From Micromonospora violae (lineage in GTDB: Bacteria; Actinomycetota; Actinomycetes; Mycobacteriales; Micromonosporaceae): 64,000 nucleotides of DNA. The notes under the pieces are model-generated. The model had not been told where the DNA came from, searched no databases, and was given only the letters and a program-made list of their open reading frames with translations. The position numbers were made by a program, and so were the translations under genes. Positions 1 to 64,000 of the stretch are shown here, in pieces (positions within the stretch are counted from its first letter, which is position 1; each line of letters opens with the position of its first letter). The stretch lies in the NCBI RefSeq assembly GCF_004217135.1, contig NZ_SHKK01000001.1:3968001-4032000 (forward strand), in the 5' to 3' direction.

Positions 1-158
1 CGGGTCTTGGTTTTGACAGCCATGCGTGGTTCCTCTCCGTCTAGGTTTGCGCCTCGCGAGGAGAAATCGTGGGCCTGTGCGCCATTTCAGAATGGGCACG
101 CCGCCGCCATATCTCGGAGCCTAGAGCGCCGCAGCCGAGGCCCGTGGCGATACGGCGC

Positions 159-1007
159 TCAGTGCGTTCCGGGGGCGGCGACGGCGTGTTCGGCGGCGCG
201 ACTGACCTGCTCCCAGGCCGCCCAGGTGTCCATCCGCTGGCGGGCGATGTCGAACGCCAGGTCGTACACCATGCTCCCGAGCAGGAGTCGCAGCGGCGGG
301 TCGTCGCTGTCGACCAGGCGCAGCAGCGCCTCGGCGGCCAGCCGGGGTTCGCTGTCGATTGAACCGTCCGCCCACTGCCGCTCCAGCTCGGCGCGCAGCG
401 GCGCGTAGGCGTCCATCGGGGTGGTGGCGCGCACGCTGGTGTAGAGGTCGGTCCAGTACCCACCCGGCTGCACCATGCTGACCGTGATGTCGAAGGCGGC
501 GGCCTCCATCGCCAGCGCCTCGCTCATGCCTTCCAGGGCGAACTTGCTCGCGCTGTACAGGCCGGTGCTCGGAAAGCCGCCGAGCGCGGCGATGCTGGAG
601 ACCTGCACGATGTGTCCGGACCGTTGGGCGCGCAGGTGCGGCAGCACGGCCTGACTGACCCAGAGCGCGCCGAAGAGGTTGACCTCGAACTGGGCTCGGG
701 CTTCAGCCTCGGTGAACTCTTCGATCATGCCCATGGACAGGGTTCCGGCGTTGTTGACGACGATGTCGAGCCGGCCGAAGTGCTCGACGGCGGTGTTCAC
801 GGCGGCGATGACCGCCGCCCGGTCGGTCACGTCGAGGGTCAGAGCCAGCAGACGATCGGCGTGCTTCTCGTCGAAGTCGGCCTGGGCGATGGTCCGGGCC
901 GCGGCGACCACCCGGTCACCCCGGTCGAGCGCGGCGTCGGCGAAGGCCCGGCCCAGGCCACGGCTGGCGCCGGTGATGAACCAGGTACGTGGGGCGGCAG
1001 TACGCAA
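159..1007 (-). CDS. SDR family NAD(P)-dependent oxidoreductase
   Basis: This 282-residue protein is a classical short-chain dehydrogenase/reductase. The sequence shows the Rossmann glycine motif GASRGLG near residue 13, the structural NNAG motif, and the catalytic YSASK with an upstream serine (VQVSS). It probably oxidises or reduces a small alcohol or ketone in the cytoplasm; the substrate cannot be told from sequence. The start is TTG, chosen because GAGGGAG lies seven bases upstream. It is divergent from the TetR gene at 1131, and the two share an intergenic region with duplicated palindromes, so it is very likely the repressed target of that regulator. Length is a little above the usual 250 for the family, from a C-terminal extension typical of SDRs annotated as oxidoreductases of unknown substrate. 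Confidence 0.9.
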   Translation of the reverse strand: MRTAAPRTWFITGASRGLGRAFADAALDRGDRVVAAARTIAQADFDEKHADRLLALTLDVTDRAAVIAAVNTAVEHFGRLDIVVNNAGTLSMGMIEEFTEAEARAQFEVNLFGALWVSQAVLPHLRAQRSGHIVQVSSIAALGGFPSTGLYSASKFALEGMSEALAMEAAAFDITVSMVQPGGYWTDLYTSVRATTPMDAYAPLRAELERQWADGSIDSEPRLAAEALLRLVDSDDPPLRLLLGSMVYDLAFDIARQRMDTWAAWEQVSRAAEHAVAAPGTH

Positions 1008-1030
1008 GGTGTTCTCCCTCAGTCATTGCG

Positions 1031-1110
1031 AGACGAGACGGTTCGTCTCGCCGATGCGGTGAACAGTAGGGCGTGTCGTCGCCGCCGTCAAGACGAGACG
1101 GTTCGTCTCG
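1031..1110. promoter_or_regulatory. Two identical 20-nt operators in a divergent promoter
   Basis: The 20-mer AGACGAGACGGTTCGTCTCG occurs exactly twice, at 1031-1050 and 1091-1110. Each copy holds the inverted repeat GAGACG-gtt-CGTCTC. The copies begin 60 bases apart and lie between the divergent SDR (start 1007) and TetR (start 1131) genes. The second copy sits just upstream of a TATCGT-like hexamer near 1118 and the TetR start, which has no clear ribosome binding site and may be leaderless. The natural reading is an autoregulatory TetR operator pair that also controls the SDR. Confidence 0.75.
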
Positions 1111-1130
1111 TGCTGCTATCGTGGCGTCCC

Positions 1131-1733
1131 ATGACGCCCAACACGGCCCGCCGGAACGAGACGTCGCGGCGCGCCATCCTCACCGCGGCCTTCGACCTGC
1201 TTCAGGACGTCGGGTACGCGAAGCTCAGCATCGAGGGCATCGCCGCGCGGGCCGGCGTCGGCAAACAGACCATCTACCGCTGGTGGCCGTCGAAGGGCGC
1301 GGTCATCTTCGACGCCTTCCTCCTGCTCAGCGAGGCTGCCGAGGGCGGGCCGCCGACGCTGCCGGACACCGGCGACCTGGCGACGGACCTGACCCTGGTG
1401 CTGCGCGCCACCGTCGAGGAGATGAACGACCCCCGGTACGAGCAACCGATGCGCGCGCTGGCCACCGAGATCGCGCTCGATCCCGAGCTGGCGGCCGCGT
1501 ACGCCCAACGGTTGGACGGGCCGTTACGGGAGGCCAAGCGGCAACGCCTACGCAGCGCCCAGCGGGCCGGCCAGCTCGCCGAGGACGTCGACCTCGACGT
1601 GGCGGTGGACATGATCTGGGGGCCCATTCTCAACCGATGGCTGCACCGCAGCGGGCCGCTCACCGCCGAGTACGCCGACCTCGTCGTCAGCACCGCCCTC
1701 AACGGACTGCGTCCCCGCCGATCCGGCGAGTGA
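1131..1733 (+). CDS. TetR/AcrR family transcriptional regulator
   Basis: A 200-residue TetR-type repressor. The N-terminal helix-turn-helix is clear: RRAILTAAFDLLQDVGY, then IAARAGVGKQTIYRWWPSK around residues 11-55, where KQTIYRWWPSK is the recognition helix region. The C-terminal domain (about 80-195) resembles the TetR_C_33/AefR-like ligand-binding fold. The reading frame stays open far upstream, but ATG 1131 is chosen because family members begin a few residues before the HTH and the operators lie just upstream. It is divergent from the SDR gene and probably represses both genes until an unknown small molecule binds. Confidence 0.9.
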   Translation: MTPNTARRNETSRRAILTAAFDLLQDVGYAKLSIEGIAARAGVGKQTIYRWWPSKGAVIFDAFLLLSEAAEGGPPTLPDTGDLATDLTLVLRATVEEMNDPRYEQPMRALATEIALDPELAAAYAQRLDGPLREAKRQRLRSAQRAGQLAEDVDLDVAVDMIWGPILNRWLHRSGPLTAEYADLVVSTALNGLRPRRSGE

Positions 1734-1788
1734 CAATCCGCGGGACGGCTTTGCGCTGCCGCAAGGTGCTGCGGCAACATCAGGCGCC

Positions 1789-2715
1789 GTGACGGCACCA
1801 GGCGCGGCCCCCGACAACGACACCCCGGCGAGCAGCACGCCCCGGTTGAGTCGGCGGGCCCGGCACTGGTTGGCCGGCGTCGGGGTTACCACCCTGGCCG
1901 CCGTCCTCGGCATCACCCTCGCCGTCCGCGGCGGTGCCACCCCGGCCTGCGCCGCGCCGCCGACGGGCAACGCCGTCCACAAGGGAAAGGCCAGCTTCTA
2001 CGACGCGGGCCGCTCCGGCGGCAACTGCTCCTTCCCCGGTCCCCCGGCGGATCGGCTCTACGTGGCCCTCGGCGCATCCCAGTACTCCGGATCGGCGGCC
2101 TGCGGCAGCTACCTGGAGGTGAGCGGCCCCAAGGGCAAGGTCCGGGTGATGGTCATGGACCAGTGCGGCGGCTGCGGACCCAACAAGATCGACCTCTCCA
2201 CCGAGGCGTTCACGAAGATCGCCGACCGGTCACAGGGCATCGCGTCCGTGACGTACCGGGCGGTGGTGAACCCGCCACTCGACGGCGGGCTCACCTTCCG
2301 GATCAAGGGCGGCGCCTCGAAATACTGGTTCGCGGTGCAGGTCGGCAACCACGGCAACCCACTCCGCTCGGTCGAGGCGAAGGGGACCAGCGGCGGCTTC
2401 CGCAAGGCCGCCCGGCAGAGCGACAACTACTGGACCGTCGAGGGCGGGCTCGGCCCCGGGCCGTACACCATCAAGGTCACCGACGTGTACGGACGCCAGG
2501 CCACCGCCGCCAGCATCCGGATGGTCACCAAGCAGGTGCAACGCAGCACGGTTTCCCTGGTCAGCCCCGCCCCCATGCCCAGCAGCTCACCCTCGGCCCC
2601 GGCCCTACCGAGCGCTACCGCGTCGCCGTCGCCGACGCCGACCGAGTCGGTAACGCCGACGGCGCCAGTCGAAGCGCTCGCCGGTGGCGCCCCGCTGGCC
2701 GCTCCCCGCTGCTGA
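1789..2715 (+). CDS. Secreted expansin-like protein (EXLX1/YoaJ type)
   Basis: A 308-residue secreted protein. An N-terminal membrane segment (WLAGVGVTTLAAVLGITLAV, about residues 25-45) acts as signal peptide or anchor. It is followed by a double-psi beta-barrel: GKASFYDAG, then CGSYLEVSGPKGKVRVMVMDQCGGC and the NKIDLS motif, the D2-like signature of bacterial expansins and RlpA-like barrels. A C-terminal carbohydrate-binding beta-sandwich follows (FRIKGGASKYWFAVQVGNH, about 165-250), then a Ser/Pro/Thr-rich tail. Bacterial expansins loosen plant cell wall or peptidoglycan networks without hydrolysis. Start is GTG 1789. The low-complexity tail ends in a lone cysteine, which is odd. No operon partner is evident. 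Confidence 0.85.
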   Translation: MTAPGAAPDNDTPASSTPRLSRRARHWLAGVGVTTLAAVLGITLAVRGGATPACAAPPTGNAVHKGKASFYDAGRSGGNCSFPGPPADRLYVALGASQYSGSAACGSYLEVSGPKGKVRVMVMDQCGGCGPNKIDLSTEAFTKIADRSQGIASVTYRAVVNPPLDGGLTFRIKGGASKYWFAVQVGNHGNPLRSVEAKGTSGGFRKAARQSDNYWTVEGGLGPGPYTIKVTDVYGRQATAASIRMVTKQVQRSTVSLVSPAPMPSSSPSAPALPSATASPSPTPTESVTPTAPVEALAGGAPLAAPRC

Positions 2716-3357
2716 CCTCCCGCCCCCGGCTGACTAGGTGGTCGAGTTCCTGAGGCTGGAGCCGCTGCTGTGCTCCGCCGAGTTCACGTCACGCCGTCAC
2801 CTGACACCGGAGCCGGCATCAAGATCAGCGAAGCCGCTCTGCCGGGAACGGCCTTCAGCGGAACATGCGCGCGGCGACAGCGAACAGCGCCCAAACAGCC
2901 GCAATACGCGGTACAGCGCGTAGAAGATCCGCACGCCGAACAGGCAGGTGGCGGCGATGATCAAGGGGTGGCCGACGGCCCGCTACGCGGTGGTGCGTGC
3001 TCTCCCGCATGCGTCCCGGAGCGCCATGATCAAGCCCGTGGTGCGTCATTACTCTTTTCATATGGTGCAGTCCGGCGACTACTCTCTGGGTCGAAATGCG
3101 GTGGTCACACACCCGTCCCCCGGACCGGTAGATGTCGCCACAATCGCTATCATCGCCTGCGGGGTCCTTTCCGAAAGCTAATCCTGTCCGTCGTGGTCGC
3201 GGGTCGGCGCGCTCCTTACAGACAGTCAGTGCATTGGCAACGCCGGGGTACCGGAGTTAGACGTTCGTCGCTACTGTCGTCGTCGGAAAGCGGGGGCATG
3301 CGGGCTACGCGACAACGCGTGTGCCACACCTCCCATGTCTGATGGACAGGAGAGTGC
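2716..3357. other. Gene-poor stretch with possible decayed coding remnant
   Basis: No convincing gene lies in these 640 bases. On the minus strand around 2850-2960, a frame gives a hydrophobic run resembling a membrane helix (CLFGVRIFYALYRVLRLFG), without a start, ribosome binding site or continuation. It may be the remnant of a small membrane protein gene. Base composition is visibly less GC-rich than the flanks between about 3020 and 3260, as expected of a promoter region for the gene at 3358. Confidence 0.3.
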
Positions 3358-4476
3358 ATGAAAGCGTTCCATCGCAACCGAGGCGAACAGCGGAAATCCG
3401 GAATGCATTCGGTCCGGAGCGCGAGGTGGCGAAACAGGGGATTCCGGAGGGCGCTCACCTTCGTTGTCTTCGGTGGATTGTTGGCGGCTGTGGCACCGGT
3501 CACCAACGCTGCGGCGGATCAGGCTCCCGCCTATGGCGACTATCGGCCGGGTGCGGGCGTCGACGGGGACGTCCCAAAGCCGCTCGACCTCAAGGACGTT
3601 CCGGCGACGGCGAAACTGGCCGAGCCGCTTGCGAGCAAGGGTCGTGGATTCACTACGGCGGAACTCAATGTCCAATCCCTCGGTTCGAGACTGCAGTTCA
3701 GCAGCAAGGCCCCCGCGCCGAAGGCCCAGAAGTCCACAAACGCGACCGGGGCAGACCGTTCCAACGGCCCGGCGGACGACTTCAACCACTATTACTGCGC
3801 TTACTACCCGAACTCGGTGAGCGCAACACCTCCGCCGCCGGCAAGCGGCAGCCAGTACGCGATGGCGAAGGCCTACGACACCCTGTGGGGCTACGCGCAG
3901 GCGTTCGACGCGCAGGACGGGCTCTTCCAGAGCCCGCACACGTCCTCGGCGAACATCGCCATGGACCTGAACATCACGGTACCGATCGACTGGCCGCAGC
4001 CCTCCCAGATGAATGCATACGTCAATCCCTTCTTCCAGGGCGGGCACTACGTCGAGACGACCATCTCGCCGTTCACGTTCAGTTCCTCACAGGCGAGCAC
4101 GCGACAGCTGATCCAGTTCGGGTGGTCTCGGGACGCCACGCCCTTCATGCAGACCCTGTGGGACATTCAGACCAGCAAGGGGGACGGAACCAGTGAATTG
4201 ATCCACTACTACTGGCACGGTCTCGAGGACGGCAACTATTACGTGTTCAACGTCGACTCCACCCCGGCCCACACCTACAAGTTCTCGGCCAGGACGACGA
4301 CCTCGGCTACGTCGAACCCCGTCTTCGGTGCCGCAGCCACCGCTCAGATCGACTACGGGTCCGGCCAACTTGACGCACCCAGCCTCGGGCCGCTCAACCT
4401 CTTCCGGGCATCGATGGACGAATACTACGTGATAGAGTATCTGCTGCCGATGGACTGGGAACTCACCAACTGCTGA
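3358..4476 (+). CDS. Secreted protein of unknown function
   Basis: A 372-residue protein I do not recognise. It has an N-terminal basic stretch, a hydrophobic helix (RALTFVVFGGLLAAVAPVTNAAA, about residues 31-53) with an ANAAA-like cleavage site, and then a mature region with no family motif that I can name. The mature part is rich in aromatic residues (FNHYYCAYYPNS, IHYYWHGLEDGNYYVFNVDS, DEYYVIEYLLP) and has only two cysteines, about residue 146 and the last residue, which could form a disulfide. It appears beta-rich and extracellular. GACAGGAGAG precedes ATG 3358. It is a single-gene unit followed by a strong hairpin. Codon use (AGG, GGA, AAT) is less GC-biased than in neighbours, mainly in the N-terminal part, which could mean recent acquisition. 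Confidence 0.75.
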   Translation: MKAFHRNRGEQRKSGMHSVRSARWRNRGFRRALTFVVFGGLLAAVAPVTNAAADQAPAYGDYRPGAGVDGDVPKPLDLKDVPATAKLAEPLASKGRGFTTAELNVQSLGSRLQFSSKAPAPKAQKSTNATGADRSNGPADDFNHYYCAYYPNSVSATPPPPASGSQYAMAKAYDTLWGYAQAFDAQDGLFQSPHTSSANIAMDLNITVPIDWPQPSQMNAYVNPFFQGGHYVETTISPFTFSSSQASTRQLIQFGWSRDATPFMQTLWDIQTSKGDGTSELIHYYWHGLEDGNYYVFNVDSTPAHTYKFSARTTTSATSNPVFGAAATAQIDYGSGQLDAPSLGPLNLFRASMDEYYVIEYLLPMDWELTNC

Positions 4477-4494
4477 CGGGTTTCGCCTAGCAAC

Positions 4495-4529
4495 TGGTTT
4501 GGTCGGTCACCTGGTGGCCGACCAAACCA
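4495..4529 (+). terminator. Perfect 12-bp stem hairpin after the secreted protein gene
   Basis: TGGTTTGGTCGG (4495-4506) pairs perfectly with CCGACCAAACCA (4518-4529), and the 11-nt loop can itself pair CAC with GTG. It starts 18 bases after the stop codon of the secreted protein gene and has no T-tract, as is common for intrinsic terminators in high-GC actinobacteria. It also precedes the small membrane protein gene at 4551. Confidence 0.7.
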
Positions 4530-4550
4530 CTGTTCGCGGGAAGTGGATTT

Positions 4551-4799
4551 ATGCGTCGATGGACAGACGGTGTCATTGCCTTTTTCGGCATCCTTGCCAC
4601 CCTCCTCGCCTTGGTCGCCGCAGTCACCGGGGTGATCGCCTTTCTCAATGAGGTCGTCGACGGCGATAAGCCGGCGAATCCCGGGGATGGGCAACTCAAA
4701 TCCGGCTGGCTTTTTCTCGCGGCCGGCGGATTGTTCGTCGGCGCGGCTCTGCTGCGCAGGTGGTCTCGGGTGCGGTCCGGTCGGCCGGACCGGAGTTGA
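4551..4799 (+). CDS. Small two-helix membrane protein, unknown
   Basis: An 82-residue protein with two predicted membrane helices (GVIAFFGILATLLALVAAVTGVIAFL at about 7-33, and SGWLFLAAGGLFVGAALL at about 51-68). They are joined by a short acidic loop (NEVVDGDKPANPGDGQ), and the protein ends in a basic RRWSRVRSGRPDRS tail. No family is recognised. It lies directly behind a strong hairpin, so it is probably transcribed separately from the secreted protein gene, or by readthrough. The start ATG 4551 has a weak GGAAG about nine bases upstream. Confidence 0.55.
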   Translation: MRRWTDGVIAFFGILATLLALVAAVTGVIAFLNEVVDGDKPANPGDGQLKSGWLFLAAGGLFVGAALLRRWSRVRSGRPDRS

Positions 4800-5214
4800 T
4801 CCTCGGTGCGGCGCGACAGCGCACCCGGGCAACAGGGCGGAAGGGGGCGTCCTCTCCGGGCCGGTTGAGGTCCTGGCAGTCAAGACTGATTAACAGGTCC
4901 GCGCCGTTGATCGTCTCTGTCCTGTCGGCCAGGTCCCGGCAGCGGTCAACCGTGGCCCGGATTGTGGAGGTGACGGTGCCCGATCGTCACCAGGGACACG
5001 ACCAGCACGATGACGCCGAACAACTCGCTGCGCTGCGCCGCCCAGTCATCGCGACCTTGTCCCAGCGGCGGGATAACCCTGCCTGCGGTGCCTCGAACGC
5101 GTGACCGGAGGAGTCGATGCTGGGATGACGGCACAGTGAGCGATGCCCACACAGGACGACGTGCTCGGCTACTTCGACCTGCTCTCGGACTCCAGTACGC
5201 CTTGTCTCGCCCGT
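4800..5214. other. Non-coding or decayed 415-base stretch
   Basis: No intact gene is supported. On the minus strand near 4946-5060 a frame ends in a hydrophobic run (ELFGVIVLVVSLVTIGHRHLH) before a stop. On the plus strand at 5143 a short run reads MPTQDDVLGYFDLLSD before losing coding character. Both could be edges of decayed genes, but neither has a start, ribosome binding site or partner that would support a call. Confidence 0.3.
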
Positions 5215-6411
5215 TCAACCCCAGGTGAGGCGGTGGCGCAGGAGGGAGCGTTCGGCCGGGTTGGTGGCGAGGGCGAGGGCCCGTTCGTCGGCGGTGCGTG
5301 CCTGGGTGGCGTCGCCGAGGTCGCGGAACAGTTCGGCTCGGGTGGCATGGAACAGGTGGTAGCCGTCCAGTTCACCGGCCAGGACGTCGATGTCCGCGAG
5401 CGCGACTGACGATCCGCTGACGTAGCGCAGCGCGATCGCCCGGTGCAGCCGGGTGACCGGTGATGGGGCCAGGCGCAGCAGCAGGTCGTAGAGCACGGTG
5501 ATCTGGGTCCAGTCGGTCTCCTCCCAGCTGGCTGCCTCGGCATGACAGGCGACGATGGCGGCTTGAAGTTGGTACGGGCCTGGTCGTCTCCGCGCTGCCG
5601 CCTGGGCGATCAGCCGACCGGCGGCGGCGATGGCCCGGTGGTCCCAGAGGGATCGGTCCTGGTGCTGGAGCTGGACGATCTCATTGTCCCGGTCGAAGCG
5701 GGCGCTGGTCCGGGCTCGGTGCAGCCGGATGAGCGCGAGCAGGCCGGCGACCTCCGGTTCGGTGGGCATGAGTTGGTGCAGCAGAGCGGCGAGGAACTCG
5801 GCGTCGTCGGCCAGGTCGCGGGATTGGACCTGGTCGCCGACCGTGGACAGGTACCCCTCGTTGTAAAGCAGATAGATCACGGCAAGGACCTCGCTGAGCC
5901 GGGAGCCGAGTTCGTCCGCCGACGGGATCCGGTACGGGATGGCCGCGTCGCTGATTTTTCGTTTGGCCCGGGTGATGCGCTGCCCGACGGTTCCCTCCGG
6001 GACGAGGAACGCTCGGGCGATCTGCTCGGTGGTCAGACCGCACACCACCCGCAACGTGAGGGCGACCTGGGCGGCACGGGGCAGAGCCGGATGGCAGCAG
6101 GTGAAGATCAGCCGAAGTCGGTCCTCCGGTGGCGGCTCGGCCGGCCACGCCACCAGCGCCAGCTTCCGTCGGTGGCGCTGCTCGCGGCGAATCTGATCCA
6201 GACCTCGACGACGGGCCACCGTGTACATCCAGGCATCCGGCCGGTCAGGGATCCCCTCGACCGGCCAGTGCGTCAGCGCGGCCTCGATGGCGTCCTGGAC
6301 GAGATCCTCGGCGGCGCTGAAATCACCAACCAGATGCACCAGGGACGCGGCGAGCCGGCCCGCGTGATCGCGGACCACGCGAGCCAGCTCGGCGTACGTC
6401 GGTTGGCTCAT
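5215..6411 (-). CDS. ECF42-type RNA polymerase sigma factor
   Basis: A 398-residue extracytoplasmic-function sigma factor with a long C-terminal extension, about twice the usual ECF length. Region 2 is seen at about residues 10-80 (DFSAAEDLVQDAIEAALTHWP, DAWMYTVARRRGLDQIRR). Region 4 is at about 110-160 (ALTLRVVCGLTTEQIARAF, VPEGTVGQRITRAKRKI). Residues about 180-398 form the helical, TPR-like domain that marks ECF42 (family knowledge): VIYLLYNEGY, then repeated helices ending in the DLGDATQARTADERALALA repeat. This family is controlled through its own extension and not by a classical anti-sigma factor. The ATG overlaps the stop of the upstream DGPF gene by four bases (ATGA), so the two are translationally coupled. 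Confidence 0.92.
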   Translation of the reverse strand: MSQPTYAELARVVRDHAGRLAASLVHLVGDFSAAEDLVQDAIEAALTHWPVEGIPDRPDAWMYTVARRRGLDQIRREQRHRRKLALVAWPAEPPPEDRLRLIFTCCHPALPRAAQVALTLRVVCGLTTEQIARAFLVPEGTVGQRITRAKRKISDAAIPYRIPSADELGSRLSEVLAVIYLLYNEGYLSTVGDQVQSRDLADDAEFLAALLHQLMPTEPEVAGLLALIRLHRARTSARFDRDNEIVQLQHQDRSLWDHRAIAAAGRLIAQAAARRRPGPYQLQAAIVACHAEAASWEETDWTQITVLYDLLLRLAPSPVTRLHRAIALRYVSGSSVALADIDVLAGELDGYHLFHATRAELFRDLGDATQARTADERALALATNPAERSLLRHRLTWG

Positions 6412-6749
6412 CCGGCGATGGGGCGAATCTCCACCACCGGGCAGGCTGGCCAGGAGCTGGCGACCCGCAGCGCCTCGTCAAGGTTGGCCACCTCGATTTC
6501 GGCGTAGCCGCTGACAACCTCTTTGCCTTCCACGAACGGACCATCGGACACCAGCGGCTCGCCTCGGTCCAGCCGCAGGGTGGTGGCGGTGTCCGGTGGC
6601 ATCAGGTAGGCGTGATGAGTGACCTTGTCGTGGTGGTCGGCGAACCACTGCTGCACGCGGGCGTAGGCCCGGTTCCGTTCGGGCTCATCCATGGCGGCCA
6701 GGTCGGCGGCGAACTGTGGCGAGTCGACGAACATCAGCACGTACTTCAT
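6408..6749 (-). CDS. DGPF/YCII-domain protein, sigma-factor partner
   Basis: A 113-residue protein of the YCII-related family. It starts MKYVLMFVDSP and carries the name-giving motif SDGPFVEGKE at about residues 68-77, then the conserved GYAEIEVANLDEALRVASSWP. These proteins are the typical neighbours of ECF42 sigma factors; their biochemical role is unknown, though YCII folds resemble small metabolic enzymes. GGAGG lies just upstream of ATG 6749. The stop overlaps the start of the sigma factor, so both are one operon. No separate anti-sigma gene is present nearby. Confidence 0.9.
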   Translation of the reverse strand: MKYVLMFVDSPQFAADLAAMDEPERNRAYARVQQWFADHHDKVTHHAYLMPPDTATTLRLDRGEPLVSDGPFVEGKEVVSGYAEIEVANLDEALRVASSWPACPVVEIRPIAG

Positions 6750-7123
6750 CGTTCCTCCAACAACGGTCTACGGCACGAGGCGGGTGATGCGCCTTCACCA
6801 ACCAGACGACCAGCGAGGGTCCCGATCCGACAACCAGCCGAACCTGGTTCCGGGTACGTGTCAACGACCGTGAGCGACGCAGTGGCCATCGACACCAGCG
6901 CGGCGCCCCGTCTCACCCACGACCGCACCATGCCACAGTCCGACCACGGACCGCGACGCCTTCCTCACCCCACTGCGACCCGTGCTCGTCGCCGACTGCC
7001 GGACGAGTACGGCCGCCGACGAAAGAGAGAAGGGACACCCTCCAAGGCCCGTTGACAGGTGTTTCCGGCGAGTGACAGCGTTGTCATCGACTCATTTCCT
7101 CCATATGAGACGAGGAGCGCATC
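6750..7123. promoter_or_regulatory. Divergent promoter region upstream of the GH31 gene
   Basis: These 374 bases separate the divergent DGPF and GH31 genes and show no gene. A TTGACA hexamer lies at 7052-7057. The small inverted repeat TGACA-gcgt-TGTCA lies at 7073-7086, about 40 bases before the GH31 start codon. It may be a sugar-responsive operator, but the regulator is not identifiable here. GAGGAG at 7112-7117 is the ribosome binding site that decides the TTG start at 7124. Confidence 0.4.
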
Positions 7124-9919
7124 TTGCTCTATCGGCACTCACCGCGCCGCCGTGCGACCGCCGCCGCCACACTCGGCATTCTCGTCACGGGGCTGGCGCT
7201 CGCTCCGTCCGCGCCGGCCCAGGCCGGCCGCGACAAGGCGAAAGACGGGGCCGTTCGGTCGGGCAACGCACGTTTCGAGGTGCTGTCCCCGACCCTGATC
7301 CGCACCGAGTACCAGAAGGACGGCACGTTCACCGACGCCGCCACCTTCAACGCCATCGGGCGCGACGACTTCCCCCGTACGCGTTTCACCCAGCACGTCG
7401 AGAACGGCTGGCTCACCATCGACACCGGCGCGATGACGCTGCGTTATCAGGTCGGCTCGGGGGCGTTCACCGCCGACAACCTGACCGTGCAGCTCAAGGC
7501 CGGCAAGCAGCTCGTTCAGGGCCAGCCCTGGGCCGGCCACACCGCGCCGGCCTGCACGTTCGGCGCGCTCTGCGAGGCCGAGGCGCTACAGCTGAACGGT
7601 CCCGGCGTGGCCACCGACCACCAGGGACACACCGGGCGCGGCTTCGCTGCCGGTTTCGCCTCGTCCGGCGACTCGGTCACCTTTGCGCTCGACGCGCCGG
7701 AAGCCGGCACGAAGCAGCTCACCGTTCGCTACGCCAACAGCACCGGCGGCGACGGGCAGAACGTGGCCCGCACCCTGACGGTGCAGGTCGACGGCGTCGC
7801 CGGCCACACGCTGACGCTGCCGCCCACCGCGAACTGGGACACCTGGGCGCTGGCCGACGTGCCGGTCGACCTCGCCGCGGGCCGCCACGAGATCAGCGTC
7901 GTGCGGGGCCCCAACGACTCCGGCAACGTGAACATCGACAGCCTCGCGGTGGTCAACCCGGGTGACGCGTACCCGGCGCCGGCCGCACCCCAGCCGCAGT
8001 CACTGCGGTTCGGCACGCTGGGTGAGGCCGAAACCGGCGCGCTCACCGGTGGCGCGAAGCCCGCGAACGACCACAACGGCGCCTCCGGTACGGGATTCCT
8101 GGCCGGCCTGGAGAGCACCACGTCCGCTGTCGCGCTCACCGTGACGGATGTTCCGGCCGCAGGTGACTACCAGGTGCAGATCCGGTACGCCAACGGCCAG
8201 GCCGGCGCCCAGCCGAGCCAGGCGCGCACCATGTCGGTCACGGCCGGGACGGCGGCGCCGGTCACGGCGACCCTTCCGCCGACCAGCGGGTGGGACTACT
8301 GGAACACCGTCTCCGTTCCGGTCCACCTCGACCGTGGCACCAACACGGTGAGCCTGGGCTGCCCCACGGACGCCAGCTGCAACGTCAACATCGACACGGT
8401 CGCCGTCACGGGCAAGGACTCCCCGCTGCTTGCCCCGCACGCGCCGCTCGGCGGCTACCGCCGGGGCCTGGACGGCGTGACCGGTGCCGCGCTCACCGCC
8501 CCGGGCCTGCTCTACCAGGACGGCTGGTACCTGCTCGACGACTCGGCCTCGGCCCTGAGCAACACCAAGCCCCGGCCCGCCCCCGAACAGGACGGCTACG
8601 TCTTCGCGTACGGGCAGGACTTCACCCGCGCCTTGCAGGACCTGTCGACCCTGACCGGGCCGACGAAGCTGCTGCCCGAGTGGGCGTACGGGGTGTGGTA
8701 CTCCGAGTACTACGACCGCACCGCCACCGAGTTCCAGAACCTGGTCGCCCGGGCCAAGACCGAGGGCATGCCACTGGACGTGCTCGTCCTCGACACCGAC
8801 GTCAAGTCCCCGGACAAGTGGAACGGCTGGAGCATCGACCCCACCCGGATCCCCGACCCGAAGGCGTTCTTCCAGTGGGCCAAGAAGCAGGGCCTGCACA
8901 CCGGCATCAACATCCACCCGAGCATCCTCGGCTCGGACCCGAAGTTCGCCAAGGCGCAGGCCACCGCGAAGGGCAAGCTGCAACGCGTCGGCTGCAACGG
9001 CGGCCCGGACTGCTACACGTTCGACTTCGGTGACCCGGACCAGCTCAAGGCATACCTGCAGCTGCACGACGAGATGCTGCCCAAGGGCAGCAAGGGCCCG
9101 GACCTGTGGTGGCTGGACTGGTGCTGCGACAACACGAAGTCGTCGCTCGCCGGGGTGACCGGGGACGCCTGGATCAACCAGCAGTACGCCGACAAGACCG
9201 GCTTCGCGTTCTCCCGGGCGTACGGATCGTTGCAGGCCGGCGGCTACGGCAGCCCGACCCCGGTGGCGACCGGACCGTGGGCCGACAAGCGCACCACGCT
9301 GCACTTCACCGGCGACACCACCTCCGACTGGTCGACCCTTCAGATGGAGGTCGGCTACACGCCGGGCGAGTCCGCAGCGACCGGGCTGGCCGCGGTCAGC
9401 CACGACATCGGCGGGCACACCGGCGGCCTGCAGGAGCCGGGCACCGAGCCGGGCAGCACGAAGCTGCCCGACGACCTCTACGCCCGGTGGGTGCAGTTCG
9501 GCACGTTCCAACCGATCGACCGGCTGCACTCCAACCACAGCGACCGGCTGCCCTGGCAGTACGGCCCGGAGGCGAACGCGTCGGCCAAGAAGTTCCTGAA
9601 CCTGCGCAAGGAACTGCAGCCATACACCTACGCCGCCGCCAAGGAGGCCACCCGCACGGGTACGCCCATCGTCCGGTCGATGTACCTGGCGTACCCGAAT
9701 GAGCAGGCCGCGTACGCCACCGCCGGTTCCCAGTACCTCTACGGCCCGGACTACCTGGTGGCACCCGTGACGACGCCCGGCACCACCGCCACCACGTCGG
9801 TGTGGTTCCCGCCGGGCAACACCTGGACCGACATCTTCACCGGGAAGACGTACCAGGGCGGCACCACGCAGAACATCACCACCACGCTGGACACCATGCC
9901 GGTGTTCAAGAAGCACTGA
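7124..9919 (+). CDS. Secreted GH31 alpha-glycosidase with two CBM35-like modules
   Basis: A 931-residue secreted glycoside hydrolase. A signal peptide occupies residues 1-34. The GH31 N-terminal beta-sandwich begins (VLSPTLIRTEYQKDG), is interrupted by two CBM35-like modules (about 144-280 and 292-428; each has an EAE motif, RYANG/S, and an N(V)NIDSLAVV end), and then resumes (GGYRRGLDGVTG). The catalytic barrel follows, from LLPEWAYGVWYSEYYDR. The nucleophile is D665 in LWWLDWCCDN, and the general acid/base is D731 in HFTGDTTSDW, with DIGGHTGG and the final beta domain downstream. Family members act on alpha-glucosides, alpha-xylosides or alpha-galactosides; the exact substrate cannot be set. 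The start is TTG with GAGGAG six bases upstream. A strong hairpin follows the stop. Confidence 0.92.
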   Translation: MLYRHSPRRRATAAATLGILVTGLALAPSAPAQAGRDKAKDGAVRSGNARFEVLSPTLIRTEYQKDGTFTDAATFNAIGRDDFPRTRFTQHVENGWLTIDTGAMTLRYQVGSGAFTADNLTVQLKAGKQLVQGQPWAGHTAPACTFGALCEAEALQLNGPGVATDHQGHTGRGFAAGFASSGDSVTFALDAPEAGTKQLTVRYANSTGGDGQNVARTLTVQVDGVAGHTLTLPPTANWDTWALADVPVDLAAGRHEISVVRGPNDSGNVNIDSLAVVNPGDAYPAPAAPQPQSLRFGTLGEAETGALTGGAKPANDHNGASGTGFLAGLESTTSAVALTVTDVPAAGDYQVQIRYANGQAGAQPSQARTMSVTAGTAAPVTATLPPTSGWDYWNTVSVPVHLDRGTNTVSLGCPTDASCNVNIDTVAVTGKDSPLLAPHAPLGGYRRGLDGVTGAALTAPGLLYQDGWYLLDDSASALSNTKPRPAPEQDGYVFAYGQDFTRALQDLSTLTGPTKLLPEWAYGVWYSEYYDRTATEFQNLVARAKTEGMPLDVLVLDTDVKSPDKWNGWSIDPTRIPDPKAFFQWAKKQGLHTGINIHPSILGSDPKFAKAQATAKGKLQRVGCNGGPDCYTFDFGDPDQLKAYLQLHDEMLPKGSKGPDLWWLDWCCDNTKSSLAGVTGDAWINQQYADKTGFAFSRAYGSLQAGGYGSPTPVATGPWADKRTTLHFTGDTTSDWSTLQMEVGYTPGESAATGLAAVSHDIGGHTGGLQEPGTEPGSTKLPDDLYARWVQFGTFQPIDRLHSNHSDRLPWQYGPEANASAKKFLNLRKELQPYTYAAAKEATRTGTPIVRSMYLAYPNEQAAYATAGSQYLYGPDYLVAPVTTPGTTATTSVWFPPGNTWTDIFTGKTYQGGTTQNITTTLDTMPVFKKH

Positions 9920-9951
9920 CGGCCGCCGGCCCTGCGGGGCTGGCTTCCACA

Positions 9952-9999
9952 GATCCGCACCCCGGCCGGGTGGCCCAGCCCTCGGCCGGGGTGCGGATC
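9952..9999 (+). terminator. 17-bp stem hairpin terminator after the GH31 gene
   Basis: Arms at 9952-9968 and 9983-9999 (GATCCGCACCCCGGCCG and its exact reverse complement) form a perfect 17-bp stem with a 14-base loop. It begins 33 bases after the GH31 stop codon. There is no T-tract. It is the likely end of the GH31 transcript. Confidence 0.75.
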
Positions 10000-10068
10000 G
10001 GCACAGCGGGCGCAGGCCGCTCAACAGCCGCGCCGGGCGCATCGGCAGGTGCGGGCGAGGACGCGCGG

Positions 10069-10341
10069 TCATCCGACCCGCACCGGGCGTCGCCGCCTTT
10101 TGACCGGCAGGGCCTGCAACCGCACGCCCGCACGCAGCACGTACAACTCGCGCCGCGCCACCGCGTCGCCCGCCGCGTTCAGCTGGTAACCCTCAATCCA
10201 CACCCACCCGTGGTACGTGTGCCGATCGGGCAACTCGCGGATGACGCGCGCGAAGATCGGGCGCAGGAACTGCACGCTCGCCGCGGCGGTCAGGCAGACC
10301 ACGTCGCCGGCCGTCATCTTCCCGATCACCGCAACCCCCAT
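10069..10341 (-). CDS. Small conserved actinobacterial protein, unknown
   Basis: A 90-residue protein, recognisable as a small actinobacterial family often found beside XRE/DUF397 gene pairs. Its core reads MTAGDVVCLTAAASVQFLRPIFARVIRE, then TYHGWVWIEGYQL and GDAVARRELYVLRAGV, and suggests a compact beta-rich fold. It ends in a basic KRRRRPVRVG tail. The frame remains open upstream to 10542, but that part has no protein-like character, so ATG 10341 is preferred; ATG 10317 is an alternative. No function is known. It is divergent from the XRE regulator at 10660, with a 318-base intergenic region between them. Confidence 0.65.
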   Translation of the reverse strand: MGVAVIGKMTAGDVVCLTAAASVQFLRPIFARVIRELPDRHTYHGWVWIEGYQLNAAGDAVARRELYVLRAGVRLQALPVKRRRRPVRVG

Positions 10342-10659
10342 GGGTACGCGACAGCGCAGCTCGCGTACGGCAGGCTTGCCGGTTTTGAATTGTGCTTTTC
10401 GGGTTTGTCGTCGGGCACGGTCTCCCCCTTTGGTGCCGTTGGGAAGGGCCGCTCCCGTGAGTGCTCGCCCGTCGGGAGCGGCCCCGCTACGAACGCGACC
10501 GTCAGATCTCGTGGGCCTGCCAGCCGCGCCGCCTGGTGACACTCTGCTGTGTAGGCCACTACGCTCGGAAGGTGCTCACGGCATCCGGGGTGACCTGGCC
10601 TAACAGGGCCGCGACGTGGGGCACCTCGGGTAGTCGATCTCCGATTTGAGGAGCGTTGT
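10342..10659. promoter_or_regulatory. Divergent intergenic region, XRE locus
   Basis: These 318 bases lie between the divergent small protein gene and the XRE regulator. No gene is seen. The stretch 10381-10420 (TTTTGAATTGTGCTTTTCGGG and following) is clearly AT-richer than its surroundings and probably holds the minus-strand promoter. GAGGAGCG at 10647-10654 is the ribosome binding site for the XRE gene. Confidence 0.4.
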
Positions 10660-11466
10660 ATGGCTGACGCGCCGAGTCCTCTCGCGGACTTCATCGTGAG
10701 CGAGATCCGCCGCGCTCGCGGAGCGTCCGGGATGACGCAGGAGTCGTTCGGCCGAGCAGCGGGTTTCAGCGCCTCGCACGTCAGCGCCGTGGAGAGCGGC
10801 ACCCGGGCACTGACGATCGACTTCATCAAGGGCGCTGACCGGGCCTTCAACAACGACGGGTTGTTCGGACGCCTGGTGGTGAAACTCGGCGCGCCGTCGT
10901 GGTTTCTGCCGTGGCTGGACGCCGAGCGCGGCGCGCGACAGCTTCGTCTGTTCGAGCCACTACTGATTCCGGGCCTACTCCAGACCGAGAATTACGCCCA
11001 CGTCGTGATGCGCTTGAACGACCTCATGTCCGCCACGGAGGTCGACCAACAGGTCAGCGCTCGGATGAGCCGACACAAGATCCTGACCGGTGACACGCCA
11101 CCGCAGGTGGTGGCCGTGCTTGATGAGTCCACGCTTCGCCGGGCCGGTGACGAGCACGCCGGCATCATGGCCGAGCAGGTCGCCCACCTCATCACCGTCG
11201 CCGAGCTGCCCCACGTCCACATCCACGTGATCCCAGCCGGTGTCGGTCTGCACATCGGGCTGTCCGGGCCATTCGCACTGGCCCGGGCCGGCGACGGGTC
11301 CTGGGTCGGGCACCTCGAAAATCAGCTGGGCGGGATCGTGGTCGATAACGAAGATGAACTACATACTCTTCAGACGAGGTGGGAGAACGTGAGGAACGAA
11401 GCACTCCCGCGCCGACAGTCCAACGAGCTGATGAAGGAAGTGCACAGCCATCATGGATCTCACTAA
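10660..11466 (+). CDS. XRE-family regulator with DUF5753 domain
   Basis: A 268-residue helix-turn-helix regulator of the WhiJ/Scr1 type. The Cro/C1-type HTH spans about residues 10-65 (REIRRARGASGMTQESFGRAAGFSASHVSAVESG). The DUF5753 ligand or partner domain covers about 85-255 (PWLDAERGARQLRLFEPLLIPGLLQTENYA, then LRRAGD, HIHVIPAGVGLHIGLSGPFALA). GAGGAGCG precedes ATG 10660. Its end overlaps the start of the DUF397 gene by 14 bases, the usual arrangement for these pairs. In Streptomyces, relatives act in developmental and antibiotic control, with the DUF397 partner antagonising the regulator; that role is inferred here from family knowledge. Confidence 0.93.
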   Translation: MADAPSPLADFIVSEIRRARGASGMTQESFGRAAGFSASHVSAVESGTRALTIDFIKGADRAFNNDGLFGRLVVKLGAPSWFLPWLDAERGARQLRLFEPLLIPGLLQTENYAHVVMRLNDLMSATEVDQQVSARMSRHKILTGDTPPQVVAVLDESTLRRAGDEHAGIMAEQVAHLITVAELPHVHIHVIPAGVGLHIGLSGPFALARAGDGSWVGHLENQLGGIVVDNEDELHTLQTRWENVRNEALPRRQSNELMKEVHSHHGSH

Positions 11467-11644
11467 CGCCATCTGGCGCAAGTCCCGGCGTAGCGGCTCG
11501 TCCGGAGGCAACTGCGTCGAGGTCGCTGACAACCTGCCCGGCGTCGTCGGCGTGCGGGACAGCAAGGACCCTGCCGGCCCGGCCCTGACCTTCGGTCCGG
11601 CGGCCTGGCGGGCGTTCGTCGCTCAGATCACCGAGCGGTCATAA
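11453..11644 (+). CDS. DUF397 protein, partner of the XRE regulator
   Basis: A 63-residue DUF397 protein. It shows the whole family pattern: WRKSRRSGSSGGNCVEVADN, then VGVRDSKDP and LTFGPAAWRAFVAQI. It is translationally coupled to the XRE-DUF5753 gene, whose last 14 bases it overlaps. DUF397 proteins are thought to bind and modulate the cognate XRE regulator, in an arrangement like BldB/WhiJ clusters. The size is normal for the family and all expected motifs are present. Confidence 0.93.
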   Translation: MDLTNAIWRKSRRSGSSGGNCVEVADNLPGVVGVRDSKDPAGPALTFGPAAWRAFVAQITERS

Positions 11645-11686
11645 CCACCGCGCGCTGACCCAATGGCCGGTAGGCAAGTGCCGAGC

Positions 11687-11736
11687 CGGTCCGGGCGGAT
11701 CAGCCCATCAGCGCTGGTCAGCATGCGTCCTTCCGA
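11687..11736 (+). repeat. Imperfect 50-nt direct repeat, copy 1
   Basis: This segment (from CGGTCC to TTCCGA) recurs at 14139-14189 with about 45 of 51 positions the same; the shared core includes GGTCAGCATGCGTCC. Copy 2 covers the 3' end of a frameshifted minus-strand gene, so copy 1 looks like a leftover tail of the same gene. The two copies bracket the block 11737-14138. Confidence 0.7.
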
Positions 11737-11844
11737 CACCCACGGTGACGGTCAAAGCTCTCGCCGGGGCCGCTCCCCTCGTAGTCGACGGATCGCAGAC
11801 CCGGTCTGATAGTCCGTCACAGATGAATCCGTGAAGGAGCGAGC

Positions 11845-12351
11845 GTGGATTCGTTGGACGTGGAACTGTTCGCGGACTACCACCAGATCCACCTGAGCGA
11901 TGAGGGGTCAACGGGCGATCTGAGTGGGGCGTGGACCGATCAGGCGGTTGTCGACCGCCTGGCCGTGGTCGACGACGCGATAGCCATCGGGACGTCGGTA
12001 AATGTCACGGTGGCGGTGCGAGTCGACGTGTTGGACGCCCCGCCCGCCGACGACTTCACCGACTACGACCATGTGGTCGAGGGGAGCATGCAGGTTCGGT
12101 CGGGCCTCCTCGTGGTCATGGGTTGCACCGACTACGAGCCGGATGCCGTGAGGATCCAGGTGCCGGTGGGGCCCGTTCGTGTCCGGGCAGCGAGCAGCAA
12201 CCTCGCCGAGGCGGAGCGCTTGGGGATCGACTCCGACGAGGCCCCGCAGACGATGGAGCGGCTGCGCGTGCAGGTCTGGCCGGCCCCGAGTGGGGAGCCC
12301 GTCGTGTGGACACGCTGGCAGGGCGAATCTGGGTTGCGTCAGGACCTGTAG
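11845..12351 (+). CDS. Hypothetical protein, unknown function
   Basis: A 168-residue acidic protein that I do not recognise. It opens DSLDVELFADYHQIHLSDE and contains a hydrophobic beta-like core (VNVTVAVRVDVLDAP, SGLLVVMGCTDYEPDAVRIQVPVGPVRVRAASSNL), ending ERLRVQVWPAPSGEPVVWTRW. It has no signal peptide or membrane helix, so it is probably cytoplasmic. Small acidic soluble proteins of this shape include immunity proteins and competence-type proteins, but nothing proves that. GTG 11845 is chosen for the strong AAGGAG at 11834-11839. Its stop is only about 15 bases from where the convergent truncated pseudogene loses homology, so a recombination junction is likely here. Confidence 0.75.
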   Translation: MDSLDVELFADYHQIHLSDEGSTGDLSGAWTDQAVVDRLAVVDDAIAIGTSVNVTVAVRVDVLDAPPADDFTDYDHVVEGSMQVRSGLLVVMGCTDYEPDAVRIQVPVGPVRVRAASSNLAEAERLGIDSDEAPQTMERLRVQVWPAPSGEPVVWTRWQGESGLRQDL

Positions 12352-12365
12352 CGACCGAGCATCGC

Positions 12366-12927
12366 CGCGAGAGAGCCGGACGGCCAGCCGCCACGGCCGG
12401 TTGGCCCGGAGCATGCCGAGCAGCAACCGCAGGTTGCCGCCGATCACCCCGGCCAGCAGCGCGATGCCGGATGCCTGGGGGTTCACGCCCGCGCCGAGTT
12501 CCCGGGCTCGCCGTCCGATGGTCAGGCGCCGACGGCGCGGGCCGGTCCGTACCGGGTCGTCGACCGCGTCGGTATCGCCGAGCAGTGCCGCGACGAGCCG
12601 GTCCCCGGCCTCGGCCATCCGCCGGGCCACGGCGACAGGGCCGAGCGCGGGCATGGAAAGGACCGCGACGCCATGGGTGGGGCTGGCGTGCGCGACCACG
12701 GGCCGCCGCGCGGTCTCCAACGGCAGGTCCGTCACGCAGAGGACCAGACTCCAGCCCTCGGCCAGCATCCGGCGCCGGGCAGCCTCGATGAGCTGGCCGA
12801 GGTCGGCCGGCACGTCAACGAGCCGCGCCACCTGCAAACGTACCGCCCAGTCGACCTCCCGGACCCGATTGCGGAGCCGGTCAGCGAGGTCCGTGGCGGC
12901 TTCCCGCGCCAGGTCGGCACCCGCAGC
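12366..12927 (-). pseudogene. Truncated remnant of an actinobacterial membrane protein gene
   Basis: Translation of this strand gives DLAREAATDLADRLRNRVREVDWAVRLQVA, then LVLCVTDLPLETARRPVVAHAS, THGVAVLSMPALG and IGGNLRLLLGMLRANRPWRLAVRLSR. From memory this matches the soluble N-terminal part of an actinobacterial protein whose C-terminal half is several membrane helices. After LSR, near 12367, the frame becomes arbitrary sequence running antisense to the 11845 gene, so the membrane half is missing. The start is also unclear: the frame follows the MscS stop codon directly, and the first usable start is a TTG at 12837. I read it as a 3'-truncated pseudogene cut at the junction near 12351-12367. 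Confidence 0.6.
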
Positions 12928-13947
12928 TCAGGGCTGGTACTGGCTGCGGGTGCGGGGTAGCCACTGGGGGTGCTGGTCGCGTAGGTAGCGGATCAGTCCC
13001 TCGCGCAGGTCGCAGCGCAGGTCCCAGGCGCTGGCGCCGTCGGCGGCCGAGGCCTGCACCTGGATGACCACGGTCTGTGGGGTGGCGTCGACCATCTGGA
13101 GCACCCACCGGTCTCGATCCCACAGCGGTGAGGACTCGACCAGTCGGCGCGCCTCCTGGCGCAGGTCGTTCAGGTCCGCGGTGTGGTCGACATGAATCTG
13201 GATCTTGCCGATCACCCGCGACTCGTCGCGGGTCCAGTTCTGAAACGGCCGCTCGGTGAAGTACGTGGTCGGCAGGATGAGTATCCGTTCGTCCCAGAGC
13301 CGGATCACCACGTTGGTCAGCTTCACCTCCTCGACCCGGCCCCATTCGCCGTCCACCACCAGCACATCGCCGACGTGTAGGCCGTCGGCGAAGGCGACCT
13401 GGATGCCGGCGAACGCGTTACCGAGCGCGGTTCGGGCGGAGAGGCCGATCACCGCGCCGACCACCCCGGCCGAGGTCAGAATCGAGATGCCGAAGAGGCG
13501 TACCGGCCGGAAGGTGATCAGGATCAGACCGATCGCGAGGACCGTGACAACAGCCACGGTGAGCCGCCGCACCGGACGGATCTGGGTCCTGGCCCGCCGG
13601 ACCCGCCGGCTCGTGGCCAAGTCGCCCGGCAGCCGGCTGAACGCGACCGCTTCGGCGACGTGCAGTGCCCTGACCACCAACCACGCACCGACGGCGATCA
13701 GGACCAGCAGAATGGCGTGCCGCAGATGACGCGGCCACCCGGCCAGTCCGGGCGGCAGCGCGTAGTACAGCGCCCCGACCAGCAGGACCGTGGCTGCCGG
13801 GCGGCGACAGGCGAGCCGCAGCGGCTCCAACAGCCACTTGTAGCGGCCACGGGCCACCCGGCGAACCAGCACGCCGGAGGCCAGGTCCACGACCACGGCC
13901 GCCGCCAGCACGGCCAACACGATCAACACGATCAACACGGTACGCAT
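12928..13947 (-). CDS. MscS-family mechanosensitive ion channel
   Basis: A 339-residue small-conductance mechanosensitive channel. Four membrane helices are seen: MRTVLIVLIVLAVLAAAVVV; an AATVLLVGALYYAL helix; AILLVLIAVGAWLVV; and LTVAVVTVLAIGLILI. They are followed by the pore helix region (ILTSAGVVGAVIGLSARTALGNAFAGIQVAFADG) and the cytoplasmic beta domain (VGDVLVVDGEWGRVEEVKLTNVVIRLWDERILILP). It opens under membrane tension to release solutes during osmotic downshock. The frame is open to GTG 14001, but the ATG at 13947 starts directly before the first helix and is preferred. The stop codon is followed in the same frame by a truncated pseudogene. Confidence 0.88.
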   Translation of the reverse strand: MRTVLIVLIVLAVLAAAVVVDLASGVLVRRVARGRYKWLLEPLRLACRRPAATVLLVGALYYALPPGLAGWPRHLRHAILLVLIAVGAWLVVRALHVAEAVAFSRLPGDLATSRRVRRARTQIRPVRRLTVAVVTVLAIGLILITFRPVRLFGISILTSAGVVGAVIGLSARTALGNAFAGIQVAFADGLHVGDVLVVDGEWGRVEEVKLTNVVIRLWDERILILPTTYFTERPFQNWTRDESRVIGKIQIHVDHTADLNDLRQEARRLVESSPLWDRDRWVLQMVDATPQTVVIQVQASAADGASAWDLRCDLREGLIRYLRDQHPQWLPRTRSQYQP

Positions 13948-14138
13948 CAGAAACCGTTCACCGTGATCCCGATGCCGCCTCTCCCGGGTTCGCGACCGCA
14001 CTCCCCGGGTTCAGGGTGCCATCAGACCCGGCGGCAGGCGGCGGATATCCGGAATGCCAACCGGCCGTGACCGACGTCCGGTGGCCGACACGCGCCCTCG
14101 TCCTTTCTTCACGATCACCGGGAGACAGGGCGCAGACG

Positions 14139-14189
14139 CGGTCCAGAGGGATCAGCCCACCAGCGCGGGTCAGCATGCGTCCCTTCCGA
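14139..14189 (+). repeat. Imperfect 50-nt direct repeat, copy 2
   Basis: Second copy of the 50-base repeat at 11687-11736, with about six differences including one inserted C in the GCGTCC(C)TTCCGA end. It spans the stop codon (14172-14170) of the frameshifted minus-strand gene. The pair marks both sides of a 2.4-kb block. Confidence 0.7.
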
Positions 14190-14503
14190 GGCTCGCGAAC
14201 TCCTCGATGGCCACACTCCGCTGCTCCTCGCCGCCGTCCACGATGTCGGTGATCAGCACCGATCCGGGCCGCAGACTTTCCACCTCAGCGAGCCGGAAGG
14301 TCATCGAACGCGAGGTGAAGCTGCTGTCACTGGCGACTCCGTACATCCGGAAGACCGCGTTCGGGTCAGGGGCCGGATCGGGTGGGAACCCCTCCAGACG
14401 TACCACGGTCGGCGAGGTCGCGGCTCGCGGCACGGCGTACCGTCGTCCCGGCCAGCACGACCATCGCAACGACCGGCACAGCAATGATCCGCCGCGCCTT
14501 CAT
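14170..14503 (-). pseudogene. Frameshifted gene for a small exported protein
   Basis: Two overlapping minus-strand frames join into one plausible protein. From ATG 14503 the first gives a signal peptide (MKARRIIAVPVVAMVVLAGT). The second, from about 14436 on, gives PTVVRLEGFPPDP, FRMYGVASDSSFTSRSMTFRLAEVESLRPG and ends DGGEEQRSVAIEEFASLGRDAC. Switching frame near 14437-14440 gives a product of about 110 residues with a signal peptide and a beta-rich domain. Either the gene is broken by a one-base change or the assembly has an error at this point. The function is unknown. Its 3' end is duplicated at 11687-11736. Confidence 0.5.
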
Positions 14504-14798
14504 CAGCACCTGAACGGTCATGCCCCGAAGGTCGCAGCGCCGAGTCAATCTGCGACCCCAACCACGTCACAAACTGACGACGGTTAGTGACCATCCCCGC
14601 GCCCCAGGGCTATTCGCTGGCCATGCGGGGAGTGCGGGGCGGCTCGGTTGTCAGCCAAAGTACGGCCCGGCGGCGGTGAAGGGCCGACGTCGCATCCCCT
14701 GACCAGCCACACCCGCAGTCACCAACCCGACAGACCGTCGTCCCACCGCACCCGCGCCGACCAGCATCAACGGTTGATCACAACGTGGGGAGCACACC

Positions 14799-15350
14799 GT
14801 GACCGACCAGTACCCGCAGCAGCAAGCCGCCCAGCCGTACCCGCAGGCCCCGCCCGCCTACCCGGCGCCGCAGCAGTGGCCCAACCCGCCCGCCGACACG
14901 CACGGGCACCCCGGGCAGGAGACACCAACACCGCCGGTTAAGCCGAGCCACACACCGCTGATCGTCGCCGGTGCCGCGGTCATCGCCGTGCTCATCATCG
15001 GTGTTGGCGGGTGGGCCGCGTACGACCGGTTCATCAAGGAGGACTCGGGAATCGCCGCGTGCAGGGCGATGGCCGAGGACAAGAACATCGATGGCAGCGC
15101 CAAGACGTCCGGTGACGACGACAAGATGACCGAGGCCGAGTATCGGGAAGCCCGCAAGATTTTCGAAGACTCCCGGTACGACAAGATCCGCGAGCATGGG
15201 ACGGCGTTGATGGACATCGCCTGGCAGGTGGATCAGATGCCGGACGGTGAGAACGGTGGGGCGTTGGCGTTGCTGGGCCCAATGGGCACACACGTGTCCG
15301 GGTTGCAGACGGCGTGCGCAGACGAGGGCTACATCGTGAAGATGGGTTGA
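14799..15350 (+). CDS. Proline-rich membrane-anchored hypothetical protein
   Basis: A 183-residue single-pass membrane protein. An N-terminal Pro/Gln-rich cytoplasmic region (about 1-50, YPQQQAAQPYPQAPPAYPAP) is followed by one membrane helix (TPLIVAGAAVIAVLIIGVGGWAAY, about 52-75). An external or periplasmic alpha-helical, charged domain of about 105 residues follows (IAACRAMAEDK, MTEAEYREARKIFEDSRYD, LMDIAWQVDQMP). This layout is common in actinobacterial proteins of unknown role. Two cysteines in the outer domain could pair. GTG 14799 has GGGGAG at the right distance. No operon partner is apparent. Confidence 0.75.
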   Translation: MTDQYPQQQAAQPYPQAPPAYPAPQQWPNPPADTHGHPGQETPTPPVKPSHTPLIVAGAAVIAVLIIGVGGWAAYDRFIKEDSGIAACRAMAEDKNIDGSAKTSGDDDKMTEAEYREARKIFEDSRYDKIREHGTALMDIAWQVDQMPDGENGGALALLGPMGTHVSGLQTACADEGYIVKMG

Positions 15351-15426
15351 TCACCTGCACCGACTTCCGGCATCACCAGCATGGCGTCCACTGCGCCGGT
15401 ATCAAGACAATCCCCTGCCGGCGTGG

Positions 15427-15465
<39 letters not shown>

Positions 15466-15486
15466 AGCAAAGTGGCGGATCAGCGG

Positions 15487-15858
15487 TCAGGCCACCGAGT
15501 CCGGTGTGAACGGTGTCAGGCAGAACGGATGGCCGGCCGGATCGAGCAGCACTCGCCACCGAGGGTCGGGCTGCTCCGGCAGCGCGGCCCCGAGCGCTAC
15601 CGCCCGCTCCTCAGCCATCCGGAGATCGTCGGCGGTGAAGTCGAGGTGCACGATCGCCGTTCCCGGCCAGACTGGGGGGACGTAACGGGCGACGTGTTGT
15701 GCTACCAGCACAGCCCCGTGCACCTCGATCCCGACGCTGGACTCCTTCGCCCACAACTGGCGGCCTCCAAGCAGTGCCCGGTAGAAGTCGGCAAGCCGCT
15801 GCGGGTCGGGACAGTCCAGCGAGATGGCCACCAGCCTCACCGGGCGGAACTCGGTCAC
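15487..15858 (-). CDS. VOC-family glyoxalase-like protein
   Basis: A 123-residue vicinal-oxygen-chelate protein. It shows the betaalphabetabetabeta pattern: LVAISLDCPDPQRLADFYRALLGG, then IVHLDFTADDLRMAEERAVALGA and RVLLDPAGHPFCLTPF. The DPAGHPFCL end is the standard VOC C-terminal strand motif. Members may be glyoxalases, dioxygenases or resistance proteins; small ones like this often lack a proven activity. Start ATG 15858. Single gene, with no evident operon. Confidence 0.88.
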   Translation of the reverse strand: MTEFRPVRLVAISLDCPDPQRLADFYRALLGGRQLWAKESSVGIEVHGAVLVAQHVARYVPPVWPGTAIVHLDFTADDLRMAEERAVALGAALPEQPDPRWRVLLDPAGHPFCLTPFTPDSVA

Positions 15859-15960
15859 AGTGGCACCCTACGACCTCTGTCCCACATGCGTGTCCCACAT
15901 ATGCCGGTCCTGGGAAACCGGGATCTCCCCACGGTCGGCGGGGTGACGGTCGTACCAGTC

Positions 15961-16089
15961 ATGCGGCACCTACAGGACTGGCTTGCCACCGGGTCACCCG
16001 GTCACCGGGATGAGGCACGTCAGGAGACACCCAATCTGATCGCGCTCCGCAGCCGTACCCTCGTGGTCGTCGAGGAGGTTGCCCGGTGA
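15961..16089 (+). CDS. Possible 42-residue leader or decayed gene end
   Basis: A short frame (MRHLQDWLATGSPGHRDEAR, ending SRTLVVVEEVAR) that stops with TGA overlapping the GTG of the Imm1-like gene (GTGA). The overlap suggests it was or is translated ahead of that gene. It lacks a good ribosome binding site and looks like the C-terminal end of a larger lost gene. Its start carries the 17-base sequence that also occurs at 17887-17903. Function unknown; it may not be a gene. Confidence 0.25.
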   Translation: MRHLQDWLATGSPGHRDEARQETPNLIALRSRTLVVVEEVAR

Positions 16090-16475
16090 CCATTTCGTGG
16101 AGCGCCACGTCTCCGACGTCAGGGAAGTTCGCTCCGGTGGAGCGGTCGGACGTCGCCGGCCTCATCGAGCGGTTCGACGAACTGCGTGCCCAGGGGCGCG
16201 GCTACCTCGAAGTACAGGGCAGCACCGTGTTCCCTGTGCTGACGCTCGGGTTCGCGGGTTCTGCGGCGGTCGTCCATCTGATGACGGACGAGGCCTCCAT
16301 TTCCCTCCTGGCCGCCAATGAGCCTGCGGAAGCAGATGCGGCAGTAGTGGTGCTGGACGACCTGGTCGACTTCACCGCGGACTTCGTTCTCAACCTCGCC
16401 CGCGCCTGGCAGGTTGTCGAAGAGTTCGTCCGCACGGGTGATCTTCGTCGGGCAGGAGAGTGGCACGAGTTGTAG
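16086..16475 (+). CDS. Imm1-like immunity protein
   Basis: A 129-residue protein resembling the Imm1 family of immunity proteins. The core is LEVQGSTVFPVLTLGFAGSAAVVHLMTDEASISLLA, followed by ADAAVVVLDDLVDFTADFVLNLARAWQVVEEFVRTG. Imm1 proteins neutralise nuclease or deaminase toxins of polymorphic toxin systems. No toxin gene is adjacent, so it would be an orphan immunity gene, as is common in actinobacteria. GTG 16086 has GAGGAGGT about ten bases upstream. It lies between two sequences that recur around the 17911 gene. Confidence 0.65.
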   Translation: MTISWSATSPTSGKFAPVERSDVAGLIERFDELRAQGRGYLEVQGSTVFPVLTLGFAGSAAVVHLMTDEASISLLAANEPAEADAAVVVLDDLVDFTADFVLNLARAWQVVEEFVRTGDLRRAGEWHEL

Positions 16476-16538
16476 TTCGCCCATGGGCGGATCACCCCCG
16501 CACGTTGGCGCAACGGCCAAGCCGGCACGAGGCTTGCT

Positions 16539-16570
16539 GAGCCGGCACTCAGGGCGCCTCCAGGGCGTCA
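16539..16570 (+). repeat. 32-nt repeat, copy A (downstream of Imm1-like gene)
   Basis: This 32-mer, starting GAGCCGGCACTCAGGG and ending CCAGGGCGTCA, recurs at 18260-18291 with two mismatches. Copy A is followed by two more AGGGCGTC units. Together with the 17-mer GGACTGGCTTGCCACCG at 15975-15991 and 17887-17903, it forms matching flanks around two small gene units. Confidence 0.75.
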
Positions 16571-16586
16571 GGGCGTCGTCAGGGCG

Positions 16587-17273
16587 TCAGAAAGGATCAC
16601 GTCGCCCGATCGCCGCCTCAGGTCGAACCTTGGCGGGGTCGACATCCCACCGCAGAACGGCCCCGGACGAGTGGCCATTGGTGATCGTCACCGGGTAGAC
16701 GTGACCCGCCGCCCGCTCTCCCCGATGGCGCATCGAGTGATCACCCTCGTTCCAACCGATGCCGAGGACGGAGCAGCCACCGACCTCGACCGGGCCGACG
16801 TGCAGCGGATGGTTCGCGGCAGACCGACGGAAGTTGTCGTAGTCAGTAGGCGGCTCCGTGGACAGGCCGACCCACGAATCGAGCGCGACAGCGTCGCCTA
16901 GGACCATGCCGCACCGGTCGGCCGGTAGGTCGCCGAGCAACCGGTTGGCGCTTTCTCCGCCCAGACGAACCTCAAGCATCGTGATGACGGTCTCGCCGAA
17001 GAACGGCGACGGCTGGGTGGCCGCCAGCACGGGAAGGCGACGGTCGGTGTCGACAGGTACGGCAATCGCCTCGAACAGCCATTCGTGGATATGGCCACCA
17101 CCGGTGGCGGCAACCGCCGCCGCACGATCGGAAAGCCGTTCCCCGATGCTCGGCCAGATGTCGTCGAGGTGCCCAACCATGGCGAGAACCAGGACACCAG
17201 ATGGGGCAGCGACCGCGCCCAACTCGACGAATTCCACGCGGACGAGTCTGACGTTCAGGTGCGGCACTGTCAC
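16587..17273 (-). CDS. Conserved actinobacterial protein, unknown
   Basis: A 228-residue soluble protein that I remember only as an uncharacterised actinobacterial family. Recognisable stretches are RVEFVELGAVAAPSGVLVLAMVGHLD, GGGHIHEWLFEAIAVPV, VITMLEVRLG and LLGDLPADRCGMVLGDAVALDSW. It has no signal peptide or membrane helix. GTG 17273 overlaps the TGA of the upstream integrase fragment (GTGA), so it was once coupled to the integrase gene, and this supports the chosen start. Such families near integrases and Imm genes may be cargo of a lost mobile element. Function unknown. Confidence 0.75.
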   Translation of the reverse strand: MTVPHLNVRLVRVEFVELGAVAAPSGVLVLAMVGHLDDIWPSIGERLSDRAAAVAATGGGHIHEWLFEAIAVPVDTDRRLPVLAATQPSPFFGETVITMLEVRLGGESANRLLGDLPADRCGMVLGDAVALDSWVGLSTEPPTDYDNFRRSAANHPLHVGPVEVGGCSVLGIGWNEGDHSMRHRGERAAGHVYPVTITNGHSSGAVLRWDVDPAKVRPEAAIGRRDPF

Positions 17274-17431
17274 GGGCGCGGATCCGAATCGTCAGCCGCA
17301 GGCCGAAACAAGCTGTCGATCGCGTTGCGTGTCCGCTCCTCACTGGCCGGCATCAGGTGCGTGTAGACCCGGAGGGTGAACCCCGGGTCGGCGTGGCCGA
17401 GTACGACGCAAGTGCCTTGATGCTCTCCCCC
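17270..17431 (-). pseudogene. C-terminal fragment of a tyrosine recombinase (integrase)
   Basis: Reading the minus strand gives GESIKALASY, then after a one-base frameshift near 17399-17403 LGHADPGFTLRVYTHLMP, ASEERTRNAIDSLF and a stop. This is the classical end of phage-type tyrosine integrases: the LGH box and the catalytic tyrosine in YTHL. The N-terminal 300 or so residues are absent; homology stops where a palindromic GC-rich insert begins. The fragment cannot be active. Its stop overlaps the start of the 228-residue gene. It is evidence of a decayed integrative element in this accessory region. Confidence 0.8.
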
Positions 17432-17520
17432 GCATCAAGGCACCGCGCTCCGCGCGGTGCGGGGCGGCAAGCCCGGCCGGCGGCAAGCCGCCCCGGCCGC
17501 CTACGGCGCCGGGGCGGTAA
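17412..17520. repeat. Palindromic GC-rich insert at the integrase break
   Basis: The segment begins with a perfect 12-bp inverted repeat (GTGCCTTGATGC 17412-17423, GCATCAAGGCAC 17432-17443, 8-base loop). Next comes the 9-bp stem GCACCGCGC-tcc-GCGCGGTGC at 17440-17460, and then further GGGGCGGC/GCCGCCCC stems with repeated GGCGGCAAGCC and GGGGCGGTAAGCC motifs up to about 17520. It looks like a REP/BIME-type palindromic element that landed in, or replaced, the integrase gene. Confidence 0.65.
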
Positions 17521-17559
17521 GCCACCGACAGCCGCCGGGACACCGCCCAGGGTCGGACC

Positions 17560-17793
17560 TCAGTCCAGAGCCAGTTCGCCCGGGAAGTGCTCACGAAGCG
17601 CGGCGATCGCATGGCGCAGGCAGTAGTCAAGGCTGTTGCCGTCGACTCTGATCGACGCACCATCAAGCCCCTCGCCCGAGATCACCACGGTCCAGGGCTT
17701 GTGCTCCCGTTCCCCGTCAATCTTGACAAGCCCGACCAGACCCATCTCCCCCAGGTGCGCCAGCAGCTCCGGCAAGCACTCGTCCCACCCCAT
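17560..17793 (-). CDS. Small hypothetical protein
   Basis: A 77-residue acidic protein (MGWDECLPELLAHLGEMG, LVKIDGEREHKPWTVVISG, LDYCLRHAIAALREHFPGE). The alpha-beta-alpha pattern and clean codon character suggest a real small protein, similar in style to immunity proteins, but I recognise no family. ATG 17793 lacks a good ribosome binding site, and a small palindrome (CCCATCC-ac-GGATGGG) covers the start, so the true start may differ or the gene may be 5'-truncated. Both neighbours are also small orphans. Confidence 0.55.
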   Translation of the reverse strand: MGWDECLPELLAHLGEMGLVGLVKIDGEREHKPWTVVISGEGLDGASIRVDGNSLDYCLRHAIAALREHFPGELALD

Positions 17794-17910
17794 CCACGGA
17801 TGGGACCACGAAGGCCGCTACGGAAGCCAGCGGGTCGGCCTGGTCGCGGGGTCGGGGCTTCCGGCTGCCGCGCCAGTCCAACCCCGGGACTGGCTTGCCA
17901 CCGACCTGTC

Positions 17911-18309
17911 GTGGGCGCCGTTCTCACTGCCGCCAGTACGCTGACACGCCATGCGATATCCGCCGGCCCGCCATCCCACTGGGTCATCGAGCTCAGAAGC
18001 GGCGCCCTCATCAACCTATGGGCGGACGCCTTCAGCGTGGAGAACGGGCACTACCTCTTCGGTGTCCTGGTCGACGCGTCCCCCGAGGAACTCCGCGAGG
18101 TTTCGGTGACCGCATGGCCGTCCCCAGCCCCCGGCCGATTCGAGATCCTCGTGGCGAAGATCCCGGAAGCCGAAGTCGCCCGCGTGGAAAGCGCCCCGGC
18201 AGGCAAGCTCCCGAGGAGTGTCCGAAGCTCTCCTAGATACGGCAGCACCGAGCCACTGCGAGCCGGCGCTCAGGGCGTCTCCAGGGCGTCAAACGCCGGC
18301 CAAAGTTGA
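17911..18309 (+). CDS. Hypothetical immunity-like protein
   Basis: A 132-residue protein whose core (SHWVIELRSGALINLWADAF, YLFGVLVDASPEELREVSV, FEILVAKIPEAEVARVESA) belongs to a family of small beta-rich actinobacterial proteins of unknown role, often found among toxin-immunity genes. The frame is open upstream; GTG 17911 is the nearest reasonable start, although ATG 17951 in another frame suggests a possible one-base shift at the 5' end. The C-terminal tail from about residue 115 is encoded by the 32-base repeat at 18260-18291 and is probably not native to the family. Co-directional with rnpB antisense; no operon. Confidence 0.5.
   Translation: MGAVLTAASTLTRHAISAGPPSHWVIELRSGALINLWADAFSVENGHYLFGVLVDASPEELREVSVTAWPSPAPGRFEILVAKIPEAEVARVESAPAGKLPRSVRSSPRYGSTEPLRAGAQGVSRASNAGQS
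18260..18291 (+). repeat. 32-nt repeat, copy B
   Basis: Second copy of the repeat at 16539-16570, differing at two positions. It falls within the last codons of the 17911 gene and just before the rnpB 3' end. With the matching 17-mers at 15975 and 17887, it suggests duplicated or recombined flanks of two small gene units. Confidence 0.75.
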
Positions 18310-18379
18310 CCAAGAACGACCATCGACGCCCAGACATAGAACCAGCTCCGAGCCTTGATCAGGTCTCTGAGCTGTCGGG

Positions 18380-18806
<427 letters not shown>

Positions 18807-18926
18807 CGCTTTCATCCTAACGACGGACGCCCCGCCGGTATTGCCGCCCCGCCTGGGCAAGATCGCGCAGCTCATGAGCGGTCCGGCGAATCCTCCTCGC
18901 GAGGCGACGGCTAGCCTCGTGGGGCT

Positions 18927-19688
18927 ATGGATCTCTCCCACGCCGCGCTGCTGCTCGCCGCCGGTCTCGCCGCTGGCACGGTCAACGCGGTGGCCGGTGG
19001 CGGTTCGCTGATCACTTTTCCGGCGATGATCGCGGTCGGGTTGCCTCCGGTGCCGGCGAATGTCAGCAATTCCGTCGCCGTGTTCCCTGGCTATCTGGCC
19101 AGCGTGGCAGGCAGCCGGCAGGACCTGCCACGCCCCCGGGCGCTGGCCACGCTGGTGCCCACCACCATCGTCGGCACGATTCTCGGGGCGTTGCTGCTGT
19201 TGGCGACCCCGGCCCGCGCGTTCGAGCTGGTCGTACCGTTTCTGGTCCTCGGGGCGACCGCGGTCCTGGCCTTTCAGGATCCGCTGCGCCGGCTGGTCGG
19301 GCACCCCCGGGATATGTCGCCACGCCAGCGGACGGTCGCGGTGCAGACGATGGTCGCGCTGGGGGCGGTGTACGGCGGGTACTTCGGTGCGGCGCTCGGG
19401 GTGATGCTGGTGGCCGGGCTGGCCCTGGTGTTGGACGCGACCCTGGCCCGGGTGAGCGCAATCAAGAATCTGCTCTCCGCGGTGGTGGGGTGCACGACGC
19501 TGGTGGTGTTCGCCCTGTTCGGCCCGCTGAACTGGGCGGCGGTCGCGGTGGTCGCGCCGGCCACCCTGATTGGGGGGTACGCGGGCGCCCGGCTGGTCCG
19601 TCGGCTGCCATCGGTGGTGCTCAAGACGGTGATCGTGGTGTTCGGTACGACGATCGGCCTCTACCTGCTGTGGCGCGCCCTGAACTGA
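18927..19688 (+). CDS. TauE/SafE-family sulfite or organic anion exporter
   Basis: A 253-residue membrane protein with seven to eight helices. It shows the TauE/SafE signature at the start (LLLAAGLAAGTVNAVAGGGSLITFPAMIAVGLPPVPANVSN) and the second-half repeat (YGGYFGAALGVMLVAGLALV, LARVSAIKNLLSAVVGCTTLVVF). The family exports sulfite, sulfoacetate or similar anions; the substrate is not known. ATG 18927 is preceded by little leader sequence and TAGCCT-like bases, so the mRNA could be nearly leaderless. It is convergent with the MFS gene that ends 13 bases after it. Confidence 0.92.
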   Translation: MDLSHAALLLAAGLAAGTVNAVAGGGSLITFPAMIAVGLPPVPANVSNSVAVFPGYLASVAGSRQDLPRPRALATLVPTTIVGTILGALLLLATPARAFELVVPFLVLGATAVLAFQDPLRRLVGHPRDMSPRQRTVAVQTMVALGAVYGGYFGAALGVMLVAGLALVLDATLARVSAIKNLLSAVVGCTTLVVFALFGPLNWAAVAVVAPATLIGGYAGARLVRRLPSVVLKTVIVVFGTTIGLYLLWRALN

Positions 19689-19701
19689 GCCCGCCTGGCG
19701 G

Positions 19702-20925
19702 TCAGTAGGTTTCGCCGACGGGTTCGTGTTCGGTGTCGGCGGCGGCGCGGTTCCAGCGGGACCAGAGGACCCGCTCGCCGTAGCCGGCGGCCATCACGTG
19801 CGCGAAGGCCAGGTAGACGAGCACGCCGACGGCGAGCACCCCGAAGCCGACCCAGAACGGCAGGGCCAGCGAGTGTTCGGCGAGCTTGCCGGAGATGATC
19901 GGCGCTGGTGCGGCGGCGCCCCAGCGGACCAGATTGAACGCGCCGGTGGCGACGCGCCGGTCGCTGGAGCCGAGGCCGAGTGCCAGGTCGGTGAGGTTGG
20001 CGTTGGCCATTCCCATGCAGAGTCCGGCGAGCACCAGCACGATGATCGCTTCGGCGGTGCTGGTGGAGGTGGCGAAGAGGACCATGCAGACCAGCAGCCC
20101 GGCGATGGCCACGCCGACGGTCTGCACCGCGCCGATGCGGTGGGCCAGCCGGTGGCCGATCACCAGGATGCCGGTGGCCAGGCCGAGACCCCAGCCGGTG
20201 AACGCGAGCCCCAGCGGGATGATGTCCAGCTTGAGGAAGAGCGGGGTGTAGCCGAGCACCACGAAGAACACGAAGTTGTAGGCGGCGGTGACCGCGCAGA
20301 GGGCGATGAACGCCGGGCGGCGGTAGGTGGCGAAGATCTGGCCGACGCGTACCGGGGCCTGCCGGTTGGTGGGTTCGCGCAGTTTGCGGGAGGCCACGGC
20401 GAGGGCGAGGACCATGAAGACGCCGCAGACGAAGAACGGCAGCCGCCAGCTGATCTCGCCGAGCAGGCCGCCGATCAGTGGTCCGACGGCGAAGCCGAGG
20501 CCCAGGGCGGTCTCGAAGAGGCCCACCACCCATTCCCGGTCGACGGCCAGGTTGACCAGCACCACCATGGCGGTGGCGAAGAACATCGCGTTGCCCAGGC
20601 CCCAGACGCCGCGCAGCACGGAGAGCTGCACGATGGTGTCGCTGAACGAGGCGAGGATCGCGGCGACGCCGACCACGGAGACGCCGGTGATGAGCACCGG
20701 CTTGAAGCCGAACCGGCCGCTGGCGAGGGTCGCCGGGATCATGCCGACGGCCATGACCGCGATGTACGCGGTGAACAGCAGCTCGACCTGCCAGGCGGTG
20801 ACGCCGATGGCGTCGCCGATGGCGGGCAGGATCGGGTCGACGACGGCGATGCCGGCGATGGCGAGGAAGGCCACCAGGGTGGTGGCGTAGATGGCACTGC
20901 GGTTCGGTTCGGAACGCCGGTCCAC
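19702..20925 (-). CDS. MFS transporter, drug-efflux type
   Basis: A 407-residue major facilitator with 12 predicted helices. The first half has LVAFLAIAGIAVVDPILPAIG and the loop GRFGFKPVLITG, then LRGVWGLGNAMFFATAMVVL and GLGFAVGPLIGGLLGEISWRLPFFV, the motif C pattern of drug:proton antiporters. GTG 20925. It shares a short divergent promoter with the MarR regulator at 20980, where tandem palindromes lie, so it is the probable efflux pump controlled by that regulator. Confidence 0.9.
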   Translation of the reverse strand: MDRRSEPNRSAIYATTLVAFLAIAGIAVVDPILPAIGDAIGVTAWQVELLFTAYIAVMAVGMIPATLASGRFGFKPVLITGVSVVGVAAILASFSDTIVQLSVLRGVWGLGNAMFFATAMVVLVNLAVDREWVVGLFETALGLGFAVGPLIGGLLGEISWRLPFFVCGVFMVLALAVASRKLREPTNRQAPVRVGQIFATYRRPAFIALCAVTAAYNFVFFVVLGYTPLFLKLDIIPLGLAFTGWGLGLATGILVIGHRLAHRIGAVQTVGVAIAGLLVCMVLFATSTSTAEAIIVLVLAGLCMGMANANLTDLALGLGSSDRRVATGAFNLVRWGAAAPAPIISGKLAEHSLALPFWVGFGVLAVGVLVYLAFAHVMAAGYGERVLWSRWNRAAADTEHEPVGETY

Positions 20926-20940
20926 TCCGACTCCTCAATT

Positions 20941-20979
20941 AGCTGTATGCTACAGGTACTTATTCTGTATCATACAGCT
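20941..20979. promoter_or_regulatory. Tandem MarR operators between MFS and marR genes
   Basis: Two palindromes, CTGTATGCTACAG (20943-20955) and CTGTATCATACAG (20965-20977), lie 22 bases apart, about two helical turns. The outer parts form a larger inverted repeat AGCTGTATG ... CATACAGCT (20941-20949, 20971-20979). The right edge touches the MarR ATG, so binding would block both divergent promoters. Confidence 0.75.
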
Positions 20980-21444
20980 ATGAGCGAGGACCACGACGAG
21001 ACCACCCTCGGCCGGATCGAGACCGAGGTGGCCCTGCTGATGCGCTTCGGTGAGGCCACCCGGCGGGCCACCGGCACCGCCGAGCACCGGGTGCTGGACC
21101 GGGCGGCGTACGTCATCCTGCGTCACCTGGCCGACGCCGGCCCGCAGAACGTCTCGGCGCTCGCCGCCCGGCTCAACCTGGACGGTTCGACAGTCACCCG
21201 ACAGGTGTCCGCGCTCCAGCGCGACGGACTGATCACCCGTACGCCGGACCCCTCCGACGGCCGCGGCACGGTCATCTCCCCCACCCCGGCCGGCCTACAG
21301 CGGATGGCCGCCGTGCAGGCCGCCCGCACCCGGCTCTACGGCGACATGCTGGCCGACTGGACCACCGATGACCGGGAAACCCTGGCCCGGCTACTGACCC
21401 GCCTCAACCAGGCCCTGGTAAACCGCAACCGCCCCCGCCCCTGA
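20980..21444 (+). CDS. MarR-family transcriptional regulator
   Basis: A 154-residue winged-helix repressor. The MarR pattern is clear: RAAYVILRHLADAGPQNVSALAARLNLDGSTVTRQVSALQRDGLITRTPDPSDGRGTVISPTPAG (about residues 37-105), with helices at both ends for dimerisation. The frame stays open far upstream, but only from ATG 20980 does it look like protein. The start is adjacent to the operator and has no ribosome binding site, so a leaderless transcript is likely. It probably controls itself and the divergent MFS pump. Confidence 0.92.
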   Translation: MSEDHDETTLGRIETEVALLMRFGEATRRATGTAEHRVLDRAAYVILRHLADAGPQNVSALAARLNLDGSTVTRQVSALQRDGLITRTPDPSDGRGTVISPTPAGLQRMAAVQAARTRLYGDMLADWTTDDRETLARLLTRLNQALVNRNRPRP

Positions 21445-21493
21445 CCGCCAACCCGCCGCGGTCGGCCCGACCCGCACCCGACCCGGCCGCGCC

Positions 21494-22384
21494 TCAGGAG
21501 AACGTCCGCCGCGCCCACGTGCGGAAGTCGGTGGTGGACAGGCCGAGAGCGTGGGCCATCTCCGGACGGGCCGGGCTCCCGTTCTCGTTGATCTGCTCGA
21601 CCGTCTTGACCATGGCGGGCAGCAGGCCGCGCTCGACGGCCTCCTGCGGGGTGAGCACGGGAGCGGTGACCGCCCGGCCGGTGACCTCACTCAGGATCGC
21701 CGCGACCTCGGTCATGGTGAGCAGATCGCCGGCGAGTTCGACGTCCAGGCCGTCGAACTTCCCCGGGTTGGTGAACGCGACCGCCGCCGCTTCGCCGATG
21801 TCGTCGACCGCGATCCACGGCATCCGCGTGTCCGCGGCGAAGCCGGTGATGATCGTGCCGCTGGACCAGTCACCGAAGAGGTAGGACCAGCCGAGGAGGT
21901 TCTCCATGAAGGTCGAGGGCTTCAGGATGGTCCAGTGCGCGAAGCCACCGGAGCGCACCATCTCGTCGATGGCCGCCTTGCTCTCCCAGTAATGCGTGTC
22001 CCACCGACCCTCGGCCCATCCGGGCTGGTTGCGGTGGAAGTCGCCGGCACCCGAGACGCTGCTGTGCACGACGTGTGACACGCCGGCCCGGCGCGCCGCC
22101 TCGATGACGTTGCGGCCACGGGTCACCTCGGCGTCGCCCTGCATGTTCGTCACGTCCGGATACGGGATGGAGAAGAGGCCGTCCATCCCCTCCGCCGCGG
22201 CGAGCAGCGAGTCGGCGTCGTCCAGGTCGCCCTTGACCAGTTCGGCACCCCGATCCCGCAGAGCCTGGGCGGCGGCGGTGCCGGGATCACGGACCAGGGC
22301 GCGAACCGGGACACCACGGTCGAGCAGGGCTCGGGCCGTGGCCCCGCCCTGCTTGCCCGTCGCGCCGATGACGAGAACAGCCAT
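21494..22384 (-). CDS. NmrA-like NAD(P)-binding protein
   Basis: A 296-residue atypical SDR of the NmrA/HSCARG type. It begins MAVLVIGATGKQGGATARALLDRG, the Rossmann motif GxTGxxG, followed by VPVRALVRDP and later VSHVVHSSVSGAGDFHRNQPG and WTILKPSTFMENLLG. Family members sense or reduce NADP(H)-linked substrates such as quinones. The ORF runs open to 22489, but ATG 22384 has GGGGAGG upstream and starts at the expected place. It is divergent from a TetR gene, with operator palindromes between them. Confidence 0.9.
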   Translation of the reverse strand: MAVLVIGATGKQGGATARALLDRGVPVRALVRDPGTAAAQALRDRGAELVKGDLDDADSLLAAAEGMDGLFSIPYPDVTNMQGDAEVTRGRNVIEAARRAGVSHVVHSSVSGAGDFHRNQPGWAEGRWDTHYWESKAAIDEMVRSGGFAHWTILKPSTFMENLLGWSYLFGDWSSGTIITGFAADTRMPWIAVDDIGEAAAVAFTNPGKFDGLDVELAGDLLTMTEVAAILSEVTGRAVTAPVLTPQEAVERGLLPAMVKTVEQINENGSPARPEMAHALGLSTTDFRTWARRTFS

Positions 22385-22402
22385 GATGCCTCCCCACGAA
22401 AT

Positions 22403-22456
22403 AAGTGGGGTGGCCCCCCACTTTTCGTCGGCTACGATACGGTGGGCCACCCCACT
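22403..22456. promoter_or_regulatory. Palindromic operator region, NmrA/TetR
   Basis: AAGTGGGG-tggcc-CCCCACTT (22403-22423) is a perfect 8-bp inverted repeat. AGTGGGGTGGC (22404-22414) is also matched by its exact reverse complement at 22446-22456, near the TetR start. Both promoters of the divergent pair would be covered by the cognate TetR protein. Confidence 0.65.
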
Positions 22457-22471
22457 TCTGCAAGGCGGGTC

Positions 22472-23008
22472 ATGAGAGCGGACGCACAACGCAACTACGA
22501 CCTCATCGTCACGGCAGCCTCCGAGGCGATCGCCCGCGACGGCGCGTACGCCTCACTGGAGGAGATCGCCCGATCCGCCGGGGTGGGCTCGGCTACCCTG
22601 CACCGGCGCTTCCCCACCCGGTGGTCGCTGCTCCAAGCGGTCTTTCGCGGCTGCATCCGCAACCTGGCAGGGCGCGCCGGAGATCTGCTCGCCGAGAGAG
22701 ACGCCCTCGACGCGCTGACGACCTGGCTGCACGAGGTCACCGCCTACGCCACGACGACCCGCGGCCTCGCGGAATCGCTCCTGAACGAGCCCGCTGAGGA
22801 GTCCGAGGCCTGCGGCGCGATACTCGTCGCCGCCGGTGAACCACTGCTCCGCCGAGCCATCGACGAAGGTTCGGTACGGCCCGACATCACCATGGCCGAC
22901 CTGATCATCCTCGCCAACGGCATCTCACTAGCGGCGCAACCGATAGGCGAGGCCAAAGCGGCCCAACTCCTGACCCTCGCCCTCCAGGGCATCGGGTCAG
23001 CGGACTGA
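22472..23008 (+). CDS. TetR-family transcriptional regulator
   Basis: A 178-residue TetR-type repressor. HTH: NYDLIVTAASEAIARDGAYASLEEIARSAGVGSATLHRRFPTRWSLLQAVF (about residues 6-57). The C-terminal ligand domain (EPLLRRAIDEGSVRPDITMADLIILANGI) matches the SCO1712-like TetR C-terminal pattern. ATG 22472 is preferred over upstream starts because it begins six residues before the HTH. It probably represses the divergent NmrA-like gene and itself. A 75-nt inverted-repeat element follows its stop codon. Confidence 0.9.
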   Translation: MRADAQRNYDLIVTAASEAIARDGAYASLEEIARSAGVGSATLHRRFPTRWSLLQAVFRGCIRNLAGRAGDLLAERDALDALTTWLHEVTAYATTTRGLAESLLNEPAEESEACGAILVAAGEPLLRRAIDEGSVRPDITMADLIILANGISLAAQPIGEAKAAQLLTLALQGIGSAD

Positions 23009-23024
23009 CGCGAACCGGCCCCTC

Positions 23025-23099
23025 GTCGATCATGGAGTTGTGGTGGGGGACGACTGCCGTAAACAGTCGTCAATCAGGCACCACAACTCCATGATCGAC
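23025..23099. repeat. 75-nt inverted-repeat element, copy 1
   Basis: Perfect 21-base arms at 23025-23045 and 23079-23099 (left arm begins GTCGATCATGGAGTTGTG) enclose 33 bases; an inner stem GACGACTG/CAGTCGTC extends the hairpin. The same element, with identical arms, same total length and a different centre, occurs at 61706-61780. Both copies lie between convergent genes. It may work as a bidirectional terminator or be a miniature mobile element. Confidence 0.85.
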
Positions 23100-23118
23100 G
23101 CGGAAGGGGCCCCCGGGG

Positions 23119-24768
23119 TTAGGCGACTGGTTCGCGGGCGGAGTCGGCGTCGCGCTCGGTGCCGGGGGTGACGCGGGGGTCGCCCTCGTCGGCGAAGTAG
23201 TCGTCCGGCTCGGTGCCGTCGACGCCCTCCTCGACCTTCGCGGCCCGCAGCGCCAGCGTCACCAGCGCCGCCACGGCCAGGTTCACCGCCACCGCCACGA
23301 TGCCGACGTAGATCGTCTTGGTGGTGTCGAACCCGAACTCCGACAGCGGGAACGCCGAGCCGCCGAAGTGCTTCCGGGTCGGGCTGGCCACCTGGTAGAG
23401 CATCCACATGCCCAACCCCATGCCGATCGCCCAGCCGACGATCAGGCCGGTGCGGTGGAACCAGCGGGTGTAGAGACCCAGCGCCACCGCCGGCAGCGTC
23501 TGCAGGATGATCACGCCACCGATCAGCTGGAGGTCGATGGAGAACTGCGGGTCGAGGAAGACGATGCAGGCCACCGCGCCGACCTTCACCACCAGCGAGG
23601 TGATCTTCGAGACGTTCGCCTCCTGGGCCGGGGAGGCGTCCCGCTTCAGGTACTCCTTGTAGATGTTGCGGGTGAACAGGTTCGCCGCCGCGATCGACAT
23701 GATCGCCGCGGGCACCAGCGCGCCGATGCCGATCGCCGCGTACGCGACACCGGCGAACCAGTCCGGGAACTGCTGGTCGAACAGCAACGGCACGACGGTG
23801 TTGTTGTCCACGCTGCCGGCCGACGCGCCCGGCAGCGGCTTCACACCGGCCGCGATGGCCATGTAGCCGAGCAGGGCGATCAACCCGAGCAGCAGGCTGT
23901 ACGCGGGCAGCGCCGACATGTTCCGCTTGATCACGTCGCGGTTCTTGCTGGCCAGCACACCGGTGATGCTGTGCGGGTAGAGGAAGAGCGCCAACGCCGA
24001 GCCGAACGCCAGCGTCACGTACTGAAGCTGGTTGTTGCCGTTGAGCAGGATGCCGTCGTTCGGATTGGGCGAGGCGTCGAACTTCGCGTCCGCGGCGGCG
24101 AAGATGTCACCCCAGCCACCCAACTTGTACGGCAGGTAGACGATCGCCACCAGGATCACGATGTAGATCAGGCTGTCCTTGACGAACGCGATCAGCGCCG
24201 GCGCGCGCAACCCGGACTGGTACGTGTAGGCGGCCAGGATGGCGAACGCGATGATGATCGGCAGGTGCCGGGCCAGCGCGTTCTCGCCGGTGACGCCCAT
24301 CGTCTTGAGCACCGCCTCGATGCCGACCAGCTGCAACGCGATGTACGGCATGGTGGCGACGATGCCGGTGATCGCGATCAGCAGCGCCAGCACCGGCGAG
24401 TCGAACCGGTTGCGGACGAAGTCCGCCGGCGTGACGAATCCGTGCCGGTGCGACACCGACCAGAGCCGCACCAACACCAGGAAGACCAGCGGGTAGATGA
24501 CGATGGTGTACGGCACGGCGAAGAACCCGGCCGCGCCGGCACCGAACATCAACGCCGGCACCGCCACGAAGGTGTACGCGGTGTAGAGGTCACCACCGAC
24601 CAGGAACCAGGTGATCCAGCCGCCGAAGCTGCGCCCGCCCAACCCCCACTCGTCCAGGTGCGCCATGTCCTTCGGTGCCCGCCACCGGGCGGCCACGAAG
24701 CCCATCGCGCTCACCAGCAGGAAGAGGAACGTGAAGACGATGATCTCGGTGAGATGGTCACGCCACAT
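23119..24768 (-). CDS. Sodium:solute symporter, MctP-like monocarboxylate uptake
   Basis: A 549-residue secondary transporter with 13 or so helices, of the SSS family and close to the MctP/ActP monocarboxylate type. Seen: LTEIIVFTFLFLLVSAMGFVAARW, GLGGRSFGGWITWFLVGGDLYTAYTFVAVPALMFGAG, LQLVGIEAVLKTMG and ALALFLYPHSITGVLASKNRDVIKRN. The C-terminus is acidic. It imports lactate, pyruvate, acetate or similar acids with sodium or protons. ATG 24768 overlaps the DUF3311 stop by one base (TGATG), the standard pairing for these symporters. Confidence 0.92.
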   Translation of the reverse strand: MWRDHLTEIIVFTFLFLLVSAMGFVAARWRAPKDMAHLDEWGLGGRSFGGWITWFLVGGDLYTAYTFVAVPALMFGAGAAGFFAVPYTIVIYPLVFLVLVRLWSVSHRHGFVTPADFVRNRFDSPVLALLIAITGIVATMPYIALQLVGIEAVLKTMGVTGENALARHLPIIIAFAILAAYTYQSGLRAPALIAFVKDSLIYIVILVAIVYLPYKLGGWGDIFAAADAKFDASPNPNDGILLNGNNQLQYVTLAFGSALALFLYPHSITGVLASKNRDVIKRNMSALPAYSLLLGLIALLGYMAIAAGVKPLPGASAGSVDNNTVVPLLFDQQFPDWFAGVAYAAIGIGALVPAAIMSIAAANLFTRNIYKEYLKRDASPAQEANVSKITSLVVKVGAVACIVFLDPQFSIDLQLIGGVIILQTLPAVALGLYTRWFHRTGLIVGWAIGMGLGMWMLYQVASPTRKHFGGSAFPLSEFGFDTTKTIYVGIVAVAVNLAVAALVTLALRAAKVEEGVDGTEPDDYFADEGDPRVTPGTERDADSAREPVA

Positions 24769-25010
24769 CAGGAACCTCCCCGCTTCTTTGTCATCTGGTA
24801 GACCAACGTGGTGGTGCCGACGCCGAGCAGGATGAAGGCCAGTTGCAGCCAGTAGAAGCGGGGGAAGCCGAAGACCCGAGGCGAGTCGCCATTGAAGAAG
24901 GCCGGGATCAGCGGCACCACGATCGGGATGAAGAGCAACCAGTTCCAGGGGCTGTGGTCCTTCGCCCTGGCCGGCGCCGTGGTCGGCGCCTCCGGTTCCG
25001 GTGCAGCCAT
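24768..25010 (-). CDS. DUF3311 small membrane protein, symporter partner
   Basis: An 80-residue protein with two membrane helices (WNWLLFIPIVVPLIPAFFN and FYWLQLAFILLGVGTTTLVYQMTKK) and a charged cytoplasmic N-terminus. DUF3311 proteins are regularly encoded just before SSS symporters and are thought to assist them, in the manner of YhdT-like subunits. ATG 25010 is preferred to GTG 25019 because GGAGG lies eight bases before it. The stop shares a base with the symporter start. Confidence 0.88.
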   Translation of the reverse strand: MAAPEPEAPTTAPARAKDHSPWNWLLFIPIVVPLIPAFFNGDSPRVFGFPRFYWLQLAFILLGVGTTTLVYQMTKKRGGS

Positions 25011-25171
25011 CTGACACACCTCCGGTTAGTTCAGGCATTCGCTGTAACGGCCGGAGGCTACGACTCTGTGACGGCGGTCACCTGACCCGCCCGGAGGGTG
25101 CTGCGCCGAACGGCCGGCCGGCTGCGCCGAACGGCGCGACCGACCGGCCTGACGGACGGGGTGCGGGGGTT

Positions 25172-26344
25172 TCAGTCGATGGTGGAGAGGTGGGCGGTGT
25201 CGTTGACCGTCCGCACGGCCACGCCGCCGTCGGGCCACATGTCGAGCACCGAGATGCCGGCCGCGTCCAGGAAGAGCCGGTGCAGGAAGCCGTCGCCGGC
25301 CGCGAGGGCGTCGCGCAGCATCAGCTTGATCGGCGAGACGTGCGAGACGACCACCACGGTCTCACCGGGGTACGCGGTGAGCAGCCCGGCGATGACGCGG
25401 TGCGCGCGTTCGGCGACGTGGGTGAACGACTCCCCACCCGGCGGCGCGATCCGGGGTGAGGCGAGCCAGGCGTCCATCTCCCCCGGCCACTGCTCGCGTA
25501 CCTCGGCGAAGGTGCGCCCCTCCCACTGACCGAAGTCGCACTCGATCAGGTCGTCCTCGGTGCGGACCGGCACGTCGCCGAGCGCCCCGGCGATCGACGC
25601 CGCGGTGGCCGTACACCGGGACAACGGTGAGCTGATCACGGCGGCGACGGACGGGGCCAGCTCGGCCACCCGGGCGGCGGTGGCCCGGACCTGGGCCCGG
25701 CCGCGCTCGGAGAGCGGCACATCGCCGCGCCCGGAGTAGCGCCGCTGCTCGGTGTACGGGGTCTCGCCGTGCCGGACCAGGATCAGTCGGGTGGCGGTGA
25801 AGGTCGGCCGTGGCTCCCAGGAGGCCGGCGCGGTCGCCGGGTCGCTGCCGGTCGCGGCCGTCGCCGAGGGCTGGCCGGTGGCCGCTGTCGTCGCGGGACG
25901 GCCGGTGGCCGCTGCCGTCGTCGCGGGACGGCCGGCGGCGGCGTCCATGGCGGCGTTGGCGAGGGCGTCGGCGTGCCGGTTCTGCTCGCGCGGGATCCAG
26001 CTGAACCGGACCGCGGTGAACCGGCCCACCAGCGCGGCGGCCTGGGCGGCGAGCGGCCGCAGGCCGGGGTGCTTGATCTGCCAGCGGCCGCACATCTGCT
26101 CGACCACCAGCTTGGAGTCCATCCGGACATCCACCTCGGCCGCGCCCAACTCGGCGGCGGCGGTCAACCCGGCGATCAGGCCCTGGTACTCGGCGACGTT
26201 GTTGGTGGCCGTGCCGAGCGACTCGGAGCGCTCGGCGAGCACCTCGCCGGTCTCCGGGTCACGCACCACCGCGCCGTAACCGGCGGGGCCGGGGTTGCCC
26301 CGGGACCCACCGTCGGCCTCGACGGAGACCACCCGCGGCGCCAC
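25172..26344 (-). CDS. Bifunctional RNase H / acid phosphatase
   Basis: A 390-residue fusion. Residues about 1-138 form RNase HI (VEADGGSRGNPGPAGYGAVV with the catalytic D; NNVAEYQGLIAGL with the E; VRMDSKLVVEQM with the D; and HADALANAAMD). A Thr/Ala-rich linker of about 45 residues made of short repeats follows. Then comes a histidine phosphatase (LILVRHGETPYTEQRRYSGRGDVPLSERG, and VVVSHVSPI). It matches the Rv2228c type, which degrades RNA-DNA hybrids and dephosphorylates an alpha-ribazole-like cobalamin intermediate. GTG 26344 lies three bases after the zinc-ribbon gene stop, so it is the last gene of the operon. Confidence 0.93.
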   Translation of the reverse strand: MAPRVVSVEADGGSRGNPGPAGYGAVVRDPETGEVLAERSESLGTATNNVAEYQGLIAGLTAAAELGAAEVDVRMDSKLVVEQMCGRWQIKHPGLRPLAAQAAALVGRFTAVRFSWIPREQNRHADALANAAMDAAAGRPATTAAATGRPATTAATGQPSATAATGSDPATAPASWEPRPTFTATRLILVRHGETPYTEQRRYSGRGDVPLSERGRAQVRATAARVAELAPSVAAVISSPLSRCTATAASIAGALGDVPVRTEDDLIECDFGQWEGRTFAEVREQWPGEMDAWLASPRIAPPGGESFTHVAERAHRVIAGLLTAYPGETVVVVSHVSPIKLMLRDALAAGDGFLHRLFLDAAGISVLDMWPDGGVAVRTVNDTAHLSTID

Positions 26345-26347
26345 GAC

Positions 26348-27085
26348 CTACAGGCCCGACTCGTTGGTGCGGACCATGATCCGCCGGCAGTCCTCGCAGC
26401 GGACCACGTCGTCGGGGGCGGCCTTGCGGATCCGGGCCAGGTCGGCACCGGACAGCTCCAGGCGACACCCGCCGCAGCGGCCCGCGGTCAGCAACGCGGC
26501 ACCCAGCCCGGTGTCCTCGCGGATCTTGTCGTAGAGGTTGACCAGGTCGCTCGGGAGGTCGGCGGCGAGCGGCTGACGGGCGCCCCGCTTGAACTCCTCC
26601 TCCTTGGCGATCTCGGCCAACGCGTCGTCGCGGCGCTGCTCGGTCGCGGCCCGCTTGTCCCGGGTCTCGGCCAGCCGCTGCTCCACGCCGTCCAGGACGC
26701 CCTGCGCGGTCTCCCGCTGCTCCATCAGCTCCAGCTCGGCGTCCTCCAGGTCGCCCTGGCGGCGCTTCAGCGAGACCAGCTCATGCTGGAGCGCCTCCAG
26801 CTCCCGGGCGGGACCGGTGCCGGCGGCCAGCCGGTTCTCGTCCTTCTCCTTGCGGGCCCGGACCTGCTCGACGTCCTTCTCCAACCGGGCGATGTCCCGG
26901 TCCAGGTCGTCGACCGCCACCTGGGCGCGAACCCGCTCGTCCTCCATCGACGACAGCTCCCGGGCCAGCGCCTCCAGCTCGGCCCGCTCGGGCAGCGAGC
27001 GCCGACGGTGGGCGAGCTGGGCGAGGTTGGTGTCGATCGCCTGGAGGTCGAGCAGGCGGCGCTGCACCTGAGGGTCAGCCTTCAC
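26348..27085 (-). CDS. C4-type zinc-ribbon coiled-coil protein
   Basis: A 245-residue protein with a long antiparallel coiled coil (about residues 5-170, for example LEALARELSSMEDERVRAQVAV and RELEALQHELVSLKRRQGDLED) and a C-terminal C4 zinc ribbon (CGGCRLELSG ... CEDCRRIMVR). It is the conserved Rv2229c-type partner of Nif3-like proteins. Its role is unknown but probably in nucleic acid or metal handling. GTG 27085 has AAGGAG eight bases upstream and overlaps the Nif3 gene end by 11 bases. Confidence 0.9.
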   Translation of the reverse strand: MKADPQVQRRLLDLQAIDTNLAQLAHRRRSLPERAELEALARELSSMEDERVRAQVAVDDLDRDIARLEKDVEQVRARKEKDENRLAAGTGPARELEALQHELVSLKRRQGDLEDAELELMEQRETAQGVLDGVEQRLAETRDKRAATEQRRDDALAEIAKEEEFKRGARQPLAADLPSDLVNLYDKIREDTGLGAALLTAGRCGGCRLELSGADLARIRKAAPDDVVRCEDCRRIMVRTNESGL

Positions 27086-27947
27086 GGTCGGGCTCCTTGT
27101 CGTCCACAACGGGTGCGGCGGCGTGCACGGTCCACGGGTCGGTGTCCAGGTCGGACACCAGCGTCTCGACGTCCAGCGCTTCCCGGAGGAAGGCGGCCAG
27201 GTCGTCCAGCCACGGTCGTTCGGTCGCCCAGTGGGCGGCGTCGATCAGAGCGGGACCGTCGGCGGCGAGGTGCTCGCTGGCCGGGTGGTGCCGCAGGTCG
27301 GCGGTGAGGAACGCGTCCACCCCGGCGGCGGTCGCGGCGCCGAGGAAGCTGTCCCCCGACCCGCCGCTGACGGCGAGGGTACGAACCATACGCCCGGGAT
27401 CCCCCGCCGCGCGAACTCCCCAGGACGTGACGGGGAGCACCGCGGCGGCGTGCCGGGTCAGGTCGGCGAGGGTCATCGGCTCAGGCAGCTCGCCGACGCG
27501 GCCGAAACCCCGGTCGTCGCCGTGGGCGGGCGAGCCGGGCGCGGGCCGCTGCAACGGGCGCAGACTGGTGAGCCCGAAGCGGGCGGCGAGGGCGTCGGAG
27601 ACGCCCGGGGAGGCCACGTCGGCGTTGGTGTGCGCCGCGTAGAGCGCCACCCCGGCCCGGATCAACTGGTGGATCATCCGGCCCTTGACGGTCGTCGCGG
27701 CGACCGACGACACCCCGCGCAGCAGCAGCGGGTGATGCGCGACGATCATGTCGGCGTCGGCGGCCAGCGCCTCGTCGACCGTCTCGGGCACCACGTCGAC
27801 CACGCAGAGGACCCGGCGGACCGGGGCGGTCGGCTCGCCGAGCACCAGGCCCACCCGGTCCCACTCCTCCGCCCAGACCGGCGGGAAGCGCCGTTCCAGC
27901 TTGGCCACCACGTCGCTCACCGTGGGGGCGGGTCCGCTTGTGCTCAC
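27075..27947 (-). CDS. Nif3-like dinuclear metal centre protein
   Basis: A 290-residue Nif3/YbgI family protein. Metal-ligand motifs are present: MIVAHHPLLLRG (HHP), ALYAAHTNADVA (HTN-D), and near the end LTADLRHHPASEHLAADGPALIDAAHWATE with the final His and Glu ligands. The family forms hexamers with a dinuclear metal site. It has GTP cyclohydrolase I type 2 naming in some databases but no firm function. GTG 27947. It leads a three-gene operon with the zinc-ribbon and RNase H/phosphatase genes, a conserved actinobacterial cluster. Confidence 0.92.
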   Translation of the reverse strand: MSTSGPAPTVSDVVAKLERRFPPVWAEEWDRVGLVLGEPTAPVRRVLCVVDVVPETVDEALAADADMIVAHHPLLLRGVSSVAATTVKGRMIHQLIRAGVALYAAHTNADVASPGVSDALAARFGLTSLRPLQRPAPGSPAHGDDRGFGRVGELPEPMTLADLTRHAAAVLPVTSWGVRAAGDPGRMVRTLAVSGGSGDSFLGAATAAGVDAFLTADLRHHPASEHLAADGPALIDAAHWATERPWLDDLAAFLREALDVETLVSDLDTDPWTVHAAAPVVDDKEPDREG

Positions 27948-28029
27948 GGCGGGCCAGCTTACCGGCGTGGAGGCCGCCGAGCGGTGACACCCGGCCCGGT
28001 CACGTCGGACGGAAGATGTGCCGGGGGCG

Positions 28030-28602
28030 CTAGGCGGCGCTCCAGGAGACGGTTTGCAGCGCGGCCAACGGCATCGCCCAGGGGAAGGCGTGCAGGTGCT
28101 GCTCCCCCGTTCCGGGCGGGTGCAGAGCGATCACATCGTCGCCGAAGAGCACCGTGACACCCCACTCGGCCAGCCGGGCCACCCCGGCCCGAAACGCCGG
28201 GTGGCAGGCCATCGCCGCGTTGGTGTACGGCACCGCCACGATGGGGACGCCCTTGCCCTGGGCCTCGACCAGCAACCCGAGCGCCAGCGTGTCGGTGATC
28301 CCGGCCGCCCACTTGTTGACCGTGTTGACGGTGGCCGGGCAGACGATCATGGCGTCGGCGGGTGGCAGCACGTCCGGGTCACCGGGATTCTTGTACTGCG
28401 TACGCACCGGGTGGCCGGTCTGCCGAATCAGGGCCGACTGGTCGACGAACTTCGCGCCGTCCGGCGTGGCGACCACGCAGACGTCCCAACCGTCCTGTTG
28501 GGCGAGGTCGACCAGACGACCGACGTGCCGTGCCAGCGGCGAACCGCAGGCGATGACGTAGAGCACCTCGCGGTGCCCGCTGTTGCGCGTCGCACCGGCC
28601 AT
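28030..28602 (-). CDS. Flavoprotein, phosphopantothenoylcysteine decarboxylase-like
   Basis: A 190-residue HFCD-type flavoprotein. Motifs: LYVIACGSPLARHVGRLV at the start, VLPPADAMIVCPATVNTVNKWAAGITDTLA (the flavin-contacting PATxNTxxK region), and VPIVAVPYTNAAMACHPAF. Such proteins bind FMN and decarboxylate peptidyl-cysteine-like substrates. Free-standing actinobacterial members have unknown substrates. The gene starts 16 bases after the XRE regulator stop on the same strand, so they are likely cotranscribed. ATG 28602. Confidence 0.88.
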   Translation of the reverse strand: MAGATRNSGHREVLYVIACGSPLARHVGRLVDLAQQDGWDVCVVATPDGAKFVDQSALIRQTGHPVRTQYKNPGDPDVLPPADAMIVCPATVNTVNKWAAGITDTLALGLLVEAQGKGVPIVAVPYTNAAMACHPAFRAGVARLAEWGVTVLFGDDVIALHPPGTGEQHLHAFPWAMPLAALQTVSWSAA

Positions 28603-28618
28603 CAGACCGGCTCCGCGC

Positions 28619-29848
28619 TCATACCCCTACTCCCATGTGCTCAGCCAACTCCGCTACCGGAGAAGGCGGCGCACCACGTGTGCGACGGAGGATGTCGGAC
28701 ATCACCTCGTGCGCGATCGGCCGGCAGCGGATCTCGGACGGGGCGAGCCGATCACCGAGCAGCAACATCTCGCCGGCGTTCGCCACATCACCGATCTGGG
28801 CGTACCCGCGGGCGATGTCGAGCAGGTGGTGGGCGCGGCGCTCGGGCAGCAGCGCGTTGAAGGCAGGCTCCGCAATGCGCAGCTGGTGCACCTCCACGGC
28901 GCGCCCCCCGTCGCCCAGCTCCACCGCAGCGGCGGCCCGGTGCAGTTCGACGTTCGTCGGGCCGAACGACGTCCAGTAGTGGTTGTGGTCGCCACCGAGC
29001 AGGTTGGCGGCCTCCTGCGCGCAGTTGATCAGATCGTCGACGCTGGCCTGGTCGCCGATGCGGGACGCGGCCATCGCGCCCTGGAGCAGCAGCATCCCGT
29101 AGACGGACAGACGGGCCGGGGAGACCGTGTTGCTCCCACCCGGTGCCAGCCGGTTGGCGATCTGGACGTTCAGCTCCAACGCGGGACGGGCCCGCCCCAT
29201 CGCGACCAGGGCGTTGCACACCCGGGTGGTGGCGATCCCCGCCAGCAGCGGGTCGTCGGCCCGCTGGGCCACCGCCATCGACCGGTCGGCCGCCAACCAG
29301 GCGAGCTCGCACTCGCCGAGCTTGCGCAGCACCGAGGAGGCGATCTGGTAGACCTGCCCGAGCAGGTGGGCCGCCTCGGCGGCCTGGTCACCGCCGTACG
29401 CGGCGTCGGCGGCCTGGGCGTCACGCAGCAGCTTGGGCAGTGCCCGGGTGAGCATCCCGTAGCGGCCGTACTGGTAGGTGAGCCAGGCGTGGTTGACGGC
29501 CTTGCGCATGTCGTCCATCGGCGGCGGGAACGGTGCCGCGTCGAAGTACGCGCTCATCGAGTCGTAGCGTTCCAGCGCCGCCCGGATCTCCTGCACCTCG
29601 ATCTGGTCGATGCAGTTGAGGGCGTCGGCGCGCCGCTCCGGGTCCTTGCCCAGCAGCAGCTGCACGTCCATCTGGAGGATGTCGGCGATCTCGTAGAGAA
29701 CGGAGAACTTGTCCAACCGGCGGACGCCGCGTTCGACCTTGTCCACCCAGCTCTTGGACTTGCCCAGCCGGTCCGCGAAGACCTGCTGGGACATCTTGCG
29801 ACGCCCCCGCCAGTAGGCCACTCGCCGTCCTATGGGTAGCTCGTCCAT
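28619..29848 (-). CDS. XRE regulator with long helical-repeat domain
   Basis: A 409-residue regulator. HTH at about residues 6-62 (RRVAYWRGRRKMSQQVFADRLGKSKSWVDKVERGVRRLD), followed by about 330 residues of helical, TPR-like repeats (for example AAEAAHLLGQVYQIASSVLRKLGECELAWLAADRSMAVA). Regulators of this layout often sense a peptide or partner protein, as in Rgg/SARP-like control; which is true here is unknown. ATG 29848 has GAGGATGGGGAG upstream. It is divergent from the primase/polymerase-like gene at 30097, with two palindromes between, and is followed by the flavoprotein gene. Confidence 0.88.
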   Translation of the reverse strand: MDELPIGRRVAYWRGRRKMSQQVFADRLGKSKSWVDKVERGVRRLDKFSVLYEIADILQMDVQLLLGKDPERRADALNCIDQIEVQEIRAALERYDSMSAYFDAAPFPPPMDDMRKAVNHAWLTYQYGRYGMLTRALPKLLRDAQAADAAYGGDQAAEAAHLLGQVYQIASSVLRKLGECELAWLAADRSMAVAQRADDPLLAGIATTRVCNALVAMGRARPALELNVQIANRLAPGGSNTVSPARLSVYGMLLLQGAMAASRIGDQASVDDLINCAQEAANLLGGDHNHYWTSFGPTNVELHRAAAAVELGDGGRAVEVHQLRIAEPAFNALLPERRAHHLLDIARGYAQIGDVANAGEMLLLGDRLAPSEIRCRPIAHEVMSDILRRTRGAPPSPVAELAEHMGVGV

Positions 29849-29947
29849 CTCCCCATCCTCCCCTGCCACCGACGATCGATCGAGTCGGGGCGATGCCCGC
29901 GGGTGCGGCGACTGCCGTTCGCATTCAGATTTTCGCTGGTCGCACAG

Positions 29948-29999
29948 GCTGTACGTCAGCCGTACAGCTAGTCCTCGTAGTTTTCGTGCAAGTTGCACG
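29948..29999. promoter_or_regulatory. Two palindromes in the XRE / primase-like divergent promoter
   Basis: GCTGTACG-tcagc-CGTACAGC (29948-29968) and CGTGCAA-g-TTGCACG (29985-29999) are perfect inverted repeats of 8 and 7 bp. They lie roughly midway between ATG 29848 (minus) and ATG 30097 (plus), where XRE or other dimeric regulators would bind. The surrounding bases are AT-richer (CGTAGTTTTCGTG), consistent with promoters. Confidence 0.6.
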
Positions 30000-30096
30000 G
30001 GCCGTTCGTCAACCTCAACGATCGTGGGTTACGGCAGTGACGGTGCTCGACATGCGACCTGGCGAACGCCGGGACCGACGAGAGGAGTTGGCATAC

Positions 30097-30768
30097 ATGT
30101 GGGGGAATGTCGGACCGCGCGTCGCCGAACTGTCGCCGCTGGAACGGGTCCGGCTGCGCCGGGTCGCCATCCGGTACGCCATCCACGGCTGGGAGGTGAC
30201 GCCGGGCGCCTGTCTGGCCCGCAGCCGCTTCGTCTGCGGCCGGGCCGGCTGTCCCACCGTGGGATGCCATCCCGCTCTGGAAAACTGGGAACTGGCCGCC
30301 AGCGCCGACCCGGCCCGGGTGGCGACCTGGTGGCGGAGCCGACCGCACGGGGTGCTGCTGCCCACCGGCCGGGCGTTCGACGTGCTGGAGGTGCCCGCCC
30401 ACCTCGGCCGGCACGTGCTCGACGCGGTCCAGATCCACCCGGCCGGCACCGGCGTACGCGGGCCGGTGCTGGTCACACCCACTGGGCGGTGGATGTTCCT
30501 GGTCCGCCCCGGCGACCCGCTCCGACCCGAGTTGGAGCACTGCTTCCACGTGGTCCGGCACGGGCCGGGCTCGTGGATCCCCGCACCGCCCACCCGGCTG
30601 CCGGAGGGCACCGTCCGGTGGGCGGTCGCACCGGAGCAGGCGCGCTGGCAGCTGCCGGATTCGTACCTCGTGCAGAACACGTTGATCGGGGCGCTGCGCG
30701 CCGCCGGGGTGAACCTCGCCCACGACCTGCTCCCCGGTCACCTGCCGCTGCCCCGGCGAGGGATGTGA
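30097..30768 (+). CDS. Bifunctional primase/polymerase N-terminal-like protein
   Basis: A 223-residue protein of the small actinobacterial family annotated as bifunctional DNA primase/polymerase. It has RRVAIRYAIHGWEVTPGACLA, a cysteine cluster (FVCGRAGCPTVGCHPAL), WWRSRPHGVLLPTGRAFDVLEVPAHLG, PVLVTPTGRWMFLV and GPGSWIPAPPTRLPEGTVRW. The FDVLEV strand fits the first metal-binding motif of archaeo-eukaryotic primases, but the later active-site motifs are weak, so polymerase activity is doubtful. ATG 30097 is preferred because GAGGAG lies nine bases upstream; ATG 30052 is in frame but has a poor site. Divergent from the XRE gene. Confidence 0.75.
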   Translation: MWGNVGPRVAELSPLERVRLRRVAIRYAIHGWEVTPGACLARSRFVCGRAGCPTVGCHPALENWELAASADPARVATWWRSRPHGVLLPTGRAFDVLEVPAHLGRHVLDAVQIHPAGTGVRGPVLVTPTGRWMFLVRPGDPLRPELEHCFHVVRHGPGSWIPAPPTRLPEGTVRWAVAPEQARWQLPDSYLVQNTLIGALRAAGVNLAHDLLPGHLPLPRRGM

Positions 30769-30873
30769 CACCGACCCGAGCAACGATTCGATCCGGTGCC
30801 GGACAGCGTCGCCGGGACGCCGGTCCTCGTTGACAGGGGAAGAGCGCGAACGCGCGCCACGAACGGGGGAACG

Positions 30874-31035
30874 ATGTCCAGCAACGACAGAGCGCCTCAC
30901 CCCGGCGGCACCGAACCGCCCCGGCGCAGCCACCCACGGCCCCGCTGGGCCGGCACCCGGCCGTCCGGCTCCCGCCCCGGCCGCCCCCGCCCCACCGGCT
31001 CCCGCCCGGCCGGCACCCACCGCCCGATTCGCTAG
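30874..31035 (+). CDS. Possible 53-residue Arg/Pro-rich peptide
   Basis: A short ORF with GGGGG six bases before ATG 30874. It encodes a highly basic, low-complexity peptide (MSSNDRAPHPGGTEPPRRSH, then Arg/Pro/Ser-rich to the end). No family. It overlaps the end of the convergent apbE gene by four bases. The composition may simply follow from GC-rich sequence, so it is uncertain whether it is translated. Confidence 0.3.
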   Translation: MSSNDRAPHPGGTEPPRRSHPRPRWAGTRPSGSRPGRPRPTGSRPAGTHRPIR

Positions 31036-31802
31036 TCGGCCAGGGGAAGGTCGACGGAGTGGTACTGCCGGGCGTTGTCGGTGATCACCGCGTGGGTGTG
31101 GTCGTCCAGGCGGGAGAGCCAGTTGAGACCGGGGGTGCCCATGGCCAGGGCGGCGGTGGCGTACGCGTCGGCCACCCCGAGGTCGGCACCGACCACGGTC
31201 ACCGAGCGCAACCCACTGGCCGGCGCGCCCCGACGGGGGTCCAACACGTGCCGACCCCGCTCGTACACGCCGGACGTGGCCACGGCCAGGTCGGTTCCGG
31301 TGAGCACCAGGCAGGCCGCCATCGCGTCCCACGGGTGTCTGATGCCGATCCGCCACGGCTCCCCCGACGGTGACAGGCCCCGCACCCGCACGTCGCCGCC
31401 GGCGTTCACACAGTGGTTGACGGCTCCGGCGGCGACGAGGCGGTCCGAGGCGACCTGGGCAGCCCAGCCTTTGACGAAGCCGGACGGGTCGAAACCACCG
31501 GTGGCGTACGCGTCGAAGAACCCGTCGGTGGCGCCCCACAGGTCGGCGCAGGTCTCCAAGACGAACCGCAGGTCCGTGGACGCTTCGGAGAGCAGCACCT
31601 CACCCCGGTCGAAGCGGCACACCTCGCTGTCCGGCCGGTAGGTGCTGAACCGGGCGTCCACCTCGTGCATCCAGGCGAAGACCTCGTCCGCCAATCCGCG
31701 CAGGGTCGCCGGTGGCAGATCGTCGGCGAGGTCCAGGGTGATGGCCGTACCCATGATCTGTTCGACCCGGCACAGCCCGGGTCGGGTCAGCGTGGCCCGC
31801 AC
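31032..31802 (-). CDS. apbE: FAD:protein FMN transferase, ApbE family
   Basis: A 256-residue ApbE. It attaches FMN by a phosphoester bond to Ser/Thr of FMN-binding domains using FAD. Seen: IMGTAITLDLADD near the start, TYRPDSEVCRFDRGE, DPSGFVKGWAAQVASDRLV (the conserved GxxKGW) and VNAGGDVRVRG, DLAVATSGVYERGRHVLDPR and VTVVGADLGVADAYATAAL (the metal-binding D-A-T region). GTG 31802 starts one base after the FMN-binding gene stop, so the two are coupled. No lipoprotein or clear signal peptide is present, so it may act before export or lack the usual export signal. The ORF extends further upstream only as a shadow of the next gene. Confidence 0.92.
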   Translation of the reverse strand: MRATLTRPGLCRVEQIMGTAITLDLADDLPPATLRGLADEVFAWMHEVDARFSTYRPDSEVCRFDRGEVLLSEASTDLRFVLETCADLWGATDGFFDAYATGGFDPSGFVKGWAAQVASDRLVAAGAVNHCVNAGGDVRVRGLSPSGEPWRIGIRHPWDAMAACLVLTGTDLAVATSGVYERGRHVLDPRRGAPASGLRSVTVVGADLGVADAYATAALAMGTPGLNWLSRLDDHTHAVITDNARQYHSVDLPLAD

Positions 31803-31803
31803 G

Positions 31804-32382
31804 TCAGAACGCCTGCTCGATGGCGGACCGCAGCGACTGCTTGTAGGAGTTGCTGGTCTCGGTGGCCCCGGAGACGGTGTTGAGGTTCGCGTTCTGCTTC
31901 TGCACCACCTCGCCGCCGCTGCCGTCGTAGCGGTCGCGGACGTCGCCGCTGTGGATGTCGGATTCACCCCCGCTGGGCAGCGACAGCGCGACGGCCTCGA
32001 CGATCCGGCTACCGGAGACGACGATCTGCACCTGCACGTACCCGTACTCGTTGTCGAAGCCCTTGCCGGTGACCCGGCGGGTGGTCGGCTGGGGTGCCTT
32101 GGTGGTGGTCCGGGGTGCGGCCTTCGTGGTGGTGCGGGTGCCGGACGGTCGGGCGGCGCTCCTGGTCGGCTTGGGTGACGTGGGCGCGTCGGCGGTCGCC
32201 GACGGCTCCGGCGCCTCGCCCGACGGGTCGGCGATCGGCTCGACCCCCTGCGGGGTGGGGTTGACCGGCTGGGCGGTCGGCAGGTTCTGGGCGACCGGGG
32301 TGGCGCCCGGCGAACCCTTGAACACCACCAGCGCGGTGGTGCTGGCGGCCAGGCCGGTGATCGCGAACAATGCGCGACGCAT
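31804..32382 (-). CDS. FMN-binding domain protein, substrate of ApbE
   Basis: A 192-residue exported electron carrier. It has a signal anchor (MRRALFAITGLAASTTALVVF), then a Thr/Pro/Lys-rich linker of about 75 residues (APTSPKPTRSAARPSGT). The FMN-binding domain occupies about 105-192 (GFDNEYGYVQVQIVVSGSRIVEAVALS) and ends with the flavinylation motif NTVSGATETSNSYKQSL, where the Thr of SGAT carries the FMN. The linker would span the cell wall or allow reach between partners. ATG 32382 has GGAAGGG upstream. It lies between the membrane flavocytochrome and apbE genes in the operon. Confidence 0.92.
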   Translation of the reverse strand: MRRALFAITGLAASTTALVVFKGSPGATPVAQNLPTAQPVNPTPQGVEPIADPSGEAPEPSATADAPTSPKPTRSAARPSGTRTTTKAAPRTTTKAPQPTTRRVTGKGFDNEYGYVQVQIVVSGSRIVEAVALSLPSGGESDIHSGDVRDRYDGSGGEVVQKQNANLNTVSGATETSNSYKQSLRSAIEQAF

Positions 32383-32395
32383 GGGGATGCCCTTC

Positions 32396-33811
32396 CTACA
32401 GCTCGAACGTGGCCAGGTGGATCTGCCGTCGGGGCACGCCGGCCCGGCGCAGCGCCCGCACCGACTGTTCCACCAACCCGGGCGGCCCGCACAGGTAGAC
32501 GTCGCGCCGGGCCACGTCGGGCACCAGTCGACGCAGCCCGTCCGGGCTCAACACCTGACGGGGGCCGGGGTCGTCGCGGGAGCCGATGACGTACCAGACG
32601 GAGGTGTCGCGCTCCTGGGCCAGCCAGTCCAACTCACGGCTGAGCAGCACCTCGGCCGGTGTGCGGGCCCGGTAGATCAGCGCGGCGCCCGGCGGCAGCT
32701 CCTCCAGCATGGCCCGGATCGGCGTGATGCCGCTGCCACCGGCGATCAGCAGCGCCCGTTCGCGGAGCCGGTGCGCGGCGGTGAAGGTGCCCGACGGGCC
32801 TGCGGCCCACACCCGGGTGCCCGGGTCCAGGTCACGCAGGTCGGCGGTGTGGGTGCCGACGACCTTGACGGTGATCCGCAACCAGCGGCCGTTGGCGGCG
32901 GCGGAGACGGAGAACGGGTGCGACTGCCACCAGCAGCCCCGGGTGAGGAACCGCCAACGGAAGTGCTGGCCGCCGAGCATCGCCAGCCGGCCGAGCCGCT
33001 CCCCGGTGAGGTAGATGGAGATGGTGTCGGTGCTCTCGGCGACCACGTCGGCGACCCGCAGCCGGTAGCGCAGGTTGAACGCCAGCGGCGCGATCACGCG
33101 GCCCCAGAGCAGGGCGGCGACCACCAGCAGGTAGAGCGCGATCCAGCCGGTGCGCACCGGGCCGGGCTTGTACAGCTGCGCGCCGTGGGTGAACTGGTGG
33201 CCGTAGCCGAGCAGCAGGACCAGATAGCTGGACAGGTGCAACAGGTGCCACAGCTCGTACGGCAACGCCCGGCGGATCGCCCGGATGCTGGTGAAACCGA
33301 CCAGCACCATGATGCCGGTGGCGACGAACGCCGACACCATGTCCTCGTAGTCGCCGAGCAACGTGCCGACCTCGGCGAGGATCGACTGGTTGCGCAGGTC
33401 GGCGTAGCCGAGGAGGATCAGCGACATGTGCGCCAGCACGGCGACCAGCAGGGTGGCGCCGATGTCCCGGTGCCAGCGGGCCGTGTGCTCGCCGCCGATC
33501 CACCGTTCCAGCACCGGCAGTCGGCTCATCATCAGCACCTGCACGAGCAGCAGGTAGCCGGCGATCAGGCCGGTGATGCGGCCGGCCGCGGTGACGGTGG
33601 CCGCGGTGGTCCGCAGCGATCCGGCGGGGGTGCCCAACCACCACGGCAGCACGCTGGCGAGCAGGCCGACCAGGAGCAGCACGCCCAGCAGCCGTCGGCC
33701 GCCGGGCCCGCGCCGGGCCGGGATCTGCGGTACGGGTGCAGCCGACCGGCCGCCGTGCCGGGACGAGGTCCCGGTACGACGGCCGGTGGCGTGGGTGTGC
33801 GAGTACGTCAC
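32396..33811 (-). CDS. Ferric-reductase-like membrane flavocytochrome
   Basis: A 471-residue protein fusing a ferric-reductase-type heme membrane domain to a ferredoxin-NADP reductase domain. Six to seven helices occupy about residues 35-235. Heme-ligand histidines are seen in RWHRDIGATLLVAVLAHMSL and LWHLLHLSSYLVLLLGYGHQFTHG. The FAD motif is WWQSHPFSVSAA, the NAD(P) motif is LIAGGSGITPIRAM, and the end is DVYLCGPPGLVEQSVRALRRAGVP. It moves electrons from cytoplasmic NAD(P)H across the membrane. GTG 33811 overlaps the DUF1501 stop by four bases. Its product likely feeds the FMN-binding protein encoded next. Confidence 0.92.
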   Translation of the reverse strand: MTYSHTHATGRRTGTSSRHGGRSAAPVPQIPARRGPGGRRLLGVLLLVGLLASVLPWWLGTPAGSLRTTAATVTAAGRITGLIAGYLLLVQVLMMSRLPVLERWIGGEHTARWHRDIGATLLVAVLAHMSLILLGYADLRNQSILAEVGTLLGDYEDMVSAFVATGIMVLVGFTSIRAIRRALPYELWHLLHLSSYLVLLLGYGHQFTHGAQLYKPGPVRTGWIALYLLVVAALLWGRVIAPLAFNLRYRLRVADVVAESTDTISIYLTGERLGRLAMLGGQHFRWRFLTRGCWWQSHPFSVSAAANGRWLRITVKVVGTHTADLRDLDPGTRVWAAGPSGTFTAAHRLRERALLIAGGSGITPIRAMLEELPPGAALIYRARTPAEVLLSRELDWLAQERDTSVWYVIGSRDDPGPRQVLSPDGLRRLVPDVARRDVYLCGPPGLVEQSVRALRRAGVPRRQIHLATFEL

Positions 33812-35202
33812 GCGTACAGCTTCATCGGGGCGTACTTCTGGCGGGGGAAGATCTTGTCGACCTCCGCGTTGGTGAGGCCGAACCGGCCCTGCGCCACCGC
33901 ACCGTAGACGTTGAACATGTTGTTGTACTCCGGCACGTCACCGGAGTCCAGCTTGTCCAGGCCGTTCCAGGTGCCGAGCAGCGAACCGGCCAGCTTCTTG
34001 CCGGAGAGCAGGGTGACCACGCCGCCGTGCCCGTGGTCGGTGCCGCCGGTGTTGGAGCGGACCCGGCGGCCGAACTCGCTGGACACCATGATCGTCACGT
34101 CGGCGGCCTGTGGGCCGAGGTCGGTGAAGAAGGCGGCCATCGCCTTGGCCAGCTCGTTCAGCCGGCGGTACAGCTGGCCGCCCTCACGGGTGCCCTGGTT
34201 CTCGTGGGTGTCGTAGCCGCCCATACCGACGGTGGCGACCCGCACGTTGGCCCCGCCCTTGATCAGCTGGGCGAGTTGTTGGAAGGCCCGCCCCACGCCC
34301 TCGTACGTGACGCCCTCGGCGGGCTGGTACGGCTTGGCGGCGAGCTTCTGGGCGGTGGCCAGCGCGCCCATGCCCTCCTGCACGGCCTCCTCGACCGGGT
34401 GGTTGATCCCGGTGAAGAGCCCCTTGATGGCCTTCTCGGTGGCAGCCCGGAACCGCTGGTCACCGTTGAGCCGCAGCGAACCGACGCTGTTCAGCGAGAG
34501 CGCGCCGTTGTTGCCGACCAGCGAGCGGGGCAGGGTGCTGCCGACGCCGACGCTGCGGAACGCCGTGCCCTTGCCCAGGTTGTCGACCAGACCGTCGAGC
34601 CAACCCCGGCCGCCGGTCTCGTTCGGCAGCCCGCCCAGGTTGCAGGCGTCCGCGGCCTGGAAGTGGCTGCGCGACAACCGCTCGTCGGAGACGGCCGGGA
34701 TGAAGCCCAGCTGGCCGGCCGTGAGCCACTTCTCCAACGGCTTGAACGCGCCGGTCAGCTTGAAACCGCGGCTCAGGGCCAGCGAGTCGTTGCCGAGCAG
34801 CAGGTCGGGCCGGGCCTTGCTGAGCACCGCGTCGTTGTCCGGAGCGACGAGGCTCAGCCCGTCCAGCCCGCCGTAGAGGAAGACGTGGATCAGGGTGCCG
34901 GTCTTGGTCGCCGCGAACGACGCCGAGGTGGTGACGAACTGGGCGGTGGCCAGCGCGGTGGCGGTGGCGGCGGCACCGGCGACGAAGGTCCGCCGGGTCA
35001 CGCCCCGACCGTCCTGCTGCGCCTCCTCCAGGTTCTCCAGGGTGCGGTACCTGTCGAACTCGGCCGCGTTCTCGGCGGCGACGATGTCCGCCTCGGCACG
35101 CAGCAGCGCCTCGGCCGGGTTGTCGGCCAGCCGCCGCACGTCGGGGCATTCGGGGTGCAGGGGGAAAGAGTTGTCCACAGTCTTCTCCATCGGGTGCCTC
35201 AC
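33808..35202 (-). CDS. DUF1501 protein, Tat-exported
   Basis: A 464-residue DUF1501 protein. A twin-arginine signal lies unusually far in, at about residues 68-90 (VTRRTFVAGAAATATALATA), after a helical, acidic cytoplasmic extension. The DUF1501 core follows: GTLIHVFLYGGLDGLSLVAPDND, LGFIPAVSDERLSRSHFQAAD, TVGMGGYDTHENQ and MVSSEFGRRVRSNTGGTDHGHGG, a pattern with conserved His/Asp residues related to the alkaline phosphatase/sulfatase fold. Function is unknown. GTG 35202 overlaps the DUF1800 stop by four bases, which supports this start over ATG 35190. It lies in one operon with the flavin electron-transfer genes. Confidence 0.9.
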   Translation of the reverse strand: MRHPMEKTVDNSFPLHPECPDVRRLADNPAEALLRAEADIVAAENAAEFDRYRTLENLEEAQQDGRGVTRRTFVAGAAATATALATAQFVTTSASFAATKTGTLIHVFLYGGLDGLSLVAPDNDAVLSKARPDLLLGNDSLALSRGFKLTGAFKPLEKWLTAGQLGFIPAVSDERLSRSHFQAADACNLGGLPNETGGRGWLDGLVDNLGKGTAFRSVGVGSTLPRSLVGNNGALSLNSVGSLRLNGDQRFRAATEKAIKGLFTGINHPVEEAVQEGMGALATAQKLAAKPYQPAEGVTYEGVGRAFQQLAQLIKGGANVRVATVGMGGYDTHENQGTREGGQLYRRLNELAKAMAAFFTDLGPQAADVTIMVSSEFGRRVRSNTGGTDHGHGGVVTLLSGKKLAGSLLGTWNGLDKLDSGDVPEYNNMFNVYGAVAQGRFGLTNAEVDKIFPRQKYAPMKLYA

Positions 35203-37295
35203 CGGAGGTGGTGCTGGGGGGAAGCGAGGATCGCCCGCGCGACGGCGGTGATGGCCCCGTTGAACGTGGCGTCGACCTTGGCGGTCGCCGCCACACCGGC
35301 CACGCCGAGGATGAGGTTCCTCTCCCGCGTGCTCAACTTCTGGCCCACCAGCCGCAGGGAGAGCGCGTCCACGTACGCCCCGGCCGTCGCCGGTGGCTTG
35401 GCCACCAGCTTCTCCGGCGGGGTGTAGGTGAAGGTGGTGCGGTAACCGGCGAGGATCTCACCCGCCTCGTTCCAGCCGTTGACCATGGTGCCGGCCGAGG
35501 TCCAGGCGACGTAGACGTCCGGGTAGCCGTCCGGGGTGGGCTGACCCATCGGGTAGTGGCCCAGCTCGCGCATCTTGTCGTGGATCTGGCGCAGCCCCCG
35601 GGCGTACGGGGTGCGCTTGCTGTCGCCGTTGTTGTGCTTCGGCGACGCGTCCGGTGAGACGCCCAGGGTGCGGTACGTGGCGACCAGGTACTCCATCGGC
35701 CGGCGCACCTTCTGGCCCACCCCGGCCCAGAACTCCGAGGAGCAGAAGAGCGTCATCAGGACCGGCTTGATCATGCCCTTGTTGGTCGTGTACGTCTTGG
35801 CCAGCCGGTCCACCAGGGACTTCGGCGGGGTGTCCGAGACGAACCGGGTGGCCAGGCTCTGCGCCACGTACTTCGCGGTCGACGGGTGCGTCGCGATGTA
35901 GGTGATGTACGCGTCGATCGCCGCTTCGGCCTTCTTCGGGTCGGCCGAGTTGTTCGCGTGGGTGAAGCCGAGGATCTTCACCTTGCCGACGTAGTGCTGC
36001 TCGGGGCGGAAGACGTACTTGCCGTCCTGGACGCCACGGCCGGTCTGGAGCATGGCGGCCTGCCGGACGTCCGGCTCCTTGTAGCCGCCGTCGACACCGA
36101 CCGAGTAGAGCTCAAGGTTCTCCCGGGCGAGGTTCTCGTTGATCGCGTCCTTGCGGGAGTCCTTCTGGTTCAGGTAGATCAGCAGCGCCGGGTGCTTGTT
36201 CGCGGCGACCAGCATCTCCGGGTAGCTGCCCAGGGCGTGCTTGCGCACGACGTCCTGGTCGAACGAGTTGCGGTACACCTCGCCGCCGTCGAAGTCCGCG
36301 GCGACGTGCAGGAAGTCGTTCCAGAAGTCGACCATCACCTCGAAGAGCTGGCGCTTGGACCAGATCTGCCGGGCGATGGTGGCGTCGACCATCTCCCGCT
36401 CCGGCTGGGCGCCCTGGTCGTTGAGCTTGTCCCGCTGGTCGCGCAGCTGCTGCGTGGAGAGCTTCTGGGTCGGCAGCTCGGCGAGCTTCAGCTCACCCTT
36501 GCTCGGCTCCAGCTTGTCCGGGTCCAGTTGGGCGCGGATCCAGGCGTCCATGCCCTCGCGCTTGATGTCGGCGAGCAGCGCGGGCGTCACGCCGAAGGTG
36601 GCGCGCCGGGCCAGGTGCAGGATCGGGTCCTTGGCCAGCACCGTCTTCACGGTCACCTTGGTCGCCGCCGCGGCCGCGGCCGGGCCGGAGTAGGTACGCC
36701 CGCCGGCCGGCGCGTTCTTCTTCAGCGCCGCACCGGCGCGGGAGCCCATGTAGCTCTCGTTCTGCTCGGTGTAGGTACGCACCGTGCTGGGCTGCTGGCC
36801 GCTGGGCCGCGCCGCGGTGCCGTCGGTCACCGTGCTGCCGGTCGCGTCGCCGGCGGCCGCCTCGCCGCCGAAGAGGCCCCGCAGCTGCGGGGTCATGGCG
36901 AGCGCCGCGCCACCGGCGACGACGGCGGCGGTGCCGCCGAGGGCCACCATCGCCTTCCGTCGACCAACCTTGCCACCGGGCTCGTCGTCATCGTCGAGGG
37001 CGGGCAGGCCGGTGCCGGCCGGGCGCGCCGGGGTCGGGCGGCCCAGGCCCTCCGGGCCGACCCACTGTGGACCGCGCGGCGCGGGACCGGGCTGCCCGGC
37101 GTGCGCGTACCCGTCGGCGTACTGCTCACGCGGGTCGCCCTGCGCGGGGTAGCCGCCCTGGTGGGGGTGGGGCGAGTCGTAGCCGTAGGGCGCGGGCGCG
37201 GTGGGGTCGCCGTAGCCGTCGGCGCTGTGGTGCTGGCGTCCGTCCCAACCGCGGTCGTCCCGCGGTCGACGTGGTGGCACATTCTGGTCGGCCAT
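35199..37295 (-). CDS. DUF1800 protein with long cytoplasmic N-terminus, Tat-exported
   Basis: A 698-residue DUF1800 protein and first gene of the operon. Residues 1-108 are Pro/Gly/Tyr-rich and disordered. A twin-arginine signal then follows (VGRRKAMVALGGTAAVVAGGAALA, RR at 112-113). The DUF1800 region starts near residue 225 (DPILHLARRATFGVTPALLADIKREGMDAWIRAQLDPD) and runs with MVDFWNDFLHVAADF, NLARENLELYSVGVDGGYKEPDV, GWNEAGEILAGYR and an end rich in short helices. DUF1800 and DUF1501 genes are paired in many bacteria; the function of the pair is not established. A long disordered tail before a Tat signal is unusual. Confidence 0.9.
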   Translation of the reverse strand: MADQNVPPRRPRDDRGWDGRQHHSADGYGDPTAPAPYGYDSPHPHQGGYPAQGDPREQYADGYAHAGQPGPAPRGPQWVGPEGLGRPTPARPAGTGLPALDDDDEPGGKVGRRKAMVALGGTAAVVAGGAALAMTPQLRGLFGGEAAAGDATGSTVTDGTAARPSGQQPSTVRTYTEQNESYMGSRAGAALKKNAPAGGRTYSGPAAAAAATKVTVKTVLAKDPILHLARRATFGVTPALLADIKREGMDAWIRAQLDPDKLEPSKGELKLAELPTQKLSTQQLRDQRDKLNDQGAQPEREMVDATIARQIWSKRQLFEVMVDFWNDFLHVAADFDGGEVYRNSFDQDVVRKHALGSYPEMLVAANKHPALLIYLNQKDSRKDAINENLARENLELYSVGVDGGYKEPDVRQAAMLQTGRGVQDGKYVFRPEQHYVGKVKILGFTHANNSADPKKAEAAIDAYITYIATHPSTAKYVAQSLATRFVSDTPPKSLVDRLAKTYTTNKGMIKPVLMTLFCSSEFWAGVGQKVRRPMEYLVATYRTLGVSPDASPKHNNGDSKRTPYARGLRQIHDKMRELGHYPMGQPTPDGYPDVYVAWTSAGTMVNGWNEAGEILAGYRTTFTYTPPEKLVAKPPATAGAYVDALSLRLVGQKLSTRERNLILGVAGVAATAKVDATFNGAITAVARAILASPQHHLR

Positions 37296-37725
37296 GTACC
37301 AATCCCGATTTCTGCTGAGCGCCGAGAGCTGCTACCGGCAGGTGCGGCAGGTGCGGCGACTGTTGCCTGAGGGGGTTGCTACGGCAAAGTAACTAAGGCC
37401 TCAGGGCCCTTCAAGGCAGCCGGATCACCCCCGTGAGGGCACTTAAGACACCGCTCAGTACGACCTCGGCGGCGGGCCGCAGGGCGTAGCCGCCCGCAGA
37501 CCTTCCCAGCAGGGGGTACGTGCGGCAGCCGCGCACGGATCGGACCTTGGCGCCGTAGCCGACACTTTCGGCGTCGTTCACCACCAAAGACAAACTTAAG
37601 GCCCGGGTAAGCCGGACCTGAGACGCGCTCGCGTGGAGGAAAAGTAGCAGCACCGGGCGAGCGTGAGCCGCCACCGCAGCGGGTATGCCGCCGAACCGCT
37701 GGACGCGTGAGGGGAAGGCAGCGCC
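37296..37725. promoter_or_regulatory. Divergent intergenic region, 430 bases
   Basis: Between the divergent DUF1800 operon and the DUF3040 gene no coding region is supported. CACTTAAG (37439-37446) and AAACTTAAGG (37592-37601) resemble each other. Small stems such as GGCGGCGGGCCGC near 37468 occur. It should hold the promoters of the five-gene operon (minus strand) and of the DUF3040 gene. Confidence 0.4.
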
Positions 37726-37983
37726 ATGCTCAGCAAAGAGGATCAGCGCAGATTCGACCAGATCACCCGTCAGCTCCGGGAAAGTGACCCGGCCTTCTTC
37801 AAGAAGCTGGACCACCGGGTCCGGGCCCGCAGGGGCCGCTACCTGATGTTGTTGACCATCGTGCTGTGGGCGTCGCTGCCGGCGATAGCCGTGTTCGCCG
37901 GTCGACTGACCGGCGCGATCTGCGCGGTGGTCCTGGTGGCCAACGCCGCCGTCATGTGGCGGTTCCGCCGCCGCTGGACGTGA
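37726..37983 (+). CDS. DUF3040 small membrane protein
   Basis: An 85-residue DUF3040 protein: a charged N-terminal cytoplasmic part (MLSKEDQRRFDQITRQLRES, DPAFFKKL) followed by two membrane helices (YLMLLTIVLWASLPAIAVFAG and TGAICAVVLVANAAVMW) and a basic end. The family is widespread in actinobacteria and of unknown function. ATG 37726 is preceded by GAGGGGAAGG. It is convergent with the SWIM gene. Confidence 0.88.
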   Translation: MLSKEDQRRFDQITRQLRESDPAFFKKLDHRVRARRGRYLMLLTIVLWASLPAIAVFAGRLTGAICAVVLVANAAVMWRFRRRWT

Positions 37984-38008
37984 CCGCTCAACCGCTCGAC
38001 GGCACCGC

Positions 38009-38926
38009 TCACCGGTCGGCCGGGCCGAACGCCCGGTACGCGCGACGCAACCGTTCGAGCAGTCCCGGCCCACCGATGGCCGGGGCCGGCGCGCCGAGCT
38101 GGCGCAGCAGCAGGTCGGTGCCGGTCACCAGTCGGGGCGGCCGATCCGGCAGCGGCACCGGCGCGGACCAGAACCGGTCCGCCGCCTCCGCCAACGGCGT
38201 CGCCGAAAGCCCGATCAGCGCGCGGGCGGCACCGACCGGCGCGCCGACGTCCACTGTCGACGGCACACCGTCCGGTTCGGACGGCACATCGACCGGCTCG
38301 GTCGTCGGGGTGACGCCGGTGGCGGCGGCCCGCCGGGCGCGCAGTGCGTCGAGCAACTCCGCGCGGGACCGACCACGCCAGTGCAGCAGCTCGAACGGGT
38401 CCGCGTCGAACGCCTCGGCCAGCAGGTAGAACGTCGCGGCGAGGTGTTTGCACGGCACCGCGAAGTCGGGGCAGTTGCAGCGCTGGGTCAACTCGTCCAC
38501 GGCGGTCGGGAAGAGCGGCGCGCCGGCGGCGGCGAACAGCTCCTCCAACTCGTCGGGGAGGTCCCCGGCGAGCAGCCGGGCGCTGAAGAACGCCTGCCCG
38601 GCCAGCTCGTTCTCGATCCGGGACCAGAGCGCGGCCGGGAACGGTTTCAGCGCGATCGACACCTGGTACGGCTTCGGCCGGGAACCCTGCACCACCGCGC
38701 TGACCCGTCCGGGTGCGATGTCGAGCGTGAGCACCTGACCGGCCCGCGCGTACGAACGGCCCCGGGTCAACCGGGTGCCGAGCGCGAACGACTCCAGCAC
38801 CTCCAGGAAACGCCGCGACCACCAGGACCGGCCGATCGCGCCCCGGGCGCTGCGCGCCCGCAGGCCCCCGTCGACCCGGCGGGGACGCCCGTAGTCGGCG
38901 AACCGGTCGGTGCTCCGCTCGCTCAC
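38009..38926 (-). CDS. SWIM zinc-finger protein
   Basis: A 305-residue protein with a SWIM zinc finger (RCNCPDFAVPCKHLAATFYLL, residues about 150-170; CxC ... CxxH). The N-terminal part (SWWSRRFLEVLESFALGTRLTRGRSYARAGQV) and RAELLDALRARRAA are typical of the actinobacterial SWIM partners of SNF2 helicases. It probably binds DNA or protein to guide the helicase. GTG 38926 overlaps the helicase stop by four bases (GTGA), so both proteins are made from one mRNA. Confidence 0.9.
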   Translation of the reverse strand: MSERSTDRFADYGRPRRVDGGLRARSARGAIGRSWWSRRFLEVLESFALGTRLTRGRSYARAGQVLTLDIAPGRVSAVVQGSRPKPYQVSIALKPFPAALWSRIENELAGQAFFSARLLAGDLPDELEELFAAAGAPLFPTAVDELTQRCNCPDFAVPCKHLAATFYLLAEAFDADPFELLHWRGRSRAELLDALRARRAAATGVTPTTEPVDVPSEPDGVPSTVDVGAPVGAARALIGLSATPLAEAADRFWSAPVPLPDRPPRLVTGTDLLLRQLGAPAPAIGGPGLLERLRRAYRAFGPADR

Positions 38927-41900
38927 TCCACCACCGCCCCGGCCTCCAGGGCGAACAGGTCCCGCAACTGGCCGGTGGACAACTCGGTGATCCACTGTTC
39001 GCCGGTGCCGACCACCCGCTCGGCGAGGCTGCGCTTGTCGGCGATCAACGCGGCCACCTTCTCCTCGACCGTGCCGGCACAGACGAACTTGCGGACCTGC
39101 ACCCGTCGGCGCTGCCCGATCCGGAACGCCCGGTCGGTGGCCTGGTCCTCGACCGCCGGGTTCCACCACCGGTCCACATGCACCACGTGGTTCGCGGCGG
39201 TCAGGGTCAGCCCGGTGCCGCCGGCCTTGAGGGACAGGACGAACAGCGGTGGACCCTCCGCCGACTGGAAGCGCTGCACCAGGGCGTCCCGCTCGGCTTT
39301 GCCGAGGCCACCGTGCAGGAACAGCACCTCCCGGCCGAACCGCGCCGAGAGGTGACCGCGCAGCATCGCACCGAACTCGGCGTACTGGGTGAAGAGCAGC
39401 GCCTTCTCCCCCGCCGCCAGCACCTCCTCCAGGATCTCGGTGAGCCGGGCCAGTTTGCCGGAGCGGCCCTCCAACGGCGAACCGTCGCGCAGCAACTGGG
39501 CGGGGTGGTTGCAGACCTGCTTGAGTCGGGTCATGGTGGCCAGCACCAGGCCGCGCCGTTCGATGCCGTCGCTGGTCTCGATCCGGGCGAGCATGTCGTC
39601 GACCACCACCCGGTACAGCGCGGCCTGCTCGGCGGTGAGGTTGCAGAGCACCTCCATCTCCAGCTTCTCGGGCAGGTCGGAGATGATCGACGAGTCGGTC
39701 TTGAGTCTGCGCAGCACGAACGGGCCGGTGATCCGGCGTAGCCGCTCGGCGGCCTCGGCGTCGCCGTTGCGCTCGATCGGCTCGGCGAACCGCTTGCGGA
39801 ACGTCGCGGCCGGCCCGAGCAGGCCCGGGTTGGCGAACTGCATGATCGACCAGAGGTCGGCGAGGCGGTTCTCCACCGGCGTACCGGTCACCGCCACCCG
39901 CTGCCGGGCGGGCAGCGCGCGCACCGCCTCGGCCTGCCGGGTCGACGCGTTCTTGATTGCCTGCGCCTCGTCCACCACCACCCGGTGCCAGTCGATGCCG
40001 GCCAGGTCGGCGGCGTCGCGGGCCGCCACCGAGTAGGTGGTCAGGACCAGGTCCGCGCCGTGCGCGGCCGCGGTGAACTCCGCCCCCCGGGCCCGCTCGG
40101 CACCATGGTGTACGTGCACCCGCAACGTCGGGGTGAACCGCGCCGCCTCCCGCTGCCAGTTGCCGACCAGCGACATCGGACAGACCAGCAGGGTCGGTCC
40201 GGCCTCCGGCGGGTCCCCGGCGAGCAGCGCGAGCAGTTGCACCGTCTTGCCCAGCCCCATGTCGTCGGCGAGCACACCGCCCAAGCCGAGTGAGCGCAGG
40301 AAGGCCAGCCAGGCCAGCCCACGCTGCTGGTACGGCCGCAGCGTCCCCTGGAAGCTCGGCGGTGGGTCCAGCGGGGTGAGCCGCCGTTCGACCGCGCCGG
40401 CGAGCAGGTCACCCAGCGCCCCGTCGGCGGTCACCTCCAGCACCGGCAGCGCGCCGGTGGCGTCGCCGTCGGCCAACCCGAGGCGGAGCAGGTCGGCGAC
40501 GGTCAACTCGCCCGCGGAGCGGAGCAGGCGCAACCCGGCCGCGAGCCGCCCCGGGTCCAGCTCCACCCACCGGCCACGCAGGCGTACCAATGGGGTCTTC
40601 ATCTCGGCCAGCGCCGCCAACTCCTCGGCGGACAACGGCTGGTCGCCGAGCGCGATCTCCCACCGGTAATCGACCAGGGCGTCCAGACCGACACCACCCT
40701 CGGTGCCACCCACCGTGCCCGGCGCGGTGCGGCTACGCGCCCGCAACCGGGCGCCCAGGCGCGCCGACGGGCGCTGCCACCAGGACGGCAGCAGCACCCC
40801 GAAACCGGCCGCGTGCAGCACCGGAGCGCCCTCGCTGAGGAACCGGTGCGCCCCCTCGACGTCGAGTTCCATCGCCTCCGGGGCTGCGGTACGCAGGGCG
40901 GCGTCCAGGTCCGGCCAGAGCCGGCTGGCCCGGCCCAGCTCGGCGAGGAGGGTCTCCTGCGGGCTGGTCGTCCGGCCTGCCAGCCCACCGAGCGCCTGCG
41001 GGGCCCGCCAGATCTCCCCCGCGTCGACGTGCAGGCCGGGCTCGTCCGCGGCCTGCAACCCGAACTCCAGCCGCCAGCGCCCGCCGCCGGTCGAGTCCAC
41101 CGGTGGTGGCGCGCTGTCGGCGGGCACCGCCCGGGTGGCCAGGATCGGTTCGGTGACCTCGTCGGGAGCCGGTTCCACCAGGCGGAAACTGGCCCGCACC
41201 GGGCCACCGGCCGCGTCGCGCTGCCACGCGTCCAGTTCGGAGGTGAGGGTGGCCAGCCCGGCCGGGTCGATGGTGAAGTCGCGTTGCGGGCCGGCGAGCG
41301 CGGCCAACCAAGCCGGCGCCGGACCACCCGGGCGCACCCCCCGGGCCAGCGTGGTGTTCGCCAGCGCGGCCCGCGCGGCGGCGTCGGTCAACGCGTCGAG
41401 CGCGTCCGCGACCAGCGCGGCGGCGGTCAGCTCGGGCCCGCCCGCACCAACGGTCGCCGCAGTGTCGGCGGCAGCACTCCCGGCGGACGGCCCGGCGGCG
41501 CTCACGGTGGGCGGCCCGACGGCGCTCACGGTAGGCGGCCCGACGGCGCTCACGGTAGGCGGCCCGACGGCGCTCACGGTAGGCGGCCCGACGGCGCTCA
41601 CGGTGGACGGCGGCAGGGCGGCGGCAGTGGGCGGCATGGCCGCGCGGGCGGCGGGTGGCAGGGCCAGCGCCAGCGATCGCGCCCAGGCGGCGTCGGTGCC
41701 GGTCAGCAACGAACGCCAGACCGCCTGCGTGGGCACCTGCTCGGCAGCGCCGGACCTCATCGTCGCGCCGGTGCCGGGTGACTGATCTCCCACCGTCACG
41801 CCAGCGCCGGGCGGCTGGTCGCCCATCCTCGTGCGTATGCCGGGGAGGACCCGCCCCCGGGTCACCAGGTCGGCGGCGAAGTCGGCCAGCTCGGCGAAGT

Positions 41901-42318
41901 GCCGCAGGGTGGCCCCGGGTACCGCCGGGATGTCGTCCAGGGCGTGGAGCAGCGACAGGGCGTCGTCCGGGGCGTACACCAGGGTGGGGACCCGCCACCT
42001 GGCCAGGGTGAGCCGGCCGCGGGCCGCAGGTGCGACGGTGGTCCGGATCAGCTCGGGTGAGTCGGTCGGCGCGCCCGCCAGGGTCGGCAGGGTGAGCAGC
42101 GCCGTGTCAGGCCGGGTCGGCTCGGCGGCCTCGGCGAGGACGGCGGCCAGATCGCTGTGCCCGGCGGCGAAGGGGTGCGGGCGCTCCCGGGCCGGGCGGC
42201 CCGGACGCGGAGCGGGGATCGGCGCGGCGCTGTCCTCGGCCCAAACGGCGAGGCCGCCGGTCGAGCTGGCACCGGTCGGGCTGGCGCAGGGCAACCACAG
42301 CCCGTGGATGACCAGCAC
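38923..42318 (-). CDS. SNF2-family DEAD/DEAH helicase
   Basis: A 1131-residue SNF2/RapA-type ATPase. Residues about 1-580 are a family-specific N-terminal region with a Ser/Thr/Pro-rich insert. The ATPase core begins near 660: [32 protein letters not shown] (Walker A, GLGKT), [11 protein letters not shown] (DEAQ box), then the C-terminal lobe with [65 protein letters not shown]. It remodels nucleoprotein and may act in transcription or repair. The ORF is open to 42384, but GTG 42318 has GAGGGGGAG upstream and fits the family start. The insert is coded by a 24-nt tandem repeat. Confidence 0.92.
   Translation of the reverse strand: [1131 protein letters not shown]
41511..41606 (+). repeat. 24-nt tandem repeat in the helicase gene
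   Basis: Four copies of a 24-base unit (GCGGCCCGACGGCGCTCACG plus GTRG) lie end to end, with a partial copy upstream at 41495-41510. In frame it encodes eight residues, [8 protein letters not shown]-like, in the helicase N-terminal region. The copies are nearly identical, so the array is recent and likely varies among strains. Confidence 0.9.
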
Positions 42319-42521
42319 CTGCTCCCCCTCGTCGTCGCCCGCGACCAGGATAGGCGGCTCCCGCTGAGCGACCACGCGCCCCACCGACCGGCGCCACCGC
42401 TGCTACCCCACCGGACGCCCCGGTCGCCCCGGACGCCCCGGTGGCCCCGGCCGCCCCGGTGGCCCCGGCCGCCCCGGCCAACCCGGCGCGCCGGACGCTT
42501 CGGACGCCTCGGACGAGGGTT

Positions 42522-42598
42522 GATCCACTCGCGTTCCTTGAAGTCGCGGTATCCCAGGCCCAGTAACCGGCCGACTTCCTGAAACCCGAGTGGATCAT
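42522..42598. repeat. 77-nt inverted repeat between helicase and dinB genes
   Basis: TGATCCACTCG (42522-42532) and CGAGTGGATCA (42588-42598) are exact complements. Pairing continues inward imperfectly to about 26 positions with 4 mismatches, the inner stems ending in AAGTCG/CGACTT. Its length is close to the 75-nt elements at 23025 and 61706 but the sequence differs. Confidence 0.7.
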
Positions 42599-42761
42599 GA
42601 AGGACCAAAGGGAGAAAGGCCGCAAAACCGGGCACCACAAATGCATGATCGACGGCCGTGCCGTTGAGCGGGCGGGCGGTGGAGCGGGCGGTGGAGCGGG
42701 CGGGCGGTGGAGCGGGCGGTTGAGCGGTCACGTCCAGCGGCGGCTTCGGCCAGCAGGGCAG

Positions 42762-42860
42762 GGACGGCAGGGACGGCAGGGACGGCAGAGACGGCAGGGC
42801 CGGCAGGGCCGGCAGGGCCAGCAGAGACGGCAGAGACGGCAGAGACGGCAGAGACGGCAG
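42762..42860 (+). repeat. 9-nt minisatellite, 11 units
   Basis: Eleven consecutive nonamers of the form RGACGGCAG or GGCCGGCAG (42762-42860), ending directly before the dinB stop codon region. Three variants form blocks (GGACGGCAG, GGCCGGCAG, AGACGGCAG), which suggests repeated duplication in place. Confidence 0.9.
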
Positions 42861-42872
42861 CGACTCGGTGCC

Positions 42873-43391
42873 TCAGACCGCGCCGCACTCGCCGTCGGTC
42901 AGCTCGCGCAGGATGTCGGCGTGGCCCGCGTGCCGGGCCGTCTCCTCGATCATGTGCACCAGAATCCACCGCAGCGACACCTCGCCGAGCTGCGGGTGCG
43001 GCACCACGTGGTCGAGGTCGAGGCTCGCGGCGACCGCCCGGGATCGGGCGCAGGCCCGCTCGTACGCGTCGACGAGCCCGACGATGGTCTCCTGCTCGCC
43101 GAGTGTGAAGCTGGCGACCGCGTCCTCCTCCGAGGTCAGGTAGACGTCGCCGGGCTCGGGAGCCAACAGGGTCGGGAACCAGTTCCGTTCGACCATGGTC
43201 AGGTGCTTGATCAGCCCGGCGAGCGTGGTCGCCGAGGGCACCAGCCGGCGGCGGGCGTCGGCGTCGGAGAGGTCGCGCAGTTTGCGCAGCAACACGTTCC
43301 GGTGAAAGTCGAGGAATGAGGTCAGGACGGCGCGCTCGTCGCCGGTGCGGGCGAGCACCGGACCGAGCGTGGGATCGATCGTCTGCTCCAT
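42873..43391 (-). CDS. DinB-family (DUF664) protein
   Basis: A 172-residue DinB/YfiT-type four-helix protein. Conserved histidines of the metal site are seen: LAGLIKHLTMVERNWFP, and SLRWILVHMIEETARHAGHADILRELTDG near the end. Members are thiol S-transferases, in actinobacteria often using mycothiol or bacillithiol-like cofactors. ATG 43391. The 3' end abuts the 9-nt minisatellite, so the array could change the downstream region. Confidence 0.9.
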   Translation of the reverse strand: MEQTIDPTLGPVLARTGDERAVLTSFLDFHRNVLLRKLRDLSDADARRRLVPSATTLAGLIKHLTMVERNWFPTLLAPEPGDVYLTSEEDAVASFTLGEQETIVGLVDAYERACARSRAVAASLDLDHVVPHPQLGEVSLRWILVHMIEETARHAGHADILRELTDGECGAV

Positions 43392-43473
43392 CCACCGACC
43401 CTAGCCACGGGAGGGGTCCCCCGCTGCCCCGCTATCCGCTGCGGGCAGGCGCTACGACGGGCAGGATGGGCGC

Positions 43474-43680
43474 ATGGCTTCATCCGTGCAGATCCCTCTC
43501 GTCGGCGGCACGGCGGACGGGCAGACCATCACCGTCGAACTGGACAGCAACGGTCGTCCGCCGCTGACCCACCATCACCTCGGCTCCGGTGGGCTGGCCG
43601 ACGCGCAGATCTACGAGTTGGAGAACTTCCGCGAGGACGCCCGCGAGTGGCGTTACCGGTGGACCGGGCCGGCGGTGTGA
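43474..43680 (+). CDS. Small hypothetical protein
   Basis: A 68-residue protein (MASSVQIPLVGGTADGQTIT, HLGSGGLADAQIYELENFRED, REWRYRWTGPAV). It has the look of the short beta-rich proteins annotated as hypothetical in many actinobacteria, with the G-G-TADG-Q start and the Y-rich end. No function is known. It is divergent from dinB and convergent with the pyruvyl transferase gene, which ends nine bases later. Confidence 0.65.
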   Translation: MASSVQIPLVGGTADGQTITVELDSNGRPPLTHHHLGSGGLADAQIYELENFREDAREWRYRWTGPAV

Positions 43681-43688
43681 CCGCCCGC

Positions 43689-44831
43689 TCAGACGCGGGT
43701 GAGGTGCTGGCTGCGCAGGCTCTCCAACACACCCCGGGTGACCTCCGAGGTGCCCCGCGCCTGATCGCACGCCTCCGCCACCCGTCGCGCGGTGGCCTCG
43801 GCACGCTGGTCCCGCTCGTCCCAGAGTCGGTCGACCTCGGCCAGCAGCGGCCCCTCGACCTCCCGCTCCACGCCGCGTAGCGCCGGCACCCCGAGCCGTT
43901 GGGCCAGGTCGAAGACCTTGCCGGCGTACGGCAGGGGCAGGAACGGCGTACCGACCATCGCCGCGAAGATCAGGAAGTGCAGGCGCATGCCGACGACCAG
44001 GTCGAAGTGGCGCATCAGCCCCAGCACCTGCTGCGGAGAGTAGGTGCCGTGCAGGATTCGACCGCGCTCGGCGGCGACCATGTGCGACAGCACCCCGTGG
44101 GCGTGCCGGATGTCGTCGCGCTCCATCGGCACGAACAGCACGTACGCGTCGATCCGGTGCACCAGGAAGTCACCGATCTGGGCCAGCAGCCGGTGGTACC
44201 CATCCACGTCGAGGCGTTCGGCGGCCCGGCCCGGCTCCCGCACGCTGATCCCGACCAGCCGCTTGCCGACCGGCACCCCCTCCTCGGCCAGCAGGTGGGC
44301 CGGGAACTCCTCCGGTTCCAGGAGGAACGCCGGGTCCGCGGTGACGGTGATCGGGTTGAGCAGGCCTGCTTCCTCCAACACCATCCGCGACTCCTGGTCC
44401 CGGACGGTCACCTGGGTGGCGCTGGAGAGCGTCTCCCGGACCATGCCGGTGTCCACCCCGTCGCTGAGTGGCCCGACCCCCACCGCGTACGTGATCAGCG
44501 GCAGGCCTCGCTCCTGGGCGACCCGGACCACCCGCAGGTAACGGCGGGCCTCCCGGTCGTACAGGATGCCGCCTCCACCCAGGATGAGCAGGTCGAGCTG
44601 GGCCAGGACCAGGGCCGAGTCGGTACGGCTCACGCCCTCCCACGGCACCGCTTCGACGTCCGGATGCGCTGCCCGGGTGTGCTCCGGGTTCCGGGAGAAG
44701 ACGATGATCCGGGCGTTTGGTTCCTGCGTCCGCAGATCGGTGAGCAGGCCGGTGAGGATCGCCTCGTCGCCGAGGTTTCGCCCACCGTACGAGCCGAGCA
44801 CACCGATGGTCAGTCCGGCGCCGTGCGTCAT
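43689..44831 (-). CDS. Polysaccharide pyruvyl transferase family protein (CsaB-like)
   Basis: A 380-residue member of the polysaccharide pyruvyl transferase family. Seen: IGVLGSYGGRNLGDEAILTGLLTDLR at the start (the GxxGGxNxGDEAI motif), LDLLILGGGGILYD, VGVGPLSDGVD and VGMRLHFLIFAAMVGTPFLPLPYAGKVFDLAQRLG (the RLH motif near the end). It adds a pyruvate ketal from PEP to a sugar of an envelope polysaccharide. ATG 44831 with GGGGAGGAG upstream; the ORF continues open upstream only as a shadow. It heads a cluster with a GNAT gene (same strand) next to a glycosyltransferase. Confidence 0.9.
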   Translation of the reverse strand: MTHGAGLTIGVLGSYGGRNLGDEAILTGLLTDLRTQEPNARIIVFSRNPEHTRAAHPDVEAVPWEGVSRTDSALVLAQLDLLILGGGGILYDREARRYLRVVRVAQERGLPLITYAVGVGPLSDGVDTGMVRETLSSATQVTVRDQESRMVLEEAGLLNPITVTADPAFLLEPEEFPAHLLAEEGVPVGKRLVGISVREPGRAAERLDVDGYHRLLAQIGDFLVHRIDAYVLFVPMERDDIRHAHGVLSHMVAAERGRILHGTYSPQQVLGLMRHFDLVVGMRLHFLIFAAMVGTPFLPLPYAGKVFDLAQRLGVPALRGVEREVEGPLLAEVDRLWDERDQRAEATARRVAEACDQARGTSEVTRGVLESLRSQHLTRV

Positions 44832-44923
44832 CCGTCGCTCCTCCCCAGGTGCGGTCCGCGCCGGTTTCCCGCTGGGCGGGTGAACAGTCCTGCCGAGGGG
44901 ACCGTCCCTGGGGCATTGCCAGC

Positions 44924-45403
44924 TCAGCCCGCCGGGCTGATTCGCTTCGCCATCTGCTGCGAGGTGACCTCGAAGCCCAGACTGCGGTAGAGGCCGATCG
45001 CCACGGTGTTCGTCCCGAAGACGTTCAGACCCAGTTCGGGCACACCGAGCTGGGCGAGTTCGGCCTCGATGAGCTGAATCATCCGGCGGGCGTGTCCCCG
45101 TCCCCGGTGCTCCTCGTGCACCTCGATGTTGTGGATCCACGCCTGGCGCGCGGCACCGGCCGCCGGCAGGGTCACCCAGATCCAGCCGACCTCGGTGTCA
45201 CCGACCCGGGCAACTCGCAGCAGCGCCCCCTCGGTGGCCGCGCCGGCCGGCAGTGACTCCCGGATCTGGCTGGCCGACCGTTCGCGGGCCGCCTCCGGGG
45301 TCAATCCCCGGTGGGCCACCAGATCCTCGGCGTACCCCTGCTCCAGTGGCCCCTGCAAGCGGGCCAACTCCGCTGCCGTCATCGGTGTCAGCGTCAACTC
45401 CAC
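44924..45403 (-). CDS. GNAT-family N-acetyltransferase
   Basis: A 159-residue GNAT enzyme. The acetyl-CoA loop is EHRGRGHARRMIQLIEAELAQLG (RGxGxAxxM), with IHNIEVHE before it and LGLNVFGTNTVAIGLYRSLGFEVTSQQM after it, the standard C-terminal part. The start is GTG 45403, because GGGGAGG lies just upstream; an open frame further up to 45460 overlaps the divergent gene's leader. It may acetylate a sugar amine or protein N-terminus; the substrate is unknown. Confidence 0.9.
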   Translation of the reverse strand: MELTLTPMTAAELARLQGPLEQGYAEDLVAHRGLTPEAARERSASQIRESLPAGAATEGALLRVARVGDTEVGWIWVTLPAAGAARQAWIHNIEVHEEHRGRGHARRMIQLIEAELAQLGVPELGLNVFGTNTVAIGLYRSLGFEVTSQQMAKRISPAG

Positions 45404-45525
45404 CGTGTCCTCCCCTTCCCTCGCGGCCAGCGGGTAGTGGAACAGAACCGGTCCGGACACGCCAACGTTTTCCCCAGCGGGCGCACGGGACGCCCGGGGG
45501 TGCGCGGCTTAGCGACGATGGCACC

Positions 45526-46746
45526 GTGCGGATCGCCCATGTCAGCGACAGCCACCTCACCAACCCGGAGGGGGTGGCCACCTCGGTCGGCACCACAGTG
45601 GCGCTCCTGCGCGCCGCCGGGCACCGGGTCGTGCTGTACCGCCCCGGCCCACTGTCCCGGGTTCGCCGCCGACCCGGCGAGGTGCCCTCGCTGTCGGTAC
45701 CGACCCGGCCGTACCGGCTGGCGCTGCCCCGACCGCCGGGTGCACCGGTCGACGTGGTGCACGTGCACACCACCGGCCCGCTCGGCGTCGCCGGCCTACG
45801 CTGGGCCGCCGCCCGGGGCGTACCGACCGTGCTGACCTGGCACACCGACCTCGTCGCGTACGCGGCGTACTACCCGGAGATCCCCATCGGGGCCGCGTAC
45901 GCCGGCCTGCGGCTGGGCCTGCGGTGGCGGGTGCGGGACCTGTGGGCGCTCGCCCGCCCCGGACCAGGTCGACAGGCCCGACTGGCGGCCCTCGGGCGAA
46001 CCCTGCTGGCCCACACCACTGTCCTGATCGCCCCGTCGCCGAAGACCGCGACGATGATGGCGACGATGGCCGGGCGTACCCCGATCGTGGTCCTGCCGAC
46101 CCCGGCCGCCGCGCCGCACGCGGACGCCGACGACCGGCGGCGGGTACGGGCCCGGCTGGGCATTCCGGCGGACGCGCCGGTGCTGCTCGCGGTGGGCCGG
46201 GCCACGCCGGAGAAGAACCCGGAGCTGCTGTTGGCCGCGTTCGCCCAGGTCCGCCGCGTGTTGCCGACCGCCCAGCTGGTGCTGCTCGGGGCCCGACGGC
46301 ACCGGCTCGCGGTCCGCCGGATGGCCCACCGGTACGGCGTCGGCGGCGGGCTGCACCTGCTCCGTCCGGCGCCTCGCCACCGGGTCGGCGCCTACTACCG
46401 GGCGGCGGACGTGCTCGCGTTCACCTCCACCACCGACACGCAGGGCCTGGTGCTCGCCGAAGCCGAGGCGTACCAACTGCCGGTGGCCATGGTGGACACT
46501 CTGCTCGCCGAACGGCCCGGCACCGGCACTCCCCGGCCGGTCGCCGAGCCCACCGGAGCGGCGTTCGCGGCGCTGCTCACCCGGCTGCTGACCGAGCCGG
46601 AGCTACGCGCGGCAGTGATCCGGGACGGGCTCGCGGCGGCGGCGGACTGGTCCGCCGAGCGTTACCTGACCGAACTGGCCACGCTGTACGCGTCGCTGCC
46701 GCCCGTCAGCCCAGCGTCGGAGACCGGGCGCGGGTGGCCGTCGTGA
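45526..46746 (+). CDS. GT4-type glycosyltransferase
   Basis: A 406-residue GT-B glycosyltransferase. N-terminal half: VRIAHVSDSHLTNPEGVATSVGTTVALLRAAGHRVVLYRPG, DVVHVHTTGPLGVAGL and TVLTWHTDLVAYAAYYP. C-terminal half: LLAVGRATPEKNPELLLAAFAQVRRVLPTAQLVLLGA, YYRAADVLAFTSTTDTQGLVLAEAEAYQLPVAM (the GLVLAEA motif). It transfers a sugar from a nucleotide donor to an acceptor lipid or glycan. GTG 45526; no strong ribosome binding site is seen, so the start is moderately sure. Its stop overlaps the next start by four bases. Confidence 0.9.
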   Translation: MRIAHVSDSHLTNPEGVATSVGTTVALLRAAGHRVVLYRPGPLSRVRRRPGEVPSLSVPTRPYRLALPRPPGAPVDVVHVHTTGPLGVAGLRWAAARGVPTVLTWHTDLVAYAAYYPEIPIGAAYAGLRLGLRWRVRDLWALARPGPGRQARLAALGRTLLAHTTVLIAPSPKTATMMATMAGRTPIVVLPTPAAAPHADADDRRRVRARLGIPADAPVLLAVGRATPEKNPELLLAAFAQVRRVLPTAQLVLLGARRHRLAVRRMAHRYGVGGGLHLLRPAPRHRVGAYYRAADVLAFTSTTDTQGLVLAEAEAYQLPVAMVDTLLAERPGTGTPRPVAEPTGAAFAALLTRLLTEPELRAAVIRDGLAAAADWSAERYLTELATLYASLPPVSPASETGRGWPS

Positions 46747-47390
46747 CATCCATCGACGCGGCGAAGGTGGCGCTGGTCGACCGGGCCCTGCGGGTGAGCA
46801 CGGCGGTGGTGGTCGCCGTCGGGCTGGCCCTCGCCGGGGTCGCCGCCCGCGACGAGCCCGTCGAGCTGCTGTTCTACTTCACCGTGCAGGTCAACATTGC
46901 CTACCTGGTGGTGTTGCTGGCCGGCTGCGGCGACCGGTTGCGCACCGCGCTCACCGTCTACCTCGTCGGCACCGCCCTGGTCTTCGTCCTCGTGCTGGCC
47001 AACCCGTGGAGCGGCTACGCCATGGTGGCGAACCCCGACGCTCGCGGGACGATCTCCGACGCCGGCAATCTGCTGCTGCACGCCGTGGCACCGCCGCTGG
47101 CCGCCGCCCAGTGGCTTCACCGCCGACCTCGGGTCGCGCTCCGTCCGGCGTACGCGGTCAGCCTGCTCGGTTACCCGCTGCTGTGGCTGACGGTGATCCT
47201 GCTCCGGGGCGCCTTCGGCGAGGCCGAGGACCGCTACCTCTACCCGTTCCTCGACGTACCCCGACTCGGCTACCCCACCGTCGCCCTCAACGCCCTGCTC
47301 TTCGGGCTCACGCTGGTCCTGATCGCACTGACCGCCGTCCGCCTGACCCGGCGGCGGTGTGATGGGTTGTCCGGCGGCCCCGCAGGCTGA
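46743..47390 (+). CDS. Pr6Pr-family membrane protein
   Basis: A 215-residue protein with five to six membrane helices (VSTAVVVAVGLALAGVAA, LLFYFTVQVNIAYLVVLLAG, ALTVYLVGTALVFVLVLAN, NLLLHAVAPPLAAAQWL, AVSLLGYPLLWLTVILL and ALLFGLTLVLIALTAV). The pattern FYFTVQVNIAYLVV and the HAVAPPLAAAQWL helix match the Pr6Pr/FAR-17a-like family. Function unknown. GTG 46743 overlaps the glycosyltransferase stop by four bases (GTGA), so the two are translationally coupled. Confidence 0.85.
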   Translation: MTSIDAAKVALVDRALRVSTAVVVAVGLALAGVAARDEPVELLFYFTVQVNIAYLVVLLAGCGDRLRTALTVYLVGTALVFVLVLANPWSGYAMVANPDARGTISDAGNLLLHAVAPPLAAAQWLHRRPRVALRPAYAVSLLGYPLLWLTVILLRGAFGEAEDRYLYPFLDVPRLGYPTVALNALLFGLTLVLIALTAVRLTRRRCDGLSGGPAG

Positions 47391-47391
47391 C

Positions 47392-47455
47392 GTCTGGCGG
47401 ATCGCGGGTATCGGACCTGGAGGTCCGAACGAGGGGTCCGATGGCCGCCAGACGG
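47392..47455. promoter_or_regulatory. Nested palindromes before the SDR gene
   Basis: An outer inverted repeat CGTCTGGCGG (47392-47401) / CCGCCAGACG (47446-47455) encloses an inner one TCGGACCT-gg-AGGTCCGA (47412-47429), followed by a third GGTCCGA half. This lies directly after the Pr6Pr stop codon and about 30 bases before the SDR start. It could be a terminator plus operator, or an attenuator for the SDR gene. Confidence 0.6.
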
Positions 47456-47484
47456 CACGGCCCGCCGACCAGATGATCGTTGGC

Positions 47485-48228
47485 ATGACGACGACACTCA
47501 ACAACAAGGTGGCCCTGGTGACCGGCGGTTCCCGGGGCATCGGAGCCGCCATCGCCCTGCGCCTGGCTCAGGACGGGGCCGACGTGGCGCTGACCTACCG
47601 ACAGGACACCGAGCAGGCCGCGACCGTGGTGAAGCGGATCGAGGCGCTGGGCCGACGGGCGCTGGCGATTCAGGCCGACGGCGCCGACCCGACCGCCGTC
47701 ACGGGCGCGGTCGACCGGGCAGCCGCCGAACTGGGCCGGCTGGACATCCTGGTGAACAACGCCGCCGTGTTCCTGGTCGGCGCGGTGGACGAGCTCGGAA
47801 TGACGGAGGTGGAGCAGACCGTCGCGGTCAACATCCGGGCACCGTACGTCGCCGCGCGGGCGGCGCTGCGGCACCTGGGCGAGGGCGGACGGATCATCAG
47901 CATCGGCAGCAACGTCGGTGAACGGGCGGTCTTTCCCGGGCTGACGCTCTACGCGATGAGCAAGACCGCTCTGGTCGGACTGACTCGGGGCCTGGCCCGG
48001 GAACTGGGCTCCCGAAACATCACCGTCAACCTGATCAACCCGGGGCCCACGGACACCGACGCCAACCCGGCGGACGGGCCGAACGCGGCGGCCATCGCCG
48101 GGTTCACCGCCCTCGGCCGTTACGCTCGCCCCGCCGACATCGCGGCCACCGTCGCGCACCTGGCCAGCCCCGAGGCCGGTTACGTGACCGGTGCGGTGGT
48201 CAACGTGGACGGCGGCTTCACCAGCTGA
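47485..48228 (+). CDS. SDR-family oxidoreductase
   Basis: A 247-residue classical SDR of the 3-oxoacyl-ACP-reductase-like type. Motifs: VALVTGGSRGIGAAIALRL, ILVNNAAVFLVGA (NNA with A for G), ISIGS, LYAMSKTALVGLTRGLARELG (YxxxK) and VNLINPGPTDTDANP, ending TGAVVNVDGGFTS. The end VDGGF is characteristic. The substrate is unknown. The ORF runs open to 47359 but ATG 47485 is the expected start. Follows nested palindromes and precedes a terminator. Confidence 0.92.
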   Translation: MTTTLNNKVALVTGGSRGIGAAIALRLAQDGADVALTYRQDTEQAATVVKRIEALGRRALAIQADGADPTAVTGAVDRAAAELGRLDILVNNAAVFLVGAVDELGMTEVEQTVAVNIRAPYVAARAALRHLGEGGRIISIGSNVGERAVFPGLTLYAMSKTALVGLTRGLARELGSRNITVNLINPGPTDTDANPADGPNAAAIAGFTALGRYARPADIAATVAHLASPEAGYVTGAVVNVDGGFTS

Positions 48229-48235
48229 GAACCGC

Positions 48236-48264
48236 GGGCGCGCCGGTCATTCTCCGGCGCGCCC
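48236..48264 (+). terminator. GC-rich hairpin terminator
   Basis: GGGCGCGCCGG (48236-48246) and CCGGCGCGCCC (48254-48264) form a perfect 11-bp stem with a 7-base loop (TCATTCT), seven bases after the SDR stop codon. It separates the SDR gene from the sigma factor operon. Confidence 0.8.
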
Positions 48265-48316
48265 GTCCTCAACCGTTTACCGCGCCGGAGGCGTCTTCCT
48301 CACTGAGGAGGTGGGC

Positions 48317-48820
48317 ATGACCGAGACGTTCCACGAGTTCGTGGTGCACCGTTCGCCTGCCCTGTCCCGGAGCGCGTACCTCCTCACCGGCGATCACCAA
48401 CTCGCCGAGGACCTGGTCCAGACCGCCCTGGCACGCACGTACCGCCACTGGAGACGCATCCGCGACGGCGACCCCGAGGCCTACGTCCGTCGCGTCATGT
48501 ACCACCAGCAGGTCTCCTGGTGGCGACGCCGCCGCCTGGCCGAACGACTCGAGGCCGAACCCACCGAACGTGCTGGCGGCGACCACACCGACAGCACCGC
48601 GTTGCGACTGAGCCTCACCGCCGCGCTGCGCCACCTCACCCCCCGCCAACGGGCCGTCATCGTGCTGCGCTACTACGAAGATCACACCAAGTCGCAGGTC
48701 GCCGACCTGCTCGGCTGCTCTGTCGGCACCGTCAAGCGCCACGCTCACGACGCCCTGCGTCGACTCCGAGCCGTCGCCCCCGACCTGATCGACACCGCCG
48801 CGGAGAGGAGCACCCGATGA
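48317..48820 (+). CDS. SigE-type ECF RNA polymerase sigma factor
   Basis: A 167-residue ECF sigma factor of the SigE family. Region 2: FVVHRSPALSRSAYLLTGDHQLAEDLVQTALARTYRHWRRI (about 8-48). Region 4: LRHLTPRQRAVIVLRYYEDHTKSQVADLLGCSVGTVKRHAHDALRRLR (about 105-152). ATG 48317 has GAGGAGGTG upstream. The stop overlaps the next gene by four bases (ATGA), and that gene encodes the likely membrane anti-sigma or sensor partner. Confidence 0.92.
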   Translation: MTETFHEFVVHRSPALSRSAYLLTGDHQLAEDLVQTALARTYRHWRRIRDGDPEAYVRRVMYHQQVSWWRRRRLAERLEAEPTERAGGDHTDSTALRLSLTAALRHLTPRQRAVIVLRYYEDHTKSQVADLLGCSVGTVKRHAHDALRRLRAVAPDLIDTAAERSTR

Positions 48821-50202
48821 CCGCTCGACTCCGCGACGCGCTGCGGTCCGCCGCCGAGGACGTGCCCACCTACCCCGTGTACGACCGCGCGGTCGCCACC
48901 GCCCGTCGTTCCCGCCGCCGCCGACTGGCCGCCGCGGCCGGGGTGGTGGTGCTGCTCGCGCTGACCGGGGTGGTGGTGCCGCTGACCCATATCCCTGCCA
49001 TCGACCCCGCCGCTGCGGACGCCGCGCTGCCCGACCGGCTCGGCCTGCCGCCCATCGGCACACTGCACGTCTCCGACCGTCCCCGGCTCGGGTCCGCCTC
49101 GGTCATCTTCACTGGCCCCGCACCACGGCTGCGTGGCTGGAACAACGCGAGCGTCGTCGGGTTGGTCGGCGCGGACGCCGACCACTATCGGATCATGCGG
49201 GTGGGTGGGCAGGTGGCGGCGGGCGAGACCGTCCACCTCTCCCCGGACGGCCAGCACCTCGCCCGACCGGACGGCGACGAGGACGAACCCGGCATCGACG
49301 TCGTCGACCTGGCCACCGGCCGGACCCGGCAGCTGAAGTCCAGCGTCACCAACACCGTGGCGAGCACGCCGGTCGGCTGGGCGGCCGACAGCGCGTCGCT
49401 GGTCGTCCGGGACGAGGTGCCGGTCGCCTTCGCTGGCGCCACCTACACGTCGGTGCTGAGCATCGTCCCGGTGGACGGCGGGCGCTGGACCGCCTTGGCC
49501 TCCGGCGCGCAAGAGGCGCGCTTCGGATCAATTGTCGCCGCCGCCCCGGGTCGACTCGCCTACCAGGCCGGCCGCACCGTCACGGTGGCCGACATGCAGG
49601 GTCGGGAACTCTCCTCGTTCCCGCTGCCCGACGGATCCTCGCTGGCCGGCAAGGGTGCGTGGAGCCCCGACGGTGCCACGTTGACGCTGGCCACCCGACA
49701 GCCGACCACCGGCGAGTGGACCCTGCACCGGGTCGATCCTCGCACCGGGCGCGACGACGAGTCGCTCCGCCTACCCGCCGTGGCGGGGGCGGTCGCCATC
49801 CGGCTGCTCGGCTGGGCACCGGACGGTTCGGCGCTGGTGGCCGCCTACCAGGAGGACCTGGAGGCGCCCGAACGTCCGCTGGAGGAGCAGGCCCAGCCAC
49901 CCGCGCCGGCCGAGCAGGCGAGCGGCGTACGGGTGCTGGCGCTCACCCCTGGTGCCACCGCACCACGGACCGTGCTGACCGCGCCCGCCCAGGTGAACGC
50001 CGTCGATGTCGCCGATCAGGTGATCCGCGGCGGGCGGGTCCGCGACGCGCAGCCGCCGGGCGGGGTGGGTGGACGGTTCTGGCTCTGGACAGGACTGGCG
50101 ATGATGCTCGTCGCGGGGGCTGTTCTCTACGGCGCTCGCGGACGGGTTCGGCGGTGGCTCGATCGGCGGGATCAGCGCGACGGCGACGGTGTTCTGCACT
50201 GA
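48817..50202 (+). CDS. Membrane-anchored beta-propeller protein, likely sigma partner
   Basis: A 461-residue protein. A cytoplasmic N-terminus (MTARLRDALRSAAEDVPTYP) precedes a helix (LAAAAGVVVLLALTGVVVPL). A beta-propeller-like domain follows (HLSPDGQHLARPDGD, WAADSASLVVRD, AWSPDGATLTLATRQ, GWAPDGSALVAA), with a second helix near the end (WLWTGLAMMLVAGAVLYGARG). Such proteins encoded after SigE-type factors control them, although no zinc anti-sigma motif is visible. ATG 48817 overlaps the sigma factor stop. The propeller may sense an envelope ligand. Confidence 0.85.
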   Translation: MTARLRDALRSAAEDVPTYPVYDRAVATARRSRRRRLAAAAGVVVLLALTGVVVPLTHIPAIDPAAADAALPDRLGLPPIGTLHVSDRPRLGSASVIFTGPAPRLRGWNNASVVGLVGADADHYRIMRVGGQVAAGETVHLSPDGQHLARPDGDEDEPGIDVVDLATGRTRQLKSSVTNTVASTPVGWAADSASLVVRDEVPVAFAGATYTSVLSIVPVDGGRWTALASGAQEARFGSIVAAAPGRLAYQAGRTVTVADMQGRELSSFPLPDGSSLAGKGAWSPDGATLTLATRQPTTGEWTLHRVDPRTGRDDESLRLPAVAGAVAIRLLGWAPDGSALVAAYQEDLEAPERPLEEQAQPPAPAEQASGVRVLALTPGATAPRTVLTAPAQVNAVDVADQVIRGGRVRDAQPPGGVGGRFWLWTGLAMMLVAGAVLYGARGRVRRWLDRRDQRDGDGVLH

Positions 50203-50317
50203 TCACTCCGGACCGTCCGGTCAGCTCCGGCGAGAAGTAGAGGCCCTCGACGAAGGCCAGGTGCTTGAGCAGCCTGCCCGAACTGGACGAAACCGTCGGC
50301 AGACGGGTGAGTGACAG

Positions 50318-50521
50318 TCAGGGCAGTTCGTAACCGGCTTCCTCCACGGCGGCACGCACCTCCGCGATGTCGAGAGGTCGGTCGCTCGTCACCGTGGCGG
50401 TGTCGCCTTCGACGTCCACCGCCACGGCGGTGACACCGGGAATCCGTTCGATCTCCTCGGTGACGAAGCCCGCGCAGTGCCCGCAGGCCATACCGATCAC
50501 GCGATAGCTGCTGACGGTCAT
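50318..50521 (-). CDS. Heavy-metal-associated (HMA) copper-binding protein
   Basis: A 67-residue HMA-domain protein. The metal motif GMACGHCAGFVTEEI carries both cysteines (CxxC), followed by the usual betaalphabeta pattern (VTAVAVDVEGDTATVTSDRP, IAEVRAAVEEAGYEL). It would carry copper(I) in the cytoplasm to an ATPase or regulator, though none is encoded nearby. ATG 50521 overlaps the stop of the NTF2-like gene by four bases (ATGA), so they are coupled; this is an odd pairing. Confidence 0.88.
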   Translation of the reverse strand: MTVSSYRVIGMACGHCAGFVTEEIERIPGVTAVAVDVEGDTATVTSDRPLDIAEVRAAVEEAGYELP

Positions 50522-50934
50522 TGCGACACCTGCCCGCGGTCGCTGGCCCTGGCCGGCACGGAACGGGTGAGCAGGTGCGCCTGACGCATCCGCCCGTCGT
50601 CGGCGAACTGCCCGAAGAAGTGGACGTCCACACTGCCGGCCCGCTTCGAGGTGTGGAAGTGCAGTGTGTAGCGGGCGGCGATCCGGTCCCCGTCCGCTAT
50701 CGCCTCGTGCACCTCCCACCGGGTGCCGGTCTGGTGCTTCCGTGCCGGGCGGGTGTGCGCGATGAGCTTGCTGCGATCCATCAGGTTGCCGTCGGCGAAC
50801 TGCACGATGTCGGGCGTGTGGTACCGGTCGACGACCACTGCCGGATCCTCGTCGCCGTGAACCAGATCGTTCATGAAGGAGGTGAAGAAGTTGACGATGA
50901 ACTCTTTCGGATCGCTGCCATCGAGGCCGCCCAT
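50518..50934 (-). CDS. NTF2/SnoaL-like protein
   Basis: A 138-residue NTF2-fold protein. It has KEFIVNFFTSFMNDLVHGDEDPAVVVDRYHTPDIVQFADG at the start, VHEAIADGDRIAARYTLHFHTSK in the middle and VHFFGQFADDGRMRQAHLLTRS near the end, the cone-shaped fold pattern. Members may be polyketide cyclases or isomerases; the substrate is unknown. It shares a divergent promoter with the TetR gene at 51019 and is coupled to the HMA gene. Confidence 0.85.
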   Translation of the reverse strand: MGGLDGSDPKEFIVNFFTSFMNDLVHGDEDPAVVVDRYHTPDIVQFADGNLMDRSKLIAHTRPARKHQTGTRWEVHEAIADGDRIAARYTLHFHTSKRAGSVDVHFFGQFADDGRMRQAHLLTRSVPARASDRGQVSQ

Positions 50935-51018
50935 GTCACCCGCCGTCAGCTTGTGATTCGATGAAACTAGACAGCTTGTAAAATATCGACCTCCGACAAC
51001 TTTGGCAAGGTGTAAAAG

Positions 51019-51606
51019 ATGACCGCCTCAGCAGACCGCAACCGCCGTGCCGACGCACGCCGCAACAGCAGCGCGATCCTCGACGCGGCAGTCCGACTGC
51101 TCGACGCGCAGCCCGACGCGAGCCTCGACGCCATCGCCAGCACCGCCGGCGTGACCCGGCAGACCGTCTACGCCCACTTCCCGTCCCGCGAGCACCTGAT
51201 GGCGGCGGTCGTGCGACGGATCACCGACGAGGCCGTCGCCGCGATGGACGCCGCCGACCCCGACAACGGATCGGCCACGGACGCGCTGATCCGCGTCCTC
51301 GAGGCCGGTGCCCGGACCGCCGGGCGCCATCCGGTCCTCGTCCAGCAGATCGCGTCGCTTCCGGTGACCCCGCAGGTGGACGAGGAACGCCACGCACCGG
51401 TCACCGACCGGATCAACCGCGTGATCCAGCGCGGTCAGGCGAGCGGCGAGTTCGACAACGGGCTCCCGGCCAGCTGGCTGGCCACGATCACCATCAAGCT
51501 CGGTCACGCCGCCGGCGAGGAGGTCGACGCCGGCCGAATGTCTCCAGCCGAGGCCGCCAACGCGCTGCGTACCGTCCTGATCAGGATGCTGCACCCTGGA
51601 TCATGA
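51019..51606 (+). CDS. TetR-family transcriptional regulator
   Basis: A 195-residue TetR repressor. HTH: RRNSSAILDAAVRLLDAQPDASLDAIASTAGVTRQTVYAHFPSREHLMAAVV (about 12-62). The C-terminal ligand domain contains TDRINRVIQRGQASGEFDNGLPASWLATITIKLGHA. ATG 51019 has AAGG about ten bases upstream in an AT-rich leader. It is divergent from the NTF2-like/HMA operon, with direct repeats of CAGCTTGT at 50947-50954 and 50972-50979 in the intergenic gap, and probably controls that operon. Confidence 0.9.
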   Translation: MTASADRNRRADARRNSSAILDAAVRLLDAQPDASLDAIASTAGVTRQTVYAHFPSREHLMAAVVRRITDEAVAAMDAADPDNGSATDALIRVLEAGARTAGRHPVLVQQIASLPVTPQVDEERHAPVTDRINRVIQRGQASGEFDNGLPASWLATITIKLGHAAGEEVDAGRMSPAEAANALRTVLIRMLHPGS

Positions 51607-51681
51607 CTGCGTCGACCCACTCGATACGTCGCCAACGCCAGACGGCGCCTCGGCACAGGTGATGTCGGTGGTGGTGAAGGG

Positions 51682-51753
51682 TGGGCGCGGCAGGTTTCGA
51701 ACCTGCGACCCCTCGCTTGTAAGGCGAGTGCTCTCCCACTGAGCTACGCGCCC
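51682..51753 (-). tRNA. tRNA-Val (UAC anticodon)
   Basis: The minus strand gives a full cloverleaf: acceptor GGGCGCG (51753-51747) pairs with CGCGCCC, D-arm GCTCAGTGGGAGAGC, anticodon stem CTCGC/GCGAG with loop CTTACAA (anticodon TAC), and T-arm with GGTTCGAAACC. CCA is not encoded. It reads GUA valine codons and, with U34, probably others. It lies between a TetR gene and the peroxiredoxin gene. Confidence 0.95.
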
Positions 51754-51827
51754 GGATCGCCCGCGGCGGGCCGGTGGCTGGCAAGCTTACCTGCCCACCA
51801 CCGACCCGGGCGCACGGCGTACCCCGG

Positions 51828-52292
51828 TCAGCCGGCCGCTTCGGCGATGGCCTTGCGCCAGCCCTGCTGGTCGCGGGCCTCGCCCGGGCCGTTCATCTCG
51901 GCGAAGCGGACTACGCCGGTCTTGTCGATGACGAAGGTGCCCCGGTTGGCGAAGCCGGCGACGTCGTTGAAGACCCCGTACGCCTGGGCGACACCGCCGT
52001 GCGGCCAGAAGTCGGCCAGCATCGGGAACTGGTAGCCCTCGCGGTCGGCCCAGATCTTGTGGCTGTAGGCCGAGTCGACGCTGACCGTCAGCACCTGGAC
52101 GTCGTCGTTCACGTACTCGCCGAGGTTGTCGCGCACCTCGCTCAACTCGCCCTGGCAGGTGCCGGTGAAGGCGAGCGGGTAGAAGACCAGCAGCACGGTG
52201 CGCCTGCCCCGGAAGTCCGAGAGACGGACCTCCTGGTTGTTCTGGTCCTTGAGCACGAAGTCCGGCGCCTCGGCACCAACCTCGATGGGCAT
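51828..52292 (-). CDS. AhpE-type peroxiredoxin
   Basis: A 154-residue peroxiredoxin of the AhpE type. It has VGAEAPDFVLKDQNNQEVRLSDFRGRRTVLLVFYPLAFTGTCQGELSEVRDN, with the peroxidatic Cys in TGTCQGE. There is no obvious resolving Cys further on, so it is a 1-Cys type that would be recycled by a mycoredoxin or thioredoxin. It reduces peroxides, notably of fatty acids. ATG 52292; GAGGAG upstream. It lies next to DUF3052 as in other actinobacteria. Confidence 0.92.
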   Translation of the reverse strand: MPIEVGAEAPDFVLKDQNNQEVRLSDFRGRRTVLLVFYPLAFTGTCQGELSEVRDNLGEYVNDDVQVLTVSVDSAYSHKIWADREGYQFPMLADFWPHGGVAQAYGVFNDVAGFANRGTFVIDKTGVVRFAEMNGPGEARDQQGWRKAIAEAAG

Positions 52293-52382
52293 TGGGAACT
52301 CTCCTCGCGTCGAGTTGGGAGTACGGCAGCAGCCTGCCACCCGGCGGTGGGCGGACCGTCGGGGCGTGCGGCGGCGCAGGGG

Positions 52383-52820
52383 TTACTTCTTGGCCTTGGC
52401 CCCTCGACGCAGCACCAGACGTGCGCCGCTCCAGTCCCGGCCGGCGTTGACGGTCGAGGTCTGTTGAAGGCCGGCGGTGGGCGCGGACTCCGCGACCTCG
52501 CTCGGCTCGACGTGCCCCTCGCGCCCCGCCTTCGGGGTGAGTAGCCACACGACGCCGTTGTCGGCCAGCGGGCCGAGGGCGTCGACGAGCAGCTCGAAGA
52601 GGTCACCGTCGCCGTCCCGGTACCAGACCAGCACCGCGTCGACCACCTCGTCGGTGTCCTCGTCGACCAGATCTCCACAGCGGTCGGTCAGGGCGTCTCG
52701 GAGATCCTGGTCGACGTCTTCGTCGTACCCCATCTCCATGACGACCATCCCCGGTTCGATTCCGAACCGGTCCGCCAGGCTGCGTACCCCGTCGGCGGCC
52801 TGACCAGCGGTCGCGCTCAC
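52383..52820 (-). CDS. DUF3052 protein
   Basis: A 145-residue DUF3052 protein. Its core is GVRSLADRFGIEPGMVVMEMGYDEDVDQDLRDAL, DAVLVWYRDGDGDLFELLVDALGPLADNGVVWLLTPK and ending GARLVLRRGAKAKK. It is conserved in actinobacteria near aceE and ahpE; function unknown. GTG 52820 with AGGAGG upstream is chosen over ATG 52838, which sits inside that ribosome binding site. Cytoplasmic, acidic except for a basic tail. Confidence 0.9.
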   Translation of the reverse strand: MSATAGQAADGVRSLADRFGIEPGMVVMEMGYDEDVDQDLRDALTDRCGDLVDEDTDEVVDAVLVWYRDGDGDLFELLVDALGPLADNGVVWLLTPKAGREGHVEPSEVAESAPTAGLQQTSTVNAGRDWSGARLVLRRGAKAKK

Positions 52821-52932
52821 TGTCGCGTGCCTCCTCATCTCATCCCTGCTCGCGGCGTCGGTGCGACGCCGTCAGGCAAAGTCCACACACTTGTGCGTCC
52901 GCGCGCAAGTGGCGCACCGGGTGGAACGGAAT

Positions 52933-55461
52933 TTACCGTGCCAGCAGCGTACGGGCACCGTCGGTAATGGCTTCCGCGGAGACCAGTACGTGACGTGCTG
53001 CCGGACCTAATGGTACAAACGAGTCAACTCCCGCCACTCGACGTGCGGCGCCGACATATCCGGCGTCGACCAACGCGGCGATCACGCCCTCGCCGACCCC
53101 GCCGGAGCGGCGCGTCTCGTCCACCACCAGCACCCGGCCGGTTGCCGAGGACTCCCGGATGATGTCGGCCACCGGCAGCGGAGCCAACCAGCGCAGATCC
53201 ACCACGCGGGTGCCCACCCCCTCGTCGGCGAGGACGGCCGCGGCCCGCAGCGACATCCGCACCCCGTTACCGAAGGTGATGATGGTGAGATCGTCCGCCG
53301 AGCCGACCCGGTAGACCCGGGCCCGCCCGATCGGCACGTGCCCGGCCACCCAGCCACCCGGCTCCGGATAGCCGGCCAACCACTCCCCGTCGCCCTCCGC
53401 GTACAGGTCACGGGTGTGGTAAAGCGCGATCGGCTCCAGGAACACGCAGACGCTGCCGTCCACCGCCGCGCTCGCCAGGCAGGTCCGCAGCATGGGCGCG
53501 GCATCGTCCGGCCGCGCCGGCACCGCGATCACCAGACCGGGCACATCCCGCAGTACGGCCACCGAGTTGTCGTTGTGGAAGTGCCCGCCGAACCCTTCCT
53601 GGTACGCCAGCCCCGCCACCCGCACCACCATCGGGTTGCGGAACGCCCCCTGCGAGAAGAACCGCATGGTGGCAGCCTCACCGCGCAACTGGTCCTCGGC
53701 GTTGTGCAGGTACGCCAGGTACTGGATCTCCGGCACCGGCAGCATCCCGGCCAGCCCGGCACCGAGGCCCAACCCGAGCACCGACGTCTCGTCGAGCAGG
53801 GTGTCGAAGACCCGGGCCGCCCCGAACCGGTCGCGCAGCCCCTTCGTCACCCCGTACACGCCGCCCTTGGCGGCCACATCCTCACCGAAGATCGCCATCT
53901 GCGGGTGGTCGAGCATCCCGTCGGCGAGCGCGGCGTTGATGCTCTGCGCCAGGGTCATCGGCCCGGCCAGCTCCGGCGGCTTGCCGCCGAACGCCTCCGC
54001 CCGCGCGCCCGCGCCCGGCCCGCTGGCCCGCGCCGCGGCGTCGGCCACCGCCCGCGCCACCCGCACCGGACGGCGGGGCGCCAACGCCGACACCACGTCG
54101 GCCGCGGAGGCCAGCTTCGGCTCGCCCAGCACCTCCTCGGCCAGCCGGCGTACCTGCCAGCCGGTCTCGTCGTACCGGGCCAGCAGTTCCTCGCCGCTGG
54201 CCACGCCGGCGTCGACCAGGAGCCGCGCGGTGGCGGCCAGCGGATCCCGGTTCAGGTCCTCGGCCAGTTCGGCCGGGCTGCGGTACGCCGACTCCGCGTC
54301 CGCCCCGGCGTGCCCCATCAGCCGGACGGTACGCAGGTGCAGTACGGCCGGCCGCCGGTTACGGCGCACCCACGCCGCGGCCTCCGCCGCCACCGCGTAC
54401 GTCTGCACCGGGTCGACCCCGTCCGCGCTGAAGTACCGGATGCCCGGCTTGGCCCGCAGCGTCGCCTCGACCCAGCCCTCCGGCGAACGGACGCTGATGC
54501 CCAGTCCGTTGTCCTCGCAGACGAAGAGCACCGGGATCCGCAGCCCGGCGTGGTCGTACCAGCCGGCGGTGTTGAAGGCGGCGGTGGCGCTGGCGTGGTT
54601 GACCGACGCGTCACCGAAGGAGCAGACCACGATCGCGTCCGGTGGCCAGGGGGCGTGTGCCGCGCCCGCGCCGCTGCCGACCCGCACCCCCGCCCCGGTA
54701 CGCCGTCCAGCGCTGTCCAGCCGGCGCAGCCGCTCCACGGCCAGTCCCATCCCGACCGCGCGCGGCAGGTGCGAGGCGATGGTGGAGGTGGTCGGCACGA
54801 TGGCCAGGTCGGCGCGGCCGAACACCTTGTGCCGGCCGCCGGCGATCGGTTCGAGGCTGGACGCGGCCATCCCCCGCAGCACGTCCCGGGCCGCGTCGGC
54901 GTACGCCGCGAAGCCGTTGTCGGCCGAGGTCGGCGGCGGCCCGGGGGGCTCCGATTCGGACACCTGCGCGTCGGTGGTCTGGGCCGTGGTTGGCCCGGTG
55001 TCGGTGGCGGCCTGGGCTGCGGTCGGCCCGGGGTCGGTGGCGGTCTTGGCGGCGGTCGGCCCGGGTTGAGTGGTCTCGGCTGCGGTCGGCCCGGTGTCGG
55101 TGGCAGCCTGGGCGGTGGCGGCCTGGGCGGCACGAAGGCAGTAGAAGGCGCCCGAACGGTAGTGCAGCAGCGCCGGATCGGTGGGACGCAACGCGGCGGC
55201 GACCGCGGCGTTGCCCTCGTGCCCGGCCGAACTGATGGTGTAGAAACCCTCCCCGAAGCTGCGCAACCAGCGGCCGGCCAGGTCGAGCTGCCGGCTGGTC
55301 ACCTGCGCGTCGAACAGGTCCAGCAGCTGCGCACCGGTCAGTGGGGCGTCGTCGGTGACCGGGTCGGCGGGGTCACGCCGCCGCTCGGCGGCGGGCAGCG
55401 CCGCCAGCGTCTCCCGGAAGCGGTCGTCGAGATCTTGCGGGGTGGTCACGTCGGACAGCAT
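52933..55461 (-). CDS. Fused alpha/beta 2-oxoacid dehydrogenase E1
   Basis: An 842-residue thiamine-diphosphate enzyme with E1 alpha and beta parts in one chain. Alpha part (1 to about 480): [24 protein letters not shown], an insert, then [44 protein letters not shown] (TPP motif GDA-(N)-CEDN) and [14 protein letters not shown]. Beta part (about 510-842): [50 protein letters not shown] and [17 protein letters not shown]. It decarboxylates branched-chain or other 2-oxoacids in a complex whose E2 and E3 are not here. An insert of about 50 residues, Thr/Ala/Pro-rich, made of repeats, lies at about 113-168. ATG 55461. Confidence 0.9.
54988..55113 (+). repeat. ~33-nt tandem repeat in the E1 gene
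   Basis: Units starting GGTCGGCCCGG (or GGTTGGCCCGG) at 54988, 55021, 55054 and 55084, of 33, 33, 30 and 30 bases, lie end to end. In frame they encode Thr/Ala/Pro/Gly-rich repeats ([15 protein letters not shown]) inserted near residue 115-165 of the E1 enzyme, between conserved alpha-domain segments. Confidence 0.85.
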
Positions 55462-55512
55462 TACCGACGGAAGGCCTGCTCGCCCAGTGGGACACGGCCG
55501 GCAGGGCTGTGC

Positions 55513-56019
55513 TCACTCCGGCCCGCAGGACTCCGGACAGCCGCCGTCGGACACCTTCCAGACCAGGTCACGAAGGGTGCTCAGCTCCTCGTCGGTGAGC
55601 CCGGACAGGAGTCGGGAGTCGGACATCACCTCGATCACCCGGGCTCGCACGACCCGCCCCTCGCCGGTCACCAGCAGCGTCTTCTGCCGCCGGTCCGTCG
55701 GGTCGGTACGGCGCTCGACCAACCCGGCCTGCTCCAGCTTGTCGACCAGCACCGTCACGTTCGACCGGTCGCAACCCAGCTGACCGGCGAGGTCCCGGGC
55801 CGGCAGCGGGTGGTCCGGGTCCAACTCCCGCAGCGCCCGGGCCGCCGCCGGGGTGAGGCCCAACTCGGCGAACGCGGAGCCCTGCCGGTGTCGCAGCGCG
55901 GCGGTGACGTGCGCCATCCGGCGCACCACGTCGACGGCGAGAGCGGCGCGATCCACCGGTGCGCCCGCCGCGGGACTCACCTGCTGCGTCACTGCCACAT
56001 CGTACGCAGTGACGGGCAT
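55513..56019 (-). CDS. MarR-family transcriptional regulator
   Basis: A 168-residue winged-helix regulator. Pattern: [67 protein letters not shown] (about 55-120), with dimerisation helices at the ends. The C-terminal tail holds two cysteines ([10 protein letters not shown]), which might give redox sensitivity; this is inference. ATG 56019; GTG 55995 is an alternative. It lies directly upstream of the E1 gene on the same strand, 51 bases apart, so it may control it. Confidence 0.88.
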
Positions 56020-56192
56020 CGTCGGCCCGGCCCGGCCGTCCGGATCCCCGGCCGGGCGGCGACCAGCACGAATCGACTGCGGTCATCGGTGTTCGACTGC
56101 CGGCGACGAGCAGGGCCACTCGCTGTCACCTGTCGGCCACCGGGGCTAGCGAGGCTCCCGGAGTCACGAAGATCGGACTCTGGGGAGGATTC

Positions 56193-57839
56193 GTGTCACT
56201 GTCCCGACGTACCATCCTGCTGTCCGGCGCCGCGATCGGCGCCGCGGGCGCGGTCACCGGGCTGCCGGCGGCGGCCGGCGCGGCGGCGGGCCGGCCGCTG
56301 GCCTACCCGTTCACCCTCGGGGTGGCCTCCGGCGACCCCGACCACGAGGGGTTCGTGTTGTGGACCCGCCTGGCCCCGCAGCCACTGGCCGAGGACGGCC
56401 TCGGCGGCATGCCGGACCGCGACGTGCCGGTGCACTGGGAGTTGGCCGCCGACGAGCGGTTCCGGCACGTGGTGCGCCGCGGGGTCGCGGTCGCCCGCGC
56501 CCGCTCGGCGCACAGCGTGCACGTGGAGTTGGCCGGCCTGCTGGCCGGGCGCGAGTACTTCTACCGGTTCCGGGCCGAGCGGCACATCTCGCCGACCGGG
56601 CGCACCCGCACCGCCCCGGCACCGTGGACCATGCCCGCCGCCCTCGCGATGGGCTTCGCCTCCTGCTCCCAGTACGAGCACGGCTACTTCACCGCCTACC
56701 GGCGGCTGGCCGAGACCGAGCCGGAGCTGATCCTGCACCTGGGCGACTACCAGTACGAGTACGCCCCGGACACCTACAACGTGCCCGGTGGCAACCCCCG
56801 TGACCACGAGGGACCGGAGACCCGGACGCTGGCCAACTACCGGCAGCGGCACGCCCAGTACAAGACCGACCCCGACCTGCAGGCCGCGCACGCGGTGGCG
56901 CCGTGGGCGGTGGTCTTCGACGACCACGAGGTGGAGAACAACTGGGCCGACGAGGTGCCCGAGGCGCCGGACCCGGAGTTCCCCGCGCGGCGGGCGGCGG
57001 CGTTCCAGGCGTACTACGAGAACATGCCGCTGCGGCGCACCACGATCCCCCGCGGCATCGACATGCAGCTCTACCGGCGGGTGCGCTGGGGGCGGCTGGC
57101 CACGTTCCACCTGCTCGACACCCGGCAGTACCGCGATGACCAGGCCTGCGGCGACGGCTACCGGGACTGTGCCGCGGCATCCGACCCGGCCCGGTCGATC
57201 ACCGGGGCCGAGCAGGAGGCGTGGCTGCTGGACGGCTTCCGCCGCTCGGACGCCCAGTGGGACATCCTGGGTCAGCAGGTCTTCTTCGCGCAGCGGGACA
57301 ACAACTCCGGCCCGCTCACCGTCACCAGCATGGACGCCTGGGACGGCTACGTGGCCTCCCGGGACCGCATCACCCGGGGCTGGCTGGCCGCCGGGGTACG
57401 CAACCCGGTGGTGCTGACCGGCGACGTGCACGCCCACTGGGCCAGCGATCTCAAGCTGGACTACGCCGACCCGACCTCACGCACCGTTGGCACCGAGCTG
57501 GTCTGCTCCTCGATCACCTCGACCGGTGACGGCGCGGACTCGGCGTCCGGCTCGCACCCGTGGTTCGCGTTCAACCCGCACCTGCGCTTCCAGAACAACC
57601 TGCGGGGGTACGTGCGCACCACGATCACCCCGGGGCAGCTCGCCGCCGACTTCGACGTGCTGCCGTACGTCAGCCGGCCGGACGCGCCCGCGTACACCCG
57701 GGCGTCGTTCGTGATCGAGGACCGGGTGCCGGGCCTGAACCAGACGGCGGACAACCCGCTGCCGTCGGCGCTGCGGGGCGGCGCGCCGTCCGTCGACCTC
57801 GGTCAGCAGACCGTCGACCAGGAGACCGTCCGCCCGTAA
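56193..57839 (+). CDS. PhoD-family alkaline phosphatase D, Tat-exported
   Basis: A 548-residue PhoD-like phosphatase. A Tat signal starts the protein ([20 protein letters not shown]). The N-terminal Ig-like region has [28 protein letters not shown]. The catalytic region has [84 protein letters not shown] and [18 protein letters not shown], with metal-binding Asp, Asn and His residues. It releases phosphate from mono- and diesters outside the cell. GTG 56193 has GGGGAGG upstream. A bidirectional hairpin follows. Confidence 0.92.
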
Positions 57840-57848
57840 CCCGCCTGG

Positions 57849-57909
57849 CGCGTCACGATCCGCCCTCTCCCGCCGAGGGACGGCAGGATGCCGGGTGGAT
57901 CGTGACGCG
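57849..57909. terminator. 61-nt inverted repeat, bidirectional terminator candidate
   Basis: CGCGTCACGATCC (57849-57861) and GGATCGTGACGCG (57897-57909) are exact 13-bp arms with 35 bases between them. It starts ten bases after the phosphatase stop and ends 14 bases before the YjbQ gene end, so it sits between convergent genes. Confidence 0.7.
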
Positions 57910-57923
57910 GGGCGGCCGGGCGG

Positions 57924-58337
57924 TCAGCCGGGCAGGAAGGAGAAGCGGACCTGGCGGGTCGGGTTGTCGCCGTTGGTGTCGACCAGGCAGATCGACTGCC
58001 AGGTGCCCAGTGCCAGCCGGCCGCCGAGCACCGGCAGTGTGGCGTACGGCGGGATGAACGCCGGCAGCACGTGATCGCGGCCGTGCCCGGGCGAGCCGTG
58101 TCGGTGCCGCCAGCGGTCCTCGGTGGGGAGCAGGTCGGCCAGCGCGCTGAGCAGGTCGTCGTCGGAGCCCGCCCCGGTCTCGATGATCGCCAGGCCGGCG
58201 GTGGCGTGCGGCACGAAGACGTGCAGCAGGCCGTCGTCCTCGCCCGAGACGAACTGCTGGGCCTCGGCGGTGATGTCCCGGACGGTCGGCCGGGACCCGG
58301 TCTGGACGGTGATCACGTCGCTGCGCATACGTCGCAT
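57924..58337 (-). CDS. YjbQ/UPF0047 family protein
   Basis: A 137-residue YjbQ protein. Motifs: VRDITAEAQQFVSGEDDGLLHVFVPHATAGLAIIETGAGSDDD, then SPGHGRDHVLPAFIPPYATLPVLGGRLALGTWQSICLVDTNGDNPTRQVRFSFLPG, which carries the conserved His and the GTWQ-ICLVD end. Family members show weak thiamine-phosphate-synthase-like activity in some bacteria. Start is ATG 58337 or ATG 58328; the latter would drop three residues. Convergent with the phosphatase gene. Confidence 0.92.
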   Translation of the reverse strand: MRRMRSDVITVQTGSRPTVRDITAEAQQFVSGEDDGLLHVFVPHATAGLAIIETGAGSDDDLLSALADLLPTEDRWRHRHGSPGHGRDHVLPAFIPPYATLPVLGGRLALGTWQSICLVDTNGDNPTRQVRFSFLPG

Positions 58338-58355
58338 TCTGCCGCAGGGCAGGGC

Positions 58356-58697
58356 TCAGGAGCCGCCGCCACCGCCGCCAGAGTCCCCACCACCACCACC
58401 GCCGGAATCACCACCGCCCCAGTCCCAGCCGCCGGAGTCGCTTCCGTAGTAGGTCGCGGGCATGCTGGTGTCGGCGTGCCTGCGGCGCTGGCCGGGCACG
58501 GGCCGCACCCTGGGGGCGGCAGGTTCCCGCAGACCGGTACGCAACTGGGCCGCACCGAAGACGGCGGCGGCCAGACCGAAAATGACGATCGGGAGCGCAG
58601 CGGGCTCACCCGACACCAGCACCCAGGTCGCAGGGACCGCCGGGAGCACCCCGACCGCCAGCAGCACACCGCCGACAAGCACTCGTCGTCCGTTCAT
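58356..58697 (-). CDS. Small membrane protein with Gly-rich tail
   Basis: A 113-residue protein with two membrane helices (VLVGGVLLAVGVLPAVPATWVLV and ALPIVIFGLAAAVFGAAQL), a basic linker (RVRPVPGQRRRHADT), and a tail of Gly/Asp/Ser (SDSGGWDWGGGDSGGGGGGD). Tails of this type occur in TPM-like and DUF4870-like small membrane proteins; I do not identify the family. ATG 58697. Same strand as YjbQ, and divergent from aceE at 58869. Confidence 0.7.
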   Translation of the reverse strand: MNGRRVLVGGVLLAVGVLPAVPATWVLVSGEPAALPIVIFGLAAAVFGAAQLRTGLREPAAPRVRPVPGQRRRHADTSMPATYYGSDSGGWDWGGGDSGGGGGGDSGGGGGGS

Positions 58698-58868
58698 CCC
58701 ACCACGGTAGGAAGCCAGAACAAGCGCCAAAAGCGGGTCGTAGCGCTAAGTTACCGGCGAGTACCTGTGTTGAGCATCGCGTCGGGGGCACCTAGACGTG
58801 ACGACAGGTGCCACCAGGGGGCAGGATGGCGCTAGAGACCTATCCCACACACACCCGAGGGAACGCCT

Positions 58869-61607
58869 GTGGCTACGGAACGCAAGCGCCCGGTGATCAG
58901 CGACGGCCTACCGAGCCAGCTTCCGGACATCGACCCTGAAGAAACCAGCGAATGGGTCGAGTCGCTTGATGGTGTCATCGACGAGCGCGGCGCCAAACGC
59001 GCCCGCTACGTCATGCTGCGCCTGCTGGAGCGGGCCCGTGAACGCCAGGTCGGGGTTCCCCCCCTGACCACCACCGACTACATCAACACCATCCCGTCGG
59101 AGCGCGAACCCTGGTTCCCGGGTGACGAGCACGTCGAGCGGCGGATCCGGGCGTACGTCCGGTGGAACGCCGCCATGCTGGTGCACCGGGCGCAGCGCCC
59201 GGAGATCGGCGTCGGCGGGCACATCTCCACCTTCGCCAGCTCGGCCTCGCTCTACGAGGTGGGCTTCAACCACTTCTTCCGGGGCAAGAACCACCCGGGC
59301 GGCGGCGACCAGATCTTCTACCAGGGCCACGCCTCCCCCGGCATGTACGCGCGGGCGTTCCTGGAAGGGCGGCTCAGCGAGCACCAGCTCGACGGGTTCC
59401 GTCAGGAGCTGTCGCACCCCGGTGGTGGGCTGCCCTCGTACCCGCACCCTCGGCTCATGCCGGACTTCTGGGAGTTCCCCACCGTCTCGATGGGTCTCGG
59501 CGGTCTGAACGCGATCTACCAGGCCCGGTTCAACCGGTACATGCAGCACCGGGGCATCAAGGACACCTCCCAGCAGCACGTCTGGGCGTTCCTCGGCGAC
59601 GGCGAGATGGACGAGCCGGAGACGCTCGGTGCCATCGGCGTCGCCGCCCGCGAGGAGCTGGACAACCTCACCTTCGTGATCAACTGCAACCTGCAGCGGC
59701 TGGACGGCCCGGTCCGGGGCAACGGCAAGGTCATGCAGGAGCTGGAGGCGTTCTTCCGGGGTGCCGGCTGGAACGTGATCAAGGTCGTCTGGGGCCGTGA
59801 GTGGGACCCGCTGCTCGCCGCGGACACCGACGGTGCGCTGGTCAACCTGATGAACACCACGACCGACGGCGACTACCAGACCTACAAGGCGGAGTCGGGC
59901 GCGTACGTGCGGGAGCACTTCTTCGGCCGTGACGCACGGACCCGCAAGATGGTCGAGCCCCTCAGCGACGACGAGATCTGGAACCTCAAGCGGGGTGGGC
60001 ACGACTACCGCAAGCTCTACGCGGCCTACAAGGCGGCCACCGAGCACACCGGTCAGCCCACCGTCATCCTGGCGAAGACGATCAAGGGCTGGACGCTCGG
60101 CTCGCACTTCGAGGGCCGCAACGCGACCCACCAGATGAAGAAGCTGACGCTGGAGGACTTGAAGACCTTCCGCGACCGGCTCTACCTGGACATCCCGGAC
60201 TCGGCTCTGGAGGAGAACCCCTACCTCCCGCCGTACTTCCACCCGGGCGAGAAGTCCGACGAGATGGCGTACCTCAAGGAGCGGCGCGAGCAGCTCGGCG
60301 GATACCTGCCGTCCCGGCGAACCAGCACCAAGCGGCTGGCCATCCCCGGCCCGGAGCGGTTCGCCGACATCAAGCGCGGCTCGGGCAAGCAGAAGGTGGC
60401 CACCACGCAGGCCTTCGTCCGGCTGCTCAAGGACGTGATGAAGGACAAGGAGTTCGGCAAGCGCTGGGTGCCGATCATTCCGGACGAGGCCCGCACCTTC
60501 GGTCTCGACTCGATCTTCCCGACCGCGAAGATCTACTCCCCGCACGGCCAGCGCTACACCTCGGTCGACCGCGAGCTGTTCCTGTCGTACAAGGAGTCGA
60601 CCTCCGGGCAGATCCTGCACGAGGGGATCAACGAGGCCGGTTCGGTGGCCTCGTTCACCGCGGCCGGCTCGGCGTACGCCACGCACGACGAGCCGATGAT
60701 CCCGATGTACATCTTCTACTCGATGTTCGGGTTCCAGCGGACCGCCGACGGGCTGTGGGCGGCGGCCGACCAGATGGCCCGGGGCTTCCTGCTCGGCGCC
60801 ACCGCGGGTCGCACCACGCTCAACGGTGAGGGCCTTCAGCACGAGGACGGGCACTCGCTGCTGATCGCCGCCACCAACCCGGCCGTGGTGGCGTACGACC
60901 CGGCGTTCGCGTACGAGATCGCGCACATCCTGGAGCAGGGTCTGCACCGGATGTACGGGGACGCGCAGGAGAACGTCTTCTACTACCTGACGGTCTACAA
61001 CGAGCCGACCCTGCAGCCGGCCGAGCCGGCCGACGTGGACGTGGAGGGCCTGCTCAAGGGCATCTACCGCTACTCGCCGGCACCGCAGGTCGACGGGCCG
61101 AAGGCCAACCTGCTCGCCTCGGGCACCGGAATGCAGTGGGCGCTCAAGGCCCAGCAGCTGCTCGCCCAGGACTGGGGGGTGGGCGCCGACGTCTGGTCGG
61201 TCACCTCCTGGACGGAGCTGCGCCGCGACGCGGTGGAGACCGAGGAGTACAACCTGCTCAACCCGGGCGCCGAGGCGAAGGTTCCGTACATCCAGCAGAA
61301 GCTGGCCGATGCGGACGGGCCGAAGATCGCGGTCAGCGACTTCATGCGCGCGGTACCGGATCTGATCGCCCGCTGGGTACCCGGCGACTACACGTCGCTC
61401 GGCACCGACGGTTTCGGCATGTCGGACACCAGGCACGCGCTGCGCCGGCACTTCCACGTCGACGCGGAGTCGATCGTGGTGGCCACGCTGCGGCAGCTCG
61501 CCCGCAGCGGCGCGGTGCCGGCCACGGTGCCGGCCGAGGCCGCCAAGAAGTACGCGATCGACGACGTCAACGCCGCCCCAGTGGGCGAAACCGGCGGCGA
61601 CAGCTGA
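58869..61607 (+). CDS. aceE: Pyruvate dehydrogenase E1, homodimeric type
   Basis: A 912-residue homodimeric E1 that decarboxylates pyruvate and feeds acetyl groups to the E2 of the pyruvate dehydrogenase complex. It has [47 protein letters not shown], the TPP motif [42 protein letters not shown] (about 241-285) and, further on, [21 protein letters not shown] and [11 protein letters not shown]. Length and pattern are standard. GTG 58869 has GAGGGA upstream. A classical terminator follows at 61616. E2 and E3 genes are not in the window. The large open frame on the opposite strand is a shadow. Confidence 0.95.
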
Positions 61608-61615
61608 TCCAGCAC

Positions 61616-61656
61616 CGAAAGAAGGGCCCGGCGCATCTGCGCCGGGCCCTTTTCGG
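61616..61656 (+). terminator. Intrinsic terminator of aceE
   Basis: GGGCCCGGCGCA-tc-TGCGCCGGGCCC followed by TTTT (61624-61653), with outer bases AAAGAA/TTTT and CCG/CGG also able to pair (61616-61656), nine bases after the aceE stop. It is the most canonical terminator in the window. Confidence 0.92.
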
Positions 61657-61705
61657 TACGACCACCCCTCCACCGCGGGCGGGCGTTGTGAGCGGTGCCG
61701 GGTGC

Positions 61706-61780
61706 GTCGATCATGGAGTTGTGGTGGGGGACGAAGCACTCGAACCATCACTCACCGGGCACCACAACTCCATGATCGAC
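61706..61780. repeat. 75-nt inverted-repeat element, copy 2
   Basis: Same 21-base arms as the element at 23025-23099, at 61706-61726 and 61760-61780. The first 29 bases of the two copies are identical, ending GGGGGACGA; the central part differs. It lies between the convergent aceE and SRPBCC genes. Confidence 0.85.
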
Positions 61781-61885
61781 CGCAGCGGGGGGCGGGGGCG
61801 GGACGCGGGGGCGGCGGCGGTCCGGGGCCCTGGCGGGGATCCGGACCACCGCCGTCGCGGGTGACGCCGGGAGGATGGGCGCTCG

Positions 61886-62332
61886 TCAGCCGACGGCGGC
61901 CAGGTCGGTGAGCCGGGCCAGCGAGTCCTCCAGGTCGGCGCCGACCCGACGCAGTCCGAGGCGCAGCAGGGCCGCCTTGACCGGGCCGGCCGGCCAGCGG
62001 ACCACGATGAGGCGCACGATGGTTCCGCCCTCCTCCTCGTCTCCGGTGAGCTGGACGTAGATCTCGGTGCGCGCCTCCGCCCGAGCACCGGCGCCCTTCG
62101 CCCGTTCCCGCCAGCCGATCAGCGTCGGCTCCTGGTAGGCGATCACCTCGGCCTCATGCGCCGAGCCGCGCCCCGCCTGGACAAGTTGTCGCCGCCCGAA
62201 GCCCTCTCCCGAGAGCACTTCGGCCGCGCGGACCCCGGCCAGCCAGGCCGGCAACTGCTCGGCCCGCTGCACGACATCCCAGACCACTTCAATTGGCGCC
62301 GCCACGTGCGCACTGCGTTCCACGAGGATCAT
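61886..62332 (-). CDS. SRPBCC-family polyketide-cyclase-like protein
   Basis: A 148-residue SRPBCC (START/Bet v1-fold) protein. It has ILVERSAHVAAPIEVVWDVVQRAEQLPAWLAGV, then AYQEPTLIGWRERAKG and EEGGTIVRLIVVRWPAGPVKAALLRLGLRRVGADLEDSLARL, with the typical long C-terminal helix. It binds a hydrophobic ligand in a cavity; the activity is unknown. ATG 62332 with GGAGG upstream; the frame is open further upstream but not protein-like. Convergent with aceE and divergent from the GH1 gene. Confidence 0.88.
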   Translation of the reverse strand: MILVERSAHVAAPIEVVWDVVQRAEQLPAWLAGVRAAEVLSGEGFGRRQLVQAGRGSAHEAEVIAYQEPTLIGWRERAKGAGARAEARTEIYVQLTGDEEEGGTIVRLIVVRWPAGPVKAALLRLGLRRVGADLEDSLARLTDLAAVG

Positions 62333-62441
62333 TTCCGTCTTTCCTCCGGTGAGGACATCACACGATATCGGCACTCTATGCGCTAAATCGGACTTACCTG
62401 GACGGGTTCGGAAAAAGACACGCCGATCAACCATTGCGCAT

Positions 62442-62465
62442 TGCGCCAGGCCGGCCTATGGCGCA
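62442..62465. promoter_or_regulatory. Imperfect palindrome before the GH1 gene
   Basis: TGCGCCAGGCCGGCCTATGGCGCA at 62442-62465 reads nearly the same on both strands: GCGCC/GGCGC arms around a GGCCGGCC core. It lies about 55 bases before the GH1 start, where a sugar-responsive repressor would act. It does not match the usual LacI-type TGGGAGCGCTCCCA pattern. Confidence 0.4.
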
Positions 62466-62520
62466 TTCATCGAGATCGTCCTAAAGTCCCGAGCACGTTT
62501 CACGTTGACCGGGAGGGCGC

Positions 62521-63870
62521 ATGTCGACCGCACCGATGCCCCAGTTCCCCACCGGCTTCCGCTGGGGCGTCTCCACATCGGCCCACCAGATCGAAGGCGC
62601 CACCACGGCCGACGGCCGAGGTCCGTCCATCTGGGACACCTTTGCGCACTCCCCCGGCCGGATCAGCGACGGCAGCAGCGCGCAGGTGGCCTGCGACCAC
62701 TACCACCGGCACAGCGAGGACACCGCGCTCCTGGCCGGGCTGGGCGTCTCCGCGTACCGGTTCTCCATCGCCTGGCCCCGGGTCCAGCCCACCGGCACCG
62801 GCGCCACCAACGCGGCCGGGCTGGACTTCTACGACCGCCTGGTGGACGAGTTGCTGGCCGCCGACATCGACCCAGTGGCCACCCTCTACCACTGGGACCT
62901 GCCGCAACCCCTCGAAGACGCCGGCGGCTGGCTGCACCGCGACACCGCCGCCCGGTTCGCCGAGTACGCCGAGAAGACCGCCGCCCGGCTCGGCGACCGG
63001 GTCCGGCTCTGGATCACCCTCAACGAACCGTTCATCCACATGAGCCTCGGCTACGGCATGGGTGTGCACGCCCCCGGCCGGATGCTGCTCTTCGACGCCT
63101 TTCCGGTCGCCCACCACCAACTGCTCGGACACGGGCTCGCGGTGCAGGCACTGCGGGCGCACACCACCAACCCGGTGGCGATCGCCAACAACTACTCGCC
63201 GGTGCGGGTGCTCGGCGACCGCGACGCCGACCGGGCCGCCGGGGCCGCGTACGAGGCGCTGCACAACCGCCTCTTCACCGACCCGCTGCTCGGCCGCGGC
63301 TACCCGGAACTGCCCGGCTTCGACGCGAGCGTCGTGCACCCCGGCGACCTCGACACGATCGCCGCGCCGATCGACGTGCTCGGGGTCAACTACTACAACC
63401 CCACCGGGGTACGGGCGGCCGAGGAGGGCTCGCCCCTGCCGTTCGACCTCGTCGCGCTGGACGGCTACCCGCGTACCGCCTTCGACTGGCCGGTGGCCCC
63501 CGATGGGCTGCGCGAACTGCTCGGCTGGCTCCACGACACGTACGGCGACGCGCTGCCGCCCATCGAGATCACCGAGAGCGGCTGCGCGTACGACGACGTA
63601 CCCGACGCCGACGGGCAGGTGGCGGATCCGGAGCGGATCGCGTACCTCGACGGGCACCTGCGCGCGGTCCGGGCCGCCCTCGACGACGGGGTGGACGTAC
63701 GCGGGTACTTCGTCTGGTCGCTGCTGGACAACTGGGAGTGGGCCGAGGGGTTCACCAAGCGCTTCGGTCTGGTGCACGTCGACTACGCCGCCCAGACCCG
63801 TACGCCGAAGTCGTCGTACACCTGGTTGCGGGACGTGATTGCGGCCGGCCGGCCGGGGTCGACGCGGTGA
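62521..63870 (+). CDS. GH1 beta-glucosidase
   Basis: A 449-residue family 1 glycoside hydrolase. N-terminal signature FPTGFRWGVSTSAHQIEGA, then DHYHRHSEDTALLAGLGVSAYRFSIAWPRVQP, acid/base E169 in ITLNEPF, YYNPTGV, nucleophile E352 in EITESG, and GYFVWSLLDNWEWAEGFTKRFGLVHVDY. It hydrolyses cellobiose or other beta-glucosides in the cytoplasm (no signal peptide). ATG 62521 has GGGAGG upstream. The stop overlaps an MFS gene by four bases (GTGA), so a sugar transporter and glucosidase are co-translated. Confidence 0.95.
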   Translation: MSTAPMPQFPTGFRWGVSTSAHQIEGATTADGRGPSIWDTFAHSPGRISDGSSAQVACDHYHRHSEDTALLAGLGVSAYRFSIAWPRVQPTGTGATNAAGLDFYDRLVDELLAADIDPVATLYHWDLPQPLEDAGGWLHRDTAARFAEYAEKTAARLGDRVRLWITLNEPFIHMSLGYGMGVHAPGRMLLFDAFPVAHHQLLGHGLAVQALRAHTTNPVAIANNYSPVRVLGDRDADRAAGAAYEALHNRLFTDPLLGRGYPELPGFDASVVHPGDLDTIAAPIDVLGVNYYNPTGVRAAEEGSPLPFDLVALDGYPRTAFDWPVAPDGLRELLGWLHDTYGDALPPIEITESGCAYDDVPDADGQVADPERIAYLDGHLRAVRAALDDGVDVRGYFVWSLLDNWEWAEGFTKRFGLVHVDYAAQTRTPKSSYTWLRDVIAAGRPGSTR

Positions 63871-64000
63871 CCACCCTCGACCCGACGCCGACGTCGTTGC
63901 CGGCGGCGCTCGCCGAGCCGACGGTGCCGGTGCGGCGCGGCTGGATCGGTCTGATCTTCGCGGCCAACCTCGGCGTCTGGATGGCGTTCTTCACGCCCAT
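63867..64000 (+). CDS. MFS transporter, 5' part only
   Basis: The start of a gene that runs out of the window. GTG 63867 overlaps the glucosidase stop (GTGA). Its 44 or so residues read VTTLDPTPTSLPAALAEPTV, then RRGWIGLIFAANLGVWMAFFTP, the cytoplasmic tail and first membrane helix of a major facilitator transporter. With a beta-glucosidase upstream it may import oligosaccharides, but only family position supports this. Confidence 0.7.
   Translation, partial: MTTLDPTPTSLPAALAEPTVPVRRGWIGLIFAANLGVWMAFFTP

Follow-up and report, generated by a model that had tools for sequence, protein, structure and literature searches.

The five genes considered here raise the question of whether proteins of the DUF1800 and DUF1501 families, which are widespread, uncharacterised and exported, work in one machine with a flavin-based electron exporter or are only expressed together with it. 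The genes lie on the minus strand of the window, i.e. the whole stretch of 64,000 nucleotides of Micromonospora violae DNA that was analysed. A sequence-only reading had proposed that electrons from NAD(P)H pass via heme to FMN and perhaps on to a complex of the two DUF proteins. Our preferred explanation, to which we give a probability of roughly 0.55, is that the locus holds two separable envelope modules, the electron exporter and the DUF1800-DUF1501 pair, under one promoter. The two halves look co-expressed rather than parts of one machine, because relatives keep either half without the other.

A single operon with overlapping genes

The operon consists of the following genes:

35199..37295, minus strand, DUF1800 protein, 698 aa (Pfam PF08811)
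33808..35202, minus strand, DUF1501 protein, 464 aa (Pfam PF07394)
32396..33811, minus strand, ferric-reductase/NOX-like flavocytochrome, 471 aa (Pfam)
31804..32382, minus strand, FMN_bind protein, 192 aa (Pfam)
31032..31802, minus strand, ApbE flavin transferase, 256 aa (Pfam)

Open reading frames and Pfam matches above cut-off reproduced the genes, order, strand and junctions of the sequence-only reading, i.e. GTGA overlaps at 35199-35202 and 33808-33811, a 13 nt gap at 32383-32395 and a 1 nt gap at 31803, so that its description of a single, co-oriented and tightly spaced operon stands. The longest ApbE reading frame listed has 486 aa; the start at 31802, giving 256 aa, was inferred from orthologs. 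A GTGA overlap between the DUF1501 stop and an in-frame GTG of the flavocytochrome is possible in 27 of 34 two-gene loci, including the distant G443, a count in which many loci are close relatives and for which the script took a GTG start wherever one was present. The dN/dS ratios of DUF1800 and DUF1501 were 0.16-0.49 (five pairs).

A terminator scan of positions 30500-38000 found no terminator-like site within the operon; its two matches (37395-37410 and 37600-37613) both lie upstream and equal the shuffled expectation of 2.0. The promoter scan of the same positions found no promoter-like site, an observation that counts against the two-module explanation. The separate promoter and terminator between 33811 and 35199 that, on the sequence-only reading, would divide the operon were likewise not found by the scans. 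Alignment of 20 upstream regions, hand-picked among the fetched loci, brought out two elements:

37441..37447, minus strand, CTTAAGT box upstream of the operon, kept in 20 of the 20 regions picked for alignment
37386..37414, minus strand, promoter-like TTGAAG - 17 nt - TACTTT, inferred from conservation in the alignment

The promoter-like element is below the threshold of the scanner and overlaps a terminator-like match; elements resembling it also occur upstream of pair-only loci and of the redox genes of G448 and G565, which stand without the pair. The box with the CTTGA that follows it was expected 0.00 times in shuffles of the window and occurs at 3 places in the genome, versus 1 for a reversed control pattern. 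However, the CTTAAG box alone is unspecific, since it also occurs no more than 700 bases from 3 of 8 standalone flavocytochromes and from the outer-clade pair L108, and is absent upstream of G436 and of five other pairs; in G565 it reads CTCAAGT. No known RNA element was found upstream, bar one chance-level match under its gathering score.

The redox cassette as a putative electron exporter

The flavocytochrome matched Ferric_reduct (PF01794, 54 bits), NAD_binding_1 (38.2 bits) and FAD_binding_8 (25.6 bits), and at motif level has the histidine pairs for two hemes, with HX13H in 51/52 and HX12H in 47/52 orthologs. Its residues 81-455 aligned with PDB 8qt6, an FAD-binding FR-type protein (E 4.9e-10, ranked second behind a flavohemoprotein), across the membrane, FAD and NAD(P)H parts; we take this structure to be the bacterial NADPH oxidase SpNOX. 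The PF01794 gene is clustered with ApbE and FMN_bind genes both here and in relatives. The first module would then be an MsrQ-like/NOX-like electron exporter, in which the flavocytochrome is predicted to carry NAD(P)H electrons across the membrane to its outer face via FAD and two b hemes. From there FMN_bind, with its covalently attached flavin, would hand them to a small extracellular acceptor (candidates are ferric iron, quinone or oxygen). The path to FMN in the sequence-only reading is in keeping with this domain content, once the FAD step is included.

FMN_bind scored barely above its Pfam cut-off (22.7 bits versus 22), carries the putative flavinylation motif NTVSGAT at residues 168-174 and has PDB 8p2a as its sole solved match (E 2.9e-11). 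ApbE scored 152.5 bits in Pfam and resembles solved FAD:protein FMN transferases, matching PDB 6nxi (E 3.8e-21). M. violae encodes two ApbE copies and a single FMN_bind that scores above cut-off. An N-terminal hydrophobic stretch is absent from ApbE in 47/47 orthologs, and a hydrophobic start is absent from both M. violae copies in the frame seen; the best 18-residue hydropathy near the N-terminus was at most 1.58 for ApbE (47/47 orthologs) versus at least 1.81 for FMN_bind (n=38). FMN_bind begins with MRR, a hydrophobic segment and K22, and the twin arginine is present in all 38 orthologs with an alignable N-terminus (10 of the 48 matches could not be aligned there), although arginine makes up 61% of the other basic residues in these proteins. 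Because ApbE lacks a hydrophobic N-terminus and the twin arginine of FMN_bind is conserved, the flavin is probably attached intracellularly before export. This suggests that an ApbE with no recognisable signal flavinylates FMN_bind inside the cell, and that the modified protein subsequently crosses the membrane in folded form, most likely via Tat, or is retained through its RR-headed N-terminal segment. Attachment ahead of export would be a less usual, testable route. An exported or lipoprotein form of ApbE is common but not universal, a cytosolic ApbE being described in Klebsiella (PMC12052999), and its absence here does not count against the ApbE assignment.

Within the N-terminal segment T15, L18 and K22 are invariant, which suits a retained helix equally with a Tat signal, and the twin arginine could be that of an ordinary positive-inside anchor. 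It is also conceivable, though we consider it unlikely, that Sec exports FMN_bind in an unfolded state, with flavinylation taking place outside the cell or never. The hydrophobic segment could serve as a Sec signal or anchor, and the [S]GA[ST] motif is missing in 7/48 FMN_bind sequences (4 SQAT, 1 STAT, 1 GGAT and 1 cut off), in which flavinylation is uncertain. However, the lack of a hydrophobic N-terminus throughout the ApbE orthologs and, in the frame listed, in the second M. violae copy, and the invariant twin arginine, argue against Sec export.

Either half persists without the other

The flavocytochrome adjoins 26 of 39 orthologous DUF1501 genes in a sample of 150 Micromonosporaceae genomes, while 13/39 DUF1501 loci of the orthologous clade have the pair without an adjoining cassette. 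Among the 79 family genomes with the cassette it is unlinked in 52, 45 of them without this DUF1501 and 7 with DUF1501 elsewhere. All of these counts are among the matches listed and take in flavocytochrome matches scoring over 400 bits, together with a single fragment from G430. Outside the orthologous clade, none of 94 DUF1501 loci carried redox genes within the fetched DNA (hmmsearch with three cassette-protein profiles, E up to 1e-3, six frames, 1.19 Mb; both control loci were detected; 54 named loci are among the 94, and 40 of these 54 extend at least 3 kb downstream of DUF1501). The linkage that the sequence-only reading proposed to look for in actinobacterial genomes is therefore conserved inside the family but, in the fetched DNA, not beyond the clade, i.e. 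it is confined to Micromonospora and near relatives. It is neither an oddity of one genome, since it recurs in relatives, nor a general trait of DUF1800-DUF1501 pairs, since the outside loci lack it. The survey shows in which lineage DUF1501/DUF1800 became coupled with flavin electron export and which lineages are without this coupling.

Three arrangements of one syntenic site occur among relatives. Some have the complete set of five, genus g180 and Phytohabitans have only the DUF pair, and G436, G448 and G565 have only the redox genes. G565 has no DUF1800 and no more than a remnant of DUF1501, together with an upstream element, the GTGA junction and a full-length flavocytochrome match. Such relatives, with one half but not the other, offer natural controls. 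In six g180 genomes the pair is present but this type of cassette is not, among the matches listed; this genus has weaker flavocytochrome relatives (G459, ∼40% identity) and ApbE relatives, which might substitute for the cassette and so count against the two-module explanation. The same can be said of G443, which keeps all five genes together without the usual flanks, and of the recurrent GTGA coupling and five-gene survival in several genera, which hint at more than co-expression.

Trees of 36 hand-picked fetched loci each, for which the program warned of long branches, suggest that the cassette probably joined behind DUF1501 once, in an ancestor within the Micromonosporaceae. In the flavocytochrome tree 17 standalone genes separate from 16 linked and 3 same-site genes (support 81/43; 83% of bootstrap trees). 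In the DUF1501 tree the pair-only genes of Dactylosporangium and G036 fall outside the linked genes, and pair-only Phytohabitans nests among the linked rows weakly (86/31 and 82/91), so that loss of the cassette there is not firmly separated from its never having been present. Since joining, the cassette would use the promoter of the DUF pair and GTGA translational coupling.

A single joining with several dissociations would also fit pure hitch-hiking, i.e. a cassette that landed behind a usable promoter in a functionally meaningless neighbourhood. In line with this, the pair shares no third partner elsewhere: among the 88 ORFs scanned downstream, no family was present more than twice (best 25 of 131 families listed; 32/33 hand-chosen loci out of 54, with 92 ORFs picked, some dropped by a length limit and two of L249 left out). 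The 16 standalone cassettes likewise had no constant neighbour, the most frequent being GNAT domains (5/62 ORFs) and response-regulator domains (4/62), among ORFs chosen by length and codon composition, some surely wrongly. However, retention of the GTGA junction across several genera and the intact set in G443 speak against hitch-hiking, and we regard it as a minority possibility.

The DUF pair and the case for one machine

DUF1800 precedes DUF1501 in 75/79 named loci, the other 4 loci beginning 9-260 bases ahead of their DUF1501 match, and the second module may be regarded as an ancient pair. DUF1800 matched PF08811 with 379 bits (cut-off 26.1) at residues 227-695; its N-terminus is Pro/Gly-rich, with RR at residues 112-113 and a hydrophobic segment. 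DUF1501 matched PF07394 with 75.5 bits (cut-off 27) and has a Tat-type TRRxF motif at residues 69-73, in which R70 and R71 are each kept in at least 90% of 46 sequences aligned across phyla. Tat export, claimed earlier for both proteins, is thus well supported by residue conservation for DUF1501, with the TAT_signal profile below cut-off (10.6 versus 22.7), and plausible for DUF1800. In the same alignment D114, S179, H180, D331, H333, E376, D389, H390 and H392 of DUF1501 are invariant, an Asp/His set resembling a metal site, and the protein is probably hydrolytic. DUF1501 may belong to the alkaline-phosphatase superfamily; comparison with profiles of its sulfatases/phosphodiesterases gave hhalign E values of 0.44 and 0.19, in a setting where even the control pair was weak (14.5%). 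No convincing solved relative was found by sequence for either DUF.

The one-machine model of the sequence-only reading, in which FMN electrons go to an exported DUF1501/DUF1800 complex doing redox chemistry, would accord with the conserved order and GTGA coupling, the 26/39 linked DUF1501 genes (matches listed) and the Tat motif. However, CXXC and flavinylation motifs are absent from both DUF proteins, and the conservation of any Cys column reaches at most 1/3 of homologs. The cassette also persists where the pair is missing, and the pair stands without the cassette in 94/94 outside loci (fetched DNA) and in the six g180 genomes (matches listed), their weaker single-gene relatives notwithstanding. 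With both halves surviving alone and no redox motif, a DUF acceptor is doubtful and the model very unlikely. Slightly less likely still is its fullest form, a five-gene envelope machine in part of the Micromonosporaceae with cytosolic flavinylation by a signal-less ApbE, folded Tat export and delivery of NAD(P)H electrons to a metal-enzyme complex of DUF1501 and DUF1800, themselves exported by Tat. If true, this would give both families a partner and a chemistry.

Comparison with known systems

The three-gene cassette falls within a class already described, that of the MsrQ-like flavinylation-associated systems, as the earlier assignment to a known type of electron-transfer system implied (PF01794 gene beside ApbE/FMN_bind). 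In the part of the source available (Meheust et al. 2021, PMC8238504), these systems are broadly conserved in Actinobacteria, with 1797 clusters in 1468 genomes, and a term search of that part did not find DUF1800 or DUF1501. The present cassette differs from them in sitting behind DUF1800-DUF1501 and in having an ApbE without a hydrophobic N-terminus. FMN_bind has one FMN domain and a long Pro/Thr/Lys-rich linker, unlike the three-FMN protein of Streptomyces azureus as described in the available part of its source (PDB 8P2A; PMC10339131). The DUF1800-DUF1501 pair, with a twin-arginine motif noted on DUF1501, occurs in operons with bacterial chitin synthases in several Proteobacteria, according to the accessible text of PMC5122149; the same gene pair is accompanied by a chitin synthase there and by a redox cassette here.

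The operon and its junctions

The features of the window discussed here are the following:

37386-37447, minus strand: CTTAAGT box and promoter-like element upstream of DUF1800 (conservation)
37295-31032, minus strand: DUF1800, DUF1501, ferric-reductase-like flavocytochrome, FMN-binding protein (FMN_bind) and ApbE (Pfam)
18383-18799, minus strand: RNase P RNA, class A
51680-51753, minus strand: tRNA-Val, anticodon tac

All five proteins exceed the Pfam cut-offs, FMN_bind barely, and these matches bear out the gene order proposed in the sequence-only reading; the junction positions it gave were identical when the sequence was re-read. The genome is a single contig of 7.14 Mb, and its DUF1501 is 97% identical to those of M. 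tarensis, M. saelicesensis and M. noduli. An in-frame GTGA overlap between the DUF1501 and flavocytochrome genes is possible in 27 of 34 loci, the distances in the remaining seven being -8 (four loci), +1, +52 and +118 by the start codon that our script picked.

Linkage of the DUF pair to the cassette

We searched 150 evenly drawn Micromonosporaceae genomes and found a full DUF1501 of the orthologous clade (at least 515 bits) in 39, with a remnant in a further genome, G565. A flavocytochrome of the operon's own kind (type 1) lay within 1 kb of DUF1501 in 26 of the 39, and ApbE also lay within 4 kb in 23, G565 behaving likewise in both respects. For the three linked genomes without a nearby ApbE, the ApbE match of G499 is on another contig, and none was seen near the linked locus in G430 or G466. 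In the G430 locus (L092, Plantactinospora) DUF1800, the flavocytochrome and a helix-turn-helix gene were matched in broken frames, possibly through sequence errors, and a second cassette (flavocytochrome, FMN_bind and ApbE) lies elsewhere in that genome.

The 13 unlinked genomes comprise seven of a genus that is probably Dactylosporangium, whose cassette lies at another place in the genome (in G491 at a distance of ~0.9 Mb), and six of a genus that is probably Phytohabitans, from which a cassette of the operon's type is absent and which have weaker single-gene relatives (flavocytochrome E 1e-49 to 1e-91, ApbE E 1e-34 to 1e-39). Among the matches listed, the type-1 flavocytochrome occurs in 79 of the 150 genomes, 45 of these 79 lacking a DUF1501 of the clade, and ApbE lies within 1.5 kb of the flavocytochrome in 74 of the 83 matches listed. 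The cassette is therefore a unit of its own, often found without the clade DUF1501 and mostly with ApbE nearby.

We also examined 79 named loci, 25 of the orthologous clade and 54 others that include Actinobacteria, Chloroflexi, Acidobacteria and Bacteroidetes. At 75 of them DUF1800 precedes DUF1501 in the same orientation, the other four loci starting 9-260 bases ahead of the DUF1501 match; at locus L242 the two genes are separated by 2.6 kb. By tblastn the flavocytochrome was present at 22 of the 25 clade loci, and cassette genes at none of the 54 others. Profiles of all three cassette proteins likewise found none at 94 loci outside the clade, both control loci being positive; the reach was at most ~8 kb on each side or to the contig end, so that short contigs are a weaker test. 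The conserved linkage on which the sequence-only reading depended is present in much of the clade and was not seen at the loci outside it in the DNA fetched. A second, distant DUF1800-DUF1501 pair (L139, ~30% identity) lies at ~6.84 Mb in the M. violae genome, with no cassette gene in the 14 kb fetched. The five-gene operon is real, conserved and lineage-limited.

A probable single joining, with later dissociations

On one side the operon borders a helix-turn-helix gene and a Prim-Pol gene, and on the opposite side an SNF2-type gene. In Micromonospora and several other genera, including Asanoa, all five genes stand beside these flanking genes or beside just the helix-turn-helix and Prim-Pol genes. 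Five Phytohabitans loci (L099-L103) lack the cassette and have DUF1501 beside the helix-turn-helix gene, with Prim-Pol adjoining as well in four; their sequences end short of the SNF2 side, and L100 begins inside the region with DUF1800 out of view. G436 and G448 have the cassette between the flanks without any DUF gene. G565 has no DUF1800 match and a DUF1501 reduced to residues 356-464, and retains the GTGA junction and an upstream element (CTCAAGT in place of CTTAAGT). In G443 the five genes are together away from the usual flanks; the G466 contig is too short to show them.

The flavocytochrome tree sets the 17 standalone sequences apart from those that are linked or at the same site, a split with modest support (81/43; 83% of bootstrap trees). 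In the DUF1501 tree, which has uneven support and a long-branch warning, pair-only G036 and Dactylosporangium fall outside the linked sequences and pair-only Phytohabitans within them. The simplest story is one joining of pair and cassette and several dissociations.

A conserved element upstream of DUF1800

All 20 upstream regions chosen for alignment contain the CTTAAGT box, with CTTG and a TA-type element downstream of it. Similar elements occur at pair-only loci of Phytohabitans, Dactylosporangium and G036 and in cassette-only G448; G436 has no CTTAAG within 700 bases upstream, and CTTAAG also precedes three of eight standalone flavocytochromes. From this conservation we infer that the element is a putative promoter. 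A sigma-70 promoter scan found nothing there, and a terminator-like match overlaps the promoter-like place. Another CTTAAGTTT box is found ~305 bases ahead of the start codon.

Site of flavinylation and export

The N-terminal regions of 47 ApbE matches, linked and standalone, have hydropathies of at most 1.58, versus at least 1.81 for the FMN_bind segment. The M. violae genome has one further ApbE, whose listed frame lacks a hydrophobic start, and a single FMN_bind above the cut-off. RR stands at positions 2-3 in all 38 FMN_bind matches that align from residue 1; as ten of the 48 do not align at the N-terminus, the 38 are selected for similarity. T15, L18 and K22 of this segment are invariant. 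The simplest reading of these sequences is that FMN_bind would be flavinylated in the cytosol and then exported, and its N-terminal segment may serve either Tat export or as a retained anchor. Of the 48 FMN_bind matches, 41 have SGAT or SGAS as flavinylation motif; the others have SQAT (four), STAT (one) or GGAT (one), or are cut off there (one). The SQAT and STAT forms (L107, L192, L199, L200 and L202) come from several Micromonospora, with ApbE still adjoining.

The proposed electron path and known systems

The sequence-only reading had NAD(P)H electrons passing via heme to FMN and perhaps into an exported DUF1501/DUF1800 complex. The flavocytochrome matches structure 8qt6 across its membrane and reductase parts and keeps the two-heme His pairs. 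For transfer from the cassette into the DUF pair, the evidence leans against. Neither DUF alignment has a well-conserved Cys, the top Cys columns reaching 31% (DUF1501) and 33% (DUF1800). The residues invariant among 46 DUF1501 sequences include D114, S179, H180, D331, H333, E376, D389, H390 and H392, which look like a metal site. DUF1501 is a candidate relative of the alkaline-phosphatase superfamily, a kinship that profile comparisons did not confirm. DUF1800 has invariant N386, E387, N388, R391, E392, E395, L396 and H434 (49 sequences). In five pairs, dN/dS was 0.47-0.99 for FMN_bind versus 0.16-0.49 for DUF1800 and DUF1501.

The texts searched contained no description of the five-gene unit, which supplementary tables, e.g. 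of PMC8238504, may list, and none of them mentions ApbE together with Micromonospora; the main texts of the flavinylation literature found name neither DUF1501 nor DUF1800, nor their Pfam accessions. The operon is an electron-export module of known kind that was joined, probably once, to an ancient exported pair. The FMN_bind protein finds its structural match in crystal structure 8p2a, a Streptomyces domain, and ApbE in solved FMN transferases. In the text searched, Meheust et al. (PMC8238504) describe MsrQ-like systems that have the same component parts as the cassette, and propose some of them to be iron reductases.
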